Source: [Mycobacterium] vasticus
GTDB lineage: Bacteria; Actinomycetota; Actinomycetes; Mycobacteriales; Mycobacteriaceae
Direction of reading: 5' to 3'
NCBI RefSeq assembly: GCF_020181595.1
Contig: NZ_CP084028.1
Location: 3,004,401 to 3,068,400, forward strand
Length of the DNA: 64,000 nucleotides
The notes under the pieces were generated by a model. It was given only the letters and a program-made list of their open reading frames with translations. It searched no databases and was not told the origin of the DNA. This document shows positions 1 through 64,000 of the stretch, in pieces (the stretch's first letter is position 1; every line of letters begins with the position of its first letter). The translations under genes and the position numbers were made by a program.

Positions 1-1
1 C

Positions 2-913
2 CCCGACGACCGGCAGTCGATGCTGTTCTCGGCGACCATGCCCGGCCCGATCATCACGCTGGCCCGCAGCTTCATGAACCAGCCCACCCACATCCGCGCC
101 GAGGCGCCGCACTCCTCGGCGGTACACGACGCGACCGAGCAGTTCGTCTACCGCGCCCACGCGCTGGACAAGGCGGAACTGGTCGCCCGGGTGCTGCAGG
201 CCCGCGGCCGCGGCGCGACGATGATCTTCACCCGCACCAAGCGCACCGCGCAGAAGGTCGCCGACGATCTGGGCGAGCGCGGTTTCAAGGTCGGCGCGGT
301 GCACGGCGACCTGGGTCAGGTGGCCCGGGAGAAGGCGCTCAAGCAGTTCCGCGGCGGTGAGATCGACGTGCTGGTCGCCACCGACGTGGCCGCCCGCGGT
401 ATCGACATCGATGACGTCACGCACGTCATCAACTACCAGTGCCCCGACGACGAGAAGACCTACGTGCACCGGATCGGCCGCACCGGCCGGGCGGGCCGCA
501 CCGGCGTCGCGGTCACGCTGGTGGACTGGGACGAGCTGGCCCGCTGGACGATGATCGACAAGGCATTGAACCTGTGCTGCCCGGACCCGGCCGAGACCTA
601 CTCCAGCTCCCCGCATCTGTTCACCGAGCTCAACATCCCCACCGATGTCACCGGCAGCATCGGCAAACCGCGCCGCGCACCGGCCAAGCGGGAGGACGGC
701 GAGCGCCGCGAGACCTCGGCCGACCGGCAGCGCGAGCCCCGCAACCCGAACCGGTCACGGCGGCGCACCCGCGGTGGCCAGGGCGACGGCACCGCACCGC
801 AGGCCACTGCCGAAACCACACCGGCCGCTGACGACAACGGCCAGGCCGCGCCACGGCGTCGTCGCCGCCGGCGGCCGAACAAGCCCGCCGCCGCGGCCGC
901 GAACGGCAGCTGA
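2..913 (+). CDS. rhlE: DEAD-box RNA helicase, C-terminal part (5' truncated by window)
   Basis: The frame is open from the left window edge, so the gene starts outside. What remains is the end of the first RecA-like domain (motif III SAT in LFSATMPG) and the whole second domain, with the motif VI region HRIGRTGRAG. A basic, disordered tail rich in Arg, Pro and Ala follows and ends in an RRRRRRR-like run, as in actinobacterial RhlE proteins. The family unwinds RNA in ribosome assembly and RNA decay in the cytoplasm. Position next to an Rv3212-like gene matches M. tuberculosis Rv3211. The Walker A and DEAD motifs lie outside the window and cannot be checked. Confidence 0.93.
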   Translation, partial: PDDRQSMLFSATMPGPIITLARSFMNQPTHIRAEAPHSSAVHDATEQFVYRAHALDKAELVARVLQARGRGATMIFTRTKRTAQKVADDLGERGFKVGAVHGDLGQVAREKALKQFRGGEIDVLVATDVAARGIDIDDVTHVINYQCPDDEKTYVHRIGRTGRAGRTGVAVTLVDWDELARWTMIDKALNLCCPDPAETYSSSPHLFTELNIPTDVTGSIGKPRRAPAKREDGERRETSADRQREPRNPNRSRRRTRGGQGDGTAPQATAETTPAADDNGQAAPRRRRRRRPNKPAAAAANGS

Positions 914-924
914 GCGCAGGTCCG

Positions 925-2160
925 ATGGTCCGACCGGAACGCCGCACCAGAGGCGATCTGATGGCTGCCGCAGCGATAGCCGCCGCGGTCGTGATCGCCG
1001 GGGCGGCCATCTGGTGGACCAGTGACGCCCGCGCCACCGTGCTGCGCCCGGCATCGGACACCTCGGCCAACCCGCAGTCGGCAGTGATGGTGCCGGCGGC
1101 ACTGAGCCAGCGCTGGACCGCGGCCAGCCCGGCCACCAGTTCCCCGGTGGTGGTCTCCGGCACGCTGGTCACCGGCGACGGGCCGCAGATGACCGGCCGC
1201 GACCCCAACACCGGTGAGCAGCGCTGGAGCTATGCGCGCGGCGTCGACCTGTGCGCGGTGTCGTGGATCTACCGTCAGGCCGTCGGGGTCTATCCCGACT
1301 CCCGCGGGTGTGGCCAGGTCAGCACCGTCACCGCCGCGACGGGCATGCGCGGGCCATCCCGGACCAGCTACGCCGACAAGACCGTCACCGTCACCTCGGA
1401 GGGCAGCGCGGTGCTCTCGGCCGGGCGCACCCGCCTGGAACTGTGGCGCTCGGACATGGTGCGGGTGCTGTCCTACGGCGAGATCGACGCCCGGGTGAAG
1501 CCGTCGGCCCGCGGCCGCGGCCAGGGCTGCACCCTGGTGTCGGCGGCGGCGTCATCCGCGGCGGTCTCGGTGCTGGAGTCCTGCGCCGGCCAGGCGGATC
1601 TGCAATTGACGCTGCTGCGCCCCGCCAAGGAAGAGGACGAACCCGAACAGCAGCATGTCCCCGACCTCGGGGTGGCCGCCGACTCCGGCGCCCGGGTGAT
1701 GGCGGTCACCGAATCCGACACCGGCACCAACACCGCGGTGTACCTACCCACCCCGGAGCCGCGGGTCGAGGTCTTCGATCAGACCGGCACCCGGATCGCC
1801 AAGACGCTGCTGCCGGCTGAGGCCACCGCCGCCAGCGCCGCGGTGACGGTGTCGCGGCCCAGCGGGTTGATCTGCTGGTGGACCGGCGACGCGGTACTGG
1901 TGTTCGACTCGGGCACCCTGGCCTACCGCTACACCATCGGCGCGTCCGGGCCGGCGGTTCCGCTGGGGCCCGCAGCGATCATGGCCGATCGGCTGTTGAT
2001 TCCCGTCGCCGGCGGCGTCGGCGTCTACGACCAGAAGACCGGTGCACCCGAACGCGTCATCCCGGTCAGCCGTCCGGCCGGGGTGTCCTCGGTGTTTCCG
2101 GTCGTGTCCGGCCCGATGATCCTCGAGCAGCGCGACGACACCGTGGTGGGGCTGGGCTGA
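925..2160 (+). CDS. Rv3212-like membrane-anchored protein with possible beta-propeller fold
   Basis: A 411-residue protein beginning 11 bases after rhlE, so probably co-transcribed. An Arg-rich N terminus precedes one hydrophobic segment (about residues 13-32), which predicts an anchor with the remainder outside the membrane. The rest is rich in Ala, Val, Thr and Gly with repeated short strands such as GDAVLVFDSGTLAYRY and VYDQKTGAPERV; these resemble PQQ/beta-propeller blades, but I cannot confirm a fold. Synteny identifies it with the conserved Rv3212 protein. No enzymatic motif is visible and the function is unknown. Confidence 0.8.
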   Translation: MVRPERRTRGDLMAAAAIAAAVVIAGAAIWWTSDARATVLRPASDTSANPQSAVMVPAALSQRWTAASPATSSPVVVSGTLVTGDGPQMTGRDPNTGEQRWSYARGVDLCAVSWIYRQAVGVYPDSRGCGQVSTVTAATGMRGPSRTSYADKTVTVTSEGSAVLSAGRTRLELWRSDMVRVLSYGEIDARVKPSARGRGQGCTLVSAAASSAAVSVLESCAGQADLQLTLLRPAKEEDEPEQQHVPDLGVAADSGARVMAVTESDTGTNTAVYLPTPEPRVEVFDQTGTRIAKTLLPAEATAASAAVTVSRPSGLICWWTGDAVLVFDSGTLAYRYTIGASGPAVPLGPAAIMADRLLIPVAGGVGVYDQKTGAPERVIPVSRPAGVSSVFPVVSGPMILEQRDDTVVGLG

Positions 2161-2176
2161 GCCACCTCTCCCCCTG

Positions 2177-2238
2177 CGCGAGCGTGCACAGTTGTACGAC
2201 CCAACCCGGCGTGTCGCGTACAACTGTGCACGCTCGCG
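2177..2238. repeat. Perfect 22-bp inverted repeat between convergent genes
   Basis: The arms at 2177-2198 and 2217-2238 are exact reverse complements, each containing the core GTGCACAGTTGTACG, around an 18-base loop. The element fills the gap between the stop codons of the Rv3212-like gene and the ParA-like gene. It could act as a bidirectional terminator or be a REP-like palindromic element. There is no T-tract, so an intrinsic terminator role is uncertain. Confidence 0.7.
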
Positions 2239-2249
2239 GGAATGGCCGG

Positions 2250-3050
2250 TTAAACCTCGGGGGCGAACGTGGGCAGCGCCTTACCGTTCTTCCAGTGCTT
2301 GAGCAGTGCCTCGGCCAGCTGCCGGTAGGCCTGCGCGCCCTTGTTCTTGCGCCCGGCCATCACCGAGGCCCCCGACGCGCTGGCCTCGGCGAAGCGCACC
2401 GTGCGCGGAATCGGCGGGGCCAGCACCGGCAGGCTGTACCGGTCGGCGACGTCGAGCAATACATCACGGCTGTGCGTGGTGCGCGAGTCATACAGGGTGG
2501 GCAGCGCCCCGAGCAGACGCAGCTTCGGGTTGGTGATCTGCTGGACGTCGTTGACAGTGCGCAGGAACTGCCCGACGCCGCGGTGCGCCAGGGTCTCGCA
2601 CTGCAGCGGCACGATCACCTCGCCGGCCGCGGTGAGCCCGTTGAGGGTGAGCACCCCCAGTGACGGCGGGCAGTCGACGATGGCCACGTCGAACTGGTCG
2701 TCCAGTTTGGCCAGCGCCCGCGCCAAGGCGTACTCGCGGCCGGCCCTCATCAGCAGCATCGCCTCCGCGCCGGCCAGGTCGATGTTGGCCGGCAGCAACG
2801 TCATACCTTCGCCGGTCGGCACCAGCGCGGCGTTGGGCTCGACCTCACCGAGCAGCACCTCGTGCACCGACACCGGCAGCTTGTCGGGGTCATGCCCCAA
2901 CGAGAACGTCAGGCAGCCCTGCGGGTCGAGATCGACCAACAGCACCCGCCGGCCCAGCTCGGCCATCGCCGCGCCCAGCGAGGCCACCGTCGTGGTCTTG
3001 GCCACGCCGCCTTTCTGATTGGCAACCGCCAAGATTCGAATGCCCGTCAC
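2250..3050 (-). CDS. ParA/Soj-like ATPase (Rv3213c ortholog)
   Basis: A 266-residue deviant-Walker ATPase. The N terminus carries KGGVAKTT, the Walker A' motif with the signature lysine, then LLVDLDPQG (A') and VDCPPSLG (Walker B). The length and single domain fit the Soj/MinD/ParA group, which form ATP-dependent dimers on DNA or membrane to position cargo. No parB partner lies beside it, and it sits apart from the usual parAB locus near the origin, so it is probably an orphan ParA whose cargo is unknown. It starts with GTG and is divergent from gpm2 with a 59-base gap. Confidence 0.88.
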   Translation of the reverse strand: MTGIRILAVANQKGGVAKTTTVASLGAAMAELGRRVLLVDLDPQGCLTFSLGHDPDKLPVSVHEVLLGEVEPNAALVPTGEGMTLLPANIDLAGAEAMLLMRAGREYALARALAKLDDQFDVAIVDCPPSLGVLTLNGLTAAGEVIVPLQCETLAHRGVGQFLRTVNDVQQITNPKLRLLGALPTLYDSRTTHSRDVLLDVADRYSLPVLAPPIPRTVRFAEASASGASVMAGRKNKGAQAYRQLAEALLKHWKNGKALPTFAPEV

Positions 3051-3109
3051 ACCGACATACTGGCACGCCCGGTGACCCCACAGTTCGCCGTCGGGCAGAA
3101 TCGGCGGGC

Positions 3110-3709
3110 GTGGGGATCGAGGAGCACCGACTGCTGCTGCTGCGCCATGGCGAGACCGAGTGGTCCCGCAGCGGGCGGCACACCGGACGCACCGACCTGG
3201 ATCTGACCGACACCGGCCGCCGTCAGGCCGTCGCCGCTCGCGTCACGCTGACCAAGCTGGCGCCCGACAACCCGCTGGTCATCTGCAGCCCGCGTCGCCG
3301 CGCCCAAGTGACCGCCGAACTCGCCGGGCTGCACATCGACGAGATCTCCGACGACCTGGCCGAATGGGACTACGGACGTTACGAGGGACTGACCACGCCC
3401 CAGATCCGCGAAACGGAATCGGATTGGCTGGTCTGGACGCACGGGAGCCCCGGCGGCGAGACCGTGGCCCAGGTCGGTGACCGCGCCGATCGGATGGTGG
3501 CAGTCGCGCTGCGGCAGTTGACCACCCGCGACGTGGTGTTCGTCGGGCACGCGCATTTCTCCCGGGCGGTGATCACCCGGTGGTTGGAGTTGCCGGTGGC
3601 CGACGGTGCCCGGTTCGCGATGCCGCCGGCGTCGGTGGCCGTGTGCGGATTCGAGCACGGGGCACGCCAGCTGGCGGCGCTCGGTCTGACCGGGCCGCAA
3701 GCGCCTTGA
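3110..3709 (+). CDS. gpm2: Histidine phosphatase family acid phosphatase (Gpm2, Rv3214 ortholog)
   Basis: A 199-residue member of the phosphoglycerate-mutase-like superfamily. The phosphohistidine motif LLRHGETEW is near the N terminus and the second catalytic His is in VFVGHAHFSR. Conserved blocks such as LAEWDYGRYEGLTTPQIRE and SDWLVWTHGSPGGE match Rv3214, which is known to act as an acid phosphatase rather than a true mutase. The GTG at 3110 is chosen because it gives the family N terminus. The stop codon overlaps the TTG start of entC, so the two are translationally coupled. Confidence 0.9.
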   Translation: MGIEEHRLLLLRHGETEWSRSGRHTGRTDLDLTDTGRRQAVAARVTLTKLAPDNPLVICSPRRRAQVTAELAGLHIDEISDDLAEWDYGRYEGLTTPQIRETESDWLVWTHGSPGGETVAQVGDRADRMVAVALRQLTTRDVVFVGHAHFSRAVITRWLELPVADGARFAMPPASVAVCGFEHGARQLAALGLTGPQAP

Positions 3710-4815
3710 CGACACCGGCATTCGTGCTGTCCGGACCGGGCGGGACGCTGTGGGCCGACGAGATGGCGGCCGGCTTCAGCGATGTCGCTCAAGCACAAGC
3801 GGCACTGGCCGCCGGCCAGGCGCCGATCATGGTGGGCGCGTTGCCTTTCCACCCGGATGCCGCCGCCGCGCTGTTCGTCCCCCGCCAGATTCGCACCGAT
3901 GCCCTGCCACCGCTGCCGGATCCGGTGCTGCCCGCGGTGCACATCACCGGGGCGCTACCCGAGCCCGAGGAGCACCGGGCCCGGATCCGCCGGGCGATCG
4001 CCGAGCTGGCCGCGCCGCAGCCGGTACTCCACAAAGTGGTGCTGGCTCGCGGCCTGGCACTGGCCGCCGACGCACCGCTGGACGCCGGCGCCGTGTTGCG
4101 TCGACTGATGGCCGCCGACCCGAGCGGCTACGGCTACCTGTCCGACCTGAGTGCGGCAGGCGGTGAGCACACCGGCACGGTGCTGGTGGGCGCCAGCCCC
4201 GAGTTGCTGGTCGCCCGCGACGGCGACCGGGTCACCTGCCGGCCGTTCGCCGGTTCCGCACCCCGCTGCCCCGACCCGGACGTGGACGCCGCCAACGGCG
4301 CCGCGCTGGCCGAATCGGGCAAGAACCGCCACGAGCACCAGCTCGTCGTCGATCAGCTGCGGGCCGTGCTGGAACCGCTCTGCGCCGAGTTGGACGTCGC
4401 GCCCGCTCGGCTGACCGGCACCGCAGCGGTGTGGCACCTGAGCACCCCGATCAGCGGCCGGCTGCGCGACACCTCCACCACGGCCCTGGATCTGGCGCTG
4501 GCGCTGCACCCCACGGCCGCGGTCGGCGGCGTCCCGACCGCCGCCGCGGTCGACCTGATCACCGAACTGGAGGGCGATCGGGGTTTCTATGCCGGCGCGG
4601 TCGGCTGGTGCGACGCCGGCGGCGACGGCCGGTGGGTGGTGTCGATCCGCGGCGCGCGGCTCTCCGCTGACCGGCGATCCGCGCTGGCCCACGCCGGCGG
4701 CGGGATCGTCGCCGAATCCGATCCGGACGACGAACTGGCCGAGACCGTGACGAAGTTCAGGACGATCCTGACGGCGTTGGGCGCCCAGCCGCCCAGCGCA
4801 GCGCCGCCGGGCTGA
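3706..4815 (+). CDS. entC: Isochorismate synthase (EntC-like)
   Basis: A 369-residue chorismate-binding enzyme that would convert chorismate to isochorismate, the entry to menaquinone or salicylate/siderophore synthesis. The C-terminal blocks VLVGASPELLVAR, CRPFAGSAPR, SGKNRHEHQLVVDQ and AVGGVPTAAA are the family signatures. The TTG at 3706 is chosen: it overlaps the gpm2 stop (TTGA) and gives a length close to M. tuberculosis EntC; no ATG fits the N terminus. The 3' end overlaps the convergent membrane-protein gene by 59 bases. Confidence 0.9.
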   Translation: MTTPAFVLSGPGGTLWADEMAAGFSDVAQAQAALAAGQAPIMVGALPFHPDAAAALFVPRQIRTDALPPLPDPVLPAVHITGALPEPEEHRARIRRAIAELAAPQPVLHKVVLARGLALAADAPLDAGAVLRRLMAADPSGYGYLSDLSAAGGEHTGTVLVGASPELLVARDGDRVTCRPFAGSAPRCPDPDVDAANGAALAESGKNRHEHQLVVDQLRAVLEPLCAELDVAPARLTGTAAVWHLSTPISGRLRDTSTTALDLALALHPTAAVGGVPTAAAVDLITELEGDRGFYAGAVGWCDAGGDGRWVVSIRGARLSADRRSALAHAGGGIVAESDPDDELAETVTKFRTILTALGAQPPSAAPPG

Positions 4816-5167
4816 ACAGTGCCGCCAGCACCGCCAGCGCCACCACCGCGACCGCCGCGCCGTAACCCCAGCGCTGCGAGCCGACTCCCAGATACCAGGC
4901 GACCGGCAGCAGGGTCAGGTTGGTGATCACCGCGGCGCCGCGCCCGGCCCGCCGTCCCCGCAGCAGAGTCCAGCCGGCGGCCAGCACCGCCGCACCGATC
5001 AGCGCGAACCACACCGCGGTGCCGTAACCGCTGACCACCTGCTGATCCGCGCCGGCCAGGCCGCGCACCACCAGCACCGCCGCGACCGCCAGCGCGGCCG
5101 CCCCCTGAGCCGCGACGATCCCGCCGGCAACGAGCACGGCGGGCGGCCGGTCGGCGTGGTCGTTCAC
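4757..5167 (-). CDS. Small four-helix membrane protein (Rv3217c-like)
   Basis: A 136-residue Ala/Val-rich protein with about four hydrophobic segments (roughly residues 10-36, 48-70, 76-95 and 102-122), separated by short Arg-containing loops. It has no catalytic motif and its function is unknown. Position between entC and the diacylglycerol-kinase-like gene matches the integral membrane protein Rv3217c. Its last 59 bases are antisense to the end of entC, so both C termini are encoded by the same DNA. Confidence 0.75.
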   Translation of the reverse strand: MNDHADRPPAVLVAGGIVAAQGAAALAVAAVLVVRGLAGADQQVVSGYGTAVWFALIGAAVLAAGWTLLRGRRAGRGAAVITNLTLLPVAWYLGVGSQRWGYGAAVAVVALAVLAALFSPAALRWAAGRPTPSGSS

Positions 5168-5223
5168 GCGGCCAGCCTAACCACGCCCCGACCACCCGCC
5201 GATTGCCCATAGACTCTTACTTC

Positions 5224-6189
5224 GTGCGTGCCGTGCTGATCGTGAATCCCAATGCCACTTCCACCACCGCGGCCGGCCGTGACCTGTTGGCGCATGCCCT
5301 GGAGAGTCGGCTCGATCTGACCGTCGCGCACACCGACTACCGCGGCCACGCCATCGAGATCAGCCAGGCCGCCGCCCGCGACGGGATCGACCTGGTGATC
5401 GCCCACGGCGGCGACGGCACCGTGCACGGCGTGGTCAACGGTCTACTCGGCGAGCCCGGTTCGGCGCCGCCGCCGCACCTGCCCGCGGTGGCGGTGGTGC
5501 CCGGCGGGTCGGCGAATGTCTTCGCCCGTTCACTCGGGATGGCCGCCGACCCTATCGCGGCCACCAATCAACTGATCGGATTGATCAAAGATGTTGACAG
5601 ACACCCGAATTGGCGTCGAATCGGGTTGATCGACTGCGGTGAGCGGTGGTCTGTGCTCAACGCCGGCATGGGCCTCGACGGTGCGGTTGTGGCCGCGGTC
5701 GAGGCCGAGCGCGAGAAGGGCAGCGATGTCAGCGCACTGCGCTACATCCGCGCGGCGGTCCGCACGGTGCTGGCCGCCACCCGGCGTGAACCGACGCTGA
5801 CCCTGCAGATCAACGACGCCGACCCGATCACCGGCGTGCACTTCGCCTTCATCTCGAACTGCAGCCCGTGGACCTACGCCGATCAGCGGTCGGTGTTCAC
5901 CAACCCCGACACCACTTTCGAGTCGGGCATGGGCTTATTCGCGACCACCAGCCTGAAGGTGCTTCCGACCCTGCGACTGGTCCGCCAGATGCTGTCGAAA
6001 CGACCGAACCCGCGCGCCAAACAACTCATCCGCGATGACAATGTGGCCACTTTGCGCGTCGACGCGGGCGACACGCCTATCGCCACCCAGATCGACGGCG
6101 AGTACCTCGGGCTGCGTACCTCGATGACGTTCCGCGCGGTCCCGGACGCGTTGAGCGTGGTGGCGCCGCCGGCTAAAATGCCTTGCTGA
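5224..6189 (+). CDS. Diacylglycerol kinase-family lipid kinase (Rv3218 ortholog)
   Basis: A 321-residue protein of the DAGK catalytic-domain family. The N-terminal VNPNAT segment, the nucleotide-binding HGGDGTVHGVVNGLL motif and PGGSANVFARSLG are all present. Such enzymes phosphorylate diacylglycerol, sphingoid or related lipids at the membrane; the substrate cannot be told from sequence. The GTG at 5224 places the protein start immediately before the first beta-strand (VRAVLIVNPN). Later residues ISNCSPWTYADQR and TQIDGEYLG fit the C-terminal beta-sandwich. Confidence 0.87.
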   Translation: MRAVLIVNPNATSTTAAGRDLLAHALESRLDLTVAHTDYRGHAIEISQAAARDGIDLVIAHGGDGTVHGVVNGLLGEPGSAPPPHLPAVAVVPGGSANVFARSLGMAADPIAATNQLIGLIKDVDRHPNWRRIGLIDCGERWSVLNAGMGLDGAVVAAVEAEREKGSDVSALRYIRAAVRTVLAATRREPTLTLQINDADPITGVHFAFISNCSPWTYADQRSVFTNPDTTFESGMGLFATTSLKVLPTLRLVRQMLSKRPNPRAKQLIRDDNVATLRVDAGDTPIATQIDGEYLGLRTSMTFRAVPDALSVVAPPAKMPC

Positions 6190-6283
6190 ACTGCGGAGAT
6201 GGCGATCATTCCGGTGACGAGCGCACAGAGGGTCTCATGTTAGTACACCCCCGCGGAATCTCCGGGAGCAGCCCCGCGCGGAC

Positions 6284-6297
6284 GTGACGTCGGCCAC
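6284..6297 (+). promoter_or_regulatory. Candidate CRP/Cmr-type site upstream of whiB1
   Basis: The sequence GTGACGTCGGCCAC fits the GTG-N8-CAC core of the cAMP receptor protein consensus. Its centre lies about 58 bases upstream of the transcription start predicted from the promoter at 6314-6341, a class I-like geometry. M. tuberculosis whiB1 is known to be CRP-regulated, so conservation is plausible; no binding evidence exists here. Confidence 0.45.
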
Positions 6298-6313
6298 GTG
6301 ATAAAGCGCACCC

Positions 6314-6341
6314 TTGACATCTGTCCAGGCTGTGAAACGAT
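6314..6341 (+). promoter_or_regulatory. Candidate whiB1 promoter
   Basis: A perfect TTGACA (6314-6319) is followed after 16 bases by AACGAT (6336-6341), a weak -10. This predicts a leader of about 95 bases before the whiB1 ATG. The region is less GC-rich than the surroundings, as expected of a promoter. Confidence 0.45.
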
Positions 6342-6444
6342 CAATCGATCGGACGCAAGCCGTAACCATTTCTTGCGCCGCACATAACAGTTAAGAAACA
6401 TCGTTGCGCACGCCGCTGCGCCCAGAGTGAGGAGTTGGAGACCT

Positions 6445-6699
6445 ATGGATTGGCGCCACAAGGCGGTCTGTCGCGACGAGGACCCGGAGCTGTTCTTCCC
6501 GGTGGGAAACAGCGGTCCCGCGCTTGCTCAGATCGCGGCCGCGAAGCAGGTCTGCACCCGGTGCCCCGTGGTCACCGAATGCCTCACGTGGGCGCTGGAA
6601 ACCGGTCAGGACGCCGGCGTGTGGGGCGGCATGAGCGAAGACGAGCGGCGTGCGCTCAAGCGCCGCAACGCCCGCACTCGGGCACGCAGCGGGGTCTGA
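6445..6699 (+). CDS. whiB1: WhiB1 iron-sulfur transcription regulator
   Basis: An 84-residue Wbl protein. The four [4Fe-4S] ligands are Cys9, Cys37, Cys40 and Cys46 in the C...CxxC...C pattern, followed by the GVWGG turn and an Arg/Lys-rich C-terminal DNA-binding tail. WhiB1 is a nitric-oxide-sensitive regulator that binds the primary sigma factor and is essential in M. tuberculosis. Sequence and position identify it as WhiB1. A GAGGAG ribosome binding site precedes the ATG, and a strong hairpin follows the stop. Confidence 0.97.
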   Translation: MDWRHKAVCRDEDPELFFPVGNSGPALAQIAAAKQVCTRCPVVTECLTWALETGQDAGVWGGMSEDERRALKRRNARTRARSGV

Positions 6700-6717
6700 C
6701 CCGCCCAGCACTGCCAG

Positions 6718-6756
6718 ACGGCGCGGCCCCGACCTTCCTGGTCGGGGCCGCGCCGT
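6718..6756. terminator. Bidirectional hairpin terminator between whiB1 and pdtaS
   Basis: Two perfectly complementary 17-base arms (6718-6734 and 6740-6756, core GGCGCGGCCCCGACC) surround a 5-base TTCCT loop. It lies between the convergent stops of whiB1 and pdtaS. Only a short T run follows on the plus strand, which is common for mycobacterial terminators. Confidence 0.85.
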
Positions 6757-6769
6757 TTCGCATCGGGTT

Positions 6770-8287
6770 CTACAGCGCCTGGCGGGGCCGTCGGCTCCCG
6801 ACCGGCACCCGCAGCACCATCTCGGTCCCCCCGCCCGGCGCGTCGCGCGTGGTCAGCGAACCGTCGAGCTCCCCGGACACCAGCGTGTTGACGATATGCA
6901 GCCCGAGTCGGTCGGAGTTCTCCAGGCTGAAACCCTCCGGCAGTCCGTGACCGTCGTCGTGCACCACCACGTCGAGCCAGCGCGCTGAGCGTTCGGCCTG
7001 GATCATCACACCGCGCGGATGCTCGCCGGCGTCGAAGGCGTGCTCGATCGCGTTCTGCACCAGCTCGGTGATCACCATGATCAGCGCGGTGGCCCGGTCG
7101 GCGTCCAGCGCACCCAGGACGCCGGTCCGACCGACGTGGATCGGGGTGTCCACGCTGGCGACGTCGTTCATCATCGGCAGAATCCGGTCGATCACCTTGT
7201 CGAGGTTCACCACCTCGTCGACCGCCATCGACAGGGCTTCGTGGACCAGCGCGATGGACGCCACCCGCCGCACCGACTCCAACAGTGCCTCGCGTCCCTC
7301 GGTGCTGGTGGTGCGGCGGGCCTGCAGGCGCAGCAGTGCCGCGACGGTCTGCAGGTTGTTCTTCACCCGGTGGTGGATCTCGCGGATCGTCGCATCCTTG
7401 GACAGCAGGGCGCGGTCCCGGCGCTTCACCTCGGTGACATCACGCACCAGCACGGCGGCCCCGGTCGGCTCGCCGTTCGCGATCAGCGGCAGCGTGCGCA
7501 GCAGTACCACCGCGCCTCCGGCGTCGACCTCGAAGCGCATACTCGCCCCGCCGGACAGTGATTCGCCGACGTGCTCGGCCAACTCGCGTGCCTCGAACGG
7601 GTCCGAGATCAGGGGTCGGGTGACGGCCACCAGGTCGTGCCCGGCCAGCTCCGCGTCCAAGCCCATCCGGTGATACGCCGACACCGCATTCGGGCTGGCG
7701 TAGCGCACCGTGCCGTCGACCCCGACCCGGATGAAGCCGTCACCGACCCGCGGACCCGAGTGCGACACCACCAGGTCACCGGTTCCCGGGAAGGTGCCCT
7801 GGGAAATCATCTGCAACAGATCCGCCGCACAGTCCAGGTACGCCGCCTCCAGCCGGCTCGGTTCGCGACCGGCGGTGTGCGTGTGCTGATGGGTCAGCAC
7901 AGCCACCACCCGATCCTCGAACCGGATCGGGACGGCTTCAATATTGTTTGGGGAATCGTCTTGCGCGACAACGCTTTCCGAGACCTCAACGTCGGCTCTC
8001 TCTATCGTTTCCGATGCGAAGGCCGCCACCACCAGCGGTAGCGCTTCGGCGGCGACGACGGTGCCGACGGCGTCGCTGAGCAGCACCGTGGAGGCGGTGT
8101 TGGGCCGGCACTGCGCCACGCAGACCAGCGGCTCACCGGCGTCGGCGTCACCGCGCACCCACATCAGATAGTCGGCGAACGACAGGTCCGCCAGCAGCTG
8201 CCACTCCCCGACCACGACGTGCAGATGATCCACCGCCCTGCCCGGCAGGACGGTGTGCTCGGCCAGCAGGTCACCGAGGGTGGACAT
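6770..8287 (-). CDS. pdtaS: Sensor histidine kinase PdtaS
   Basis: A 505-residue soluble kinase of the HisKA_2/HWE type. An N-terminal GAF-like region (about 1-150) is followed by a PAS-like region (about 180-290) and then IREIHHRVKNNLQ, with the phosphoacceptor pair His305/His306. The ATPase core has N-box and G-box motifs (ELVQNAIEHAFD, HDDGHGLPEGF). No membrane segment is visible. In M. tuberculosis PdtaS signals to PdtaR, an RNA-binding antiterminator encoded elsewhere, and senses copper, nitric oxide or c-di-GMP. Position beside whiB1 and TB7.3 matches Rv3220c. Confidence 0.95.
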   Translation of the reverse strand: MSTLGDLLAEHTVLPGRAVDHLHVVVGEWQLLADLSFADYLMWVRGDADAGEPLVCVAQCRPNTASTVLLSDAVGTVVAAEALPLVVAAFASETIERADVEVSESVVAQDDSPNNIEAVPIRFEDRVVAVLTHQHTHTAGREPSRLEAAYLDCAADLLQMISQGTFPGTGDLVVSHSGPRVGDGFIRVGVDGTVRYASPNAVSAYHRMGLDAELAGHDLVAVTRPLISDPFEARELAEHVGESLSGGASMRFEVDAGGAVVLLRTLPLIANGEPTGAAVLVRDVTEVKRRDRALLSKDATIREIHHRVKNNLQTVAALLRLQARRTTSTEGREALLESVRRVASIALVHEALSMAVDEVVNLDKVIDRILPMMNDVASVDTPIHVGRTGVLGALDADRATALIMVITELVQNAIEHAFDAGEHPRGVMIQAERSARWLDVVVHDDGHGLPEGFSLENSDRLGLHIVNTLVSGELDGSLTTRDAPGGGTEMVLRVPVGSRRPRQAL

Positions 8288-8316
8288 CGTTCATTCGCGC
8301 AGCGCGAACGCCGGGA

Positions 8317-8532
8317 TCAGCTGATGACGGCAATCAGGTCGCCGGCCTGGATGACGTCTCCGACCTTCACAGCCACCTTGCTGACGGTGCCGGCGTTCTC
8401 GGCCAGCACCGGGATCTCCATCTTCATCGACTCGAGCAGCACCACGGTGTCGCCCTCGTTGATCTGTTCGCCCTCGCGGACCACGACTTCGAGCACGCTG
8501 GCCACGATCTCCGCGCGAACATCCTCGGCCAT
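8317..8532 (-). CDS. Biotinylated carrier protein TB7.3
   Basis: A 71-residue biotinyl/lipoyl attachment domain and nothing else. The biotin lysine is Lys37 in LLESMKMEIPV, flanked by glycine turns (NEGDTV, VGDVIQAGD). It probably serves as a carrier for an acyl-CoA carboxylase encoded elsewhere. The ATG at 8532 is chosen because it gives the same length as M. tuberculosis TB7.3 and has a GAGGTGA sequence just upstream; an ATG at 8547 in the same frame is the alternative. Confidence 0.93.
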   Translation of the reverse strand: MAEDVRAEIVASVLEVVVREGEQINEGDTVVLLESMKMEIPVLAENAGTVSKVAVKVGDVIQAGDLIAVIS

Positions 8533-8791
8533 CTTCACCTCGTTCATCACCTGGTCGCCCTGATCGGAGAAAATCCTTGGCCTTTATGGAACCACAACAC
8601 CCCCGGACGTTGAGCACGGCGCTCGGGTAAGCGAACTCCAAGATCTCTAAGAGGACGTAGAGAGTTCCGACCGTGACAGTGTCGTGTTTCTCCTGTGACA
8701 TTTGCATAGCACCGTTACTCGAGTGTTTCGAACGCGTGACGTATCCGCCGTGGCGCGAGACGAGTCGAAGTCGAACTTGAGGAGTAGTGCC

Positions 8792-9355
8792 TTGTTTGTT
8801 TCCCGGTCTGTTGCCTGGTCCGTTGCCCCTTGGTCTGTCGCCCAGTCCCGTTCCCGGTCCTTTCCCCGGTCCCTTCCCAGCATTTCCGACCCGCGGGTCC
8901 GATTGCCCCTGGTGTGCGTCAGCGCCATGACAGCGGCCACCCTCGGATTCAGTGTCGCCTCCGCCAAGGCCGCCCCGACCCTGGTCGACGACCCGATGCC
9001 GATCCCGGCCCCGATCAGCGCCCCGGCGTTGCCCGGTGCCGCAGCGTTGCCCGGCGGGGTGCCCGGGGTGCCCGGCGCCGCCGTGGGCAACTCCTCGGCC
9101 GGCGTCAACGCCGCCAACTCCTTCCTGCAGGTGCTCAACGGCATGCTCAACAAGGTGGTGCCCGGCGTCGGCTCGATCATGCCGTCCGATGTCAGCTCGT
9201 TGACGCCTCCCACGGGCGCCGTCCCGGGTGCTGTCCCGGGTGCACCCGCCCTGGAGACGCCGCCGGTCGGGACGCCGCCCGCCGCCGCGCCGGCGCCGGG
9301 GTTCGTGCCGCAGACCCTGGCGGGGTCGCGCACGTTTAGCGGGTCGAAGAATTAG
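8792..9355 (+). CDS. Secreted Pro/Ala/Gly-rich protein of unknown function
   Basis: A frame of about 187 residues with a TTG start at 8792, chosen because GAGGAG lies just upstream. A Ser/Arg-rich leader precedes a hydrophobic stretch (LVCVSAMTAATLGFSVASAKA), so the protein is probably exported, with cleavage after ASAKA. The mature part is rich in Pro, Ala and Gly with repeated VPG and PAPG units and a central amphipathic segment (AANSFLQVLNGMLNKVVPG). An internal ATG at 8927 would leave only a short signal sequence. The first 90 bases are internally repetitive. Nothing at this position is known to me in M. tuberculosis. Confidence 0.6.
   Translation: MFVSRSVAWSVAPWSVAQSRSRSFPRSLPSISDPRVRLPLVCVSAMTAATLGFSVASAKAAPTLVDDPMPIPAPISAPALPGAAALPGGVPGVPGAAVGNSSAGVNAANSFLQVLNGMLNKVVPGVGSIMPSDVSSLTPPTGAVPGAVPGAPALETPPVGTPPAAAPAPGFVPQTLAGSRTFSGSKN
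8799..8885 (+). repeat. Degenerate pyrimidine-rich tandem repeat in a signal-peptide region
   Basis: Imperfect copies of a roughly 12-base unit like CCCGGTCCGTTG follow one another (for example CCCGGTCTGTTG, CCTGGTCCGTTG, CCCGGTCCTTTC). The unit length is a multiple of three, so copy-number changes would often keep the reading frame. It encodes the Ser/Arg-rich N terminus of the secreted protein. Confidence 0.6.
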
Positions 9356-9458
9356 GTGAGGCACGTCGGCCGTTGGCGCTGGCCGACGGCCGACTGCTAG
9401 CCATTGATGACCATTCGAGAGCCCCACCGTCGGGCGCTTGACTGGCCCAGCACCGACG

Positions 9459-10094
9459 TCAGTTCTGCGCCGCCACCACCGCGTCAAGGACCTGGGCGAT
9501 ATCGGACTGGGTGGGGACGCGGTAACCGTCATAGGCCGCGCTCATGTCGAACCCGCCAGACGCATAGAACATTGTCGGGCCTTCGACGCGGCCGCAGGAA
9601 GGCTCGCCCTGGCTGCCTACGCCACACTGTGACTGGCCGACTTGACTGACGTGCTCGTCGCCGGCCGCCAAAGCCGCCCGAGCGACATCTGGCGTCGAAT
9701 ACCGGGTGACTGTAACCCCGACCGCCAGTGCCAAATGGGGGTCGGCAGTCTCGCAAAACTGGGCAACAACAGGTGCGGTCCGAGTGACGCCCGACTCGAA
9801 GTAGTTAACCAACGTGAAATTGGCCAGTTTCGAGTCCGACAAGTCGAACGGCGTGAGAGGTGCCCCGCCGGTTTCTTGGCAGTCGGGCAGCACGTAGCCA
9901 CCAATAGCCTTGGGGAACCGGAAGCCTTGATATTCGATGGTCTCACCAACCACCGACCTGGACGCACCCACCTGGCCCTGTGGTGACGACACGCTTGAAC
10001 CACCGCTTCCACAGGCAGCCAAGGTGACCGGGGCCAGCATCAGGCCGACACCAAGTGCAATACCCGACCTCGCCCAAGCGAGCAAATCCTTCAT
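9459..10094 (-). CDS. Putative lipoprotein
   Basis: A 211-residue protein with a typical lipoprotein signal: a short basic start, a hydrophobic core (about residues 10-25) and the lipobox LAAC followed by GSGG. Lipid attachment at that cysteine would anchor it outside the membrane. The mature part contains several cysteines (DCQETG, FCETAD, QCGVG, SCGRVEG) that may form disulfides. No enzyme motif is seen. The ATG at 10094 has AGGAGG upstream, so the longer frame to 10151 is not used. Confidence 0.8.
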   Translation of the reverse strand: MKDLLAWARSGIALGVGLMLAPVTLAACGSGGSSVSSPQGQVGASRSVVGETIEYQGFRFPKAIGGYVLPDCQETGGAPLTPFDLSDSKLANFTLVNYFESGVTRTAPVVAQFCETADPHLALAVGVTVTRYSTPDVARAALAAGDEHVSQVGQSQCGVGSQGEPSCGRVEGPTMFYASGGFDMSAAYDGYRVPTQSDIAQVLDAVVAAQN

Positions 10095-10309
10095 GAGCCG
10101 ACCTACCTCCTGATTCGGTGGACGATCGGACGATACCGTTTCGCGGATCATAGTTCCGAGAACACGTCAATAGTTTAGAAGTCGGGACCTTTGGCTACGG
10201 CTCTCCGGGCCGCTGCCTTGGAGTCCGACCGCACAACACCCCGCCGCCCGCGTCACATCCGGCGGTATGAGAGACTGTCCAGCCGGAATACCTGCTAGGA
10301 GGGTCAATC

Positions 10310-10384
10310 ATGGCAAAGCGTGGCCGCAAGAAGCGCGATCGCAAGCACAGCAAAGCCAACCACGGCAAGCGACCCAACGCCTGA
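10310..10384 (+). CDS. 50S ribosomal protein bL37
   Basis: A 24-codon gene: residues 1-15 are MAKRGRKKRDRKHSK and the end is KRPNA. It has 12 Lys/Arg residues and a perfect AGGAGG at 10297-10302, 7 bases before the ATG. This sequence corresponds to bL37, the tiny extra large-subunit protein first seen in mycobacterial ribosome structures, and its place next to rshA-sigH agrees. It is too short for most gene finders. It converges with rshA with an 11-base gap. Confidence 0.93.
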   Translation: MAKRGRKKRDRKHSKANHGKRPNA

Positions 10385-10395
10385 GCGCAGCTGTT

Positions 10396-10686
10396 TCAGC
10401 CCTCGCGGCGGATGATCGTGGTCTGGCTGATCTGTAGCCGCACCCGCTCATAGAGCTGCCGCGGGGCCTTGTCGCCACTGCATTTGGTGGCGATCAGAGC
10501 CTTGATCCGCTCCTCGACCCCGTAATGCCGCAGGCAACCCGGGCATGCTTCGAGGTGCTCACGCAGCCTGGCTTTGCTCTCGGCGGTGCATTCGCCGTCC
10601 AGCAGCGTCCAGACCTCGGCGATCACCTCCGAACAGTCCACTGTCGGTTCGTCGGGGTTCGGCGTGCTGTGCCCGTGTTCGGTCAC
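10396..10686 (-). CDS. rshA: Zinc-associated anti-sigma factor RshA
   Basis: A 96-residue ZAS-family anti-sigma factor. The redox motif is His44-x3-Cys48-x2-Cys51 (EHLEACPGC), which holds zinc or a thiol switch. In M. tuberculosis, RshA binds SigH and releases it on oxidation or on phosphorylation by PknB. The start overlaps the sigH stop by four bases (ATGA), so the pair is translationally coupled. Confidence 0.95.
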
Positions 10687-11405
10687 GACGACATCTCCTC
10701 AGGTGCCTGGCCGTCGCGGATGAAACCGCGGTCTCGGGCCACATCTGCCAACAACGTGCGCAGCTGACGCCTGCCGCGGTGCAGACGCGACATCACCGTG
10801 CCGATCGGCGTATCCATGATCTCGGCGATCTCCTTGTAGGGGAATCCTTCGACGTCGGCGTAGTACACCGCCATCCGGAACTCTTCGGGCAGCTGCTGCA
10901 GCGCCGCTTTGATCTCGATGTCCGGCAGCGACTCCAAGGCCTCCACCTCCGCTGAACGCAACCCCGTCGAAGTGTGCTCGGCGGTGGCCGCCAGCTGCCA
11001 GTCGGTGATCTCCTCGGTGGGGTATTCGGCCGGCGAGCGCTGCTTCTTGCGGTAGCTGTTGATGTAGGTGTTGGTCAGGATGCGGTACAGCCAGGCCTTG
11101 AGGTTGGTGCCGTCGCGGAACGAGCGGAACCCGGCGTAGGCCTTGACCATAGTCTCCTGCAGCAGGTCCTCGGCATCGGCGGGATTGCGCGTCATGCGCA
11201 GCGCACCGCCGTAGAGCTGATCGAGCATCGGGATCGCGTCGCGCTCGAAGCGCGCGGTCAGCTGCTCGTCGGTCTCGTCGGTACGCACGGGGGTCTTGGT
11301 GCCTTCGGCGTCAGCCATGTCGATCGCAGCGGTCCCTTCTGTCGCAACGCCCACCACGGGTGCGGCCAATGGCTCGTTTTCCAGCAGACCGACCGCCGTT
11401 GACAT
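10683..11405 (-). CDS. sigH: ECF sigma factor SigH
   Basis: A 240-residue ECF sigma factor. Region 2 is seen as [20 protein letters not shown] and region 4 as [18 protein letters not shown], nearly identical to M. tuberculosis SigH, the regulator of the oxidative and heat stress response (thioredoxins, sigB, sigE). The ATG at 11405 is chosen because GGAAGGAG lies 5-6 bases upstream. The N-terminal 45 residues differ from other SigH proteins and are probably disordered. Confidence 0.95.
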
Positions 11406-11473
11406 CGGCGACTCCTTCCCGATCCTAGGACCGCGGCCGCCGGCATACGCAGCGACCACACGACTCCTCGCTC

Positions 11474-11500
11474 AACAGCGTGAGCCATGCAGCTATTTCC
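11474..11500 (-). promoter_or_regulatory. SigH-type autoregulatory promoter of sigH
   Basis: On the minus strand GGAAAT (11495-11500) is followed after 18 bases by GTT (11474-11476), fitting the SigH pattern GGAA-N17/18-GTT. It lies about 70 bases before the sigH ATG. SigH is known to activate its own gene in M. tuberculosis. The site also lies just upstream of the divergent ybaK-like gene. Confidence 0.6.
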
Positions 11501-11518
11501 GGCCGTTATCCTGACCCG

Positions 11519-12007
11519 GTGAGTCGCGCGGCAACCCCGGCCATCGCGGTCCTGGTCGCCGCACAGGTGCCCCACCAGGTGCTGCGCTACCACCACGACC
11601 CCCGCCGGCAGACTTTCGGCGACGAAGCCGTCGAACAGCTCGCCGCCGACGGGGTGGTGGCCGAGCAGGTCTTCAAGACCCTGATCGTGGCGATCCCGAG
11701 CGGTCTGGCCGTCGCGGTGCTGCCGGTGGGGTCTCAGCTGTCACTGAAGGCGACCGCCGCCGCACTCGGCGTGGCCAAGGCTGCGATGGCCGACCCGGTC
11801 GCCGCCCAGCGATCGACCGGCTACGTGCTCGGTGGCATCTCGCCGCTCGGGCAGCGCAAGCCGTTGCCGACGGTGGTGGACGTCTCGGCGCTGGACTTCG
11901 AGATGGTGCTGTGCAGCGCCGGGCAGCGCGGCTGGGACATCGCGCTGGCACCGGCGGATCTGATTCGGCTGACCGGGGCGGTCACCGCCGACATTCGGGC
12001 TCGCTAA
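11519..12007 (+). CDS. ybaK: YbaK/ProX-type Cys-tRNA(Pro) deacylase
   Basis: A 162-residue YbaK/EbsC-family protein that would hydrolyse cysteine mischarged on tRNA-Pro. Family signatures include EQVFKTLIV, the lysine in SLKATAAALG, and STGYVLGGISPLGQRK near the C terminus. The GTG at 11519 is chosen because it removes an unconserved N-terminal extension and fits the family start. The last four bases overlap the catC stop codon on the other strand. M. tuberculosis has a related product (Rv3224A/B) in this neighbourhood. Confidence 0.85.
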   Translation: MSRAATPAIAVLVAAQVPHQVLRYHHDPRRQTFGDEAVEQLAADGVVAEQVFKTLIVAIPSGLAVAVLPVGSQLSLKATAAALGVAKAAMADPVAAQRSTGYVLGGISPLGQRKPLPTVVDVSALDFEMVLCSAGQRGWDIALAPADLIRLTGAVTADIRAR

Positions 12008-12285
12008 ATCGCGACGTCACTGGGATGGGTTGCCAGTGGTGTCACCTTTATATCCATATAGGCGAAAAGCGGTAGCCCCGAAAGTATCTCGTGCAGTTCG
12101 TCATTGGACTCGACATCGAAGATCGAGATGTTGGAGTACTCCCCGACGATCCGCCAGATGTGCGGCCACTTGCCGGACCGCTGCAGCTCTTGCGAGTAGG
12201 CCTTCTCCCGGGCGACGATCTCGGCGCGATCCTGCGGGTCGAGATCGTGCGGAATCCGGACATCCATCCGTACGTGAAACAGCAT
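12004..12285 (-). CDS. catC: Muconolactone delta-isomerase
   Basis: A 93-residue protein of the MIase family: it starts MLFHVRMDVRIP and contains the conserved AREKAYSQELQRSGKWPHIWRI region. CatC converts muconolactone to 3-oxoadipate enol-lactone in the catechol branch of the beta-ketoadipate pathway; family members assemble as ring decamers. It is the last gene of catR-catB-catA-catC, 4 bases after catA. Confidence 0.95.
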   Translation of the reverse strand: MLFHVRMDVRIPHDLDPQDRAEIVAREKAYSQELQRSGKWPHIWRIVGEYSNISIFDVESNDELHEILSGLPLFAYMDIKVTPLATHPSDVAI

Positions 12286-12289
12286 CGCC

Positions 12290-13150
12290 TCAGCCCTCCA
12301 CCGGGTCCAGCACGAAGTTGTAGGTCACCGTGTAACTGCCGTCGGGTTGCAGCTTCGGATCCAGCATCAGCTCCGGCTTGACCGCTGAGGCGACGTCGTC
12401 GGCGTTGTGCGGGTCGCCGGGAAAGTACAGCTGACCGGTGACCAGCTCATGGCCTGGAGCCGACACCTTGAAGTGCACGTGCGCCGGGCGCCAGGCGTGC
12501 CAGCCGGCCGCAGCGATCAGCTGGCCGCAGGCGCCGTCGGTCGGGATCATGTACGGCTTCGGCTTGATCGTGGTGACCCGGAACTTCCCGTCCTCGGCGG
12601 TCGAAACGGTGCCCCGCAGGTTCCACACCGGCAGGCCGGGCGCGTACTGCGAATAGAGGCCGTCGTCGTCGGCGTGCCAGACCTCGAGCTTCCCGGCCAG
12701 CGGCGTGCCGTCCAGCGAGGTGATGGTGCCCTCCCACACCAGCTTGTCGCCCGGCTCGTCGTCGCGCATCGGCATGGTGGCGTCCGGGCCCAGCTCGGGG
12801 GCGTTGGGCACGTAGTAGGGCCCCTCGATGGTGCCCTTGTTGCCCTTGCGGTGGGCGGTGGTCACCTCCTCGAGCGCGTGCTCGACCCAGACGTCCAGGA
12901 ACAGTGGCCACTCCCCGTCGTGGCCGACCTTGATCAGCCACGCCTTGAGCGCGTTGTACTCCGGATAGGTGACCTGGTGGCGGTGGATGATCTCGTGCAC
13001 CGCGCCGAGCACCTCTCGGGCCAGTGTGTCGACCCGCTCCTTCGGGGTGTCTTTGACATCGTCGAAGCCGCCCTTGTCCAGGGCGAACCGGTCACTGGCA
13101 GCATTGCCGGAAGCGGCGGCGCTGGGCTGGGGTGCATCCACTGTGGTCAT
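12290..13150 (-). CDS. catA: Catechol 1,2-dioxygenase
   Basis: A 286-residue intradiol ring-cleavage dioxygenase. The N-terminal helical dimerisation region is followed by the Fe(III) site: Tyr in GPYYVPNAP, Tyr in KPYMIPTDG, and two His in HAWRPAHVHFKV. It opens catechol to cis,cis-muconate with O2. Position between catB and catC completes the catechol branch. Confidence 0.97.
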   Translation of the reverse strand: MTTVDAPQPSAAASGNAASDRFALDKGGFDDVKDTPKERVDTLAREVLGAVHEIIHRHQVTYPEYNALKAWLIKVGHDGEWPLFLDVWVEHALEEVTTAHRKGNKGTIEGPYYVPNAPELGPDATMPMRDDEPGDKLVWEGTITSLDGTPLAGKLEVWHADDDGLYSQYAPGLPVWNLRGTVSTAEDGKFRVTTIKPKPYMIPTDGACGQLIAAAGWHAWRPAHVHFKVSAPGHELVTGQLYFPGDPHNADDVASAVKPELMLDPKLQPDGSYTVTYNFVLDPVEG

Positions 13151-13170
13151 GATCTCTTCTCCTCGGTTGC

Positions 13171-14274
13171 TCAGCGGTCGACGCGGTAGCGGGTGAGTTT
13201 GTCGGGGTCGATCTGCACGCCCAGGCCGTTCCCCGGCGGCACGTGCAGGATCCCGTCGCGGATCTGCAGTGGTTCGGCAAGCAGGTCGTCGCTCATGTCC
13301 AGGAAGTTGGAGAGTTCCCCGGCACGCCGCGACGTCAGCTGGTGGGCCGCGCCGAACGTCACAGCACAGGCCGTGCCGAGTTGCCCGTCGATCTGGTTGC
13401 CCATCACCACCTCGATACCCAGTCCCTCGGCCAGATGCAGCACCCGCTGCGAGCCGGTGAAGCCGGTGCGGGCCGCCTTGATGGAGATGGCGGTGGCCGA
13501 CCCGCCGAGCACCTCACGGGTGACGTCGGCCGGGGTGGGGACGGACTCGTCGGCGATGAACGGGACGTCGAGGTGGCTGACCAGCCAGCGCCGGCCGAGT
13601 ACGTCGTCGGCCGGGCAGAGTTCCTCGGCGAACAACAGATCCAGGTCGGCCATCTCCTTCATCGCGCGCAGCGACTCGGCGGCCGTCCAGCCGCGGTTGC
13701 CGTCGACGTAGAGCTCGACGGTGTCGCCGAAGCGTTCCCGCAGCGCCCGAACGACGGCGGTGTCCAGCGACACCGGGCGTCGCCCCACCTTGACCTTGAA
13801 GGTGGTGATCCCGTAGTCATCGCGCATCCGCTCGGCTTCGGCGACCATCACCGCGGGGTCGTCGAAACCGAGCATGTGACTGACCCGCATCCGGTCGCTG
13901 AATCCACCGAGCAGCTCACTGACACCGAAGCCCAGCGTGCGGCCGAGCGCGTCCCAGATCGCCATGTCCACCGCCGCTTTGGCGGTCGGGTTGCCGACCG
14001 TGCGGGCCAGCCGCGCGCCCGCGGTCTCGCGTTCCAGCAGGGTCAGCCCGACCAGTTGCGGGGCGAAGATGCCCTCGACCACCGCGATGATCCCGGCCTG
14101 GGTCTCGCCGTAGGTGAACGGCCGCGGCGGGGCCTCGGCCACACCGACGATGCCGTCGTCGGTGTGCACCCGCACCAGCACGTGCTCGGCGACGTGCACC
14201 TGTCCGGAGGCGAACTTCAGCGGCTTGGCGTACGGGATGGCAAACGGAATCGCTTCCAGTGCAGTGATTTTCAT
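13171..14274 (-). CDS. catB: Muconate cycloisomerase
   Basis: A 367-residue enolase-superfamily enzyme. The catalytic KVK motif is in TTFKVKVGR, and the metal ligands lie in ELYVDGNRGW, FAEELCPADD and FIADESVPT. It cyclises cis,cis-muconate to muconolactone. The ATG overlaps the catR stop by four bases, so regulator and enzyme are co-translated, which is unusual because catR is often monocistronic and divergent. Confidence 0.95.
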   Translation of the reverse strand: MKITALEAIPFAIPYAKPLKFASGQVHVAEHVLVRVHTDDGIVGVAEAPPRPFTYGETQAGIIAVVEGIFAPQLVGLTLLERETAGARLARTVGNPTAKAAVDMAIWDALGRTLGFGVSELLGGFSDRMRVSHMLGFDDPAVMVAEAERMRDDYGITTFKVKVGRRPVSLDTAVVRALRERFGDTVELYVDGNRGWTAAESLRAMKEMADLDLLFAEELCPADDVLGRRWLVSHLDVPFIADESVPTPADVTREVLGGSATAISIKAARTGFTGSQRVLHLAEGLGIEVVMGNQIDGQLGTACAVTFGAAHQLTSRRAGELSNFLDMSDDLLAEPLQIRDGILHVPPGNGLGVQIDPDKLTRYRVDR

Positions 14275-15173
14275 CGGACCACTCCCGATGTCAGCGCAGG
14301 GAAGGCGGCCTCGACCACAGCCCGGACGGCGCCGACCACCGGCGCGTCCTCACCGCTGCGCCAGGCCAGCGCCAACTCGATGGTCCCGGCGTCCAGCAGA
14401 TCGCGGAACACCACGCCTTCCAACGGGATTCGCCGGGCCGAGTCCGGAACCACAGCAACACCGAGCCCGGCAGCGACCAGGCCCAGCAGCACCGCGGTAC
14501 CCGAGGCCAGATGCTCGCGCTGCGGCACGAAACCGACGGCGCGACAGGCCCGCAGCACGGTGTCGTTGACGGCCGATTCCCGGCTCTGGTAGGCGACGAA
14601 CTTCTCGTTGCGCAGATCCGCCAGCGACACCACCGGCTCCACCGCGAGCCGGTGGTCGGCCGAGACCGCCAGCACGAGCGGTTCGACGGCGATGGTCCGC
14701 AGCTCCAGTCCCTCGCCGATTGCGGGCGGTCGCAGCACCCCCAGATCCAGTGCGCCAGAACGCAGCCCATCGCAGTGCGCCGGGGTAAGCAGGTCGGCCT
14801 GGATCTCCAGATCGACACCGGGCAGCTCAGCCTGGACCATCCGGGCGATCCGCGGCAGGTGCGACAGCGCGGCGGTGCCGGTCAGCCCCAGCCGGATCCG
14901 GCCGCTGCGGCCCGCGGCGACCCGGCGCACACCGCGCACCGCGTCCTCGACGTCGGCGAGAATCCGGGCCACCTGGTCCTGCAGATACTCGCCGGCCGCG
15001 GTCAGTGACACCTGCCGGGTGGTGCGGTTGAACAACGTCGTGTCCAGTTCGGCCTCTAACTGCCTGATCGCATAGGACAGAGCCGGCTGCGCGACGTGCA
15101 GCCGCTCGGCGGCCTGACCGAAATGGCAGGTCTGGGCAACCGCGGCGAAATAACGCAGGTGACGTAGCTCCAT
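14271..15173 (-). CDS. catR: LysR-type regulator, CatR/BenM-like
   Basis: A 300-residue LysR protein. The N-terminal winged helix is MELRHLRYFAAVAQTCHFG through AERLHVAQPALSYAIRQLE, followed by a periplasmic-binding-like effector domain. Members of this group respond to cis,cis-muconate or benzoate. The start at 15173 gives the canonical LysR N terminus; upstream ATG codons in frame add an unconserved stretch. The gene is divergent from benA across 164 bases that hold a strong inverted repeat. Confidence 0.9.
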   Translation of the reverse strand: MELRHLRYFAAVAQTCHFGQAAERLHVAQPALSYAIRQLEAELDTTLFNRTTRQVSLTAAGEYLQDQVARILADVEDAVRGVRRVAAGRSGRIRLGLTGTAALSHLPRIARMVQAELPGVDLEIQADLLTPAHCDGLRSGALDLGVLRPPAIGEGLELRTIAVEPLVLAVSADHRLAVEPVVSLADLRNEKFVAYQSRESAVNDTVLRACRAVGFVPQREHLASGTAVLLGLVAAGLGVAVVPDSARRIPLEGVVFRDLLDAGTIELALAWRSGEDAPVVGAVRAVVEAAFPALTSGVVR

Positions 15174-15249
15174 GGATCTCAGCGTATGACCGGTATCCAT
15201 ATCGAACAAGAACATATTTTCCGATCATTAATCATGTTTTTTTATCAAA

Positions 15250-15276
15250 AAATGCCTAGTTCAGGACTAGGCATTT
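15250..15276. promoter_or_regulatory. Perfect 11-bp inverted repeat in the catR-benA intergenic region
   Basis: AAATGCCTAGT (15250-15260) and ACTAGGCATTT (15266-15276) are exact reverse complements around a TCAGG spacer. It ends 61 bases before the benA ATG in an AT-rich gap. It may be the operator of CatR or of the downstream LAL regulator, or a leader hairpin. It lacks an obvious LysR T-N11-A core. Confidence 0.65.
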
Positions 15277-15337
15277 AGCTGGTGTGACGGTCGCCACCCA
15301 GTGCCAGGGTTTAAGAACCGACCCTTTGGAGGCTGAC

Positions 15338-16783
15338 ATGACCGCACCAAGCACCACCAAGCTGGACCGCCTGGCCGACGTGCTCGACGATGCTGTGATC
15401 GAGGACCGTGACGCCGGTATCTATCGGGTCAACCGCCGGATCTTCACCGACCCGGACATCTTCGACCTGGAGATGAAATACATCTTCGAGGGCAACTGGA
15501 TCTTCCTGGCCCACGAGAGCCAGATCCCCAACCCCGGTGACTACTTCACCACCGACATCGGCCGCAGCCCGGTGGTCATCACCCGCGACAAGGACGGGCA
15601 GCTGCACTGCCTGGTCAATGCCTGCTCGCACCGCGGCGCGATCCTCTGCCGCCGCAAGACCGACAACCGGATGACGTTCACCTGCCCGTTCCACGGCTGG
15701 ACGTTCCGCAACGACGGCAAACTGCTCAAGGTCAAGCTGCCCGAGGGCGCCGGCTACCCGCCGGAGTTCGACACCAACGGATCCCACGACCTGACCAAGG
15801 TGGCCCGCTTCGAGAGCTACCGCGGCTTCCTGTTCGGCAGCCTCAACCCCGACGTCGTGCCGCTGACCGAATACCTCGGCGACGCAGCGAAGGTGATCGA
15901 CCTGCTGGTCGACCAGTCCCCGCAGGGCCTGGAGGTGTTGCGCGGCACCTCGACCTACACGCTGCACGCCAACTGGAAGGTGCAGATCGAGAACGGCGCC
16001 GACGGATACCACGTGACCTCGGTGCACTGGAACTACGCGGCCACCACGTCGCGACGCACCACCGGTGACTCCGCCTATGAGACCAAGGTGCTCGACGCCT
16101 CCAAGTGGGCCGCGGACGGCGGCGGCTACTGGTCGTTTCCGCACGGCCACATGTGCCTGTGGACCCAGGCCGCCAACCCCCAGGACCGACCGCTGTACGG
16201 CGAGATCGATCGGCTGCGGGAAGCGCACGGGAAAGCCAAGGGCGAGTTCATGGTTGCCGGCTCCCGCAACCTGTGCCTGTACCCCAACGTTTACCTGATG
16301 GACCAGTTCTCCACCCAGATTCGCCGGATCAAGCCGATCTCAGCCGACCGGACCGACATCAGCATCTGGTGCATCGCGCCCAAGGGCGAGAACCCCGAGG
16401 CCCGGGCCAACCGGATCCGTCAGTACGAGGACTTCTTCAATGCCACCGGGATGGCGACCCCCGACGACCTGGAGGAGTTCCGATCGGTTCAGAACGCCTT
16501 CCACTCCAGCACCGCCCAATGGAACGACGTCAGTCGCGGCGCCCAGCACTGGCTCGCCGGTCCGGACCCGGTGGCCAAGTCCCTCGGCATGGACCACGTC
16601 CTCTCCTCGGGGGTCAAGGCCGAGGACGAAGGCCTGTTCGTCGTGCAGGACCAGTACTGGCTGGAGGCCATGCAGGACGGGCTGGAAAAGGAACGAGCCC
16701 GGGAGCAGGCGATCGCAGCCGCGATCAGCGCCGGCCGCGCCCTCCGCGCCAACAGGACCCACCCGAGCCCCTGCGACCACTGA
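15338..16783 (+). CDS. benA: Benzoate 1,2-dioxygenase, large (alpha) subunit
   Basis: A 481-residue Rieske oxygenase subunit. The Rieske [2Fe-2S] ligands are Cys96, His98, Cys116 and His119 (CSHRG and CPFHGW). The mononuclear iron region follows in DGYHVTSVHWNY. With BenB and the BenC reductase it cis-dihydroxylates benzoate. The ATG at 15338 is chosen because GGAGG lies 5 bases upstream and the longer frame is atypical. It is the first gene of benA-benB-benC/D. Confidence 0.95.
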   Translation: MTAPSTTKLDRLADVLDDAVIEDRDAGIYRVNRRIFTDPDIFDLEMKYIFEGNWIFLAHESQIPNPGDYFTTDIGRSPVVITRDKDGQLHCLVNACSHRGAILCRRKTDNRMTFTCPFHGWTFRNDGKLLKVKLPEGAGYPPEFDTNGSHDLTKVARFESYRGFLFGSLNPDVVPLTEYLGDAAKVIDLLVDQSPQGLEVLRGTSTYTLHANWKVQIENGADGYHVTSVHWNYAATTSRRTTGDSAYETKVLDASKWAADGGGYWSFPHGHMCLWTQAANPQDRPLYGEIDRLREAHGKAKGEFMVAGSRNLCLYPNVYLMDQFSTQIRRIKPISADRTDISIWCIAPKGENPEARANRIRQYEDFFNATGMATPDDLEEFRSVQNAFHSSTAQWNDVSRGAQHWLAGPDPVAKSLGMDHVLSSGVKAEDEGLFVVQDQYWLEAMQDGLEKERAREQAIAAAISAGRALRANRTHPSPCDH

Positions 16784-16795
16784 ACGGAGCATCAG

Positions 16796-17320
16796 ATGAC
16801 CACCGCTACCCCCACCCAGACCGGTGCCAAGCACATCACCCAGAACGCGATCGAGGCGTTCCTCTACCGTGAGGCGCGCTATCTCGACGACCGCGAGTTC
16901 GAGAAGTGGCTGGAGTGCTACGGCGACGACGTCGTGTTCTGGATGCCCGCCTGGGACGTCGACGACCGGCTCACCGAGGATCCCCAGACCGAGGTGTCGC
17001 TGATGTACTACCCGAACAAGGGCGGCCTGCACGACCGGGTCTTCCGGATCCGCACCGAGCGATCCTCGGCGACGTCACTGCCGGATCCACGCACCAGCCA
17101 CAACATCGCCAACGTGGAGGTCATCGAGCGGCGTGGCGACGTGGTCGACGTCCGGTTCAACTGGCACACCATGTATTACCGCTACGAGGCGGTCGACCCG
17201 TACTACGGGACGTCGTTCTACACCATCGACTTCTCCGGCGAACAGCCGCTGATCCGGCGAAAGACGGTGGTGCTCAAGAACGACTACATCGACCACGTCG
17301 TGGACATCTACCACATCTGA
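16796..17320 (+). CDS. benB: Benzoate 1,2-dioxygenase, small (beta) subunit
   Basis: A 174-residue ring-hydroxylating dioxygenase beta subunit of the SnoaL-like fold. Family features are AIEAFLYREARYLDDREFEKWLE and the W-rich DVVFWMPAWDVDDR segment. It is structural in the alpha3beta3 oxygenase. It begins 12 bases after benA and ends 10 bases before the BenC-type frame. Confidence 0.95.
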   Translation: MTTATPTQTGAKHITQNAIEAFLYREARYLDDREFEKWLECYGDDVVFWMPAWDVDDRLTEDPQTEVSLMYYPNKGGLHDRVFRIRTERSSATSLPDPRTSHNIANVEVIERRGDVVDVRFNWHTMYYRYEAVDPYYGTSFYTIDFSGEQPLIRRKTVVLKNDYIDHVVDIYHI

Positions 17321-17330
17321 GGACCTCACC

Positions 17331-20072
17331 ATGACCGTCACATCGCACCCGGAGACCTCAGCCGACACCACCGACGCGGCGCCGCTGCACCAGGTGGCGC
17401 TCGGATTCGAAGACGGCGTCACCCGGTTCATCAACTGCGCCGAGGACCAGACGGTCGCCGGCGCCTCCTATCGCCAGCGGATCAACATCCCGGTGGACTG
17501 CCTCGATGGCGTGTGCGGCACTTGCAAGGCTTTCTGTGAGTCCGGAACCTACGAGCTCGGTGACTACGTGCCCGATGCGCTCACCGAAGACGAGGCCGCA
17601 GCCGGCTACTGCCTGCCCTGCGTGATGAAACCGCGGTCGGACGTCGTACTGCAGATCCGCAGCACCTCCGAGGTCGCCAAAACTCAGGCCGGCACCTTCT
17701 CGGGCACGCTGGTCACGCTCGAGCGGCTCTCGCCGACGACCATGCTGGTCGGGTTGGAGATCGCCCATCGCGCCGAGCTGACCTTCCTGCCCGGCCAGTA
17801 CGCCAACATCGTCGTGCCCGGCGCCTCCCCGACCGAGAAGGTGAGCCGGTCGTATTCGTTCAGCAATGCTCCCAACGACGACCGGCTGACGTTCCTGGTG
17901 AAACTGACTCCCGGCGGGGCGATGTCGACCTACCTCACCGATCGGGCGGCGGTCGGCGACCCCATCGAGTTCACCGGACCGCACGGGTCGTTCTTCCTGC
18001 GCGAGACCGAGCGCCCGGTGCTGTTGCTGGCCGGCGGCACCGGGCTGGCGCCGGTGCTGGCGATCCTGCGCAAGCTCCGAGACGACGGCAGCCGGCGCCG
18101 CGCCCACCTCATCTACGGCGTCAGCACCGACGATGACCTGGTGGAGCTCGACGCGCTCGCCGAACTCGCCACCGGACTACCGGGTTTCAGCTGGGACTAC
18201 TGCGTCTCGGACCCCGACAGCTCCGCACCCAACCGGGGTCCGGACAAGGCCCACGTGACCAGCCTGATCGCCCCCGAACACCTCTACGACGGTGACGTCG
18301 CCACCTACGTCTGCGGCCCGCCGCCGATGGTCGAGGCGGTGCGCAAGCACCTCACCGACGGCGACGTCGCGCTGACCGGCTTCTACTACGAGAAGTTCGC
18401 GCTGGCGGTGCCCGGCGCCAGCGAGGCCCCCGCCGCCGAGACCGCCGCCGAACCGGGCGGGCTGCCGAGCCCCGCCGTGCCGGCCGAAGATCTGCTCACC
18501 GCCCCCGACGCGCGAGCGGTGATCGGCCAGGTCATGCTGCCCGCCGCCACCATCGACCCGTGGCCGGATGCGGTGGTCACCACGCCCGAGGGCGACACCG
18601 CCCGTCGTATCCTCGGTCAGCCGCTCACCCCGGCTGGTGCCGGTGGCGTCACCGTGCCCCTCGACGAGGGCGGTCCGCTGTCGGAAACAGGCGCACGCTC
18701 GGTCCTCGGCCAGGAGCTCTTCGCGGCCGTGTCCACCCCCGGGCCCTCGGCTGCGCCGACCGTCCCGGCGCCCACTGTCGCCCCCGACGGCTACCAGATC
18801 GGCGAGGAACACCCGGCGGTGCACGAATCCGACGCGATCTTCGAGGCCCGCGAGGCACTGGAGCTCGGTGCGGTGGAACTGACTCTGGGCCGGCTGACCA
18901 GCCAACAACTCACCGGCTACCGGCTGCTGGCAGAGTCGACGCTGCCCTACGTCGACGGCGACCGTCTGGTCGACGCCACCCAGTACACCGAGACCAACGC
19001 GGCGTTCCACGAGTACCTGTTCACCCTCACCGGCAACGAACACCTGCTGCAGGCCTACCAGGCCCTCGGGGTGAAGGGCCGGATGGGCGAGGTGCTGCGC
19101 AACGCCACCTGGTGTCACCCGCTGTGCGCCCAGGACCACGTCGACATCGTCGCGGCGTTCGAGGCCGGCGACCGCACCGGCGCGCGGGGTCTGATCTCTG
19201 CGCACGCCGACCGGGCCAAGCAGACCATGCGCCGCGCGATGGCCGACGCCCTGGCCGAACGGCGCCCGAGGTTCATCACCCCCGGCCGCTTCGCCGGCAA
19301 GGTCGTGGTGGTCACCGGGGCCGCACAGGGCATCGGCGAACGCACCGCCCGGCGGATCAACGCCGAGGGCGGCACGCTGGTGCTGGCCGACCGCTCCGCA
19401 CTGGTCGACGAGTTGGCCCGGGAGCTCGCCGAGGAACCGGTCGCCGGCAGTCCGCAGACCCTGGCGGTCACCGTCGACCTCGAACAGCCCGAGGGTGCTA
19501 CTGATCTTGTGCAACAGGCACTTTCGCGGTTCGGCCGGATCGACGTGCTGATCAACAATGTGGGCGGGGCGATCAACTTCAAGCCGTTCACCGAGTTCAG
19601 CGGCGCCGAGATCCGCGCCGAGCTGGACCGTTCGCTGCTCACCACGCTGTTCGCTTGCCGCGCCGTGCTGCCCTCAATGGTGACCCACGGGCAGGGGGTG
19701 ATCGTCAACGTCTCGTCGGCGGCCACCCGGGGCGTCAACCGGATTCCGTATTCGGCGGCCAAGGGCGGCATCAACGCGATCACCGCGTCGCTGGCGATGG
19801 AGTACGCCGACGCCGGCATCCGGGTCTGCGCCACCGCGCCGGGCGGTACCCAGGCGCCACCTCGCCGGATCTCCCGCGGCACACCGGAGGCCGGCAGCGA
19901 CACCGAGCGGGCCTGGTTTCAGGCCCACATCGACCAGACCATCGACTCCTCACTGCTCAAGCGTTACGGCACCCTCGACGAGCAGGCCGCCGCGATCTGC
20001 TTTCTGGCCTCCGACGAGGCGTCCTACATCACCGGGACGGTGTTGCCGGTCGCCGGCGGCGATCAGGGCTGA
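17331..20072 (+). CDS. benC/benD: BenC reductase - FCD domain - BenD dehydrogenase fusion
   Basis: One 913-residue frame with three modules. Residues 1-360 are BenC: plant-type [2Fe-2S] cysteines 57, 62, 65 and 97, FAD motif RSYSF at 173, NAD motif GGTGLAP at 235 and CGPPPM at 328. Residues 385-470 are a linker with three repeats. Residues about 500-645 look like the FCD ligand-binding domain of GntR regulators (NAAFHEYLFTLTGNEHLL, then HVDIVAAFEAGDRTGARGL), with no DNA-binding domain. Residues 652-913 are BenD, an SDR: TGAAQGIG at 662, Tyr807 and Lys811. BenC passes electrons from NADH to BenAB; BenD oxidises the cis-diol to catechol. In well-known ben operons these are separate genes. Confidence 0.9.
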   Translation: MTVTSHPETSADTTDAAPLHQVALGFEDGVTRFINCAEDQTVAGASYRQRINIPVDCLDGVCGTCKAFCESGTYELGDYVPDALTEDEAAAGYCLPCVMKPRSDVVLQIRSTSEVAKTQAGTFSGTLVTLERLSPTTMLVGLEIAHRAELTFLPGQYANIVVPGASPTEKVSRSYSFSNAPNDDRLTFLVKLTPGGAMSTYLTDRAAVGDPIEFTGPHGSFFLRETERPVLLLAGGTGLAPVLAILRKLRDDGSRRRAHLIYGVSTDDDLVELDALAELATGLPGFSWDYCVSDPDSSAPNRGPDKAHVTSLIAPEHLYDGDVATYVCGPPPMVEAVRKHLTDGDVALTGFYYEKFALAVPGASEAPAAETAAEPGGLPSPAVPAEDLLTAPDARAVIGQVMLPAATIDPWPDAVVTTPEGDTARRILGQPLTPAGAGGVTVPLDEGGPLSETGARSVLGQELFAAVSTPGPSAAPTVPAPTVAPDGYQIGEEHPAVHESDAIFEAREALELGAVELTLGRLTSQQLTGYRLLAESTLPYVDGDRLVDATQYTETNAAFHEYLFTLTGNEHLLQAYQALGVKGRMGEVLRNATWCHPLCAQDHVDIVAAFEAGDRTGARGLISAHADRAKQTMRRAMADALAERRPRFITPGRFAGKVVVVTGAAQGIGERTARRINAEGGTLVLADRSALVDELARELAEEPVAGSPQTLAVTVDLEQPEGATDLVQQALSRFGRIDVLINNVGGAINFKPFTEFSGAEIRAELDRSLLTTLFACRAVLPSMVTHGQGVIVNVSSAATRGVNRIPYSAAKGGINAITASLAMEYADAGIRVCATAPGGTQAPPRRISRGTPEAGSDTERAWFQAHIDQTIDSSLLKRYGTLDEQAAAICFLASDEASYITGTVLPVAGGDQG
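18501..18731 (+). repeat. Three diverged ~30-residue repeats in the BenC-FCD linker
   Basis: Residues 391-407, 421-436 and 452-468 of the fusion read DARAVIGQVMLPA, DTARRILGQPLTPA and TGARSVLGQELFAA. Each has an AR-x2-[IL]GQ-x-[ML] core and the copies are spaced 29-31 residues apart by Pro/Gly-rich sequence. They look like short helical docking motifs rather than a random linker. Confidence 0.6.
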
Positions 20073-20109
20073 GCAATACTGCTCTCGACATGCCGGCCGC
20101 ACTTACCAT

Positions 20110-22749
20110 GTGGCGGTGAGCAGATCGGCCGCGGCATGCGTCGGACGTGATCACGAGCTGGCTGAGCTGGCCGGGTTTCTCGATGCCGCCGCAACACGCG
20201 GCGCCGCAATGGTATGCATCACCGGTCCGTCCGGAATCGGTAAAACCGCCCTGCTGCGTCGCCTCACCGAGACCCACCGCGGTCCGGTGCACTCGGCACA
20301 GGCGATGGACTGGGAGACCGACAGTCCCGCCGGGGTTCTGCGTCAGCTGCTACAGGAATCCCCGCCGACCGAACCGGTCGCCGCGGCCGCCTGGCTGGCC
20401 GACCGGGTCACCGGCGACGGCCCGACGCTGATCGTCGTCGACGACGCCGAGTTCGCCGACCCGGTCTCGCTGAAAGCACTGAGCACACTGGTACGCCACC
20501 GGCAGTCCTCGGCGATCCTGGTGCTGCTCGCGATGACGACTCCGACTCCCCTGCTGGCCGGATTCGGTACCGAGGAGATCCGGTTGACCGGGCTTTCCCC
20601 CGCCGCGGTCGCCGACCTGGCCCGGCTGCGCGGCCGGGTGCTGCACCCGGCGATGGCCGAGCTGTTGACCCGCCACACCCGCGGCAATCCCCGCGACGTG
20701 CTCGCGCTGCTCGACGAGCTGCCGGCGTCGAGTTGGGCGCAGCCGGACGCCCGGCTGCCCGCCCCGGCGCACGTCACCGCCGACGTACGGGTTCGGCTCG
20801 ATCACTGCAGCGCCGACACCCGCGCCCTGATCGAAGCCCTGGCGATCCTGGACCCGGACGAATCCCTTGACGCCGCAACGCAGTTGGCCGGTCTGACCGA
20901 TCCGCTCGACGCGATCGACGAGGGCGTCGCAGCCAACTTGATCACTATGACGGCCGACCAACGCCCCCACCTTTGCGATCCGCTGACCACCGCCGCCGTC
21001 GTCGCCATCATGGGGGTGCGCGCCGTGGCGGCGGCGCATCACCGGGCCGCTGAGGTCGTCGTCGACCCGGCCCGCCGGCTGCGGCACCTGGTCGCGGCCA
21101 CCCCGACCACCGATCCGCAGCTGGCCGACCGCGTCGATCAGCTGGCGCACGACCGGTCCGGGGCCGGGGCGTGGGCCGAGGCCGCCGGGCTCTACCGCGA
21201 TGCCAGCCGGCTCACCGCCGATCCGCTGCTGCGCGACGAGCGGCTGACCCGGTCGGTGGATGCGCTGGTCGCCGCCGGGGACTGCGCGGGAGCGGCCACC
21301 TTGGTGCCGGTTGTGGAGAGCCTGCGGGAGACCCCGCTGCGCAACGCCGTGTTGGCCTACCTGGCAGTGCTTCGCGGCCGGGCGGCCGAGGCGGAGGTCC
21401 GGTTGCAACGCGCCTGGGACATCGTCAACGCCGAACGCGACCCGGCGACGGCGGCCCTGATCGCCCAGCGCCACGTGCTGAACTCGCTGATGCGGTGCCG
21501 CGGGGACGAGCTGGTCGGCTGGGCGGATCGCGCGATCGCGCTGGCCGGCGACGACTCCCCCGCCGGGCTCGAGGCCGCCGCGATCCGCGGACTCGGGCTG
21601 GCGGCGTCGGGCCGATCCCGCGAAGCCGCCGCCGGCTACGACGACCTCGGCGCGCGCGTCCGGGACGGGGCGCAGGCCCAGCGTGTCACGATGGGCCGCG
21701 GCTGGTTTCAGCTGAGCATGGACGAGGTCGACGGCGCCCGCAGCAATCTGGAGAGCGCCGTGGCGATGGCCGAGCTGGGCGGCTCGTCGCGAATCACGCT
21801 GTGGGCCCTCGCGTGGCTGGCCCGCGTGCAGTTCACCGTCGGAGACTGGGACCGCGCGCTGGACAGTGCCCGGCGGGGCCGCGAGCTGGCGGCCGGGACG
21901 GGCATCGTGCTGGTCACACCGCTGCTGGCATGGACCGAGGCCCAGGTGTACGCGCTGCGCGGATCCTGGCAGGCCGCCACTGCAGCAGTGTCGGCGGCGG
22001 ACGCGGTGACCGGCGACTACGAGCTGATGCGGCTTCCCACACTGATCGCCCGCGCCGGCCTCGCCGAGGCCGAGGCCGATCACGCCACCGTGCGGCGGGT
22101 TCTCGAACCGTTGACCAAAGCGTCCTGGGATCCCGCACAGCACGAACCTGCGCTGTGGCCGTGGGTTGACATGCTGGCGGGTGCGCTGGTCAGCGACGGC
22201 CAACTCGGTGCGGCCGAGGCGTTTTTGGGCTCCCACGAACGGTTCTGCCGCGGCCACCGGTCCGCGCAGGCGCGGCTGTCCGCTGCGCGCGGCAGGCTGT
22301 TGGGCGCCACCGGCGACCTCGCCGCGGCACGCCGGTGCTTCGACGAGGCACTGGCACTACTCGACGGACTGCCGATGCGCTACGACCTGGCCCGAATCAA
22401 CTTCGCCTACGGCCAGACGCTGCGCCGCGCCGGTAAGCGCCGCGATGCCGACCCGATCATCCGCACCGCCCGCGAGCTGTACCTGTCTCTGGGCGCGCAG
22501 ACCTTCGTCGACCGCTGCGAACGCGAACTCAAGGCCGGCGGCGTGCATCAACTGCGCGGTTCACGCCGCAACGCCGAACTCACCCCGCAAGAAGAGGCAG
22601 TGACAGCACTTGTCGCACAGGGTCTCTCGAATCGGGAGGTCGCCGCCGAGCTGTACATCTCGGCGAAGACGGTGCAGTACCACCTGACCCGCATCTACGC
22701 GAAACTGGAAGTGCGGTCGCGTTCCGAGTTGGCCGCACTGCGTCGCTGA
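20110..22749 (+). CDS. Large ATP-binding LuxR-family (LAL/MalT-like) regulator
   Basis: An 879-residue protein starting with GTG, 37 bases after the ben fusion. The Walker A motif is GPSGIGKT at residues 39-46 and a Walker B-like TLIVVDDAE follows. The middle is a long Ala/Leu/Arg-rich helical region of TPR type (about 330-800). The C-terminal 65 residues are a LuxR helix-turn-helix (LTPQEEAVTALVAQGLSNREVA...KTVQYHLTRIYAKL). LAL proteins activate promoters after binding an inducer and ATP. The location suggests control of the ben genes or the following bad/ali operon; which one is not shown. Confidence 0.88.
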   Translation: MAVSRSAAACVGRDHELAELAGFLDAAATRGAAMVCITGPSGIGKTALLRRLTETHRGPVHSAQAMDWETDSPAGVLRQLLQESPPTEPVAAAAWLADRVTGDGPTLIVVDDAEFADPVSLKALSTLVRHRQSSAILVLLAMTTPTPLLAGFGTEEIRLTGLSPAAVADLARLRGRVLHPAMAELLTRHTRGNPRDVLALLDELPASSWAQPDARLPAPAHVTADVRVRLDHCSADTRALIEALAILDPDESLDAATQLAGLTDPLDAIDEGVAANLITMTADQRPHLCDPLTTAAVVAIMGVRAVAAAHHRAAEVVVDPARRLRHLVAATPTTDPQLADRVDQLAHDRSGAGAWAEAAGLYRDASRLTADPLLRDERLTRSVDALVAAGDCAGAATLVPVVESLRETPLRNAVLAYLAVLRGRAAEAEVRLQRAWDIVNAERDPATAALIAQRHVLNSLMRCRGDELVGWADRAIALAGDDSPAGLEAAAIRGLGLAASGRSREAAAGYDDLGARVRDGAQAQRVTMGRGWFQLSMDEVDGARSNLESAVAMAELGGSSRITLWALAWLARVQFTVGDWDRALDSARRGRELAAGTGIVLVTPLLAWTEAQVYALRGSWQAATAAVSAADAVTGDYELMRLPTLIARAGLAEAEADHATVRRVLEPLTKASWDPAQHEPALWPWVDMLAGALVSDGQLGAAEAFLGSHERFCRGHRSAQARLSAARGRLLGATGDLAAARRCFDEALALLDGLPMRYDLARINFAYGQTLRRAGKRRDADPIIRTARELYLSLGAQTFVDRCERELKAGGVHQLRGSRRNAELTPQEEAVTALVAQGLSNREVAAELYISAKTVQYHLTRIYAKLEVRSRSELAALRR

Positions 22750-22751
22750 CC

Positions 22752-22769
22752 GTCGCCGACCACGGCGAC
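22752..22769. terminator. Short GC-rich hairpin after the LAL gene
   Basis: GTCGCCG (22752-22758) and CGGCGAC (22763-22769) are exact complements around a 4-base loop, two bases after the stop codon. It has no T-tract, so it is a weak terminator candidate separating the LAL gene from the next operon. Confidence 0.35.
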
Positions 22770-22805
22770 CAGATTCGGCGATCCGGCCATCTTCCGCCCA
22801 AACGC

Positions 22806-22835
22806 TTGACATCGAATCCGATGAGAATCTACATT
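22806..22835 (+). promoter_or_regulatory. Promoter of the badI operon
   Basis: TTGACA (22806-22811) is followed after 18 bases by TACATT (22830-22835). The predicted start near 22842 coincides with the palindrome at 22843-22860, and the leader would be about 80 bases to the GTG of badI. Confidence 0.55.
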
Positions 22836-22842
22836 CATCACA

Positions 22843-22860
22843 AATGAATCGTGATTCATT
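22843..22860. promoter_or_regulatory. 18-bp palindromic operator candidate, probably for the operon's TetR
   Basis: AATGAATC and GATTCATT are perfect reverse complements separated by GT. The site overlaps the predicted transcription start of the badI operon, the best place for repression. A tetR gene ends this operon, so it is the natural candidate to bind; the effector would be an acyl-CoA or acid of the pathway (inference). Confidence 0.6.
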
Positions 22861-22924
22861 CTTCATGAACCCTGACTCATTGTTCTCACCTGTTGACCAT
22901 CGGCAGCCCGACCCAGGAGATCCC

Positions 22925-23719
22925 GTGACCATCTACGAAGACATCACCTACGAGGTCGACGGCCCCGCGGCCGTCATCACCATCAACCGTCCGCACCGTT
23001 ACAACGCCTTCCGCGGCCAGACGGTGGAGGAGATGATCAAGGCGTTCCGGGCGGCCTGGGCCGACACCCGGGTCGCGGCGATCATCCTCACCGGTGCCGG
23101 CGAGAAGGCCTTCTGCACCGGCGGCGACGTCAAGCAGCGCGCCGAGACCGGCGACTACGGTCCCACCGAGAGCGGCATGTTCGAGATCGGCTACCTGCAC
23201 AAGCTGATTCGCGACGTACCCAAGCCCGTGATCGCCGCCGTCAACGGTGTCGCCATCGGCGGAGGTCACGTGCTGCACGTGCTGTGCGACCTCTCGATCG
23301 CCTCTCAGAACGCCAAGTTCGGTCAGGCCGGCCCCCGCGTCGGATCCTTCGACGCCGGCTTCGGGTCGGCGTTTTTGGCCCGGGTCGTCGGCGAGAAGCG
23401 GGCGCGGGAGATCTGGTACCTGTGCCGGCAGTACGACGCCGCCACCGCCGAGCGCTGGGGGCTGGTGAACTGGGTGGTTCCGGCCGACCGCCTGCTCGAC
23501 GAGGCGAAGTCCGTCGCCGCCGAGATCGCCGAGAAGAGCCCGACCGCGCTGCGCTTCCTCAAGCAGTCGTTCAACGCCGACACCGACCACCAGGCCGGGT
23601 TGAGCAACATGGCGATGTCGGCGCTGGAGATCTTCGTCCACACCGACGAGGGCAAGGAGGGCGCCGCGGCGTTCGCCGAGAAGCGTCCCGCCGACTTCGG
23701 CCAATTCGTCACCGCCTGA
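22925..23719 (+). CDS. badI: 2-ketocyclohexanecarboxyl-CoA hydrolase (BadI-like)
   Basis: A 264-residue crotonase-fold enzyme. It closely follows BadI of Rhodopseudomonas: YNAFRGQT, AFCTGGDV, IRDVPKPVIAAVNG, VGSFDAGFGSAFLARVVGEK, AREIWYLCRQYDA. BadI adds water to 2-ketocyclohexanecarboxyl-CoA and opens the ring to pimeloyl-CoA. MenB is the nearest alternative, but BadI and the SDR next door fit better. The GTG at 22925 is chosen: AGGAGA is 5 bases upstream, and the longer frame would begin on the predicted transcription start. Confidence 0.85.
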   Translation: MTIYEDITYEVDGPAAVITINRPHRYNAFRGQTVEEMIKAFRAAWADTRVAAIILTGAGEKAFCTGGDVKQRAETGDYGPTESGMFEIGYLHKLIRDVPKPVIAAVNGVAIGGGHVLHVLCDLSIASQNAKFGQAGPRVGSFDAGFGSAFLARVVGEKRAREIWYLCRQYDAATAERWGLVNWVVPADRLLDEAKSVAAEIAEKSPTALRFLKQSFNADTDHQAGLSNMAMSALEIFVHTDEGKEGAAAFAEKRPADFGQFVTA

Positions 23720-23745
23720 GATCGCACGACACCGGGAGCATCGCT

Positions 23746-24477
23746 ATGAGTAAGACAATCGCACTGGTCACCGGGGCCGGGTCGGGTATCGGTAAGGCGA
23801 TCGCGCTGGCCTTTGCCGCACAGGACGATCGGGTGATCGCCGCCGACCTCGACCTGGCCGCCGCGCAAGCCACCGCCAAAGAACACCCGGAGCTCGTCAC
23901 CGCACTGCCGGTCGACGTCTCCGACCGCACCCAGGTCGACGCGCTGCGCGACCGTGCGCACGCCGAGGTCGGCGTCCCCACCGTGGTGATCAATGCCGCC
24001 GGCTGGGACCGCACCGATCAATTTCTCAACGCCACAACCGAATTCGCCGAGAAAGTGGTGGCCATCAACTACCTGGGACCGGTGCACATCTGCAGCGCCT
24101 TTCTGCCCGGGATGATCGAGGCGGGCGGCGGACGCGTGGTCAACCTGGCCAGCGACGCCGGGCGGGTCGGCAGTGCCGGGGAGAGCATCTATGCCGGCGC
24201 CAAGGGCGGTGTGATCGCACTGACCAAGTCGCTGGCCCGTGAAATGGCCCGCCATGCGATCACCGTCAACTGCGTCTGCCCCGGGCCGACCGACACGCCA
24301 CTGTTTGCGGCTCAGCCCGAGAAGCTGAAAGAGGCTTTGGTGAAAGCGATTCCGTTCCGCCGGCTGGCCCGTCCGGAGGAGGTGGCCGCGCCGGCACTGT
24401 TCTTCGCCTCCGACGCCGCGTCGTTCATCACCGGCCAGGTGCTCAGCGTCAGCGGTGGCCTGACGATGGCAGGCTGA
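23746..24477 (+). CDS. badH: 2-hydroxycyclohexanecarboxyl-CoA dehydrogenase (BadH-like SDR)
   Basis: A 243-residue short-chain dehydrogenase. NAD motif TGAGSGIG is at the N terminus, followed by NAAGWD, LASDAGRVGSAGESIYAGAKGG (with the catalytic Tyr and Lys) and NCVCPGPTDTPL. These uncommon NAAGWD and SDAGRVGS segments match BadH, which oxidises 2-hydroxycyclohexanecarboxyl-CoA to the ketone that BadI cleaves. GGGAG precedes the ATG, 26 bases after badI. Confidence 0.83.
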   Translation: MSKTIALVTGAGSGIGKAIALAFAAQDDRVIAADLDLAAAQATAKEHPELVTALPVDVSDRTQVDALRDRAHAEVGVPTVVINAAGWDRTDQFLNATTEFAEKVVAINYLGPVHICSAFLPGMIEAGGGRVVNLASDAGRVGSAGESIYAGAKGGVIALTKSLAREMARHAITVNCVCPGPTDTPLFAAQPEKLKEALVKAIPFRRLARPEEVAAPALFFASDAASFITGQVLSVSGGLTMAG

Positions 24478-24486
24478 TCTGCGCCA

Positions 24487-26166
24487 ATGAGCACCGTCTA
24501 CGACCCCACCGCATACCGGGCATTCTTCGAGCGGGATTTCAACTATCTCAACGGGTTCCGCCGCAATGTCGCTAGGTACGGTGACCACCTGGCGCTCGCC
24601 GATCCGGTTACCGGTCACCGGCTGACCTACCGCCGACTCGGTGAGCGCGTCGATCGGATCGCCGCCGGCCTGCTGACAACCGGCGCGCAGCGCACCGATG
24701 TGGTCGCCTACCAACTGCACAACGGTCCGGAGTTCGCCGAGCTCTACCTGGCCACCCAGGCCGCCGGGCTGGTCGGGTCCCCGGTCAACTATCGACTGGC
24801 GGCCGGCGAAGTCGCCCACATCCTCGACTCCTGCCGGCCGACGGTGTTCATCTATGACGCCGAACTGTCCGCAACGCTGAGCGGTGCACTCGAACGCGCG
24901 TCGCACCGGCCGGCGGTGATCGTCGCCGTCGGCAACGATGAACCGATCCACGCTCCCGGCAGCGCGGTGATCCGCTACGCCGATCTGCTTGCCGAACAAC
25001 CGGTTCGGCTACCTGATCCGGGCCGCACCGTCTGGGACGAAACCACCCGGCTCTACACCTCGGGGACCACCGGGATGCCCAAGGCCGTCCCGCTGAACAG
25101 CATGATCGAGATATTCAGCGCGCACGACGTGATCATGCACTTCCCGATGACCCCCGACGACGTCACGCTGAACATGACGCCGTGGTTCCATCGCGGCGGA
25201 TTGTATTCGGGCGGGCCGAATCCGACGTTCTACGTCGGCGGACAGGTGGTTCCGATGCGCAACTTCGATCCCGCGAAGACGCTGGACATCATCGCCGAAC
25301 ACAGCGTCACCTTCCTGATCGGGGCACCCACCAACCTCGCGCTGCTGGCCGCCGCGCAGCAGGATCGCCCGCGTGATCTGTCCAGTCTGCGCGGCATCGT
25401 GACGATGGGCGCCCCACTGGAACGCGATGCGGCCCTGCACTATCAGCAGGTGTTGTACCCCCGGATCTTCAACGGTTACGGCAGCACCGAGGGGTTCTGG
25501 AACACCTTCCTGCGGCCCGGCGACCTGCCCGACCATGCCGGCAGCGCCGGGCGCAGCTGCACCGACGACGACGTGCGGGTCGTCCGGATCTACGACGACC
25601 GGCCGGCCGACCCGGACGACACCGTCGCCACCGACGGCAGCGACGTCGGTGAGGTGATCGTCCGCTCCCCCAAGTGCAGTGTCGGATACCTCACCGCCGA
25701 CGATCAGGAGCGGCAGAAATTCCGCAACGGCTGGCTACACGTCGGCGACCTGGCCACCTGGGACGCCGAGCAGTACATCACGATCGTGGGCCGCAAGGAC
25801 GACATGCTGGTCTCCGGCGGTGAGAACGTCCACCCGGTGCAGGTCGAGGAGGCCATCAACGAACACCCTCAGGTGTTGGACTCCCTGGTCGTCGGCGTGC
25901 CCGATCCGAAGTGGGGCGCGCTGGTGGTGGCCTACATCGTCTCCGGCCAGCCCACCCCCAGCGCCGAGGAACTCGACGAATTCTGCCGCTGCCACGCCCT
26001 GCTGTCACGATTCAAACGGCCGCGGGCCTATCGATTCGTCGACCGCCTGCCGATCTCGGCGACCGGCAAGAAACTCCACCACCAGGCGACGTCCACGGCG
26101 GCCGAGGAATTCGCCGCCGGCCGTTTCATCACACCGAATCCCCTCGACACAAGGACCGCCCGATGA
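24487..26166 (+). CDS. Acyl-CoA synthetase, probable cyclohexanecarboxylate-CoA ligase (AliA-like)
   Basis: A 559-residue ANL-family enzyme. The AMP-binding P-loop is LYTSGTTGMPKA; later motifs are NGYGSTEGFW, GWLHVGDLATWD and the catalytic lysine in SATGKKLHHQ. It would activate a carboxylic acid to its CoA thioester. Because it lies between badH and two acyl-CoA dehydrogenases, cyclohexanecarboxylate or a relative is the likely substrate, as for AliA. The stop overlaps the next ATG (ATGA). Confidence 0.75.
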   Translation: MSTVYDPTAYRAFFERDFNYLNGFRRNVARYGDHLALADPVTGHRLTYRRLGERVDRIAAGLLTTGAQRTDVVAYQLHNGPEFAELYLATQAAGLVGSPVNYRLAAGEVAHILDSCRPTVFIYDAELSATLSGALERASHRPAVIVAVGNDEPIHAPGSAVIRYADLLAEQPVRLPDPGRTVWDETTRLYTSGTTGMPKAVPLNSMIEIFSAHDVIMHFPMTPDDVTLNMTPWFHRGGLYSGGPNPTFYVGGQVVPMRNFDPAKTLDIIAEHSVTFLIGAPTNLALLAAAQQDRPRDLSSLRGIVTMGAPLERDAALHYQQVLYPRIFNGYGSTEGFWNTFLRPGDLPDHAGSAGRSCTDDDVRVVRIYDDRPADPDDTVATDGSDVGEVIVRSPKCSVGYLTADDQERQKFRNGWLHVGDLATWDAEQYITIVGRKDDMLVSGGENVHPVQVEEAINEHPQVLDSLVVGVPDPKWGALVVAYIVSGQPTPSAEELDEFCRCHALLSRFKRPRAYRFVDRLPISATGKKLHHQATSTAAEEFAAGRFITPNPLDTRTAR

Positions 26167-27353
26167 GCACCGCCACACCGCCCGCCCTCAACCCCAACGA
26201 TCCGCTCGGCTTGGACAGCACGCTCTCTGACGACGAGATCGCGGTGCGCGATACGGTCCGAAAATTCTGTGCCGAACACATCACCCCCTATGTCGCCGAC
26301 TGGTTCGAGGCCGGCGATCTGCCCGTCGCCCGGGAACTGGCCAAGCAGTTCGGCGCGCTCGGACTACTGGGCATGCACCTGCACGGTTACGGGTGCGCCG
26401 GGGCGTCGGCCGTGCACTACGGGCTGGCCTGCCTGGAACTCGAAGCCGCCGACTCCGGCATCCGGTCGCTGGTCAGCGTGCAGGGCTCGCTGGCGATGTT
26501 CGCGATCCACCACTACGGCTCCGAAGAACAGAAACAGCAGTGGCTGCCCGGCATGGCTGCCGGTGAGTTGATCGGCTGCTTCGGCCTCACCGAGCCCGAT
26601 GTCGGATCCGACCCGGGCTCGATGCGGACCCGGGCCCGCCGCGACGGATCCGACTGGGTGCTCAACGGCCGCAAGATGTGGATCACCAACGGATCCATCG
26701 CCGACGTCGCCGTCGTCTGGGCGGCCACCGATGAAGGGATCCGCGGATTCGTCGTCCCGGCCGGTACCCCCGGCTTCTCGGCCAACACCATTCACCACAA
26801 ACTGTCGCTGCGGGCCTCGATCACTTCCGAACTGGTGCTCGACGACGTGCGGCTGCCGGCCGCGGCGATGCTGCCCGGTGTGCTCGGGGTCAAGGGCCCG
26901 CTGGGCTGTCTGTCGGAGGCCCGCTACGGGATCGTCTGGGGCGCAATGGGAGCGGCACGTTCAGCCTGGGAGTCCGCGCTGGAGTATTCGACCCAGCGCA
27001 CCCAGTTCGGCAAACCGATCGCCGGATTCCAGCTCACCCAGGCCAAATTCGTCGACATGGCCGTCGAGCTGCACAAGGGCCAACTGCTCTCCCTGCACCT
27101 GGGCCGGCTCAAGGACTCCGTCGGCCTGCGCCCCGAGCAGGTCAGCTTCGGCAAGCTCAACAACACCCGCGAAGCCATCAAGATCTGCCGGGAGGCACGA
27201 ACCATCTTGGGCGGCAACGGGATCTCGCTGGAATTCCCGGTTATTCGGCACATGGTCAACCTGGAGTCGGTGCTCACCTACGAGGGCACCCCCGAGATGC
27301 ACCAACTCGTTCTCGGCCAGGCATTCACCGGCATCAACGCCTTCCGCGGATAG
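26163..27353 (+). CDS. gcdH: Glutaryl-CoA dehydrogenase
   Basis: A 396-residue acyl-CoA dehydrogenase. It shares with glutaryl-CoA dehydrogenase the block DSGIRSLVSVQGSL, whose Arg101 is the residue that binds the distal carboxylate, and YEGTPEMHQLVLGQAFTGINAF with the catalytic Glu374. The enzyme oxidises and decarboxylates glutaryl-CoA to crotonyl-CoA, the fate of pimeloyl-CoA after one beta-oxidation round. The start overlaps the ligase stop by four bases. Confidence 0.85.
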   Translation: MSTATPPALNPNDPLGLDSTLSDDEIAVRDTVRKFCAEHITPYVADWFEAGDLPVARELAKQFGALGLLGMHLHGYGCAGASAVHYGLACLELEAADSGIRSLVSVQGSLAMFAIHHYGSEEQKQQWLPGMAAGELIGCFGLTEPDVGSDPGSMRTRARRDGSDWVLNGRKMWITNGSIADVAVVWAATDEGIRGFVVPAGTPGFSANTIHHKLSLRASITSELVLDDVRLPAAAMLPGVLGVKGPLGCLSEARYGIVWGAMGAARSAWESALEYSTQRTQFGKPIAGFQLTQAKFVDMAVELHKGQLLSLHLGRLKDSVGLRPEQVSFGKLNNTREAIKICREARTILGGNGISLEFPVIRHMVNLESVLTYEGTPEMHQLVLGQAFTGINAFRG

Positions 27354-27364
27354 GACGGACAACG

Positions 27365-28513
27365 ATGAGCACCACACTGGAGTACAGCCCCGAACACCGG
27401 CAGTTCCGGGAGATGGTCGCCGATTTCGTGCAGCAGAAGGTCATCGGAGAGCATGAGGACCGGGAGCGGTCCGGCTGCTGGGATCGATCGCTGTTCACCG
27501 AAGCCGGCAAGCTCGGTCTGCTGGGATTCCCGGTTCCCGAGGAACTCGGCGGACCGGGTGTGCACGACTTCCGCTACCACGCCATCGTGATCGAAGAACT
27601 GCAGCGCGCCGGGGCGGCCGCCGAAGCCATCGCGTTCTCGCTGCAGAACGACGTGGTGCTGCCGTACCTGACCGAGCTGACCACACCCGAGCAGCGGCGG
27701 CGCTGGCTGCCCGGGGTGGTGACCGGCGAGACGGTGCTCGGTATCGCGATGACCGAGCCCGGCACCGGCAGCGACCTGGCCGGCATCCGCACTACCGCCC
27801 GCCGGGACGGCGATCACTACGTCGTCAACGGCGCGAAGACCTTCATCTCCAACGGCCAGACCGGCGACCTGTTCGTCGTCGCGGTACGCACCGGAGACGA
27901 CCGGCACCGGGGGTTGTCGCTACTGGTGGTCGAGGCCGACACGCCCGGTTTCGGTCGCGGCCGCAACCTGGAGAAGATCGGGCTGCACGCCCAGGACACC
28001 TCCGAGCTGACCTTCACCGACATGCGGGTGCCGGTCGCCAACCTGCTCGGTGAGGAGGGCCAGGGGTTCTTTCAGCTGGTGCGCAACCTGCCGCAGGAAC
28101 GCCTGTCGCTGGGAGTCGGTGCGGTCGCCGCCGCCGAGGGCGTGTTGGCCGAGACGCTGAAGTACGTCCAGGAGCGTCGGGCATTCGGTTCACCGATCGC
28201 CGGCTTCCAGAACACTCAGTTCGTGCTGGCCGAGGTCGCCACCGAGCTCGACATCGCCCGCACCTTCCTCGACGACTGCATCGCAGAACACCTGAGGGGT
28301 CAGTTGACCGCCGCGCGCGCCGCCAAACTGAAGTGGTGGACCACCGACCTGCAGGTACGCACCGCGGATCGCTGCCTGCAACTGTTCGGCGGCTACGGTT
28401 ACATGCGCGAGTACCCGGTGTCACGGGCATTCGTAGACGCCCGCATCCAGACGATCTACGGCGGTACGACTGAGATCATGAAGACGATCATCGCCAAGGA
28501 CCTGGGCATCTGA
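27365..28513 (+). CDS. Acyl-CoA dehydrogenase, candidate cyclohexanecarboxyl-CoA dehydrogenase
   Basis: A 382-residue FadE-type flavoprotein: MTEPGTGSDLAGI binds FAD, and GGYGYMREYPVSRAFVDARIQTIYGGTTEIMK is the C-terminal signature. The usual catalytic Glu of the YEGT motif is Gly here (YGGT), as in long-chain and isovaleryl types where the base lies on an earlier helix. Operon context suggests it makes cyclohex-1-ene-1-carboxyl-CoA (AliB role) or acts on pimeloyl-CoA; sequence alone does not decide. Confidence 0.75.
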   Translation: MSTTLEYSPEHRQFREMVADFVQQKVIGEHEDRERSGCWDRSLFTEAGKLGLLGFPVPEELGGPGVHDFRYHAIVIEELQRAGAAAEAIAFSLQNDVVLPYLTELTTPEQRRRWLPGVVTGETVLGIAMTEPGTGSDLAGIRTTARRDGDHYVVNGAKTFISNGQTGDLFVVAVRTGDDRHRGLSLLVVEADTPGFGRGRNLEKIGLHAQDTSELTFTDMRVPVANLLGEEGQGFFQLVRNLPQERLSLGVGAVAAAEGVLAETLKYVQERRAFGSPIAGFQNTQFVLAEVATELDIARTFLDDCIAEHLRGQLTAARAAKLKWWTTDLQVRTADRCLQLFGGYGYMREYPVSRAFVDARIQTIYGGTTEIMKTIIAKDLGI

Positions 28514-28539
28514 GGACCGATTGCCGATAGGAGGAGATC

Positions 28540-29184
28540 ATGACCGTCGACTATGGTCAGCTGCCCGTCGAGGAGGCGGTGCGCGCGGCCCGCACTGATT
28601 CACGGCGCCGTCAGATCCTCGATGCCGCCGTCAAAGTCATGCAGCGGACCGGCTTCCACCAGATGTCGATGCAGGAACTGGCCACCGAAGCCGACGTGAG
28701 TGTCGGGCTGATCTACAAGTACTTCGGCGGCAAAGAGGACCTGCTGCTGGCGACCATCATGCGGATCCAGGACGCGTTCCGCGACCAGCTCGCCCCTGTC
28801 ATCGCCGCCGCCGGCGACGACCCGGTCGCCCAGTTGACGGCCGGCATCCGGCGCTACATCGAGATCGTGGATGAGAACCTGGACGCGGTGGTGCTGACCT
28901 ATCGGGAGAGCCGCACCCTGGATGCGGCCGGACGCACGCAGATCAAGGACCTCGAAATATCCAGTGCCGCGCCGCTTCGCACCGTCATCGAGGCCGGGAT
29001 CGCCGCGGGGGTGTTCGGCGATGTCGATGTGGACCTGATGGTCTTCGACATCATGCTGCTCGCGCACGGGTGGGCGCTCAAGCACTGGCACTTCGGCGAG
29101 CTGTACAGCCTCGACGAGTACATCGGGCTGCAGACCCGCTTCGCGCTCAATTCGCTCATGCGCACCGGTACCGCCGATGAGTGA
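28540..29184 (+). CDS. TetR-family regulator of the bad/ali operon
   Basis: A 214-residue TetR protein. The helix-turn-helix is RRQILDAAVKVMQRTGFHQMSMQELATEADVSVGLIYKYFGGKEDLL-like (about residues 22-67) and the rest is an all-helical ligand domain. It lies 26 bases after the last dehydrogenase, with GGAGGAG before the ATG, so it is in the operon it probably controls through the palindrome at 22843-22860. Confidence 0.85.
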   Translation: MTVDYGQLPVEEAVRAARTDSRRRQILDAAVKVMQRTGFHQMSMQELATEADVSVGLIYKYFGGKEDLLLATIMRIQDAFRDQLAPVIAAAGDDPVAQLTAGIRRYIEIVDENLDAVVLTYRESRTLDAAGRTQIKDLEISSAAPLRTVIEAGIAAGVFGDVDVDLMVFDIMLLAHGWALKHWHFGELYSLDEYIGLQTRFALNSLMRTGTADE

Positions 29185-30172
29185 GCCACGGTTCTACGTC
29201 ACCGCGCCGATCCCCGACCCCGGACTGCCGATGCTGCGCGCCGCGGGCAGCGTCGAGATGCCCGACGTGGCACCGGATCCGGCCGCGCTGCGGCGGGCCT
29301 GTGAGTCCGGTGACTACGACGTGATCATCGCGCAGGTCCGCAATCCGTTCGACGCAGACCTGTTACGTACAGCCAGGATTCGCGGCATCTCGAATTTCGC
29401 GGTCGGATACGACAACATCGACGTGGCGGCGGCCACCGCCAACGCGGTGATGGTCGGCAACACCCCCGATGTGCTCACCGACGCCACCGCCGACATCGCG
29501 GTGCTACTGATGCTGGCGGTGGGTCGCCGGGCGGTGGAGGCGGATACGTTCGTGCGCACCGGGCATTTCTCCGGGTGGCGACCGGACATGTTCTTAGGTC
29601 GCGACATCTCCGGCGCCACCCTGGGGCTGGCCGGGTTCGGTCGCATCGGCCGCGCCACCGCGCGCCGGGCACTCGGCTTCGGCATGCGGGTACTGTTCAG
29701 TCCGCGCCCGCCGGGTGACCGGCACGTCGGTGACGACGAGCTCGGCGAGTTCGCCGGGCGGGTTCGCCAGGTCGGCTGGGCTGAGCTGGTGGGCTCCAGT
29801 GACTATCTGTCGCTGCATGTCCCGCTCACCGCCGAGACTCGTCATCTGGTGAACGCCGAGGTGCTACGGGCCATGAAATCGACCGCGGTGCTGATCAACA
29901 CCGCGCGGGGCCCGGTCGTCGACGAGGACGCGCTGGTGGCGGCGCTCAAGGCCGGTGAGATCGCCGGAGCAGGCCTGGACGTCTACGAGCACGAGCCGCA
30001 GCTGGCCGCCGGCCTGGCCGAGGTACCGAACACCGTGCTGCTCCCCCACATCGGCAGTGCCACGGTCTCGGTGCGCGCGGAGATGGCCAGGCTGTGCGCC
30101 GAGAACGCGATCGCGATGGCCCGCGGCGTCGTTCCGCCGCACCCGGTCAACCCGGAGGCCTGGAGGTCCTGA
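29177..30172 (+). CDS. D-isomer-specific 2-hydroxyacid dehydrogenase
   Basis: A 331-residue NAD(P)-dependent dehydrogenase. The Rossmann motif is GLAGFGRIGRATARRALGFG, the substrate Arg lies in INTARGPVVDEDAL, and the catalytic His is in LLPHIGSAT. The family reduces glyoxylate, hydroxypyruvate or similar 2-oxoacids. It overlaps tetR by eight bases, so it is expressed with the operon, but no step of the proposed ring-cleavage route needs it; its role is unknown. Confidence 0.8.
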   Translation: MSEPRFYVTAPIPDPGLPMLRAAGSVEMPDVAPDPAALRRACESGDYDVIIAQVRNPFDADLLRTARIRGISNFAVGYDNIDVAAATANAVMVGNTPDVLTDATADIAVLLMLAVGRRAVEADTFVRTGHFSGWRPDMFLGRDISGATLGLAGFGRIGRATARRALGFGMRVLFSPRPPGDRHVGDDELGEFAGRVRQVGWAELVGSSDYLSLHVPLTAETRHLVNAEVLRAMKSTAVLINTARGPVVDEDALVAALKAGEIAGAGLDVYEHEPQLAAGLAEVPNTVLLPHIGSATVSVRAEMARLCAENAIAMARGVVPPHPVNPEAWRS

Positions 30173-30185
30173 CGCCCGTTGTGCG

Positions 30186-30953
30186 CTACTGCGCGGATTT
30201 GGAGTCGCCGTCAATCGGAATCGTCTGTCCCGAAATCGATTTCGCCACATCGGAGGCGAGAAAGACACACAGTGCACCGATCTCGGCGGGGTCGACGAAG
30301 CGTTTGATCGACTGATTGCTCAACGCATCGGCGGTGACCGCGTCGAGGCTTCGACCTCCGGCATCGGCCCTGCCCTGCAGGGCGCGCCGCAGGCGCTCTC
30401 CGGCAACAGCTCCGGGGGCGATCGTGTTGACCCGGATACCCGCATCACCCAGTTCACCGGCGAGAGTCTCGGCGAAACCGATGAGTCCACGTTTGGTGGT
30501 CGCGTACGGGCTGCGGTCGGGATAGCCGAACCGCCCGCCCAGGGACGACATGATCAGGATGACGCCGGCATCGGACTGTTTCAGGAACGGGATGGCAAGC
30601 CTGGTGACGTTGAAGGTGCCGGTCAGATTCACCGCGATGACCGCATCCCAGTCATCGGGGTCCATCTGCTCCACCGATACCGTCGGGCCAGAGACGCCGG
30701 CATTGTTGACCAACACGTCGATGCCGCCGAGTTTCTCGACCGCGTCGACGATGAACGCCTCTACCGAGGACCGGTTCGACACATCACACACGGTTCCGGT
30801 GATCAAAGCGTCGTCGTCGATGACTCGCTGCAGCACCTCAGCGCTGATGTCGCAGATATGCACGCGGTCGCCCTGCGCAGCAAAGTCTTTGGCGATCGCC
30901 AGCCCGATGCCGGAGGCTGCTGCGGTCACCACGACCCGTCGCGGGTCACTCAT
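30186..30953 (-). CDS. Short-chain dehydrogenase at the end of the pca operon
   Basis: A 255-residue classical SDR with TAAASGIG as the cofactor motif, NNAGVSG, and YATTKRGLIGF holding the catalytic Tyr and Lys. The substrate is unknown. Its ATG overlaps the stop of the lipocalin-like gene by four bases, so the two are made together at the distal end of pcaFDIJ. Confidence 0.8.
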   Translation of the reverse strand: MSDPRRVVVTAAASGIGLAIAKDFAAQGDRVHICDISAEVLQRVIDDDALITGTVCDVSNRSSVEAFIVDAVEKLGGIDVLVNNAGVSGPTVSVEQMDPDDWDAVIAVNLTGTFNVTRLAIPFLKQSDAGVILIMSSLGGRFGYPDRSPYATTKRGLIGFAETLAGELGDAGIRVNTIAPGAVAGERLRRALQGRADAGGRSLDAVTADALSNQSIKRFVDPAEIGALCVFLASDVAKSISGQTIPIDGDSKSAQ

Positions 30954-31423
30954 TTCGAATGCCCGGGGTTGGGTTCGGCGCGACGCCAGACCAGAACCGA
31001 GTTGACGATCTTGCCACCGGACCGAATCGGTGCCGTCGTCCCCAGTTGCAAGGTGTCCCCTTCGATTCTGACCGCCCGCGGCTGGGTCTGGCCGATCCAG
31101 TTGGGGTACAGCGACACGAACATCGAATGGGTGAGCGTCTGCTGCTCCTCGTCGACGTGGAAGGGGCCCGAATACGCGATGTAGGACCGCGCTTCGGCAA
31201 CGTAGTCCTCGGTCGTGGCGTCGAACCAGTCCCCCGACGCGAAGGCCGGCCGGTCGGGTTTGGACAGCTGCGCGGACATGTAACCGTCGGGGGTGTACAT
31301 GATGATGCCGCGCGGTTGGTCGCCGAGGGGTTCAAACGGCTCGGAGCCGTCCACCGGAATCTCGTGATATGACACCAGCTTCCAGGCACCGATCAGCTGC
31401 GACCGCAAACCTTCAGCCACCAC
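30950..31423 (-). CDS. Lipocalin-like domain protein
   Basis: A 157-residue protein without a signal peptide. It begins LRSQLIGAWKLVSYHE and has PRGIIMYTPDGYMSAQL, a pattern of the lipocalin_5 family found in fungal and bacterial metabolic clusters. A small beta-barrel that binds a hydrophobic metabolite or works as an isomerase is plausible. It starts with GTG, 5 bases after pcaJ, and overlaps the SDR start. Confidence 0.7.
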   Translation of the reverse strand: MVAEGLRSQLIGAWKLVSYHEIPVDGSEPFEPLGDQPRGIIMYTPDGYMSAQLSKPDRPAFASGDWFDATTEDYVAEARSYIAYSGPFHVDEEQQTLTHSMFVSLYPNWIGQTQPRAVRIEGDTLQLGTTAPIRSGGKIVNSVLVWRRAEPNPGHSK

Positions 31424-31428
31424 TGCCC

Positions 31429-32085
31429 CTATCCGACAAAAGAATCCGCGCTGATGCGGTCACGCACCGGCGCAGCGGTTTTCGCGACAACCTCGTCATG
31501 ACTCACCCCGGGCGCCAGCTCCACCAGATCGAAGCCGTCCCCGGCCACGTCGAGCACCCCGAGGTCGGTGATCACCCGGCTGACCACGCCACGCCCGGTC
31601 AGCGGAAGATCGCAGGCCGCAACGAGTTTGGCGTCCCCGGCCTTGGTGGTGTGATCCATCAGCACGATGACCCGCTCCACGCCGCTGACCAGGTCCATCG
31701 CGCCGCCCATGCCCTTGACCATGGCGCCGGGCACCATCCAGTTGGCCAGGTCGCCGTTGGCCGCGACCTGCATACCGCCGAGCACCGCGACGTCGACGTG
31801 GCCGCCGCGGATCATCGCGAAGCTGGTGGCCGAGTCGAAGTACGACGCCCCGGGCAGCACGGTCACGGTCTGCTTCCCGGCGTTGATCAGATCTGGGTCG
31901 ACCTCGTCGTCGTAGGGGAACGGTCCCACGCCGAGGATGCCGTTCTCGGCGTGCAGGGTGATGCTGGAGTCCTCCGGCAGGTAGCCGGGGATCAGCGTCG
32001 GCAGCCCGATACCGAGGTTGACGTAGTCGCCGTCGTGCAGCTCCTGCGCCGCCCGGGCCGCCATCTCGTTGCGGGTCCAGCTCAT
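31429..32085 (-). CDS. pcaJ: 3-oxoadipate CoA-transferase, beta subunit
   Basis: A 218-residue subunit of a class I CoA-transferase. The catalytic glutamate lies in [14 protein letters not shown], and [14 protein letters not shown] is conserved. With PcaI it moves CoA from succinyl-CoA to 3-oxoadipate. Acetoacetate:succinyl-CoA transferase (ScoB) is similar, but pcaD and pcaF next to it favour PcaJ. It overlaps pcaI by four bases. Confidence 0.87.
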
Positions 32086-32858
32086 CGGGCCGCCTCCTGT
32101 TCTCGGGTGGTGCGCTTCTCGATGTCCTTGCGGGCCGCCTGCTCCGGTGTCAGCTCGAGGATGCGTTTGACGAAAATGCCGGGCAGGTGGATCGAATCCG
32201 GAGCCAGTTCACCGACCTCGACGACCTGCTCGGCCTCGACGATCGTGATCCGCCCGGACATCGCGGCCGACGGGTTGAAATTGCGTGCCGCGGCGTGGAA
32301 CTGGCAGTTACCCGCCTTGTCTGCCACGGCCGCGCGCACCAGCGCGAAGTCGGTGACGATCCCCTCCTCGAGCACCATGTCCTTGCCGAGGAAGCTGCGC
32401 ACCTCCTTGGGCGGTGAGGCGATCGCGATGCTGCCGTCGGGGTGGTACCGCCAGGGCAGGCCGCCTTCGGCGACGGCGGTCCCGACCCCGGTCGGGGTGA
32501 AGAACGCGCCGATCCCGCTGCCCCCGGCGCGCATTCGCTCGGCCAGGGTGCCCTGCGGCGTGAGCTCCACGGTGAGTTCGCCGGCCAGGTACTGACGGGC
32601 GAATTCCTTGTTCTCGCCGACGTAGGAGGCGATCACCCGGCTGATCCGGTGCTCGTCGAGCAGCAACCCCAGCCCCGCACCGTCGACGCCGCAGTTGTTC
32701 GACACGATCGTCAGATCGCTCGCGCCCTGTGCCAACAGTGCCTCGATGAGAAACCACGGGATACCGGCCAGTCCGAAACCGCCGACGGCCAGGCTGGCAC
32801 CGTGTGGGATGTCGGCGACTGCCGCGGCGGCCGAGTCGACCAATTTGTTCAGCGTCAT
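32082..32858 (-). CDS. pcaI: 3-oxoadipate CoA-transferase, alpha subunit
   Basis: A 258-residue alpha subunit. The N-terminal [16 protein letters not shown] glycine-rich loop and [41 protein letters not shown] region define the family. It forms the transferase with PcaJ. ATGA overlaps link it to pcaD upstream and pcaJ downstream. Confidence 0.88.
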
Positions 32859-33625
32859 GACTGCTCCAGGTGTTCGATGAGGGCCCGAGTGACGATGCCC
32901 GGCTGTTCGGCGTTGGCAAGGTGGGCGGCGTGCGGAACGACCAGCAGCCGGCCGTCTTTGACGCCGGCTGCGATCTCGTCGAGTTTCGCCGGCGGGGTGG
33001 CCGGGTCGTCGGCGCCGGCGATCGCCAGCGTCGGCGCGGTGATCGATGCCAGGTCGGCGCGCAGGTCCATCGCCGCGATCACCTCACAGCATCCGGCGTA
33101 ACCCTCGGCCGGTGTCGCTGCGACCATCGCCTCACTCTCCGAGCGGACATCCGGGTGCGCGGCAAGGTACTCCGCGGTGAACCAGCGCTGCACGACAGCG
33201 GCGGCGACGCTGCTGCTGTCGTTGGCCCGGACCGTCGCGGCCCGCTCCGTCCAGGCGTCGGCCGGCGGCAGCTGGGCGCCGGTGCACAGCACGGCCATCC
33301 GCTCGACCCGTTCGGGGTTGCGGGCCGCCACCCGCATCGCGGTCATCCCGCCCAGCGACAGCCCGACCAGGTGCGCCCGCTGCACCCCGAGCCGGTCCAG
33401 CAGTGCCACGGCGTCGTCGGCCAGGTCATCGATCGTGTACGGGCCGGCCGGGACCGGGGATCCGCCGTGACCACGGGTGTCGTAGCGCACCACCCGGAAC
33501 CGCTCCTGCAGCGCACCGATCTGCGCGTCCCACATCCGGTGGGTGGAACCCAGCGAATTCGACAGCAGCACAACGGGTCCGTCTTCGGGGCCGGTGACCA
33601 CCGCGTGGACCTCGACGGCGCTCAT
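32855..33625 (-). CDS. pcaD: 3-oxoadipate enol-lactonase
   Basis: A 256-residue alpha/beta hydrolase. SNSLGSTHRMWD is the typical PcaD oxyanion block, the nucleophile is Ser in VGLSLGGM, and the catalytic His is in PHAAHLANAEQPG. It opens 3-oxoadipate enol-lactone to 3-oxoadipate. The ATG at 33625 overlaps the pcaF stop by four bases. There is no fused carboxymuconolactone decarboxylase (PcaC) as in PcaL. Confidence 0.92.
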   Translation of the reverse strand: MSAVEVHAVVTGPEDGPVVLLSNSLGSTHRMWDAQIGALQERFRVVRYDTRGHGGSPVPAGPYTIDDLADDAVALLDRLGVQRAHLVGLSLGGMTAMRVAARNPERVERMAVLCTGAQLPPADAWTERAATVRANDSSSVAAAVVQRWFTAEYLAAHPDVRSESEAMVAATPAEGYAGCCEVIAAMDLRADLASITAPTLAIAGADDPATPPAKLDEIAAGVKDGRLLVVPHAAHLANAEQPGIVTRALIEHLEQS

Positions 33626-34845
33626 CGCACGGCCTCGAATACTGCGGCCAGTCCCTGACCCCCGCCGATGCACATGGTTTCCAGGACGTAGCGGGCATCA
33701 CGACGCTGCGCTTCGTAGGCCGCGGTGGCCAGCATCCGCGCGCCGGTGGCTCCGATCGGGTGGCCGAGCGAGATCCCGGACCCGTTCGGGTTGAGGCGCT
33801 CGTCGAGCGGGTCGATCTTCCACTCCGCCAAAACGGCCAGCACTTGCGCAGCGAACGCCTCGTTGAGCTCGATCAGGTCGATCTCGTCGAGGGTGAGTCC
33901 GGCCCGGCCCAGCGCGGCAGCAGTGGCGCCAACCGGGCCGAGACCCATCGTCTCGGGCGCACAGCCGGTGACCGTCCAAGATCGCAGCGCCAGAAGCGGT
34001 GTGAGGCCGTGCTTCTCAGCGTTATCCCGGGTGGTCACCACGCACATCGCTGCGCCGTCGTTCTGCCCGGAGGCGTTGCCAGCGGTGACGGTGGAATCTG
34101 GGTCGACGTCCTTCCGGATCGGCCGCAGCGTGGCCAGCTGCTCGGCAGTGACGTCGGCGCGCGGGTGCTCATCGCGATCAACGCTGATATCGGGCCTGCC
34201 GCGCTTGCCGGGGATAGTCACCGGGATGAGTTCGTCGGCGAATTTCCCGTCCCGCTGAGCGGCGACGGCACGCTGGTGCGAGCGGACCGCCAACTCGTCC
34301 TGCTCCTCCCGAGACAAATCGTAGATGGCACGCAGGTTCTCCGCCGTCTCGATCATGCCGCCGTTGACCGGATGGTTGACGCCGCCCGCTGTTTCACGCG
34401 CCCGGTCCAGCCTGTCCATCAGGGCGACGCCGCCCTGCCGGATCCCCGAGCGCAGCCCCAGTGCGTAGTGCTCGACGTTCGACATCGATTCCGCGCCGCC
34501 GGCGATCACCAGCCCGGCGGCTCCGGTGGCGACCTGACCGGCGGCGTACAGGACAGCCTGCAGGCCGGCGCCGCAGCGGCGATCAACCTGGGCGCCGGGG
34601 ACGCCGACGCCCAGCCCGGCGTCCAGCGCGGCGATTCGGCCGATCGCCGGCGCCTCACCGCTGGGATAACCATTGCCAAGAATGACATCGTCGACATCGC
34701 CCTCGCCGAGCCCGGTACGGCGGATGAGTTCACGCAGGACGGTGGTGGCCAGGGCGGCCGCTGACAGCGGTGCCAGCTTGCCGCCCATTCGGCCGACCGG
34801 GGTTCGCAACGGCGCACAGATCACGACATCGACGGATTCGGTCAT
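33622..34845 (-). CDS. pcaF: 3-oxoadipyl-CoA thiolase
   Basis: A 407-residue thiolase. The nucleophilic Cys is in VDRRCGAGLQAV, the acid/base residues are in GHPIGATGAR and CIGGGQGLA. It splits 3-oxoadipyl-CoA into succinyl-CoA and acetyl-CoA, the last step of the beta-ketoadipate route. It is the first gene of a six-gene operon running to the SDR at 30186. Confidence 0.9.
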   Translation of the reverse strand: MTESVDVVICAPLRTPVGRMGGKLAPLSAAALATTVLRELIRRTGLGEGDVDDVILGNGYPSGEAPAIGRIAALDAGLGVGVPGAQVDRRCGAGLQAVLYAAGQVATGAAGLVIAGGAESMSNVEHYALGLRSGIRQGGVALMDRLDRARETAGGVNHPVNGGMIETAENLRAIYDLSREEQDELAVRSHQRAVAAQRDGKFADELIPVTIPGKRGRPDISVDRDEHPRADVTAEQLATLRPIRKDVDPDSTVTAGNASGQNDGAAMCVVTTRDNAEKHGLTPLLALRSWTVTGCAPETMGLGPVGATAAALGRAGLTLDEIDLIELNEAFAAQVLAVLAEWKIDPLDERLNPNGSGISLGHPIGATGARMLATAAYEAQRRDARYVLETMCIGGGQGLAAVFEAVR

Positions 34846-34885
34846 GTCCCCACCGTAACTACCAGCAATAATATTTTGAAGTATT

Positions 34886-34924
34886 GATTATTGCGCGATT
34901 GATCAATATCGGTTATCAATAATC
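34886..34924. promoter_or_regulatory. AT-rich palindromic region upstream of pcaF
   Basis: GATTATTG (34886-34893) and CAATAATC (34917-34924) form an inverted repeat; between them is the perfect palindrome ATTGATCAAT (34898-34907). The centres differ by about two bases, so there may be two overlapping sites. It lies 41-79 bases before the pcaF ATG, where a PcaR, LysR or TetR protein would be expected to bind. Confidence 0.55.
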
Positions 34925-34985
34925 GACGCGACGTCGAGAACCCGGTCCACAAACGACACCAGGCGATCCCTACCGCCGGTGCTTC

Positions 34986-35336
34986 TCACCCATGGACCGC
35001 CAGGCCTTGCATAGTGTTCGCGAGATGCTGGGGGCAATACTCGTGCAGGGCAATCGCAATGAACAGTCGTGCACGTTCTGACGTCAATTCCTCGTTGTGC
35101 TTCTGGAGCGTCGCGACCAACGCTTTTCCCGACTTACCCTGATCGGCGAAATCGCACATCGTCTGTCCGGCTGTGATGCTTTTCCCCGGGTCACTGTAGG
35201 TGATTCCCGCCGCGTTCAGAGCGGCGAGGAAAGCCGCATCGGGGTCGGCGGACGATCCACCATCGGGGTCACCGTGTGCCGGCCCGGCAGCAACGACGAT
35301 GCCGGGCAGAACAAGCAGTGTCAGAACGTATTTCAT
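34986..35336 (-). CDS. Small secreted DUF732 protein
   Basis: A 116-residue protein with a signal peptide (MKYVLTLLVLPGIVVAAGPAHG, likely cleaved after AHG). The mature part AFLAALNAAGITYSDPGKSI...MCDFADQGKSG...ALHEYCPQH has two cysteines and matches the DUF732 family, common among exported mycobacterial proteins of unknown function. The ATG at 35336 is used because the upstream extension has no signal character. Confidence 0.85.
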   Translation of the reverse strand: MKYVLTLLVLPGIVVAAGPAHGDPDGGSSADPDAAFLAALNAAGITYSDPGKSITAGQTMCDFADQGKSGKALVATLQKHNEELTSERARLFIAIALHEYCPQHLANTMQGLAVHG

Positions 35337-35404
35337 CAGGATCCGGATAACAGCGTGGCCGCACGATATCTGCGCGGCGGCGACCGCACCGCCAATGGCA
35401 GACC

Positions 35405-36697
35405 TCATGCGTTGCCCGTCTTCACTCTTCTGATGACTGACGCCGCCGAACGTCTGAGCGCATCGCGCCGCACCCTCATCTCGGTCACCTTCCAACGCAG
35501 GTTGTTGAGCTCGTCCCGCTGGCGCTGCACGTCCTCGTCGTCTGCCGCCGTCGCCGCGCGGCCTTCTCCCCCGCCTGCCGTCACGAGGGTCCGCGCGCCA
35601 GCAGTGCCGGTACGTGCGTCGCCGCCCCGGGGTGCGTTCACTACGCCGCCTATCGGTGGGATGGCACCCATCGAGCCCATCGTCGCCTCAGGCAGACCCG
35701 CCATGCCGGTCATCGGCGGTGCGGCGGCCGGGCGGATCCCGTGAGGAAGCGCACCCCAGGCTTGCGGTACCGACAGCCCGCCGAACGACGCGGCGCGGCC
35801 CATACTCGCCGACACCTCGGCGCCGCGTGCAGCCCACGCGACACTGCCTTCGGGTACGGCCGCGGCCGCGAGGGTGGCGGCGGGCGGTGCTGTCCCGGAC
35901 ACCGACGATGCCAGGCCTACCGCCCACGGATTGAATGCAGTCCAGATGTAATTCGCCAAGGTCGCACCCGCTGTGGGGAGCAGCATGGAGCCGAACTCGG
36001 TCCCGACCGAGTTGAGACCCAGACTTTGCATGAAGCTCATGAACGGACTCAGTTCATGCGTGAACTGCTCGAAGCCCTGAACCAGCGGACTGGTCAAGAA
36101 ATCCAGTAGTGCATTCGAGTCGGCTGCCGGCCCTGTTGCGGCTGCGCCGGCTTGGGTGCCGGTGGGGTTGGTGGTCTGCGGGGCGGCGGTCAGAGCACCC
36201 GTATCAGGAGCCGCCGCAGCAGAACCAGCCGCATAGGTCTGCATCGCAACGACATCCTGCGCCCACATCTGCTCGTAATCAGCCTGATTCGCCGCAATCG
36301 CCGCAGTGTTCTGCCCGAAAACATTGCCACTGACCAAAGCCGACAACGCAACACGATTAGCAGCGATCACCGGCGGCGGCACCGTGGCAGCAAACGCCGC
36401 CTCATACGCCGCCGCCGCAACCCTGGCCCGCTCAGCGGTCTGCCCAGCCTGCGCAGCCGTCGCCTCCAACCACACCGAATACGGCTGCGCCGCAGCAGCC
36501 ATCGCCTCCGCCGAACCACCCCGCCACGGCCCATCAGTCAACGCAGTCGTCACCGCCCGATACGAACCAGCCGCCGACACCAACATCGCCGCCAACCGAT
36601 CCCACCCCGCCGCAGCAGCCAACAACGGCGTCGAACCCGCCCCGGCATACATCCGCGCCGAATTCACCTCCGGCGCCAACACCGCAAAATCGACCAT
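35405..36697 (-). CDS. PPE-family protein, SVP subgroup
   Basis: A 430-residue protein. The N-terminal PPE-type domain (about 1-180) begins [20 protein letters not shown]; Ala-Pro-Glu replaces the classical Pro-Pro-Glu. The middle has the GGLSVPQAWG motif of the SVP subgroup, and the C terminus is a charged helix rich in Arg (RRDALRRSAASVIRRV). PPE proteins leave the cell through type VII systems, typically ESX-5, as dimers with a PE protein. Its ATG shares one base with the stop of the 52-codon ORF upstream, so it is co-translated in PE-esx-esx-ORF-PPE. Confidence 0.88.
   Translation of the reverse strand: MVDFAVLAPEVNSARMYAGAGSTPLLAAAAGWDRLAAMLVSAAGSYRAVTTALTDGPWRGGSAEAMAAAAQPYSVWLEATAAQAGQTAERARVAAAAYEAAFAATVPPPVIAANRVALSALVSGNVFGQNTAAIAANQADYEQMWAQDVVAMQTYAAGSAAAAPDTGALTAAPQTTNPTGTQAGAAATGPAADSNALLDFLTSPLVQGFEQFTHELSPFMSFMQSLGLNSVGTEFGSMLLPTAGATLANYIWTAFNPWAVGLASSVSGTAPPAATLAAAAVPEGSVAWAARGAEVSASMGRAASFGGLSVPQAWGALPHGIRPAAAPPMTGMAGLPEATMGSMGAIPPIGGVVNAPRGGDARTGTAGARTLVTAGGGEGRAATAADDEDVQRQRDELNNLRWKVTEMRVRRDALRRSAASVIRRVKTGNA
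36164..36368. repeat. Near-identical PPE segment, copy A
   Basis: These 205 bases match 38743-38947 with a single mismatch, and 36597-36686 matches the following 90 bases of the other copy (to 39036) exactly. Sequence on either side is much more diverged, so a conversion tract is likelier than a whole-locus duplication of the same age. Confidence 0.85.
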
Positions 36698-36855
36698 CAG
36701 CGCATCGCCTCCCGCATCAGGCGCGCCATCGCGTCGTAATCCATTGCCAGCTCGTCCAACTCATCGCGAAGCCGGGCCGGCTCGACAGGGTGTCTCAGTG
36801 TGGCCGAGCCGTTGTCACGGACACACTGAGACCAACCTGTTGTCTCCCGAGACAT
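36697..36855 (-). CDS. 52-codon ORF coupled between esxN-like and PPE genes
   Basis: A 52-residue frame starts MSRETTGWSQCVRDNG and ends MARLMREAMR. Both junctions are TGATG: its ATG shares the A of the esxN-like stop, and its stop shares the A of the PPE ATG. The C-terminal half is a likely amphipathic, acidic-then-basic helix (PARLRDELDELAMDYDAMARL). It has no known family. It could be a small chaperone or only a translational bridge. A hairpin lies within its 5' half. Confidence 0.55.
   Translation of the reverse strand: MSRETTGWSQCVRDNGSATLRHPVEPARLRDELDELAMDYDAMARLMREAMR
36792..36832. repeat. 11-bp perfect inverted repeat inside the esx-PPE junction
   Basis: GTCTCAGTGTG (36792-36802) and CACACTGAGAC (36822-36832) are exact complements with a 19-base loop. 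In the transcript it would fold between the esxN-like and PPE coding regions, and could be a processing site or partial terminator that lowers PPE expression. Confidence 0.55.
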
Positions 36856-37139
36856 CAGGCCCAGCTGGATCCGACGGCCGAGTCGGTGTTGGCCATGTTG
36901 TTGCCCGCCGACTGCACCTTCTGCCCGTGGGAGTTGGCCTGCTCGTAGATCACCGCGAAGTTGCGCCCCAACTGGGTCACGAACTCCTGGCAGGCCACCG
37001 AACCCGCACCGCCCCAGAAGTCCCCGGCAGCGAGCACGTCGTGCACGATCGCCTGATGCTCGGCCTCCAGCGAGGCCGCCTGGGCACGGATCAGCGCACC
37101 GTGGGCGGCAACGTCACCGAACTGGTAATTAATGCTCAT
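36855..37139 (-). CDS. esxN: ESAT-6-like protein, EsxN/EsxI type
   Basis: A 94-residue WXG100 protein nearly identical to EsxN of M. tuberculosis: SINYQFGDVAAHGALIRAQA at the start, the WGG turn in GDFWGGAGS, and TDSAVGSSWA at the end. It forms a helical hairpin and pairs with the EsxM-like protein for export by ESX-5. Orthology to EsxN versus its paralogs EsxI/EsxL/EsxO cannot be settled. Confidence 0.93.
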   Translation of the reverse strand: MSINYQFGDVAAHGALIRAQAASLEAEHQAIVHDVLAAGDFWGGAGSVACQEFVTQLGRNFAVIYEQANSHGQKVQSAGNNMANTDSAVGSSWA

Positions 37140-37154
37140 CTCAAAGGTCTCCTT

Positions 37155-37451
37155 CTAGCTCGACAGGATCTGCTGCGACGCAGCTTCCTGGGACTCGTAA
37201 TGGTTGGCGTCGCGCACCAGGCCGTCACGCACACCGTGCAGCATGGTCACGATGTTGCGGAACGCCGTCTGCATCTGGCCCATCGTGTCGAAACTGGTCT
37301 TCTCCGCCAGACCGCCCCAACCCGCACCGGAGATGTTCGTCGACGACGCCCACATCCGACGGGCCTCATCCTCAACGGTCTGCGCATGAACGTCGAAACG
37401 TCCCGCCATCGCCCGCATCGCGTCCGGATCAGTCATAAAACGTGTGGTCAC
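37155..37451 (-). CDS. esxM: CFP-10-like partner, EsxM/EsxJ type
   Basis: A 98-residue WXG100 protein: [43 protein letters not shown] and the C-terminal [14 protein letters not shown] agree with EsxM/EsxJ. The C-terminal YxxxE-type secretion motif is YESQE. The gene is 15 bases before the esxN-like gene, as in ESX-5 loci. Confidence 0.93.
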
Positions 37452-37488
37452 TGCTTCTTCTCCCTATATCCGTTGCTGGTGAAACCGA

Positions 37489-37788
37489 CTACCCGGCGGC
37501 GGCTGCGTTTGCGGCTTCAGCCGCCGCATAGGATCCGGCGCTGGTGTGCAATGTTGCGACGAACTGTTCGTGGATCGCGCTGGCCTGGGCCATGATCGAC
37601 TGATACAGCTGCGCGTGGATGGCGAACTGCGCGCTCGTCAATGCCGACACTTCGTCGGCCGCAGCGGGCGCAATCTGAGTCGTCGGCGTGGCTGCTGCCG
37701 CATTCTCGCTGAGCAGTACCGAACCGATATTCTGCAACTGACCTGCAGCCTCGTCGAGAAGCTCAGGTTGCGTGGTTACAAACGTCAT
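37489..37788 (-). CDS. PE-family protein (PE domain only)
   Basis: A 99-residue PE domain: TFVTTQPELLDEAAGQLQNIG at the start, two long helices, and the YAAAEAANAAAAG ending with the YxxxE secretion signal (YAAAE). It would pair with the PPE protein of this operon for ESX-5 export. First gene of PE-esxM-esxN-ORF-PPE. Confidence 0.92.
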   Translation of the reverse strand: MTFVTTQPELLDEAAGQLQNIGSVLLSENAAAATPTTQIAPAAADEVSALTSAQFAIHAQLYQSIMAQASAIHEQFVATLHTSAGSYAAAEAANAAAAG

Positions 37789-37905
37789 GACTTTTCCTTT
37801 CGCTATTGTCGCTGGCCTGTTCTGAGTTGATCGGTCCGCCGCATGGCTGTCGTTTCGAGATCGACGGACGGTGCGATGCGGACGTCAGTGATTAGCGATA
37901 CGTCA

Positions 37906-39040
37906 TCACCCTCCCGCCTTGATCATCGAGGCGACAGAGATTTCAAGTGCCTCCTGTTGCTGCGACATTTCGGCCACCGCACGCCTCAACCTGTTCAGTT
38001 GATCGCGGCCGCTCAGTGCGTTCTGGACGTCCTCGACGAGGGCCGACCGGTAGTCGCCATCGGCCTCCGGGCTTGCCGTGCCGGCCGCCGGCCTGGCCGA
38101 CGCAACGCGGGCCCGCCTTCTGGATCTGGCGTTTCGCGGGGCGTTCACCACACCGACCATCGGGGGGATATGGCTGAGCCAGCCCTGTTTGATCTCCAGC
38201 CCCGCTGCACCGGATCCGGCGCTGCCCGCTGCAGGGAGGGCGGCGAGGCTCGCCGGCAGCGCCACGGAGGCGAGCCGGACACCCTGCGACGACCCGGCCC
38301 AGGACGGCGGGACCGACAGCCCGCCGATCGGCGTTGCACGGCCCGCCGCCGCCGACACGTCGGCAGCGGCCACCCGCATCGTGGGGGGTGCGGCCGCCGG
38401 GAACGCGGTGGCGGCGTGCGAGCCCGCAAGCGTGAATTGCTGCGCGCCCCCTGATGCCGAAGACGCAAGCTCCGGCATTCCTGACGTGATCATCATGAAC
38501 GAGTGCATGGCGGCGGTAGCCCCCATCGCGGGTGTCGTCGAGGCCATCGACAGGGCACCGCCGAGCCCCGTTGCTCCACCGTAGGCCATCGTGAATCCGT
38601 TGAGATGCCCCCAAAGTGACTCGCCACCGGTGACAAAGGGGCTGTTCAACATGGATTCCAGCGGGTTGTTGTTCAGGAAGTCCACCAGCGCGTTGGAAGC
38701 AGCGCCGGCTGACGGGGCAGCGGTGTTGGTCGGACTGCCGTCGGGGTTGGTGGTCTGCGGGGCGGCGGTCAGAGCACCCGTATCAGGAGCCGCCGCAGCA
38801 GAACCAGCCGCATAGGTCTGCATCGCAACGACATCCTGCGCCCACATCTGCTCGTAATCAGCCTGATTCGCCGCAATCGCCGCAGTGTTCTGCCCGAAAA
38901 CATTGCCACTGGCCAAAGCCGACAACGCAACACGATTAGCAGCGATCCCACCCCGCCGCAGCAGCCAACAACGGCGTCGAACCCGCCCCGGCATACATCC
39001 GCGCCGAATTCACCTCCGGCGCCAACACCGCATAGTCCAT
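37906..39040 (-). pseudogene. PPE pseudogene with a 233-bp internal deletion
   Basis: The ATG at 39040 begins [20 protein letters not shown], then the frame hits a TAA soon after GWDRC. From 38947 downward the sequence returns to PPE code in another frame ([20 protein letters not shown]) and continues through GGLSVPPSWAG to 37906. Compared with the intact PPE at 35405-36697, the segment between two CGATC copies is missing, 233 bases, which also shifts the frame. A frame opening at 38994 would lack the PPE fold, so a stable product is unlikely. Confidence 0.88.
38743..39036. repeat. Near-identical PPE segment, copy B (deletion copy)
   Basis: Copy B joins two parts of copy A directly at CGATC (38943-38947): the part before matches 36164-36368 and the part after matches 36597-36686. 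The 233-bp difference is therefore a clean deletion between 5-base direct repeats. Confidence 0.85.
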
Positions 39041-39055
39041 CACAGCGCCTATCTG

Positions 39056-39256
39056 CTAGCCGGACAGAATCTGCTGCGACGCAGATTCCTGCAACTTGTG
39101 ATGGTTGGTGTCGCGGATCAGCCGATCCCGGGCGTGCAACATGTGGACGATGTTGTGGAAACGGGCCTGCACCTGGGCCGGGCTCGTGACAACCACGGGC
39201 AGTGATTCCGGGTCGGTTGCCACGAACATTTGCTGATCCCTTCGTTCGGTAACCAT
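39056..39256 (-). pseudogene. Degenerate EsxM-like remnant
   Basis: A 66-codon frame whose last 40 residues (FHNIVHMLHARDRLIRDTNHHKLQESASQQILSG-like) correspond to the C-terminal helix of the EsxM-like protein at 37155. The first helix and the WXG turn are absent, the YxxxE signal is lost (HKLQE), and the N-terminal 25 residues are unrelated. It precedes the PPE pseudogene, so it is the relic of a second esx-PPE set. Confidence 0.75.
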
Positions 39257-39778
39257 TCCCCCGGCTCACTACATCAGCTGTGTCCTGGGGCACCCTGGGA
39301 CGCAAAAGTAATGCAGTCCACTTTGAACTGTCCAAGAGTTAATTCAGCGTGATTCATAAATAAATCTGATCGATCTCCGGCCAGCTAAAGCGTTGATTCC
39401 ATCAGTGCAGGTGGGCGAGGACCATGCCGATCGCCCGAGGTTCGGCCTCAACGATCTTCCGAATGGCCGAACTGCACGTATGTACCGGAAAATATTTCCC
39501 GGCCCCGATCTTCCCTATGACTGACGGGCCGAGGCGCGGCAGGATCGACAGTGCCCGCCGGCGCCTGCTGCGCCGTGGTCGACGAACGCGTACAGGGGTT
39601 GGTTTCACTATCCGAACCCGTCACGCCACCAGGTGACCATCGATACCAATGACGCAGGTCACAGATCGCAATATGCCTGCACGAAATCATGTTGCATCTG
39701 CACATCCCACTTCCTAGCATTATTTAGGTAGGCAAAGCATTCAAGTTGGCAAGTCGTTTATAAGTTGGGTCATTTCAG
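39257..39778. other. Low-GC gap without a convincing gene
   Basis: About 520 bases with clearly lower GC than the flanks and AT-rich stretches (near 39340-39370 and 39700-39760). Two short overlapping frames (39402-39608 minus, 39424-39636 plus) are Arg-rich mirror images and have no recognisable family or ribosome binding site. I see no transposase, RNA gene or hairpin terminator here. Confidence 0.5.
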
Positions 39779-40093
39779 ATGAAATCAATTACACAAATTC
39801 AGCTGGCGTTGGTCGGCGTCGCCAGCGCCTTAATGACCATCCCCGCCCTGAACAGCCCGAGCGCGATCGCAGACGACAACGGCTTGGTCAACGATGTCGG
39901 GAGATCGTCCCAGACGGCAACTCCGGGTGAGACCTTGACCGAACCACGCAGCGCAAGCGTTGAGAACCAATCCCTCGATCGGACACCGCCTCCGAGCCCC
40001 GTCGTCAACGCCGCACCCGTCCGCGGTCTCGGGCCGCAGTGCGAGCTGAGTTTCAGCGTCACCTGGTCAACGCCCCTTTGGACGTGCCCCTAG
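39779..40093 (+). CDS. Small secreted protein of unknown function
   Basis: A 104-residue frame with a plausible signal peptide (KSITQIQLALVGVASALMTI then ALNSPSAIADD, cleavage near SAIA). The mature chain is short and Ser/Thr/Pro-rich, ending ECELSF-like: CELSFSVTWSTPLWTCP with two cysteines. There is no clear Shine-Dalgarno sequence. It may be a young or decaying gene; no family recognised. Confidence 0.45.
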   Translation: MKSITQIQLALVGVASALMTIPALNSPSAIADDNGLVNDVGRSSQTATPGETLTEPRSASVENQSLDRTPPPSPVVNAAPVRGLGPQCELSFSVTWSTPLWTCP

Positions 40094-40675
40094 CGCCATG
40101 CGTGGGCCGCCCTAGCCGGCACCGCCGGCCTGGCCCCCCACCGACTGGCGACCGCCAGCCGTCGGTGGTTTCCCGCTAAATTTTCATGCGATTCGGACTG
40201 TCTGCGTCCGAATACGCACGCTCGGCGCACGGACCGACCCAAGGCGCCAGCAATGCGCAGGCGTTGCCGATCTGAAAACGGCAGAATACCGATCAGCGGT
40301 TACCCGATGTCCACGAGCGCTTCATTTGATCGCGTGAATTTCGATCACCGCCGATTGACGGGGCGCGCGTGGATCGCCACCGGGCCGGCCGCTGTTCTGC
40401 AGCGGAACCGAGACCGCGTCGAGCAGGAGCAGCGCGAGGTCGAACTCGGTCCCCGGCGGTCACCGGATCCCCGCGGAGCGCGGCCGCGACCGCCCGGACC
40501 CGATTGTTAATCTGTCGCCATATATGGAAGCAATTAGATTTATAATCCATCCGTCTCGATGCACTGGATTTCCCGGCGAATTCCCGGCGCCGCCGCGTGG
40601 CCGGTGCGTTCGGACCGCGCACTGTCGGACCGACCGGCCCACCGCCGGCGCTGCGCACGGCATAGGCTGACGTCC
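40094..40675. other. Gap before the Rv3224-like gene
   Basis: About 580 bases. A minus-strand stretch near 40330-40465 translates to a protein-like sequence (TEFDLALLLLDAVSVPLQNSG) but is bounded by stops and has no start codon, so it is probably a gene relic. The part from 40500 to 40550 is AT-rich and holds a promoter-like TATAAT. Nothing else is recognised. Confidence 0.45.
40541..40546 (+). promoter_or_regulatory. Consensus -10 box upstream of the Rv3224-like SDR
   Basis: A perfect TATAAT lies in an AT-rich patch about 130 bases before the SDR start; no good -35 is seen at the right spacing. Confidence 0.35.
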
Positions 40676-41524
40676 ATGTCCCTCTCCGGCAAGACCATGT
40701 TCATCTCGGGCGCCAGCCGCGGCATCGGCCTGGCGATCGCCAAGCGGGCCGCGCGCGACGGCGCGAATGTCGCGCTGATCGCCAAGACCGCGACGCCGCA
40801 CCCCAAGCTGGACGGCACGATCTACACCGCTGCCGCCGAGATCGAGGAGGCCGGCGGGCAGGCACTGCCGATCGTCGGCGATATCCGGGACGGGGATTCG
40901 GTGTCGGCCGCCGTGGCGACGGCCGTCGAGCGGTTCGGCGCCATCGACATCTGCGTCAACAACGCCTCGGCGATCAACCTCGGGTCGATCCTGGAGGTAC
41001 CGCTGAAACGCTTCGACCTGATGAACGAAATCGAGGTGCGCGGCACCTACGCGGTCTCGCAAGCCTGCATCCCGCACATGATCGGCCGGGAGAACCCGCA
41101 CATCCTCACGCTGTCCCCGCCGGTCCGGCTTGAGCCCAAATGGCTCAAGCCCACCGCGTACATGATGGCCAAGTTCGGGATGACGCTATGTGCGCTGGGC
41201 ATGGCCGAAGAGCTGCGCTCGCACGGGATCGCCTCCAACACCCTGTGGCCGCGAACCCTGATCGCCACCGCCGCGGTGCAGAACCTGCTCGGCGGCGACG
41301 AGGCGATGGCCCGCGCCCGCACGCCGCAGGTCTACGCCGACGCGGCCTACGCGATCCTGACCAAACCGGCGACCGAATACACCGGCAACACGGTGCTGTG
41401 CGAGGACGTCCTGGTGGAGTCCGGCGTCACCGACCTGTCGGTCTATGACTGCGTACCCGGCGGGGAGCTGGGCCTGGACCTGTGGGTGGACGACGTCAAC
41501 CCTCCCGGGTACGTGCAGGCCTAG
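40676..41524 (+). CDS. SDR family oxidoreductase (Rv3224 ortholog, HSDL2-like)
   Basis: A 282-residue short-chain dehydrogenase. The cofactor loop is SGASRGIG, followed by LIAKTATPHPKLDGTI and NNASAINL; the active-site region is ILTLSPPVRLEPKWLKPTAYMMAKFGMT with Tyr and Lys. These blocks closely match M. tuberculosis Rv3224 and eukaryotic HSDL2, of uncertain substrate. It marks where the sigH neighbourhood resumes. The last four bases overlap the convergent methyltransferase stop. Confidence 0.92.
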   Translation: MSLSGKTMFISGASRGIGLAIAKRAARDGANVALIAKTATPHPKLDGTIYTAAAEIEEAGGQALPIVGDIRDGDSVSAAVATAVERFGAIDICVNNASAINLGSILEVPLKRFDLMNEIEVRGTYAVSQACIPHMIGRENPHILTLSPPVRLEPKWLKPTAYMMAKFGMTLCALGMAEELRSHGIASNTLWPRTLIATAAVQNLLGGDEAMARARTPQVYADAAYAILTKPATEYTGNTVLCEDVLVESGVTDLSVYDCVPGGELGLDLWVDDVNPPGYVQA

Positions 41525-42567
41525 CCCGAACGCAGGTCGCCGGACCTGCGATAGACCAGCCAGCGCATCGAGATCGGGCAGACCTCCGGGTCCAGGTCGA
41601 ACACGTCCTGACCGCGGGTCCATTCGGCATACCAACTGGTGGGCGGCCACGCTCCGTCAGGCAGGTGCGCCTTCTCGTAGTCGTGCACCGATTCGTCGGA
41701 GACCAGCTCCAGGCCCAATCCCGCTGCCGCATCAGCCATCTCGTCCGGGGTGAAGAACGTGCTGTAGCACTGCTGGCTCAGTTCGAGCCCGGCCCCGTCG
41801 TCGACGTAGCCGTCACGGGTCAAGAAGGCGTTGAACACCAGCTGCCCGCCCGGCGCCAGTCGCCGCGCCGCCAGTTCGAATATGTCGCGCAGCTGGCCGG
41901 CGGTCCGGAAGTCCGACGTCACCTCCGAGAGCAGGATCAGCGAATAGTCGTCGGCCAGGTCGTCTCCGGCCGAGAGCACATCACGCACGACGACGCGGAC
42001 GTCCAGCGACTCACGTTCGGCCTCGGCGCGGATGTCCGCGGCGAAGGCCGGGGTCATCTCCACCGCGTCCACCGGGTGCCCGCGCCGGGCCAGGGCCAAG
42101 GTGTTGCGTCCGGTCCCGGCACCGATGTCGAGCACCCGGTACGCGCGCGGGTCGGCGGCGTCGGCGGCCAGTGCGCAGACCCGGGCGTCGGGTTCGGTGC
42201 CGAACAGCGGCGGCTGGCGGGTCGCGAGCCAGTTCTCGTAGGCGCCCTCGATCGAGTACCACTGCCCACGGATCACATAGTTGAGCAGCTGGCCGACCGG
42301 CTTCTGGTAGGTGACGATGATGTTCGATCGCGGCGAGGCCTCGAACGCCGTGGCCAACTCCGTGGCCAGGTTCGCCCGCAGTTGCTCCAACTGCTCGGCG
42401 CTCAGCGGCGAACCGACAGCGCCGAACAGCGTGGAGCACATCTTGACGTACTCGTCGAGCATGCCCGGAACGGCCGGCAGCTTGATATGCCCGCCGGCCT
42501 CCGCCCTGCGATACAACCGCCGGGCCATCGCGTCGTGCAGCATCGGCGGGCGCGTCGAACTGTCCAT
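41521..42567 (-). CDS. Class I SAM-dependent methyltransferase
   Basis: A 348-residue protein. The SAM-binding motif I is VLDIGAGTGRNTLALARRG, with VDAVEMTP as motif II and LAPGGQLVFNAF as a later strand. A helical N-terminal region of about 130 residues (with QKPVGQLLNYVIRGQWYSIE) is not part of the core and may bind the substrate, which is unknown. It lies 39 bases after phaZ and may belong to the PHA operon. Confidence 0.8.
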   Translation of the reverse strand: MDSSTRPPMLHDAMARRLYRRAEAGGHIKLPAVPGMLDEYVKMCSTLFGAVGSPLSAEQLEQLRANLATELATAFEASPRSNIIVTYQKPVGQLLNYVIRGQWYSIEGAYENWLATRQPPLFGTEPDARVCALAADAADPRAYRVLDIGAGTGRNTLALARRGHPVDAVEMTPAFAADIRAEAERESLDVRVVVRDVLSAGDDLADDYSLILLSEVTSDFRTAGQLRDIFELAARRLAPGGQLVFNAFLTRDGYVDDGAGLELSQQCYSTFFTPDEMADAAAGLGLELVSDESVHDYEKAHLPDGAWPPTSWYAEWTRGQDVFDLDPEVCPISMRWLVYRRSGDLRSG

Positions 42568-42606
42568 CGCACTGTTGTACCGAATCGGCCCGGCAGCCGC
42601 CGGCGA

Positions 42607-43482
42607 TCAGGCTCGTCCGCTGATGTCCCGCAGAAACTCGTCTATGACGGGCGCCAGCTTGACGGCGTTGTGCACCAGGTCGATATGACCACCGGCGTGC
42701 AAGTGCAATCGCGAATGCGGTAGCAGCGCGTTCATGATCTGCGCGTTGACCACCGGGATGATCGGATCATCGGTGCCCGCCACGATCAGCGTCTCCTGAC
42801 GCACCGTGAACAACGCGAACAGGCTGGTCCAGATCGAACCCGCCAGCAGCTGATGCAGGTAGCCCATCTTCGACCCCGCACTGAGCTGACGCACAAACAG
42901 CTGCGCCACGTCTTCGCCGTGTGCGCGGACGCTACCGCCGTACAGTTCCCCGGCGATGGCGGCGGCGTAGTCAGGATCGGAGAACCTGTGCGGGGTCAAC
43001 ATCTTCGCCAGCACCCGCGGCCGCGCGGGCACCATCACGGCGCCGGTACCGGTCGAGACCAGCACTAGGCGGCGGCAACGCCGCGGGTTCTGAAAGGCGA
43101 ACTGCTGCGCCAGCGCACCACCCCAGGACAGTCCGAGCACGTCCACCACCCCCAGGCCGAGTTCGGTCAGCACCCGTCCCAGCACCCACGCCAGGTACGG
43201 AAACCCGTACGGCAGCACCGAGGTCGGCGACCCCCCCGTCCCGGGCACATCGAACCGGACCACGGTCAGGTCCGCATCCAGCTGTTGCACCAGCGGATCG
43301 AGCACTTCGAGGCTGGCACCGATCCCGTTGCACAGCACCAGCGGTACCCGGGAGCCACCGCGACGCACGTTCACCCGGATGCGCTGACCGCCGGTCGCGA
43401 CGTAGCGTTCCTCGCCGAACTCGCTGGGTGTCACCGCGCGCAGGCGACGACGCTGCGGGCGCGATCGGCCCCCCGTGCTCAT
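42607..43482 (-). CDS. phaZ: Intracellular polyhydroxyalkanoate depolymerase-like hydrolase
   Basis: A 291-residue alpha/beta hydrolase. LCNGIGASLEVLDPLV and the nucleophile Ser119 in GLSWGGALAQQFA are characteristic of PhaZ depolymerases of pseudomonads; a His near HAGGHIDLVH ends the triad. It would release 3-hydroxyacids from stored polyester. The ATG at 43482 overlaps the phaC stop by four bases, which supports the assignment. Confidence 0.82.
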   Translation of the reverse strand: MSTGGRSRPQRRRLRAVTPSEFGEERYVATGGQRIRVNVRRGGSRVPLVLCNGIGASLEVLDPLVQQLDADLTVVRFDVPGTGGSPTSVLPYGFPYLAWVLGRVLTELGLGVVDVLGLSWGGALAQQFAFQNPRRCRRLVLVSTGTGAVMVPARPRVLAKMLTPHRFSDPDYAAAIAGELYGGSVRAHGEDVAQLFVRQLSAGSKMGYLHQLLAGSIWTSLFALFTVRQETLIVAGTDDPIIPVVNAQIMNALLPHSRLHLHAGGHIDLVHNAVKLAPVIDEFLRDISGRA

Positions 43483-45170
43483 TTCTGCATCACGTAGGTT
43501 CCCGGCGCAGGCCCCAGTGGCGGAAAATCTTCTCCACCAAGTGTTTTCGGTGCATCGATCTCGGGTCCGCTGCGTTCGGCGAGCCAGGCCACATAGTGCG
43601 GCCACCACGAGTCGCTGAGTTTCTCGGCGGCACCCAGCCACTCCCGCGGGTCTGCGGAGTCGACCGCTCCGACCCGATACGACGCCTTCGGGTTACCGGG
43701 CGGGTTGACCAGCGCGGCGATATGCCCACTGGAGGACAGCACGTAGCGGTTGTCCTTGCTGCCCAGCAGCCGCGCGCTGCGGTAGGTGGCCTGCCACGGG
43801 GAGATGTGGTCGGCGACCCCGCCGATCACGTAGGCGTCGGCGGTGATCGCCGACAGGTCCACCGCAGAGCCCAGCATGCTCAGCTCGCCCGGGTTGACCA
43901 GTGAATTGTGCACGCCCATCAGCACCATGTCGCGATGCAGTGCCGCGGCCATCCGGGTGGTGTCGGCGTTCCAGAACAACACGTCGAACGCGGCCGGCGG
44001 CCGGCCCTGCACGTAGTTGTTCACCCAGTACCGCCACACCAGGTCGGTGGGCCGCAGCCAGGCGAACATCTCCGCCATGGCCCGCCCGTCCAGGTAGCCC
44101 TTCTTGGCCGAGGTACGGATCGCCGCCTGGGCGGCCCGGTCGCTCATCAGCGCCGACGCGAACCCGGCGTTGGTCTCGTCGAGCACGGTCACCGCCAGGG
44201 TGAGCCCGGCGATCCGGTCACCCTCGCCGATCGCGGCCAGGTGCGCGGCCGTCATCGCCGCAAGGATCCCGCCCGAGCAGGTCCCCAGTAGGTGCGCGCT
44301 GTCGGTGGCGGCGATTATCTGCACGGTGTCCAGCGCTTCGACGATCGCCGCGCCGTAGGCATCGAAACCCCAGTCCCGGTGCCGTGCTTGCGGATTCCGC
44401 CACGACATCACGAACACCTGCTGCCCCTGCTGGACGAAGTACTCGATCATGCTGCGGCCCGGGGCGATGTCCATGATGTAGAACTTGTTGATCACCGGCG
44501 GCACTATCAGCAACGGAATCGTGTGCACGGTCGGCGTCTGCGGGGCGTACTGGATCAGCTCGAACATCGAGTTCGCGAACACCACCGCTCCCTTGGTGAC
44601 AGCCACCGTCTCACCGACGGCGAATGCGTCCGGCTCCACCATGGCCGGCACCCGCGGCTGGGATGCCATGTCGCGAGCGAACGCCCGCAGCCCTCGCACC
44701 GCGCTCAGTCCGCCGGTGTCGATCAGCGCCTTCCAACCCAGCGGGCTGATCACCGGATTGTTGGTCGGGGCCAAGCCCTCCACCAGGTTGTCGATGACGA
44801 ACCGCATCTTGTCGGCATCGCGCCAGTCCAGGTCGGCGACGGCGAGCAGCGCATCGGCGGTCTCGGCGGCCGCCAGGTAGCCCTGCATGATCCGGTGCAG
44901 CAGCGGGTTCTGCTGCCAGGCCGGGTCGCTGAACCGCTTATCGGACCGGTCCGGGGCGCGATTCGATCTGCCCGCGACGATCGAGCCGAGCTCGCGGGCC
45001 AGGGTGCCCACCCGGTCCGCCACCGCGCCGGGTTGTTTGGACAGGTTCGCGCCGAGCCGAAACCAGGCGGCGTCCGGCATGATCCGGCGCGTGATCGGCT
45101 TGGCGCCGCTGGTAAGCACAAGGTCCAGCGGCACTGCCAGCTCATCGGGTTTGGTCGTGGTGGTTGCCAT
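43479..45170 (-). CDS. phaC: Polyhydroxyalkanoate synthase
   Basis: A 563-residue PHA synthase. The catalytic Cys298 sits in the lipase-like box GTCSGG, with Asp in GGVADHISPW and His in SSGHIAALVNPPGN. It joins 3-hydroxyacyl-CoA units into storage polyester. No phaE or phaR subunit and no phasin gene are next to it, so it is more like class I/II than III/IV. It starts 2 bases after fadD. Confidence 0.9.
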   Translation of the reverse strand: MATTTTKPDELAVPLDLVLTSGAKPITRRIMPDAAWFRLGANLSKQPGAVADRVGTLARELGSIVAGRSNRAPDRSDKRFSDPAWQQNPLLHRIMQGYLAAAETADALLAVADLDWRDADKMRFVIDNLVEGLAPTNNPVISPLGWKALIDTGGLSAVRGLRAFARDMASQPRVPAMVEPDAFAVGETVAVTKGAVVFANSMFELIQYAPQTPTVHTIPLLIVPPVINKFYIMDIAPGRSMIEYFVQQGQQVFVMSWRNPQARHRDWGFDAYGAAIVEALDTVQIIAATDSAHLLGTCSGGILAAMTAAHLAAIGEGDRIAGLTLAVTVLDETNAGFASALMSDRAAQAAIRTSAKKGYLDGRAMAEMFAWLRPTDLVWRYWVNNYVQGRPPAAFDVLFWNADTTRMAAALHRDMVLMGVHNSLVNPGELSMLGSAVDLSAITADAYVIGGVADHISPWQATYRSARLLGSKDNRYVLSSSGHIAALVNPPGNPKASYRVGAVDSADPREWLGAAEKLSDSWWPHYVAWLAERSGPEIDAPKTLGGEDFPPLGPAPGTYVMQK

Positions 45171-45172
45171 GC

Positions 45173-46684
45173 CTATCTGTTGCTTTCTGTTGCCGGAACG
45201 ATGATTTCGCGCTTGAGGATCTTGCCGGTCGCACCCTTGGGGAGGGCGTCCACCAGCCAGATCCGGCGCGGGTATTTGTAGGCCGCTACCCGGGCCTTCA
45301 CATATTCGCGGAGCTCGTCGGGGGTCGCGGTCGCGCCCGCCTTGAGTGCGACCGCGGCGCCGACGTCTTCGCCGAGCGAGTCGTGCGGCGTGCCGATGAC
45401 GGCGGCCTCGGCGACCGCCGGGTGTTCGTAGAGCACCTCTTCGACCTCACGCGGGTAGACGTTCATTCCGCCGCGGATGATCAGGTCCTTGGTGCGGTCG
45501 ACGATGTAGTAGTAGCCGTCCTCGTCGACACGCCCCACATCTCCGGTGCACAGCCAACCGTCGGCGGTGATGGTGGCCGCGGTGGCCTTCGGTAGGTTCC
45601 AGTAGCCCAACATGACGTTGTGGCCGCGGATCTGGATCTCCCCGGCCTCCCCCTGCACGACCTCGGCGCCGTCGGTGTCGGCCACCCGCAGCTCAACGCC
45701 TTCGATCGGGGTACCGATCGAGCCCACCTTGCGCGGCCGGTTCGGATGGTTGAACGTCGCCACCGGTGAGCTCTCGGACAGTCCGTAACCCTCCAGTACC
45801 GCGCAGCCGAAGGCCTTCTCGAAATCTGTGAGAACCTGCACGGGCAGCGCCGCGCCACCCGAGACACAGGTCCTCAGGGTGCGGGTCGCCATCGGCGCGG
45901 CGTCGGCGGCCCGGCTGAGCAACCCCGCGTACATCGTTGGCACGCCCTCGAATACGGTGACGCCGTCGCGCTCGATCACCTCCAGCGCCCGACCGGGTTC
46001 GAAACGCGGCAACAACGTCAACGTCGCGCCGGCCAGAACCGACGCGTTGAGCCCGCAGGTCAAGCCGAAGACGTGAAAGAGCGGAAGGCAGCCCAACACC
46101 ACGTCGTCCGGACCGATCTCGATCAGGGTCCGCGCGCACACCTCGGCATTGCGGGTCAATCCCGCGTGGGTGAGCATGGCGCCCTTGGGTTTTCCGGTGG
46201 TGCCCGAGGTGTGCAGGATGACGGCGACGTCGTCGTCGGCGCGGTGCACCGCCGCCATGGAGTCGGGCAGTCCGGTGAGCAGCTCGGCCAGCCCGGCGTC
46301 GTCGACCACCCAGCACCGCGCACCCGCCCGCTCGGCACCGGCGGTGGCCTCGTCGGCGAAGGCCGGCGTCGCGAACATCGCGGTGGCGCCGGTGTTGGAC
46401 AGGTAGAACTCGACCTCGCGCGCCTTGAGCAGCGGGTTTATCGGTACTGCCACCGCGCCGCGGCGCATGATGCCGTAGAACACGATGGCGAACGCCGGCG
46501 TGTTCGGCAGCATTACCCCTACCCGGTCACCGGGCTCGATGCCCGCCTGTGTCAACAACGCGGCCACCCCGGCGGCCGCCGCCTCGAGTTCGGCGAAGGT
46601 CACCGTCAGTTCGTCGCAGCGCAACGCAATACGGTCGGGATGGCGGTCTTTGGCTGCCGTCAGGTTCATGCTCAGTGCTGGCAT
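45173..46684 (-). CDS. Fatty acyl-CoA ligase (FadD-type) of the PHA operon
   Basis: A 503-residue ANL enzyme. The P-loop is LHTSGTTGKPKGAMLTH, later EGYGLSESSP, GWLCTGDVGRVDEDGYYYIVDR and the catalytic lysine in PKGATGKILKRE. It would supply acyl-CoA from fatty acids, possibly for PHA made by PhaC. The start at 46684 is used; an ATG at 46669 is also possible. Confidence 0.87.
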   Translation of the reverse strand: MPALSMNLTAAKDRHPDRIALRCDELTVTFAELEAAAAGVAALLTQAGIEPGDRVGVMLPNTPAFAIVFYGIMRRGAVAVPINPLLKAREVEFYLSNTGATAMFATPAFADEATAGAERAGARCWVVDDAGLAELLTGLPDSMAAVHRADDDVAVILHTSGTTGKPKGAMLTHAGLTRNAEVCARTLIEIGPDDVVLGCLPLFHVFGLTCGLNASVLAGATLTLLPRFEPGRALEVIERDGVTVFEGVPTMYAGLLSRAADAAPMATRTLRTCVSGGAALPVQVLTDFEKAFGCAVLEGYGLSESSPVATFNHPNRPRKVGSIGTPIEGVELRVADTDGAEVVQGEAGEIQIRGHNVMLGYWNLPKATAATITADGWLCTGDVGRVDEDGYYYIVDRTKDLIIRGGMNVYPREVEEVLYEHPAVAEAAVIGTPHDSLGEDVGAAVALKAGATATPDELREYVKARVAAYKYPRRIWLVDALPKGATGKILKREIIVPATESNR

Positions 46685-46788
46685 GCCTCCAGCGTGATGC
46701 GAACGACGCCGGGCAACAATGTCCACGCGAACAACACCCCGGCCATTCGAGTGTGGCCGCGCACATTCCCCGCCTATCGTTGCCGGAT

Positions 46789-47970
46789 ATGAGCGCCGTA
46801 TCCGATCCTCACATCGGCCGGCTGAGCAAGCTGATGCTGGCCCGCGCGCCGGAGTTGGGCGCAGCCATGGCCGATCTGATCTGCAGCGATATCGCGGCCT
46901 ACCGCGACGGCGCGATGATCGCCCGCGCCGAGGTGTGCGACACCTGCGTGGCCAACCTGACGTTCGTCTTCGACGCACTGGCCGGCGAGGACGCCGCCGA
47001 TACGTCGATCGCTCAACGTACCGGCACCTCCCGCGCCGTCGCCGGCGTTCCGCTACCGGCAGTGATGACCGCCTACCGGATGGGATTCCGCTACATGTGG
47101 GAGCAGGCCGTCGTCACGGCACGGGCGGCGGGCATCCCCACCGAATCGATCCTGGAGGCCGCAGCACGGGTCTACCTCGCCCAGGACACCTTCACCGAGG
47201 CGATGAGCAACGGCTATCGCGAGCAGGTGACCACGCGGCTCCTGGAGCAGGAGGAGGAACGCTCGGCACTGTTGGAGGCCCTGCTGTTCAACCGGATCAC
47301 CGACACACACAACCTGTGGGATGCCGCGCACCTGCTGCGCCTGCCCACCTCGGGCCCGTTCGTCGTGGTGGCCGCGGAGCTGCTGGAGATCGGGAAACTG
47401 GTGCTGCCCGCCATCGAGAGCAAGCTCGCCGCCCGCGACATCCGCTCAGCGTGGCGATTGCTCTCGGATCTGCAGGTCGGCATCGTCGCGCTGCGCGTCG
47501 CCGAGACACTCGGCACGCTGGTCGAGGTGCTGCGCCAGGCGGCGCGCACCCGGGTGGGTATCAGCCCCCCGTTTCCCGAGCTGGCCGACACCGGCGAGGG
47601 GCTGCGGCTGGCCCGGCTGGCGGTCGCAGAAAAGCCACCCGCCGATTCGTTGGTCACGATCTTCGACGACACCCCACTGGCGGTCGCGGCGGTGAGCGCG
47701 CCGGAGACGATGACCAGGCTCAGGTCAGCCGTGCTGGGCCGCATCGATGCGTTGCCGGCCGGGGAGCGCACGATCCTGTTCGACACGTTTCGGGCCTGGC
47801 TGGACGCCGACGGCTCGGCCAACGACACCGCGACCGCCATCTTCTGTCACCCCAACACGGTGCGCCATCGGCTGCGCCGCATCGAGGAGCTGACCGGCCG
47901 ATCACTCGCGCGGCCGCGGGACATCACCGAACTCTGTCTGGCGTTCGAGGTACAGGAACGCCTGCCGTGA
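46789..47970 (+). CDS. PucR/CdaR-type transcription regulator
   Basis: A 393-residue protein with an N-terminal RsbRD-like helical sensor region (residues about 10-160) and a C-terminal PucR helix-turn-helix (ANDTATAIFCHPNTVRHRLRRIEELTG). It is divergent from fadD-phaC-phaZ across 104 bases, so it is the likely regulator of that operon. The inducer is unknown. Confidence 0.82.
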   Translation: MSAVSDPHIGRLSKLMLARAPELGAAMADLICSDIAAYRDGAMIARAEVCDTCVANLTFVFDALAGEDAADTSIAQRTGTSRAVAGVPLPAVMTAYRMGFRYMWEQAVVTARAAGIPTESILEAAARVYLAQDTFTEAMSNGYREQVTTRLLEQEEERSALLEALLFNRITDTHNLWDAAHLLRLPTSGPFVVVAAELLEIGKLVLPAIESKLAARDIRSAWRLLSDLQVGIVALRVAETLGTLVEVLRQAARTRVGISPPFPELADTGEGLRLARLAVAEKPPADSLVTIFDDTPLAVAAVSAPETMTRLRSAVLGRIDALPAGERTILFDTFRAWLDADGSANDTATAIFCHPNTVRHRLRRIEELTGRSLARPRDITELCLAFEVQERLP

Positions 47971-47995
47971 GCCCCGGTCGGGCCGTCGGCGGCGA

Positions 47996-49426
47996 TCAGC
48001 CGGAAATATCGACTGGGCCCGGCTGTTGCGCCCGCAACGGCAGGACCAGCTGGAAGCGGGCGCCGCCGTCGTGGGCGACACAGCTAAGCCGGCCGCCGTG
48101 CGCACCGGCCAATGCGCGGGCGATCGGCAGGCCCAGGCCGGCCCCGCCGCGCTGACGGCCCCGGTCGGTGTCCAGGCGCACCAGCCGGTCGAAGATGCGC
48201 TCGGTATCCTCGGCAGCGATTCCCGTTCCGGTGTCGGTGACGGTGATTTCGGCGGAACCCGCCCGGCATCGCACGTCGACGACGACGCTGCCGCCGGGCG
48301 GGGTGTGGCGGCGGGCGTTGTCCAGCAGGTTGGACAGGATCTGCGCGACCCTGGTCGGATCCGCCTGCACGGTAAGGGTTTCCGGCCCGGAGCGGGTCAA
48401 ATGCAGCTGCGGGGCCAGCAATGCCGCCCGATCCAGCTGAGTGTCGATGAGCCCGACCAGATCGACGTCCTTGAGCTCCAACGGCAGCCCGGCGTCGATG
48501 TAGCTCAACTCGAGCATGTCGGTGACCAGCCGGGTGGCGCGGCGGGCCTCGGTGAGCAGCATCGTGGCGCGGCGGTGTTGACGGAGCACCTCGGGGTCGG
48601 CGGCGTCCTGCCCGACGCCGTGGCCGACATTGCCGGCGATCTGTTCGGCCGCCGCCTGGATTCCGGCGATCGGGGTACGCAGCTCGTGGGCGGCGTCGGC
48701 CAGGAAACGACGCACCGCCGCCTCAGCCCGTTGCGCCTTCTCTGCGGCGCTGCGGGCCCGCCCCTCGGAATCCTCCAACTCATCGAGCATGTCATCGAAA
48801 GCGCTTGCCGCACGGCCAAGTTCGGTCTTCGGGCGGTCGGGGCGCAGTCGGCGCCCCCGGTCCCCTGTGGTGATGTCGCGGGCCAGGTCGGTGAGCCGAT
48901 CCAGCGGCGCGAGCATGGTCCAGCTCACCCCCGCCAGCATGATCGCCGCGATCACCAGGGTTACCAGCCCGGCCTCGATCATCAAACGGCGCAGTCGGCG
49001 CAATGTCTCGCTGGCTTCGGTGCTGTCGGCGACCAGGATGACCCGGGCGCCGTCGGGCAACGGGTGCACCAGTACCGTCGCGGTCTCCTCGGGTTCCAGC
49101 GGCGGCGGCGCGATTCGCGATCCGGTGGTTGCGTCGGGCTCGATGGCCGGATCGCCGTAGCTGGTTCCGTCGGCGGTGACCACGAGTGCGCCCACGACGC
49201 CGCCGTTGAGCTCCTCGGCCAGTTGTTCGGCGGTCGCCCCCCGGGCCACCATGCTGTCGGCACGGGCGGTGGCCGCCGAAAGCCGTTCGTGCAGACTGCG
49301 ATCCGACACCGTGGTCAAGGTGGTGTTGATCACCAGCCCCATGGTCAGCATCAGCAGTGTGAGCAGGGCGAGCACCGTGACGGTCAGCCTGCGCCGCAGC
49401 GACGGTGTCGCGGTGCGGGCGCTCAT
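47996..49426 (-). CDS. Membrane sensor histidine kinase
   Basis: A 476-residue kinase. One membrane helix is at about 14-35 and a second at about 150-170, with an extracytoplasmic loop of about 115 residues between them, then a HAMP domain. The H-box is DAAHELRTPIAGI, the N-box LSNLLDNARRHTPPG, and G1 DTGTGIAAEDTERIFDRLVRL. Its gene overlaps the response regulator by four bases. The signal is unknown. Confidence 0.92.
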   Translation of the reverse strand: MSARTATPSLRRRLTVTVLALLTLLMLTMGLVINTTLTTVSDRSLHERLSAATARADSMVARGATAEQLAEELNGGVVGALVVTADGTSYGDPAIEPDATTGSRIAPPPLEPEETATVLVHPLPDGARVILVADSTEASETLRRLRRLMIEAGLVTLVIAAIMLAGVSWTMLAPLDRLTDLARDITTGDRGRRLRPDRPKTELGRAASAFDDMLDELEDSEGRARSAAEKAQRAEAAVRRFLADAAHELRTPIAGIQAAAEQIAGNVGHGVGQDAADPEVLRQHRRATMLLTEARRATRLVTDMLELSYIDAGLPLELKDVDLVGLIDTQLDRAALLAPQLHLTRSGPETLTVQADPTRVAQILSNLLDNARRHTPPGGSVVVDVRCRAGSAEITVTDTGTGIAAEDTERIFDRLVRLDTDRGRQRGGAGLGLPIARALAGAHGGRLSCVAHDGGARFQLVLPLRAQQPGPVDISG

Positions 49427-50148
49427 GAGCCCTGCTGGAGCTGGATGCGGTACCCGATCCCGCGCACGGTGTGCAGGATCCGTGGCCCGTGCGCCTCGAG
49501 CTTCTGCCGCAACCCGCTGATGTGGACCTGAACCAGATTGGGGTCAGAGGCCTCGTACCCCCACACCGCGTTGAGGATCTGCGCGGTGCTGACGATCCGG
49601 CCCCGCTGTTCCACGAGATAGACCAGCACCCGCAGCTCGGTGGCGGTCAGACCCAACGGAGTTCCGGCGCGCGCGGCCACCCCGGCGTCGACGTCGACCA
49701 TCAGGTCTCCGAGCTGCACGGCGGCCGGCATCCGGCCCCGTCGGCGCAGCACCGCCCCGACCCGCGACACCAGTTCGGCGAGCTCGAACGGCTTGACCAC
49801 GTAGTCGTCCGCCCCGCCGTCGAGCCCCCGCAACCGGTCGGGCAGGCCGTCGCGGGCGGTCAGCAGCACCACGCCCACCTCCCCCCAGCTCAGAATCTCC
49901 TCCATCAACGCGAACCCGTCGCGGCCGGGCAGCATCACGTCGAGCACCACCAGATCGGGCCGGAATCCGTCCAGCGCCTGCTCCAGCCCGTCACCGTCGG
50001 GTCGGGTGTCGGTGAGGTAGCCGGCATCCGAGAGTGCCTCGCTGACCATCTCGCGGATGGTCTCGGAGTCCTCTACCACCAGCACCCGTGGGGTTCCCAC
50101 GCTGAAGGAGCTGCCACCGCGACGTTCGGCGGACCGGGATTCGGCCAT
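49423..50148 (-). CDS. OmpR-family response regulator
   Basis: A 241-residue regulator. Receiver phosphoacceptor is Asp70 in LVVLDVMLPGRDG and the conserved Lys is in VVKPFELAEL; the C-terminal winged helix contains LTATELRVLVYLVEQRG and VHISGLRQKLEAHGPRILHTVRGIGYR. It is transcribed first, with the kinase after it. The ATG at 50148 gives a short Ser/Arg-rich lead. Targets are unknown; the repeats at 50170-50244 are the nearest candidate sites. Confidence 0.92.
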   Translation of the reverse strand: MAESRSAERRGGSSFSVGTPRVLVVEDSETIREMVSEALSDAGYLTDTRPDGDGLEQALDGFRPDLVVLDVMLPGRDGFALMEEILSWGEVGVVLLTARDGLPDRLRGLDGGADDYVVKPFELAELVSRVGAVLRRRGRMPAAVQLGDLMVDVDAGVAARAGTPLGLTATELRVLVYLVEQRGRIVSTAQILNAVWGYEASDPNLVQVHISGLRQKLEAHGPRILHTVRGIGYRIQLQQGS

Positions 50149-50169
50149 GGTCCATTGATAACACCATGA

Positions 50170-50244
50170 CGCCCGAACCGGGAGGTTCAGCAAGGCTCGA
50201 CGGAGGAGAGGCGAAGCTGGGACCTCCGCCCGAACCGGGAGGTC
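50170..50244. repeat. 17-bp direct repeats and hairpin between regulator and PPE genes
   Basis: CGCCCGAACCGGGAGGT occurs at 50170-50186 and again at 50227-50243, 57 bases apart. The second copy is part of an inverted repeat: GACCTCC (50221-50227) and GGAGGTC (50238-50244) around a 10-base loop. Direct repeats this near a response-regulator gene could be its binding sites. Confidence 0.6.
50193..50216 (+). repeat. 24-bp repeat, copy 1 (shared with the rsgA leader)
   Basis: These 24 bases, with core GGCTCGACGGAGGAGAGGCG, are identical to 63034-63057 directly before rsgA. Here no start codon follows (CTG in place of TTG) and the next gene is a PPE 127 bases on. Confidence 0.75.
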
Positions 50245-50342
50245 ACACCGGTCTTCAGGTTCACTTCAAGTTGAGGTTCTACCGTCGCGGCAACCGATTT
50301 CGGAGGGTTGCTCATGTCTGTCACCTACAGGGCTGTCTAGCG

Positions 50343-51686
50343 ATGGACTTCGCTGCGCTGCCACCCGAGATCAACTCGAGCCGGATGCACACCGGTGCCG
50401 GTGCCGAGCCTCTGCTGGCCGCCGCCACCGCGTGGAATGCGCTGGCCGCCGAACTGAACACCGCCGCCCTGGCCTACGACTCGGTGATCGATGAGCTGTC
50501 CGGCGGCTGGGCCGGGCCGAGCGCCGCCGCGATGGCCGCCGCCGCCGCCCCCTACGCCCAATGGATGCATGCCACGGCCGCCCAGGCCGAGCACACCGCC
50601 TCGCAGGCCAGGACCGCCGCCGCCGCCTACGGCTCGGCGTTCTCCATGACCGTTCCGCCGCAGGTCGTCACCGCCAACCGCGCCCAGCTGGTGACGTTGG
50701 TGACCACCAACTACCTGGGCCAAAACACCGCCGCCATTGCCGCTGCCAACGCCGCGTACTACGAGATGTGGGCACAGGACGCCTCGGCGATGTACGGCTA
50801 CGCCGCCGGTTCCGCCGCCGCGACACGCCTGGCACCGCTCACCCAACCACCGCGCACCACCAACCCCGCTGGGGCCGCGAACCAGTCCGGTGCGGTGGGA
50901 CAGGCGACCGCCGGCGCGGCCGGTAGCCAGGCCACCAACGTGACTTCGACGATCAGCCAGGTCTTGCAGGGGCTCAGCGCCCCGGGCTCGGCGGCCGCCG
51001 GTTCCAGTGCCTCGCTGAGCGGTTCCGTCGGAACCGCCGCAGCCATGGAGCCCGGCCTGGCCCTCTCCTATGCGGCGCTGGCCTCGAGCCTGTTCGGCAC
51101 ATTCGTGATCGACTCGGCCGGCACGTTCGGCGTCGACGCGGCCGGCACCTTCGGCATCGACCTGATCGGCGTCGGCGCGATCGAGAGCGAACTGCTGCCG
51201 GAGATGGCCCTGGCCAGCGCGGTGACTCCGGTGACAGCCGAGATGGGTGAAGCCGCCACGCTCAGCGGTCTGTCGGTGCCGCAGACTTGGGCGAGCGCCA
51301 GCCCGACCGTGATCCAGCAGATCGGTGCAGCGCTGCCGACCGCTGCCGAAGCCGCACTTCCCGCGGTCGCGGCGAGTGCCACCGCACTGCCGCTGGCCGC
51401 GATGGGCGCCGCCGGGTTGGCCGGCCGGGCCACCGCCGGTGTCGGCCGGGCCCGCGGCACCGGCACGGCACCGAAGGCCGCCGGAACCTCGGCGACCAAC
51501 GCCCCGAAGCGACCACGGCCGACGCCGAAGAATCCCACCCGGCCGCCGCAGCCGCAGTCCCGGCCGTTGACCGGCCCGATCACCCGGATCGCCGGTGAAC
51601 TGCGAGAGCTGGCAGATCTGCGCGACGCCGGGATTCTGACCGAAGAGGAGTTCACCCAGGAGAAGCGGCGCCTGCTGGGGCGGTAA
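50343..51686 (+). CDS. PPE protein with C-terminal SHOCT-like tail (first of tandem pair)
   Basis: A 447-residue protein. The PPE domain (about 1-175) starts [20 protein letters not shown] and has [19 protein letters not shown] motif [12 protein letters not shown] follows. A Pro/Lys/Arg linker leads to a final 28-residue segment, [21 protein letters not shown], that fits the SHOCT short helical domain, in which GILTEEEF is the core. SHOCT tails are thought to mediate oligomerisation. The ATG at 50343 gives the canonical N terminus. No PE gene precedes it. Confidence 0.87.
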
Positions 51687-51690
51687 CACC

Positions 51691-52968
51691 ATGGATTTCG
51701 CATTGTTGCCGCCTGAGGTCAACTCGGGCCGGATGTATATCGGGGCGGGTGCGGGCCCGATGCTGGCCGCCGCCTCGTCCTGGGACGCCCTCGGCGCCGA
51801 GCTGAACGCGGCCGGCCTGGCCTACGAATCGATACTCGCCGAGCTGTGCACCAGCTGGGCCGGTCCCAGCGCCCTGGCGATGGCCGCCGCGGCGGCGCCG
51901 TATGCCCAGTGGATGCGCGGCGCCGCAGTCCAGGCCGAGGAGACCGCGCTACAGGCCAGGGCCGCCACCACCGCCTACGAGACGGCTTTTGCCATGACCG
52001 TGCCGCCGCCGGTGGTCGCGGCCAACCGCAGCCTGCTGATGAGCCTGGTCGCGACGAATTTCCTGGGGCAGAACACCCCGGCGATCGCCGCTGCCGAGGC
52101 CGACTACGCCCGGATGTGGGCGCAGGACGCCACCGCCATGTACGGCTACGCGGCCGGTGCTGCGGCCGCGGCCGAGCTCACCCCGTTCTCCACGCCGCCG
52201 CGCACCTCCGATCCCGCCGGCGGCGCCGTGCAGGCCGGCGCGGTGGGGCAGGCGGTCGCGACCGCCGCCGAGGGCCAGGGCGAGACCGGCGTCACCACGC
52301 TCACCCAGATACTGCACACCGTGGCCGGCTCGTCGGGTCTGGCGCAGGCCGTCGGCGCCGGCGCGGCCGGGTTCAGCGGACCGGCCGCCGAACTGGCCCT
52401 CGCTGGCACCGGAGTGCTCGTCGACACCGTGGGGACGTTCGGCATCGATGTGCTGGGCACATTCCTGATCGATGCGATGGGTGCCGCCGAGGTGGGCCAG
52501 TCGCTGCTGCGGGCGGCGATGGCCGGGGCGTTGCCGATGACGGCCGAGTTTGCCTCGGCGACCTCCATCAGCGGGCTGTCGGTGCCGCTGGCCTGGGCTT
52601 CCGCGGCGCCGGAGATGGCCGCGCAGGTCGGAATGTCGTTGGCGGCCAGTGCCGCCTCCGGCGGTGCGTCCGCCGTTCCCGCCGCGGCGGCCGGCGGGGC
52701 GGTCTTGCCCGCGGTGGGGATCGCCGCGGCAGGCCTGGCGGGCCGGGCGTCCGGCGGGGCCCGGCCCATCGGCCCCGCCACCAAGCAACCGGTCAGGCGG
52801 GAGGACCCAGAGCAGCCCGGGGCGCTGCCAGAGATGCCGGCGGAGTCGGTTTTCGGCATGCTGATGGGCGCCGACATCGAGCTGCGCGAACTGGCCGAGC
52901 TGCGCCACGCCGGCATTCTCACCGACGAGGAGTACGTCGCCGAGCGACGCAGTCTGGTCGGGCGTTAG
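51691..52968 (+). CDS. PPE protein with C-terminal SHOCT-like tail (second of tandem pair)
   Basis: A 425-residue paralog of the previous gene, starting 4 bases after it. It begins [20 protein letters not shown], has [12 protein letters not shown] and ends with [21 protein letters not shown], again SHOCT-like. The two tails are similar but the linkers differ, so the tail is under selection (inference). The stop overlaps the convergent SRAP gene stop by four bases. Confidence 0.87.
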
Positions 52969-53714
52969 AGCAGCGTTGCCTGCTCGGGCTGCGACGGGGC
53001 CGCCGCGATCAGCTCGGGCGAGTTGTTGCGCACACTGTTGACCAGCGTGGAGACCTGACGCAGTTCGATTCCGGTGACGTCCGGCGGGCCGGCCAGTAAT
53101 GCGGTGTCGGCCGGGGCGTCGGGGTCCAGCCAACGGTCCCAACGGTTTTCGGGCAGCAACAACGGCATCCGGTGGTGAATCGTGGCGAGCTCCCCGACCG
53201 CTTCGGTGGTGATGATGGTGACGCTGAGCAGCGGGTCGAATCGCCGGTCCGGTCGCCACACCGACCACAGCCCGGCTGCGAACAGCATCGCGCCGTCGCG
53301 GTGGAAGTAGAACGGGGTCTTGGGCGACTCGGCATTGGCGGGTCGCCACTCGTAGTAGCCGTCCATCGGCACCAGGCAGCGCCGATGCTCGGCGGCCGAG
53401 CGGTACGCCGGCGAGGTGGTGACCTTGTCGGCGCGGGCATTGATCAGCAGCGGCCCACCATTTGCGGGTGCGCCGTCCGGGCCCGGCTTGGTCCACGGCG
53501 GCACCAGCCCCCACCGCATCAGCCGGATCCGGCGGCTGGGTTCGTCATCGGAATCCTGCGGATGGGCGTGCCGACTGACCGCGGCAACGACGCTGTCGGT
53601 CGGGGCGACGTTGTAGTTCGGGCCGGTATCCGCACCGGCCGGCACCTCGTTGATCGCGTCGATCTGCTCGGCCAGCAGGACCGGATCGGTGGTTACCGCG
53701 AAACGCCCGCACAT
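52965..53714 (-). CDS. SRAP/HMCES abasic-site protein (Rv3226c ortholog)
   Basis: A 249-residue SRAP domain protein. The catalytic Cys2 follows Met1 (MCGRFAVTT), and [25 protein letters not shown] and [11 protein letters not shown] are the family blocks. SRAP proteins crosslink through Cys2 to abasic sites in single-stranded DNA and shield them. The position before aroA agrees with Rv3226c. Confidence 0.93.
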
Positions 53715-53730
53715 GCCTTCATGGTGACAG

Positions 53731-54444
53731 CTATCCGACCCGGGTGGCGGTCACCGCCCAGAACGGCATGTGGATCACGTTGTCCACCAGCAGCGGTTGC
53801 AGGATCTGATACCGCTGCTGCAGCGCACGAACGCCGTCGAGCAGGTCCTCGCGCCCCAGCGCCTCCATCACCGAGATCATCTCAGTGAACGAGTCGGGGT
53901 CGAAGCTGCCCTGATAGGCGGTGGTTCCGATGTGGTCGATCCGCCACCCCGCCTCGACGAGCAGCGGGCCGAATCGCTCGGGATCGGGGCCGTCCAACTG
54001 CCAGCCGTTGATGTTGTGCCGTCCGGCTTCGAACATGAACAACCGCGCCTGGGGTTTGGTGGCCCGGTGCAGATTGCGCGCATAGCGCAGTTGGGTGTCC
54101 TCGTCGTCCTGGAACAGGTGATAGAAGGCGCTGTCGACGACGGTGTCGAAACGGCCGTCGAATCCGGCGAGCTCGACGGCATCGGCGACCTGGAAGTTCA
54201 CCGTGACACCCGCGCGGGCGGCATTGTGTTGCGCCTGTGTGATCGCGGCCGGGAGGAGATCGATTCCGGTTGTCGAATAGCCGTGGGCCGCATAGTGAAT
54301 CGCGTGGTGGCCGGAGCCGGTTCCGGGATCAAGCACCTCTCCGCGCAGCGCGCCGTAGGCCACCAGCTGCTGTACCGCCGGCTGTGGGCGGCCGATATCC
54401 CACGGCTCGGGCGGCGGGGCCCCCGGGACGGTGTCGGTGCTCAT
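53731..54444 (-). CDS. SAM-dependent methyltransferase
   Basis: A 237-residue class I methyltransferase. Motif I is LDPGTGSGHHAIHYAAHG, then STTGIDLLPAAITQA, and VADAVELAGFDGRFDTVVDSAFYHLF. The substrate is unknown; thiopurine or small-molecule methyltransferase types are similar. The ATG at 54444 is preferred over a longer frame that runs into the divergent gene. Confidence 0.83.
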   Translation of the reverse strand: MSTDTVPGAPPPEPWDIGRPQPAVQQLVAYGALRGEVLDPGTGSGHHAIHYAAHGYSTTGIDLLPAAITQAQHNAARAGVTVNFQVADAVELAGFDGRFDTVVDSAFYHLFQDDEDTQLRYARNLHRATKPQARLFMFEAGRHNINGWQLDGPDPERFGPLLVEAGWRIDHIGTTAYQGSFDPDSFTEMISVMEALGREDLLDGVRALQQRYQILQPLLVDNVIHMPFWAVTATRVG

Positions 54445-54534
54445 CGCGTCCCACTGTGCGCGATTCCGGTTAACGAAATCCGAACACCCGGTGTACGCCC
54501 GGCGACGGCCCGCGCGCGATGGCAAGATCGCGCT

Positions 54535-55578
54535 GTGCGCCTCTCAGTCCTCGACCTCGCACCGGTACGCACCGACCAGTCCAGCGCGGACGCGCTGGCC
54601 GCGTCGATGCGCCTGGCGGCCCTGGCCGACGGCCTGGGCTACACCCGGTACTGGGTCGCCGAACATCACAACGTGGCGTCGGTGGCCGCGACCAGCCCGG
54701 CCGTTCTGATCGCGATGATCGGCGCGGCCACCTCGCGGCTGCGGATCGGCTCCGGCGGGGTGATGCTGCCCAACCACGCACCCCTGGCGGTGGCCGAGCA
54801 GTTCGCGCTGCTGGAGGCGGCCTACCCGGGCCGCGTCGATCTGGGCATCGGCCGGGCCGCCGGAGCCGACCCGGTGACGTCGATGGTGCTGCGCGGACCG
54901 GCCGGTCGCGGCGATCGTGATATCGATGCGTTCCCCGACCATCTCGACGACGTGATCGGCCTGCTGGGCCCCGCCGGGGTGTCGGTTGAACTGCCCGACC
55001 GCCAGTACGTCCTGCGCTCGACGCCGCGGGCGCTGACGACGCCGCGGGTGTTCGTGTTGGGCTCTTCGTTGTACTCGGCGCAAGTGGCCGCGGCCAAGGG
55101 TTTGCCGTACGTGTTCGGCCACCATCTGTTCGGTCAGCACACCGCCGAGGCACTCGCGCTCTACCGGTCGCAGTTCGTGCCGAGTGAGACGGCACACGAA
55201 CCGGTGTGCATTGTGACCGTCAACACGGTTGTTGCCGAAACCCATTCGGAAGCACTGACTTTGGCCCTCCCCCACCTGCAACTGCAAGCCCAGGCCGTCG
55301 ACGGCGCTCCGGCGGGCAGGCTGGATCTGGCCGACGACGCCGGGCACACCTCGCTGACCGCGCAGCAAACCCAGATCGCCCAGGGTGAACTGGAACGCGC
55401 CGTGGTGGGCACCCCGGCCGAGGCGATGGCGCAGCTGCGAGAGCTGGCGGCCCGTTTCGAGGTCGACGAGGTGATGCTCAACCCCGTCGCCTCGACCTGG
55501 CGGGGCAACGATCCGGCAACCGCTCCGGAGCGTGAATCCACGCTCCGGCTGCTGGCCGAGATGATGAACGAAAAATGA
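54535..55578 (+). CDS. LLM-class flavin-dependent oxidoreductase
   Basis: A 347-residue luciferase-like monooxygenase. The N terminus RLSVLDLAPVRTDQSSADAL, YWVAEHHNVASVA, and GSGGVMLPNHAPLAVAEQFALLEAAYPGRVDLGIGR are typical. It would use FMN or F420; the substrate is unknown. The GTG at 54535 is chosen because it immediately precedes the conserved RLSVLDL block. Confidence 0.88.
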   Translation: MRLSVLDLAPVRTDQSSADALAASMRLAALADGLGYTRYWVAEHHNVASVAATSPAVLIAMIGAATSRLRIGSGGVMLPNHAPLAVAEQFALLEAAYPGRVDLGIGRAAGADPVTSMVLRGPAGRGDRDIDAFPDHLDDVIGLLGPAGVSVELPDRQYVLRSTPRALTTPRVFVLGSSLYSAQVAAAKGLPYVFGHHLFGQHTAEALALYRSQFVPSETAHEPVCIVTVNTVVAETHSEALTLALPHLQLQAQAVDGAPAGRLDLADDAGHTSLTAQQTQIAQGELERAVVGTPAEAMAQLRELAARFEVDEVMLNPVASTWRGNDPATAPERESTLRLLAEMMNEK

Positions 55579-55799
55579 ACTCCCGGTGATGAGAACTGAA
55601 CGGCCAGGGGTGGTTCGGTGAATGATCCGGATGCGGTTCCGAACGGTCGGTGAACAACTGCTGACAGTCTCCGAAAAGGCCCCTTCGCAGCTGTGTCGGC
55701 GCGTCCAGATCGCCTAACTTCGGTAGTGCGCCCCACAGCGCAACGCGACCCGCCTCCCGGTGGGAAGCCCACAACGTCGAGGACTGTACGAGGAGCGTC

Positions 55800-56099
55800 A
55801 TGTCGTTCGTAACGACACAGCCCGAAGCCCTACTGGCCGCGGTCGCCAACCTGCGAACCATCGGTTCGTCGATGGCGGCCCACAGCGCCGCCGCGGCGGC
55901 CCCCACCACCGGTGTGATCCCCGCCGCCGCCGACGAGGTCTCGGCGTTGACCGCGGCGCAGTTCGCCGCACACGCGCAGGCCTACCAGATGGTCAGCGCC
56001 CAGGCTGCGGCCGTCCACGAGATGTTCGTGAACGCGCTGAGCAACGGCGCCACCGCCTACGCCGCCACCGAGGCTGCCAACGCAGCCGCGGCCGGTTAG
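55800..56099 (+). CDS. PE-family protein (PE domain only)
   Basis: A 99-residue PE domain starting SFVTTQPEALLAAVANLR and ending YAATEAANAAAAG, with the YxxxE signal YAATE. It has the same length as the PE at 37489 and shares AAADEVSALT-AQFA-HAQ-YQ. First gene of PE-PPE-PPE, with GAGGAG-like sequence just upstream. It would pair with one or both PPE proteins for ESX-5 export. Confidence 0.93.
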   Translation: MSFVTTQPEALLAAVANLRTIGSSMAAHSAAAAAPTTGVIPAAADEVSALTAAQFAAHAQAYQMVSAQAAAVHEMFVNALSNGATAYAATEAANAAAAG

Positions 56100-56108
56100 G
56101 TCGCGATC

Positions 56109-57302
56109 ATGGACTACTTGAGTTCACCGCCGGAGATCACCTCCACCAAGCTCTACACCGGGCCCGGCTCGGAACCGATGACGGTGGCATCCTCGGCCTG
56201 GAGCAGCCTGGCCGCCGAGCTGAAATCCATTGCGGCGTCCTACCGGGCGGTCATCACCCAGCTGACCGGTGAGGAATGGCTGGGACCGGCCTCAGCGACG
56301 ATGGCGGCCTCGGTCGCGCCGTACGTGACCTGGATGGAGCTGACCGCCGAGCAGGCCGAGCAGGCCGCCGGCCAGGGCCGGGCCGCCGCGGCCGCCTACG
56401 AGACCGCGCACGCGACGATCGTGCCGCCGATGGCGGTCACGGCCAACCGCGTGCAGCTGCAGCAATTGGTGAACACCAACATCCTCGGGCAGAACACCCC
56501 GTCGATCGCGGCCACCGAAGCCGAGCACGGCGAGATGTGGGCGCAGGACACCATCGCGATGTACGGCTACCACGCCCAGTCCAGCGCGGCCACCAAGCTC
56601 AGCGACTTCACCGCGCCGCCGAACCCGACCAACCCGGGCAGTGCGGTCGCCTCGGCGGTCGGCGATGCCTCGACCACGGCGCCGCCGGCGTCCAACACGT
56701 TGCAAGGCATGCTGAGCTCGCTGTTCGGCGGATCAGCCCAGGCCACACCCGGGTATGGCGCCAGCGATATCCTCGCCGACCCGAACTACAACCTGGGCAA
56801 CCAGCTCATGACCCAGCTGGTGACCAACTCCAACCTGCAGTCGAACAACATCTGTGCGGTCTGGCGTGGTGTCAGCGGTGTGCTCGGCCTGCAGAAGTTG
56901 GGCGCCGACGCGATGAAGGCAGCAGCGCCGGCAGCCTCGGGCGCCGCGAACGCGGCCGCGGGCGCCGCGGGCGCCGCAGGTGCTGCGGCGAATCTGGGCG
57001 GCGCCGGCGCGATCGGCGGCCTCTCGGTCCCGACGAGCTGGGTCCCACCGATGGCCGCGGCCAGCACGCTCGGGCCGGTGTCGGGTGGCTCGTGGGTTCC
57101 GGTCGGTCCCGCCGCCACGGTCCCGTCGGCCGCCGGAATTCTCGGCACCGCCCCGATGGCACCCCCGGCAGGCATGCCCGGTATGGCCGGAATGCCCGGA
57201 GTTCCCGCAGCAGGCGCGGCCGGAGCCGGATTCCGCGGATTCGGTGGACCGCGGTACGGAACCGCGTTGACCGTCATGCCTCGCCGGCCCTTCGGCGGAT
57301 AG
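56109..57302 (+). CDS. PPE-family protein, SVP subgroup
   Basis: A 397-residue protein beginning [20 protein letters not shown], with PPE domain to about 180 and [12 protein letters not shown] as the SVP motif. The C terminus has repeated Met/Pro/Gly motifs ([15 protein letters not shown]) and ends [16 protein letters not shown]. It starts 9 bases after the PE gene. No SHOCT-like tail. Confidence 0.92.
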
Positions 57303-57316
57303 CACCAAGAGGCCTA

Positions 57317-58528
57317 GTGATCGACTACGGGGCACTGCCACCGGAGATCAATTCCACGCGCATGTACTCGGGCGCTGGCTCCGGCCCACTGCTGGCAGCC
57401 GCTGGGGCCTGGGATGTGCTGGCCCAGGAGTTGAGCCTGACCGCGGCCGCGGTGGACATGACTATCGCGGACCTGACCAGCGGTCCGTGGCGCGGCCCGT
57501 CGGCCACGGCCATGGCGGCCGCGGCACTGCCGTACACCACGTGGTTCAAGACCACCGCCGCGCAGGCCGAGCTGGCAGCCAGCCAGGCCAAAGCGGCCGC
57601 TGCCGCTTTCGAGGCAGCGTTCGCGATGACCGTTCCGCCCCCGGTGGTGCTGGCCAACCGGATGCAGCTGATGGCACTGATCGCCACCAACTTCTTCGGC
57701 CAGAACACCCCGGCCATCGCGGCCACCGAAGCCCACTACGCGTCGATGTGGGCACAGGACGCCGTCGCCATGTATGCCTATGCCGGTGGTTCCGCGGCGG
57801 CCTCGCAGCTGTCGGAATTCACCTCGCCGCCGCAGACCACCAATCCGGCCGGACCCGCGGGACAGGCCACCGCGACCAGCCAGGCAGTCGGAAACGCCGC
57901 GGCGTCGCAGGCCGTGACCACGACGCAGTCGCTCGCCCAGGCGGGCGCCGCCACCGGAACGCCCGTGGCCCCGGGGGCCGGTACCACCGTGCCGCCGACC
58001 ACGGCCGCACTGCAGGAACTGGTCAGACAACTCACGACCGTCACCGGCTACACCAACTCGGCGATGGGCCCGTTCCGGCTCATCGACATGGTCGGGCAGG
58101 GGCTGAATGGCCAAGAAGTCTCCGGCCAGGCGGTGGCGGACGTCAGGGCCTTGTTCGCCGACATGGCGAAAGCGGCCGAGATCCCGAAAGTCGGAACCGC
58201 GGCCTATACCCCGGGTTTCGGCGGCGGGTCACCGTCGGCCGCGCTGGGCCGGGGCATCAAGATCGGCTTGTTGTCGGTGCCGCAGAGTTGGCCCGTCGCT
58301 CCCGCTTCGGCCAATCCGTCCGCGGCCACCCTGGTGTCCAGCCGGATCGCAGCCACTGCCGCCTCCGAGGCCGGCGTGATGCCGCGGGCCGGAGTCGCCG
58401 GCATGGCAGGAATGGCCGGTCTGCCCGGGGCCAGTGCGGCCGCCGGCGGTGGAGCCAACGGTATGCGGTTCGTGCCCCGCTACGGCTACCGGCACCGGAT
58501 GATGCAGCGGCCGCCCAGCGCCGGATAG
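57317..58528 (+). CDS. PPE-family protein
   Basis: A 403-residue protein with a GTG start 14 bases after the previous stop: (V)[20 protein letters not shown]. The PPE domain is followed by [16 protein letters not shown], a variant of the SVP motif, and the end has [11 protein letters not shown] and [16 protein letters not shown]. Its C terminus resembles that of the gene before it, so the pair probably arose by duplication. Confidence 0.91.
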
Positions 58529-58544
58529 CCACCGGCGGGCCGCG

Positions 58545-59942
58545 TCAGATCACTGCGCCCAGCAGGGCCAGCGGAAGTATGCCGGCGTCGAAGGCCAGCG
58601 TGGTGCCGATGGCGTCGAAGAGATTGCCGTCGGCCAGTTCCGAGCTGAAGATCTGGTAGTCGATCTGCGGCAGGTTGAAAAGTAGTGCGGTGCCCACGTC
58701 CAGGAACGGGATTCCGGTGTGCGGCGGGAACGTGCCGAAAAGGTCCTGCTCCGTGGGGAAATACGAGAAGAACTCCGCCATCTTGGTGTCGGAGATCGCG
58801 TTGATGAAACCCTCCATCTCGGCGAACAACGCCGGCGGGGTGTCACTGGGGTGGAAGATGTCGTCGATGAATGCCGAAACGCCCCGCTGCGCAGCGTCGC
58901 TCAGCGCCTGCGGAAGTTGTTGCAGGAGAGTGGCCATGGTCGCCGAGTCCGGCATGAACCCCAGCGGGGTCGCCACGTCGGCGGGGCCCTGGCTCCAGCC
59001 GTGCTCGATGTTGCCGTAGCCCAGGTTCACCAGGATCCGCGTCACCGGCTCGAGCAGGTCGTAGATCGCCTGTCCCCCATTGCCGAAGTACAACAACGGA
59101 TACAGCAGCGGCAGCCCGCCGGCGGGGATCATGTAGTAGTTGGCCAGCGAATCACCCGCCGTCGGCAACAGCACCGCATCGGCGATCTGCTCGGGCGTCA
59201 ACCCCAGATAAGTGGTGTGCTGGAACGCGATTCCCATGATCGCGTTGAGCACCGACAAGAAGTTCAGCGGGTACTGCGGGAAGTCGGCGAAGCCGTCGTA
59301 TTCTCGGGTGTAGATCTCGGCCGGATACAGATCCGACGGCCCGGCGCCGCTGAACGTGATGCCCAGGCTTGGCAGGGTGGGATGCGCGCCGTCGGGCAGG
59401 TTGAAGCGCTCAAGCATCCCGCCGTTGGGGGCACTGACATCGCCGATCATCACGAAATGCACGTTGTCACTGGGCACTCCGGCATCAGCGAGCTGATACT
59501 GCACCAGCGTCTCGATGATGGCGCCCTGCGACCAGCCGAACACCACCGCGGGGTTATCGGCACTGAGGTCGCCATTGTTGTACGACGCCATGATCGCGTC
59601 GAAGAGGATCTGCCGGCCCTGCGCCAGCGAATCGTCGAGCTTCCCCCCGAAGGGCCCCAGGAACGGATAGAGCTGTTCGGGGGTGGTCAGCACCTGCGTG
59701 GCACCGGTGAAGCCATGCGGAGCCAGGTACAGCCGTTCGGCCGCCTCCACATAGGACGGCCCGGGCGTGGCCATGCTGCTGCCACCGATGATGAACGCCG
59801 TGCCGCCGCCGAGCGGGGACGCCGCGGTGGAGACCCACGAGACCCCATCCGACAGGGCCACCGCCGGCGCCACCGGCGCAACCCCGATCAGACCGACGAT
59901 AACGGCACCGGCAGCCGAATGTGCCCTACAGGGGAATCGCAT
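58545..59942 (-). CDS. Secreted PE-PPE-domain serine hydrolase
   Basis: A 465-residue protein with a signal peptide (RFPCRAHSAAGAVIVGLIGVAP, then VAPAVALS). The body is the PE-PPE domain (DUF-type alpha/beta hydrolase): GTAFIIGGSSMATPGPSYVEAA at its start, and nucleophile Ser in VFGWSQGAIIE. In mycobacteria this domain is usually fused behind a PE or PPE domain; here it stands alone behind a Sec-type signal. Esterase or cutinase-like activity is expected. The ATG at 59942 has GGAG upstream. Confidence 0.87.
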   Translation of the reverse strand: MRFPCRAHSAAGAVIVGLIGVAPVAPAVALSDGVSWVSTAASPLGGGTAFIIGGSSMATPGPSYVEAAERLYLAPHGFTGATQVLTTPEQLYPFLGPFGGKLDDSLAQGRQILFDAIMASYNNGDLSADNPAVVFGWSQGAIIETLVQYQLADAGVPSDNVHFVMIGDVSAPNGGMLERFNLPDGAHPTLPSLGITFSGAGPSDLYPAEIYTREYDGFADFPQYPLNFLSVLNAIMGIAFQHTTYLGLTPEQIADAVLLPTAGDSLANYYMIPAGGLPLLYPLLYFGNGGQAIYDLLEPVTRILVNLGYGNIEHGWSQGPADVATPLGFMPDSATMATLLQQLPQALSDAAQRGVSAFIDDIFHPSDTPPALFAEMEGFINAISDTKMAEFFSYFPTEQDLFGTFPPHTGIPFLDVGTALLFNLPQIDYQIFSSELADGNLFDAIGTTLAFDAGILPLALLGAVI

Positions 59943-60021
59943 GGCCTTGCGCTCCAAAACTCTCGGGAAACTTTGAATTACCCGAAATTAACATAGGCGC
60001 AGGGCCTAAGAAGTCACATAC

Positions 60022-61617
60022 TCAGGCCGGTTTGACGGGCTTGACGGCATCGACCGACGGATTGATGCCCGCCGGCATGTCGCCGAAGCGGCTCACCACC
60101 ACCGGAACCCAGACCTGGGCACCGCGCTGGCCACACTCGTCGGTCTCGACCGTGGCGAGCATCGCGCCGTGCATGACACCGGGGATGGTCGGCTCCAGCG
60201 TCAATTCCTGCATCGTGGTCTGGATGCCCGGCTGACCGCTGGCGCTCACGCACGCGGCATCGAGCTTCTGCGGCCGAGAATGCCAGGCACCGTCCCGGTA
60301 CTCCAGAGACATCTCGGAGCGCCCGTCCGGCAGTTTCACCGCTTTGTGGTGATCCTTGATGTCGAGCATGGTCGCGGTGGCGGTGCACTCGGTGTTGTCG
60401 CACGTCGACTTCACTGCCCACCAGCTGCTGACGTTGGGCGGCTGAGGGTTGGGCACGCCGTTGTACTTCTCCCCGGCCCGGTTGGCGTCCACCCGATAGG
60501 TCCCGTCGAATTCCGGAGCCTTGACCGGCGTCGCCACCACGGCGGCCGGAGGAGGAGCACTGGCGGCAGTGGCGGTTTCGGCCGGGACCCTGCCCAGTAC
60601 GTGCGGGACGATGGCGGCAACAATGCCCACCGCCACAATGCCGACCGGTATCAGAATCGCCGGCTGGGCCAACGGGGCCAGGCGGCTCGGCGGGGGCTCG
60701 GGAAACGCCTGGCGCGGAATACCGCGCACCATCGTGCTGGCCGCATCCGATGGCTCGTCGGCATCCGGGTGGCCGAGTTGCTCCGAGAGCGCCGTCACGA
60801 ATTCCGAGCAGGTCCGGAACCGTTCGGCGGGATCCTTGGCCAGCGCCGCCGCCATCACGTCGTCGAACGCCTCCAGATCCGGGCGCCGATCGCTGAGCAG
60901 AGGCGGTGGGGTGTTCAGATGATGGCTGATCACGGTTACCGGGTTCTCGTGCTGGAACGGCGGAACGCCGGTCAGCACATGGAATGCGGTGGCCGCCAGC
61001 GAGTACTGGTCGGCGCGCTCGAGGCCTTCGGAGCCCATCAGCTGCTCGGGGGCGGCGTAGGCGATGGTGCCGATCGCCAGATTGCTCGCGGTCAGCCCGG
61101 TGGGGCCGCTGAGCTGCCGCGCGATGCCGAAGTCGGCCAGCACCGCCGTCAGGTCGTCCTCGCTGCCCTCTTCGGGAAGCGGCACCAGGATGTTGCTGGG
61201 CTTGACGTCGCGGTGCACCACCCCCTGGCGGTGCGCGTAGTCGAGCGCGTCGGCGATGTTGGCCAGGATCGGGAGCGCGATCTCGGCGGGCATGCCGGCC
61301 GGGAATCGGCGGCAGATCAGCTCGCCGAGTGTCTCGCCGTCAACGAATTCCATCGCGATCCACAGCCGACCGCGGTACTCGCCGCGGTCGTAGACCCCCA
61401 CGATGTTGGGGTGCACCAGGACCGAGGCGGCCTCGGCCTCGCGCCGGAACCGCTCCTCATACTCCTCGTCGGCGCTCAGCGAACGGCGCAGCACCTTCAC
61501 CGCTTCCAGGCGAGGCAGCCGAGGGTGCTGCGCGAGGTAGACCTTTCCCATCGCGCCCGCACCGAGAAGTTTGAGGATGGTGTACTCAGCAAAAACTGAG
61601 CCCGCCGCAAGAGCCAT
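60022..61617 (-). CDS. Membrane Ser/Thr protein kinase
   Basis: A 531-residue kinase. The glycine loop is LLGAGAMGKVYLA, invariant Lys41, catalytic HRDVKPSN with Asp137, DFG at Asp162 and AIGTIAYAAPEQL. One transmembrane helix (about 320-342) follows, then an extracellular domain of about 190 residues with several Cys. PknF and PknJ are the nearest architecture; the sensor domain has no assignment here. The ATG at 61617 is chosen just before the kinase fold. Confidence 0.9.
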   Translation of the reverse strand: MALAAGSVFAEYTILKLLGAGAMGKVYLAQHPRLPRLEAVKVLRRSLSADEEYEERFRREAEAASVLVHPNIVGVYDRGEYRGRLWIAMEFVDGETLGELICRRFPAGMPAEIALPILANIADALDYAHRQGVVHRDVKPSNILVPLPEEGSEDDLTAVLADFGIARQLSGPTGLTASNLAIGTIAYAAPEQLMGSEGLERADQYSLAATAFHVLTGVPPFQHENPVTVISHHLNTPPPLLSDRRPDLEAFDDVMAAALAKDPAERFRTCSEFVTALSEQLGHPDADEPSDAASTMVRGIPRQAFPEPPPSRLAPLAQPAILIPVGIVAVGIVAAIVPHVLGRVPAETATAASAPPPAAVVATPVKAPEFDGTYRVDANRAGEKYNGVPNPQPPNVSSWWAVKSTCDNTECTATATMLDIKDHHKAVKLPDGRSEMSLEYRDGAWHSRPQKLDAACVSASGQPGIQTTMQELTLEPTIPGVMHGAMLATVETDECGQRGAQVWVPVVVSRFGDMPAGINPSVDAVKPVKPA

Positions 61618-61715
61618 GCCAGCGATGGTAAACACCCCAGGTAAACGGTTGGGTGACGCAAAGCGGCCAACCGGCAAAGAACCTAGGGGTTGCTGTGAGC
61701 ACCGGCGCTGGCAGG

Positions 61716-63017
61716 ATGAAACCCGTGACGACTTGGCCGGCGCCGACCACCACCACGCCCGTCGACGCCTCGGTCGCGGTACCGGGATCGAAGTCCCAGA
61801 CCAACCGGGCACTGGTATTGGCAGCGCTGGCGGCCGCCCGCGGCGGCGGGGTCTCGACATTGTCGGGAGCGCTGCGCAGCCGCGACACCGACCTGATGCT
61901 CGACGCGTTGCGGGCGCTGGGCCTACGGATCGAGGCATTGGCTCACCAGGTCACGGTCAGCGGTCGCCTCGACCCGGAGCCCGACACTCGATTGAACTGC
62001 GGGCTGGCCGGCACCGTGCTGCGGTTCGTTCCGCCGCTGGCCGCGCTGGGCAGCGGCGCCGTCACCTTCGACGGCGACGAGCAGGCCCGGACCCGGCCGA
62101 TGACGCCCCTGCTGGACGCGATGCGCAACCTGGGCATCGCCGTCGACGGGCAGGGCCTGCCGTTCACGATCCACGGCGCCGGCGCGGTCGCCGGCGGCAC
62201 CGTGGAGATCGATGCCTCGTCGTCATCGCAGTTCGTCTCCGGACTGCTGCTGACCGCCGCGGCGTTCGACGCCGGGCTGACCGTGGTGCACACCGGTGCA
62301 TCGCTGCCGTCGGCGCCGCACATTGCGATGACGGTGGCGATGCTGCGCCAGGCCGGAGTCGGCGTCGACGACAGCACCGCCAACCGCTGGCAGGTGCTGC
62401 CCGGGCCGGCGGCGGCCCGGCACTGGGAGATCGAACCGGACCTGTCGAACGCCACCCCGTTCCTGGCTGCGGCGGTGGTCACCGGCGGCACCGTGCGCGT
62501 GCAGGGGTGGCCGGCGGCCGGGGTGCAGCCGGGCGAGGCCATCACCGACATCTTCGGCAGGACCGGAGCCACGGTGCGCCTGACCTCCTCCGGTCTCGAG
62601 GTCGCCGGACCGTCGGCCTATCCCGGGTTCGACGTGGATCTGCGTGCGGTGGGTGAACTCGCCCCGACGGTGGCGGCGCTGGCGGCACTGGCCGAACCGG
62701 GATCGGTGTCGCAGCTGCGCGGGATCGCGCATCTGCGCGGCCACGAGACCGACCGGCTGGCGGCGCTGACCACCGAGATCAACCGGCTCGGCGGCCAGGC
62801 CGTCGAGACCCCCGACGGCCTGGTGATCACCGCGGCCCCGCTGCACGGCGGCACCTGGTACTCCTATGCCGATCACCGGATGGCCACCGCCGGGGCGATC
62901 ATCGGGCTGCGGGTCCCCGGCGTCGAGGTGGACGACATCGAGACCACCGCCAAGACCCTGCCCGCCTTCCCCCGGATGTGGGCCGAGATGCTGGCAGCTT
63001 CGGGGTCCGGCGCTTGA
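61716..63017 (+). CDS. aroA: 3-phosphoshikimate 1-carboxyvinyltransferase (EPSP synthase)
   Basis: A 433-residue enzyme of the shikimate pathway that adds enolpyruvate from PEP to shikimate-3-phosphate. The [46 protein letters not shown] and [13 protein letters not shown] blocks are conserved. The ATG at 61716 is preferred because it is close to the M. tuberculosis start (WPAPT); a GTG at 61725 is also possible. Confidence 0.96.
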
Positions 63018-63033
63018 AAGCCGGCGGTTAACG

Positions 63034-63057
63034 AGGCTCGACGGAGGAGAGGCGAAG
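63034..63057 (+). repeat. 24-bp repeat, copy 2, ending at the rsgA start codon
   Basis: Identical to 50193-50216. It contains the GGAGGAG Shine-Dalgarno sequence of rsgA and ends one base before its TTG start, so this copy is probably the functional one. Confidence 0.8.
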
Positions 63058-64000
63058 TTGGACCGCCGAATCAACACCGGCGACTACGACGAATCCGACG
63101 TCAAGGTCCGTTCCGGGCGTGGCTCGCGGCCGCGCACCAAGATCCGTCCCGAGCATGCCGACGCGCGATCGGCGATGGTGGTCAGTGTCGACCGGGGCCG
63201 CTGGGGATGCGTACTCGATGACTCCCCCGATCAGGTCACCGCGATGCGCGCCCGTGAGCTGGGCCGCACCCCGATCGTGGTGGGCGATCGTGTCGACGTG
63301 GTCGGCGACCTGTCCGGCCGCCCCGACACCCTGGCTCGCATCGTCCGTCGCGGGCCGCGGCGAACGGTGTTGCGGCGCACCGCCGATGACACCGACCCCA
63401 CCGAGCGGGTGGTGGTCGCCAACGCCGATCAGCTGCTGATCGTGGTGGCACTGGCCGACCCGCCGCCGCGCACCGGTCTGGTCGAGCGCACGCTGATCGC
63501 CGCGTACGCGGGAGGCCTCAAGCCGATTCTGTGCCTGACCAAGACGGACCTGGCCGACCCGGGACCGTTCGCCGGTCAGTTCGCCGACCTGGAGCTCACC
63601 GTGGTCACCGCGGGCCGGGAAGACCCGCTAGACGCCGTCGCCCCGCTGCTGGAATCTCAGGTCACGGTGCTACTGGGGCACTCCGGCGTCGGAAAATCCA
63701 CTTTGGTGAATCGCCTTGTCCCCGAAGCTGATAGGGCGGTCGGGCGGGTAACCGACATCGGACGGGGCCGGCACACCTCCACCCAGTCGGTGGCGCTGCG
63801 GCTGGCCGGGTCCGGCTGGGTGATCGACACCCCGGGCATCCGCTCGTTCGGCCTGGCCCACATCGCACCCGACGACGTGCTGCTGGCGTTCTCCGATCTC
63901 GCCGAGTCCATCGGCGAATGCCCGCGCGGCTGCGGACATCTGGGACCGCCCGCCGATCCGGAGTGCGCCCTGGACACCTTGACCGGCCCGGCGCAGGGCC
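63058..64000 (+). CDS. rsgA: Ribosome small-subunit GTPase RsgA (3' truncated by window)
   Basis: At least 314 residues are visible. An N-terminal OB-like domain (to about 100) is followed by the circularly permuted GTPase: TKTDL (G4) comes before LGHSGVGKSTLVNRL (G1), then RHTSTQSV (G2) and DTPGIRS (G3), and the C-terminal Cys-rich zinc region begins ECPRGCGH. RsgA checks the mature 30S subunit. It starts with TTG at 63058, preceded by GGAGGAG, 40 bases after aroA, and the gene leaves the window on the right. Confidence 0.93.
   Translation, partial: MDRRINTGDYDESDVKVRSGRGSRPRTKIRPEHADARSAMVVSVDRGRWGCVLDDSPDQVTAMRARELGRTPIVVGDRVDVVGDLSGRPDTLARIVRRGPRRTVLRRTADDTDPTERVVVANADQLLIVVALADPPPRTGLVERTLIAAYAGGLKPILCLTKTDLADPGPFAGQFADLELTVVTAGREDPLDAVAPLLESQVTVLLGHSGVGKSTLVNRLVPEADRAVGRVTDIGRGRHTSTQSVALRLAGSGWVIDTPGIRSFGLAHIAPDDVLLAFSDLAESIGECPRGCGHLGPPADPECALDTLTGPAQG

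Follow-up and report, generated by a model that had tools for sequence, protein, structure and literature searches.

The window, a 64,000-nucleotide stretch of the [Mycobacterium] vasticus genome, carries a ben operon in which the reductase BenC and the dehydrogenase BenD are joined, around an FCD module and a repeat-bearing linker, in a single protein (Table 1). This fusion is real, conserved and already reported; its new part is a repeat motif in the linker together with an intact metal site in the FCD module, neither of which appeared in the sequence-only reading of this DNA and both of which look new. The reading that we favour, with a probability of roughly 0.55 on the basis of sequence comparisons, is that of a bifunctional benzoate-to-catechol enzyme with added roles for the FCD module and the repeats. 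With NADH as donor, the BenC arm would supply electrons to BenAB, the oxygenase whose genes lie immediately before the fusion gene; BenAB would form the cis-diol, and the BenD end would oxidise this to catechol with return of NADH. The FCD module would be a regulator-type sensor that has no DNA-binding part; its most likely ligand would be the benzoate diol or an acid akin to it, and it would either hold the diol near BenD or tune activity, and the linker repeats would dock a partner protein, perhaps BenAB.

Table 1. Positions of the fusion gene, its modules and repeats, and the adjoining genes in the window
Feature	Position	Strand	Evidence
benA, benzoate dioxygenase large subunit, BenC partner	15284..16783	+	TIGR03229, 754.9 bits (cut-off 780.95)
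benB, benzoate dioxygenase small subunit	16796..17320	+	TIGR03232, 268.6 bits (cut-off 225.55)
benC-FCD-benD fusion gene, 913 aa	17331..20072	+	Open frame and family matches
BenC module, residues 20-357 ([2Fe-2S], FAD, NAD)	17388..18401	+	NCBIfam NF040810, 437.1 bits (cut-off 430)
Linker, residues 359-495, Ala/Pro-rich	18405..18815	+	Between module matches; composition; mostly pLDDT <50
Linker repeat 1, RAVIGQ, residues 395-400	18513..18530	+	
Linker repeat 2, RRILGQ, residues 425-430	18603..18620	+	
Linker repeat 3, RSVLGQ, residues 456-461	18696..18713	+	
FCD module, residues 503-627; N556, H560, H603, H625, R507	18837..19211	+	PF07729, 58.3 bits (cut-off 24.3); conservation; NanR alignment
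BenD module, residues 653-913 (SDR, Tyr807/Lys811)	19287..20069	+	NCBIfam NF040811, 396.7 bits (cut-off 380)
Large regulator, C-terminal LuxR-type HTH	20110..22749	+	Sub-cut-off matches only, to HTH

Catalytic modules in one reading frame

The frame runs uninterrupted through all 913 codons to a single terminal stop, as had been claimed from the sequence. Third-position GC is even across the modules (BenC 0.90, linker 0.87, FCD 0.91, BenD 0.89), so a frameshift joining unrelated frames is not suggested; as the identical fusion is also found across many independent genomes, we reject the idea that an assembly or frameshift artefact produced it, the chance of which is practically nil.

Each module scores above the cut-off of its own family (Table 1), which bears out the proposal that BenC, FCD and BenD lie on one chain, and the Pfam matches along the protein are Fer2, FAD_binding_6, NAD_binding_1, FCD and adh_short (154 bits). 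The residues named in the sequence-only reading are present and conserved: Cys57/62/65/97, R173-S176, G235-G238 and C328-P330 of BenC and the Tyr-x3-Lys pair Tyr807 and Lys811 of the SDR part are kept in 120 of the 120 listed homologues (of 1033, window included). The best PDB match of the BenC module, by sequence (E 6.9e-92) as well as by fold, is the benzoate dioxygenase reductase 1krh. No second copy of BenC or BenD was seen in the genome (4.55 Mb, one contig), where the other matches reach at most 33% identity to the BenC part and 39% to the BenD part. Judged by these family memberships and residues, the fusion almost certainly has both catalytic activities.

Because BenC and BenD are fused, both NAD sites lie on one chain. 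In each turn BenC would consume one NADH and BenD would produce one, and the NADH from BenD would be re-usable by the BenC arm of the same molecule; recycling within the chain is thus plausible from the domain content. The further proposal that the diol is channelled from dioxygenase to dehydrogenase does not follow from the fusion, given that oxygenation takes place on a different protein, BenA, and that 29 of 169 full-length fusions examined show no FCD match or just a remnant.

Operon and neighbouring genes

The genes benA and benB lie directly upstream of the fusion gene. BenA scores below its family cut-off despite the clear ben operon setting, and strict annotation could therefore miss the gene. 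The product of the large gene that follows the fusion is likely a ben regulator. On the opposite strand we found a catechol 1,2-dioxygenase above its cut-off. A muconate cycloisomerase-like protein, also on that strand, falls below its cut-off, as does a LysR-type regulator. Downstream of the operon, positions 22844-30172 (+) hold genes for a badI/menB-like hydrolase or synthase, an SDR (23719-24477) and acyl-CoA ligase-like, acyl-CoA dehydrogenase-like and 2-hydroxyacid dehydrogenase-like proteins; the scanned genes match families below the cut-offs, and by these matches the set resembles a cyclohexanecarboxylate-type pathway.

Distribution of the fused and split forms

All 120 listed homologues (of 1033, from 8000 candidates scored) have FCD, ferredoxin, FAD, NAD and SDR parts, at lengths of 851-965 aa. 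In a sample of 200 genomes at the order level, that of the window included, 12 reach the 1e-60 threshold; the frames concerned have 868-1394 codons, and in six of these genomes the match falls into two pieces of the same reported frame length. At the phylum level 4 of 396 genomes match; three are already in the order-level set, and the fourth has its BenC and BenD matches in separate frames of 538 and 351 codons. We then compared 80 loci, which are the best 80 of 587 confirmed relatives ranked by likeness to the protein P0229 and give no prevalence: 43 encode BenC-FCD-BenD, 13 BenC-FCD with a separate BenD, and 24 BenC alone. Fused forms occur in Mycobacteriaceae, Gordonia, Williamsia, some Rhodococcus, Nocardia, Amycolatopsis, Pseudonocardia, Kribbella, Nocardioides, Geodermatophilus, Dermatophilaceae and Propionibacteriaceae. 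The three-module architecture had been put forward as exceptional, with BenC and BenD known only as separate proteins; the many homologues and the fusion reported in Gordonia alkanivorans (PMC6362181) lead us to reject both points.

Among plasmids, 46 records match and none has 80% of the query in one place. In NZ_LR134459.1 of Tsukamurella tyrosinosolvens an annotated benC (90417-91805) matches residues 444-913 at 66%, and this plasmid likely carries a relative of the fusion. In another protein, P0174 (591 aa), the BenC frame continues into a match to PF03594, which we take to be the BenE family of benzoate transporters, instead of BenD; a deletion may have produced it, or it may be a further fusion.

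A conserved metal site in the FCD module

The claim of an FCD match over residues 500-645 holds, with the Pfam match above its cut-off and with profile matches to GntR/FCD regulators, of which only NanR is clearly significant. Profiles of 9 and of 18 FCD modules both have NanR as their best match in the PDB (E 0.0002 and 0.0009, respectively); the 18-module profile has 24 matches up to E 5, in which NanR is followed by 13 further GntR-type regulators (E 0.02-0.42) and then by 10 unrelated proteins. The assignment rests on profiles because the best 50 matches of a fold search with the whole model, reductase-type and SDR structures, include no FCD. The Pfam matches of the protein include no DNA-binding domain (N-terminal winged HTH), and by this measure it is not a GntR regulator.

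Within the module, N556, H560 and H603 are present in 120 of 120 listed homologues (of 1033, window included) and H625 in 119, with one gap; these four and R507 do not vary in any of the 56 loci with an FCD among the best 80 of 587, whether BenD is fused or separate. The first four align with Asp172, His176, His222 and His244 of NanR, giving the Asp/Asn-x3-His...His...His site. R507 falls outside the NanR alignment, which starts after it, and its equation with NanR Arg128 or CitO Arg97 is a guess. According to the accessible parts of the respective reports, zinc in NanR is held by these four residues and by the carboxyl and hydroxyl of sialate (PMC8012715), nickel in Ps5454 sits on Asn144/His148/His192/His214 (PMC7674646), CitO has an Asn/His/His site and needs a metal for citrate binding (PMC4746285), and the type member of the FCD regulators, FadR, lacks a metal site (PMC7674646). 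From the conservation of these residues, the FCD module very probably binds a metal.

The benzoate diol is an alpha-hydroxy acid; benzoate has no hydroxyl and catechol no carboxylate. The effectors described in the same parts of those reports for metal-bearing FCD regulators, sialate, D-galactonate and citrate, are alpha-hydroxy acids too (PMC8012715, PMC7674646, PMC4746285), and because of this shared chemistry we tentatively propose the diol as a candidate ligand. Given the conserved metal site, we infer from the same analogy that it is a better candidate than benzoate or catechol.

A repeat motif in the linker

The middle region had been described as a regulator-derived ligand domain; Pfam supports this for the FCD part, but the 137 residues before it are Ala/Pro-rich linker and not FCD. 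The motif of the linker has the consensus A-R-x-[IV]-A-G-Q-x-hydrophobic-[FL]-P and occurs mostly in one to three copies. In the best 80 of 587 loci the pattern R.[VILM].[GA]Q has 80 copies in 43 fusion linkers, with at least one in 39 and none as defined in 4, and the 37 non-fused BenC have no copy in their tails or linkers. Residue shuffles of the 43 linkers (n=1000) gave a mean of 0.58 copies and a maximum of 3; the shuffles ignore kinship, but outside the repeats the linkers of these proteins show little conservation. Positions outside the search pattern are also biased in the 80 copies, with A before R in 49, V/L/M/I at +7 in 77, F or L at +8 in 60 and P at +9 in 46. Copy spacings (n=41) are 28-43 residues in 32 cases and 60-72 in 9.

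A slightly looser pattern has at least one copy in all 109 delimitable linkers of the 120 listed homologues (11 not delimitable). At least one repeat is likewise kept in 28 of the 29 full-length fusions without an intact FCD (169 examined), and five BenC proteins that stand alone (P0218, P0224, P0225, P0226 and P0229) have one copy each in a short tail. The extended motif, scanned over six-frame frames of at least 90 aa (964,194 aa in all) in the best 80 of 587 loci, occurs 55 times in BenC-containing frames and never in other frames; with the loose protein pattern, six non-BenC frames in the 80 loci have at least two copies within 120 aa. A DNA pattern for R-x-[IVM]-A-G-Q matched 0.7 to 1.9 times as often as its reversed control in eight genomes, so single copies carry no information. 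Of the two genomes with all matching places listed, G081 has its sole close pair in the fusion and G000, whose own repeats do not fit the pattern, has no close pair.

The structure model (mean pLDDT 75.3, pTM 0.50) does not dock the repeats, which lie in a linker of pLDDT 34-58, and its domain placement is unreliable. It gives each repeat of the window a tiny strand pair (block pLDDT 41-58), which is a hint at most. The number, spacing and retention of the copies lead us to think that the repeats probably serve as short docking motifs for a partner protein. BenAB as that partner is possible and rather doubtful. A comparison of 44 fusion rows, the window among them, with the 37 other rows shows differences at 11 BenA and 5 BenB positions, with no clade-specific indels in either protein, and the differences follow the clade split. 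Halopolyspora algeriensis L074 has a mosaic ben operon in which a BenA with 7 of 10 fusion-type residues stands beside an unfused, motif-less BenC. Because of this combination BenAB is not favoured as the partner, and a binding site for the repeats on BenA or BenB is slightly disfavoured.

History of the fusion

A BenC tree of 95 rows was built from the 80 loci, the window and 14 hand-picked proteins, of which 12 are FCD-less fusions and 2 are tailed BenC. Every sampled BenC-BenD fusion falls in a single 58-row clade (support 100/96), which consists of 44 with FCD, the 12 FCD-less fusions and the 2 tailed BenC, which sit inside mycobacterial fusions. All 13 BenC-FCD proteins fall outside this clade; that of Corynebacterium, on a long branch, is its neighbour. 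All 13 split operons have a 4-base overlap between the stop of BenC-FCD and the start of benD (12 ATGA, 1 GTGA).

The FCD module is dispensable. Two protein searches yielded 169 full-length fusions, 25 of them without an FCD match and 4 with a remnant that scores below 100 bits, proportions that are not a rate since the second search admitted proteins of at most 840 aa. In Mycolicibacterium wolinskyi P0133, for example, the last FCD helix remains, and Nocardia P0200 retains both ends of the domain. The 12 FCD-less fusions are scattered in the clade, where they imply 10 changes, at least 7 of which well-supported branches require; this looks like repeated loss of the FCD. From the tree and the gene overlaps we infer an order of steps in which FCD would first have joined BenC, with benD then overlapping the BenC-FCD stop by 4 bases; BenD would next have fused onto BenC-FCD, with the appearance of the repeat linker; and FCD would have been lost many times thereafter. 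Independent gains of BenD may also be compatible with the tree.

Alternative explanations for the FCD module and the repeats

The best-surviving alternative is a plain gene fusion, in which a stop was lost between coupled genes and no channelling, sensing or docking arose, the FCD serving only for dimerisation or as a structural spacer, its site a vestige, and the repeats being linker filler. The 4-base overlap in every split operon fits this view, as do the FCD losses, scattered over the tree and seen in 29 of the 169 fusions; against it, the five FCD site residues are invariant in all 56 FCD-bearing loci, and the repeats are far above shuffles and nearly always outlast the intact FCD. We regard it as unlikely, if a genuine possibility. 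An extension of our own reading would make the fusion the core of a benzoate metabolon, with the FCD, set between the enzyme that drives diol formation and the one that consumes the diol, as a metal-dependent holder or gauge of the diol and the one to three repeats tethering the oxygenase or another pathway enzyme; it is more speculative and seems improbable.

The sequence-only reading had the FCD module sensing benzoate or catechol, which could adjust the enzyme or gene expression, and FCD is indeed described in the sections available to us as the effector-binding domain of GntR regulators (PMC8012715, PMC4746285, PMC7674646). The Pfam matches of this protein contain no DNA-binding domain, however, and LysR- and LuxR-type regulator genes already adjoin the operon. 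Neither benzoate nor catechol could chelate a metal as sialate does, and we consider such sensing quite improbable.

Targeting of the enzyme into a protein compartment is highly improbable and is rejected as a general explanation: cargo tags do resemble repeated short motifs in a disordered linker and the genome of the window has an encapsulin gene, but microcompartment shell genes (PF00936) occur in none of 12 fusion-bearing genomes and the encapsulin family (PF04454) in only 6, and no link of benzoate dioxygenase to encapsulin was found in the open literature.

Comparison with known systems

The bifunctional reading raises two questions. One is whether a sensor domain of transcription-factor origin binds the intermediate of an enzyme pathway; the other is which partner recognises the repeat motif, usually kept after the neighbouring FCD is lost. 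Answers would bear on enzyme channelling and on the engineering of benzoate or muconate pathways. A search of the open literature, with most subscription journals outside its range, yielded no text on a role of FCD or linker repeats in BenC fusions; the two papers that pair BenC with FCD (PMC6362181, PMC11858498) give the domain by name alone in the parts consulted.

The reductase 1krh resembles the BenC module and, at 338 residues, differs from the fusion in having neither FCD nor BenD. NanR, CitO, DgoR and Ps5454, as far as the consulted portions of their descriptions go, share the FCD fold and the Asp/Asn-His-His-(His) metal pattern; they are transcription factors, whereas the FCD of the window sits between two enzymes. 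Rhodococcus BenC-FCD proteins (for example that of R. jostii, L061) have the same FCD after BenC with the same site residues, but BenD is a separate overlapping gene, and the linker in eight such loci is 29-56 residues long without repeats; the benC of Rhodococcus TG-1 is annotated as an FCD domain-containing protein in the relevant part of its report (PMC11858498). The closest known system is that of Gordonia alkanivorans YC-RL2, another genus, for which the ben passages of the 2019 genome paper describe benC and benD fused with an FCD domain, as in the window, and an operon with a LysR-type regulator upstream and a LuxR-type regulator downstream, again as in the window; unlike the present analysis, those passages give no function, linker repeats, metal site or distribution (PMC6362181).
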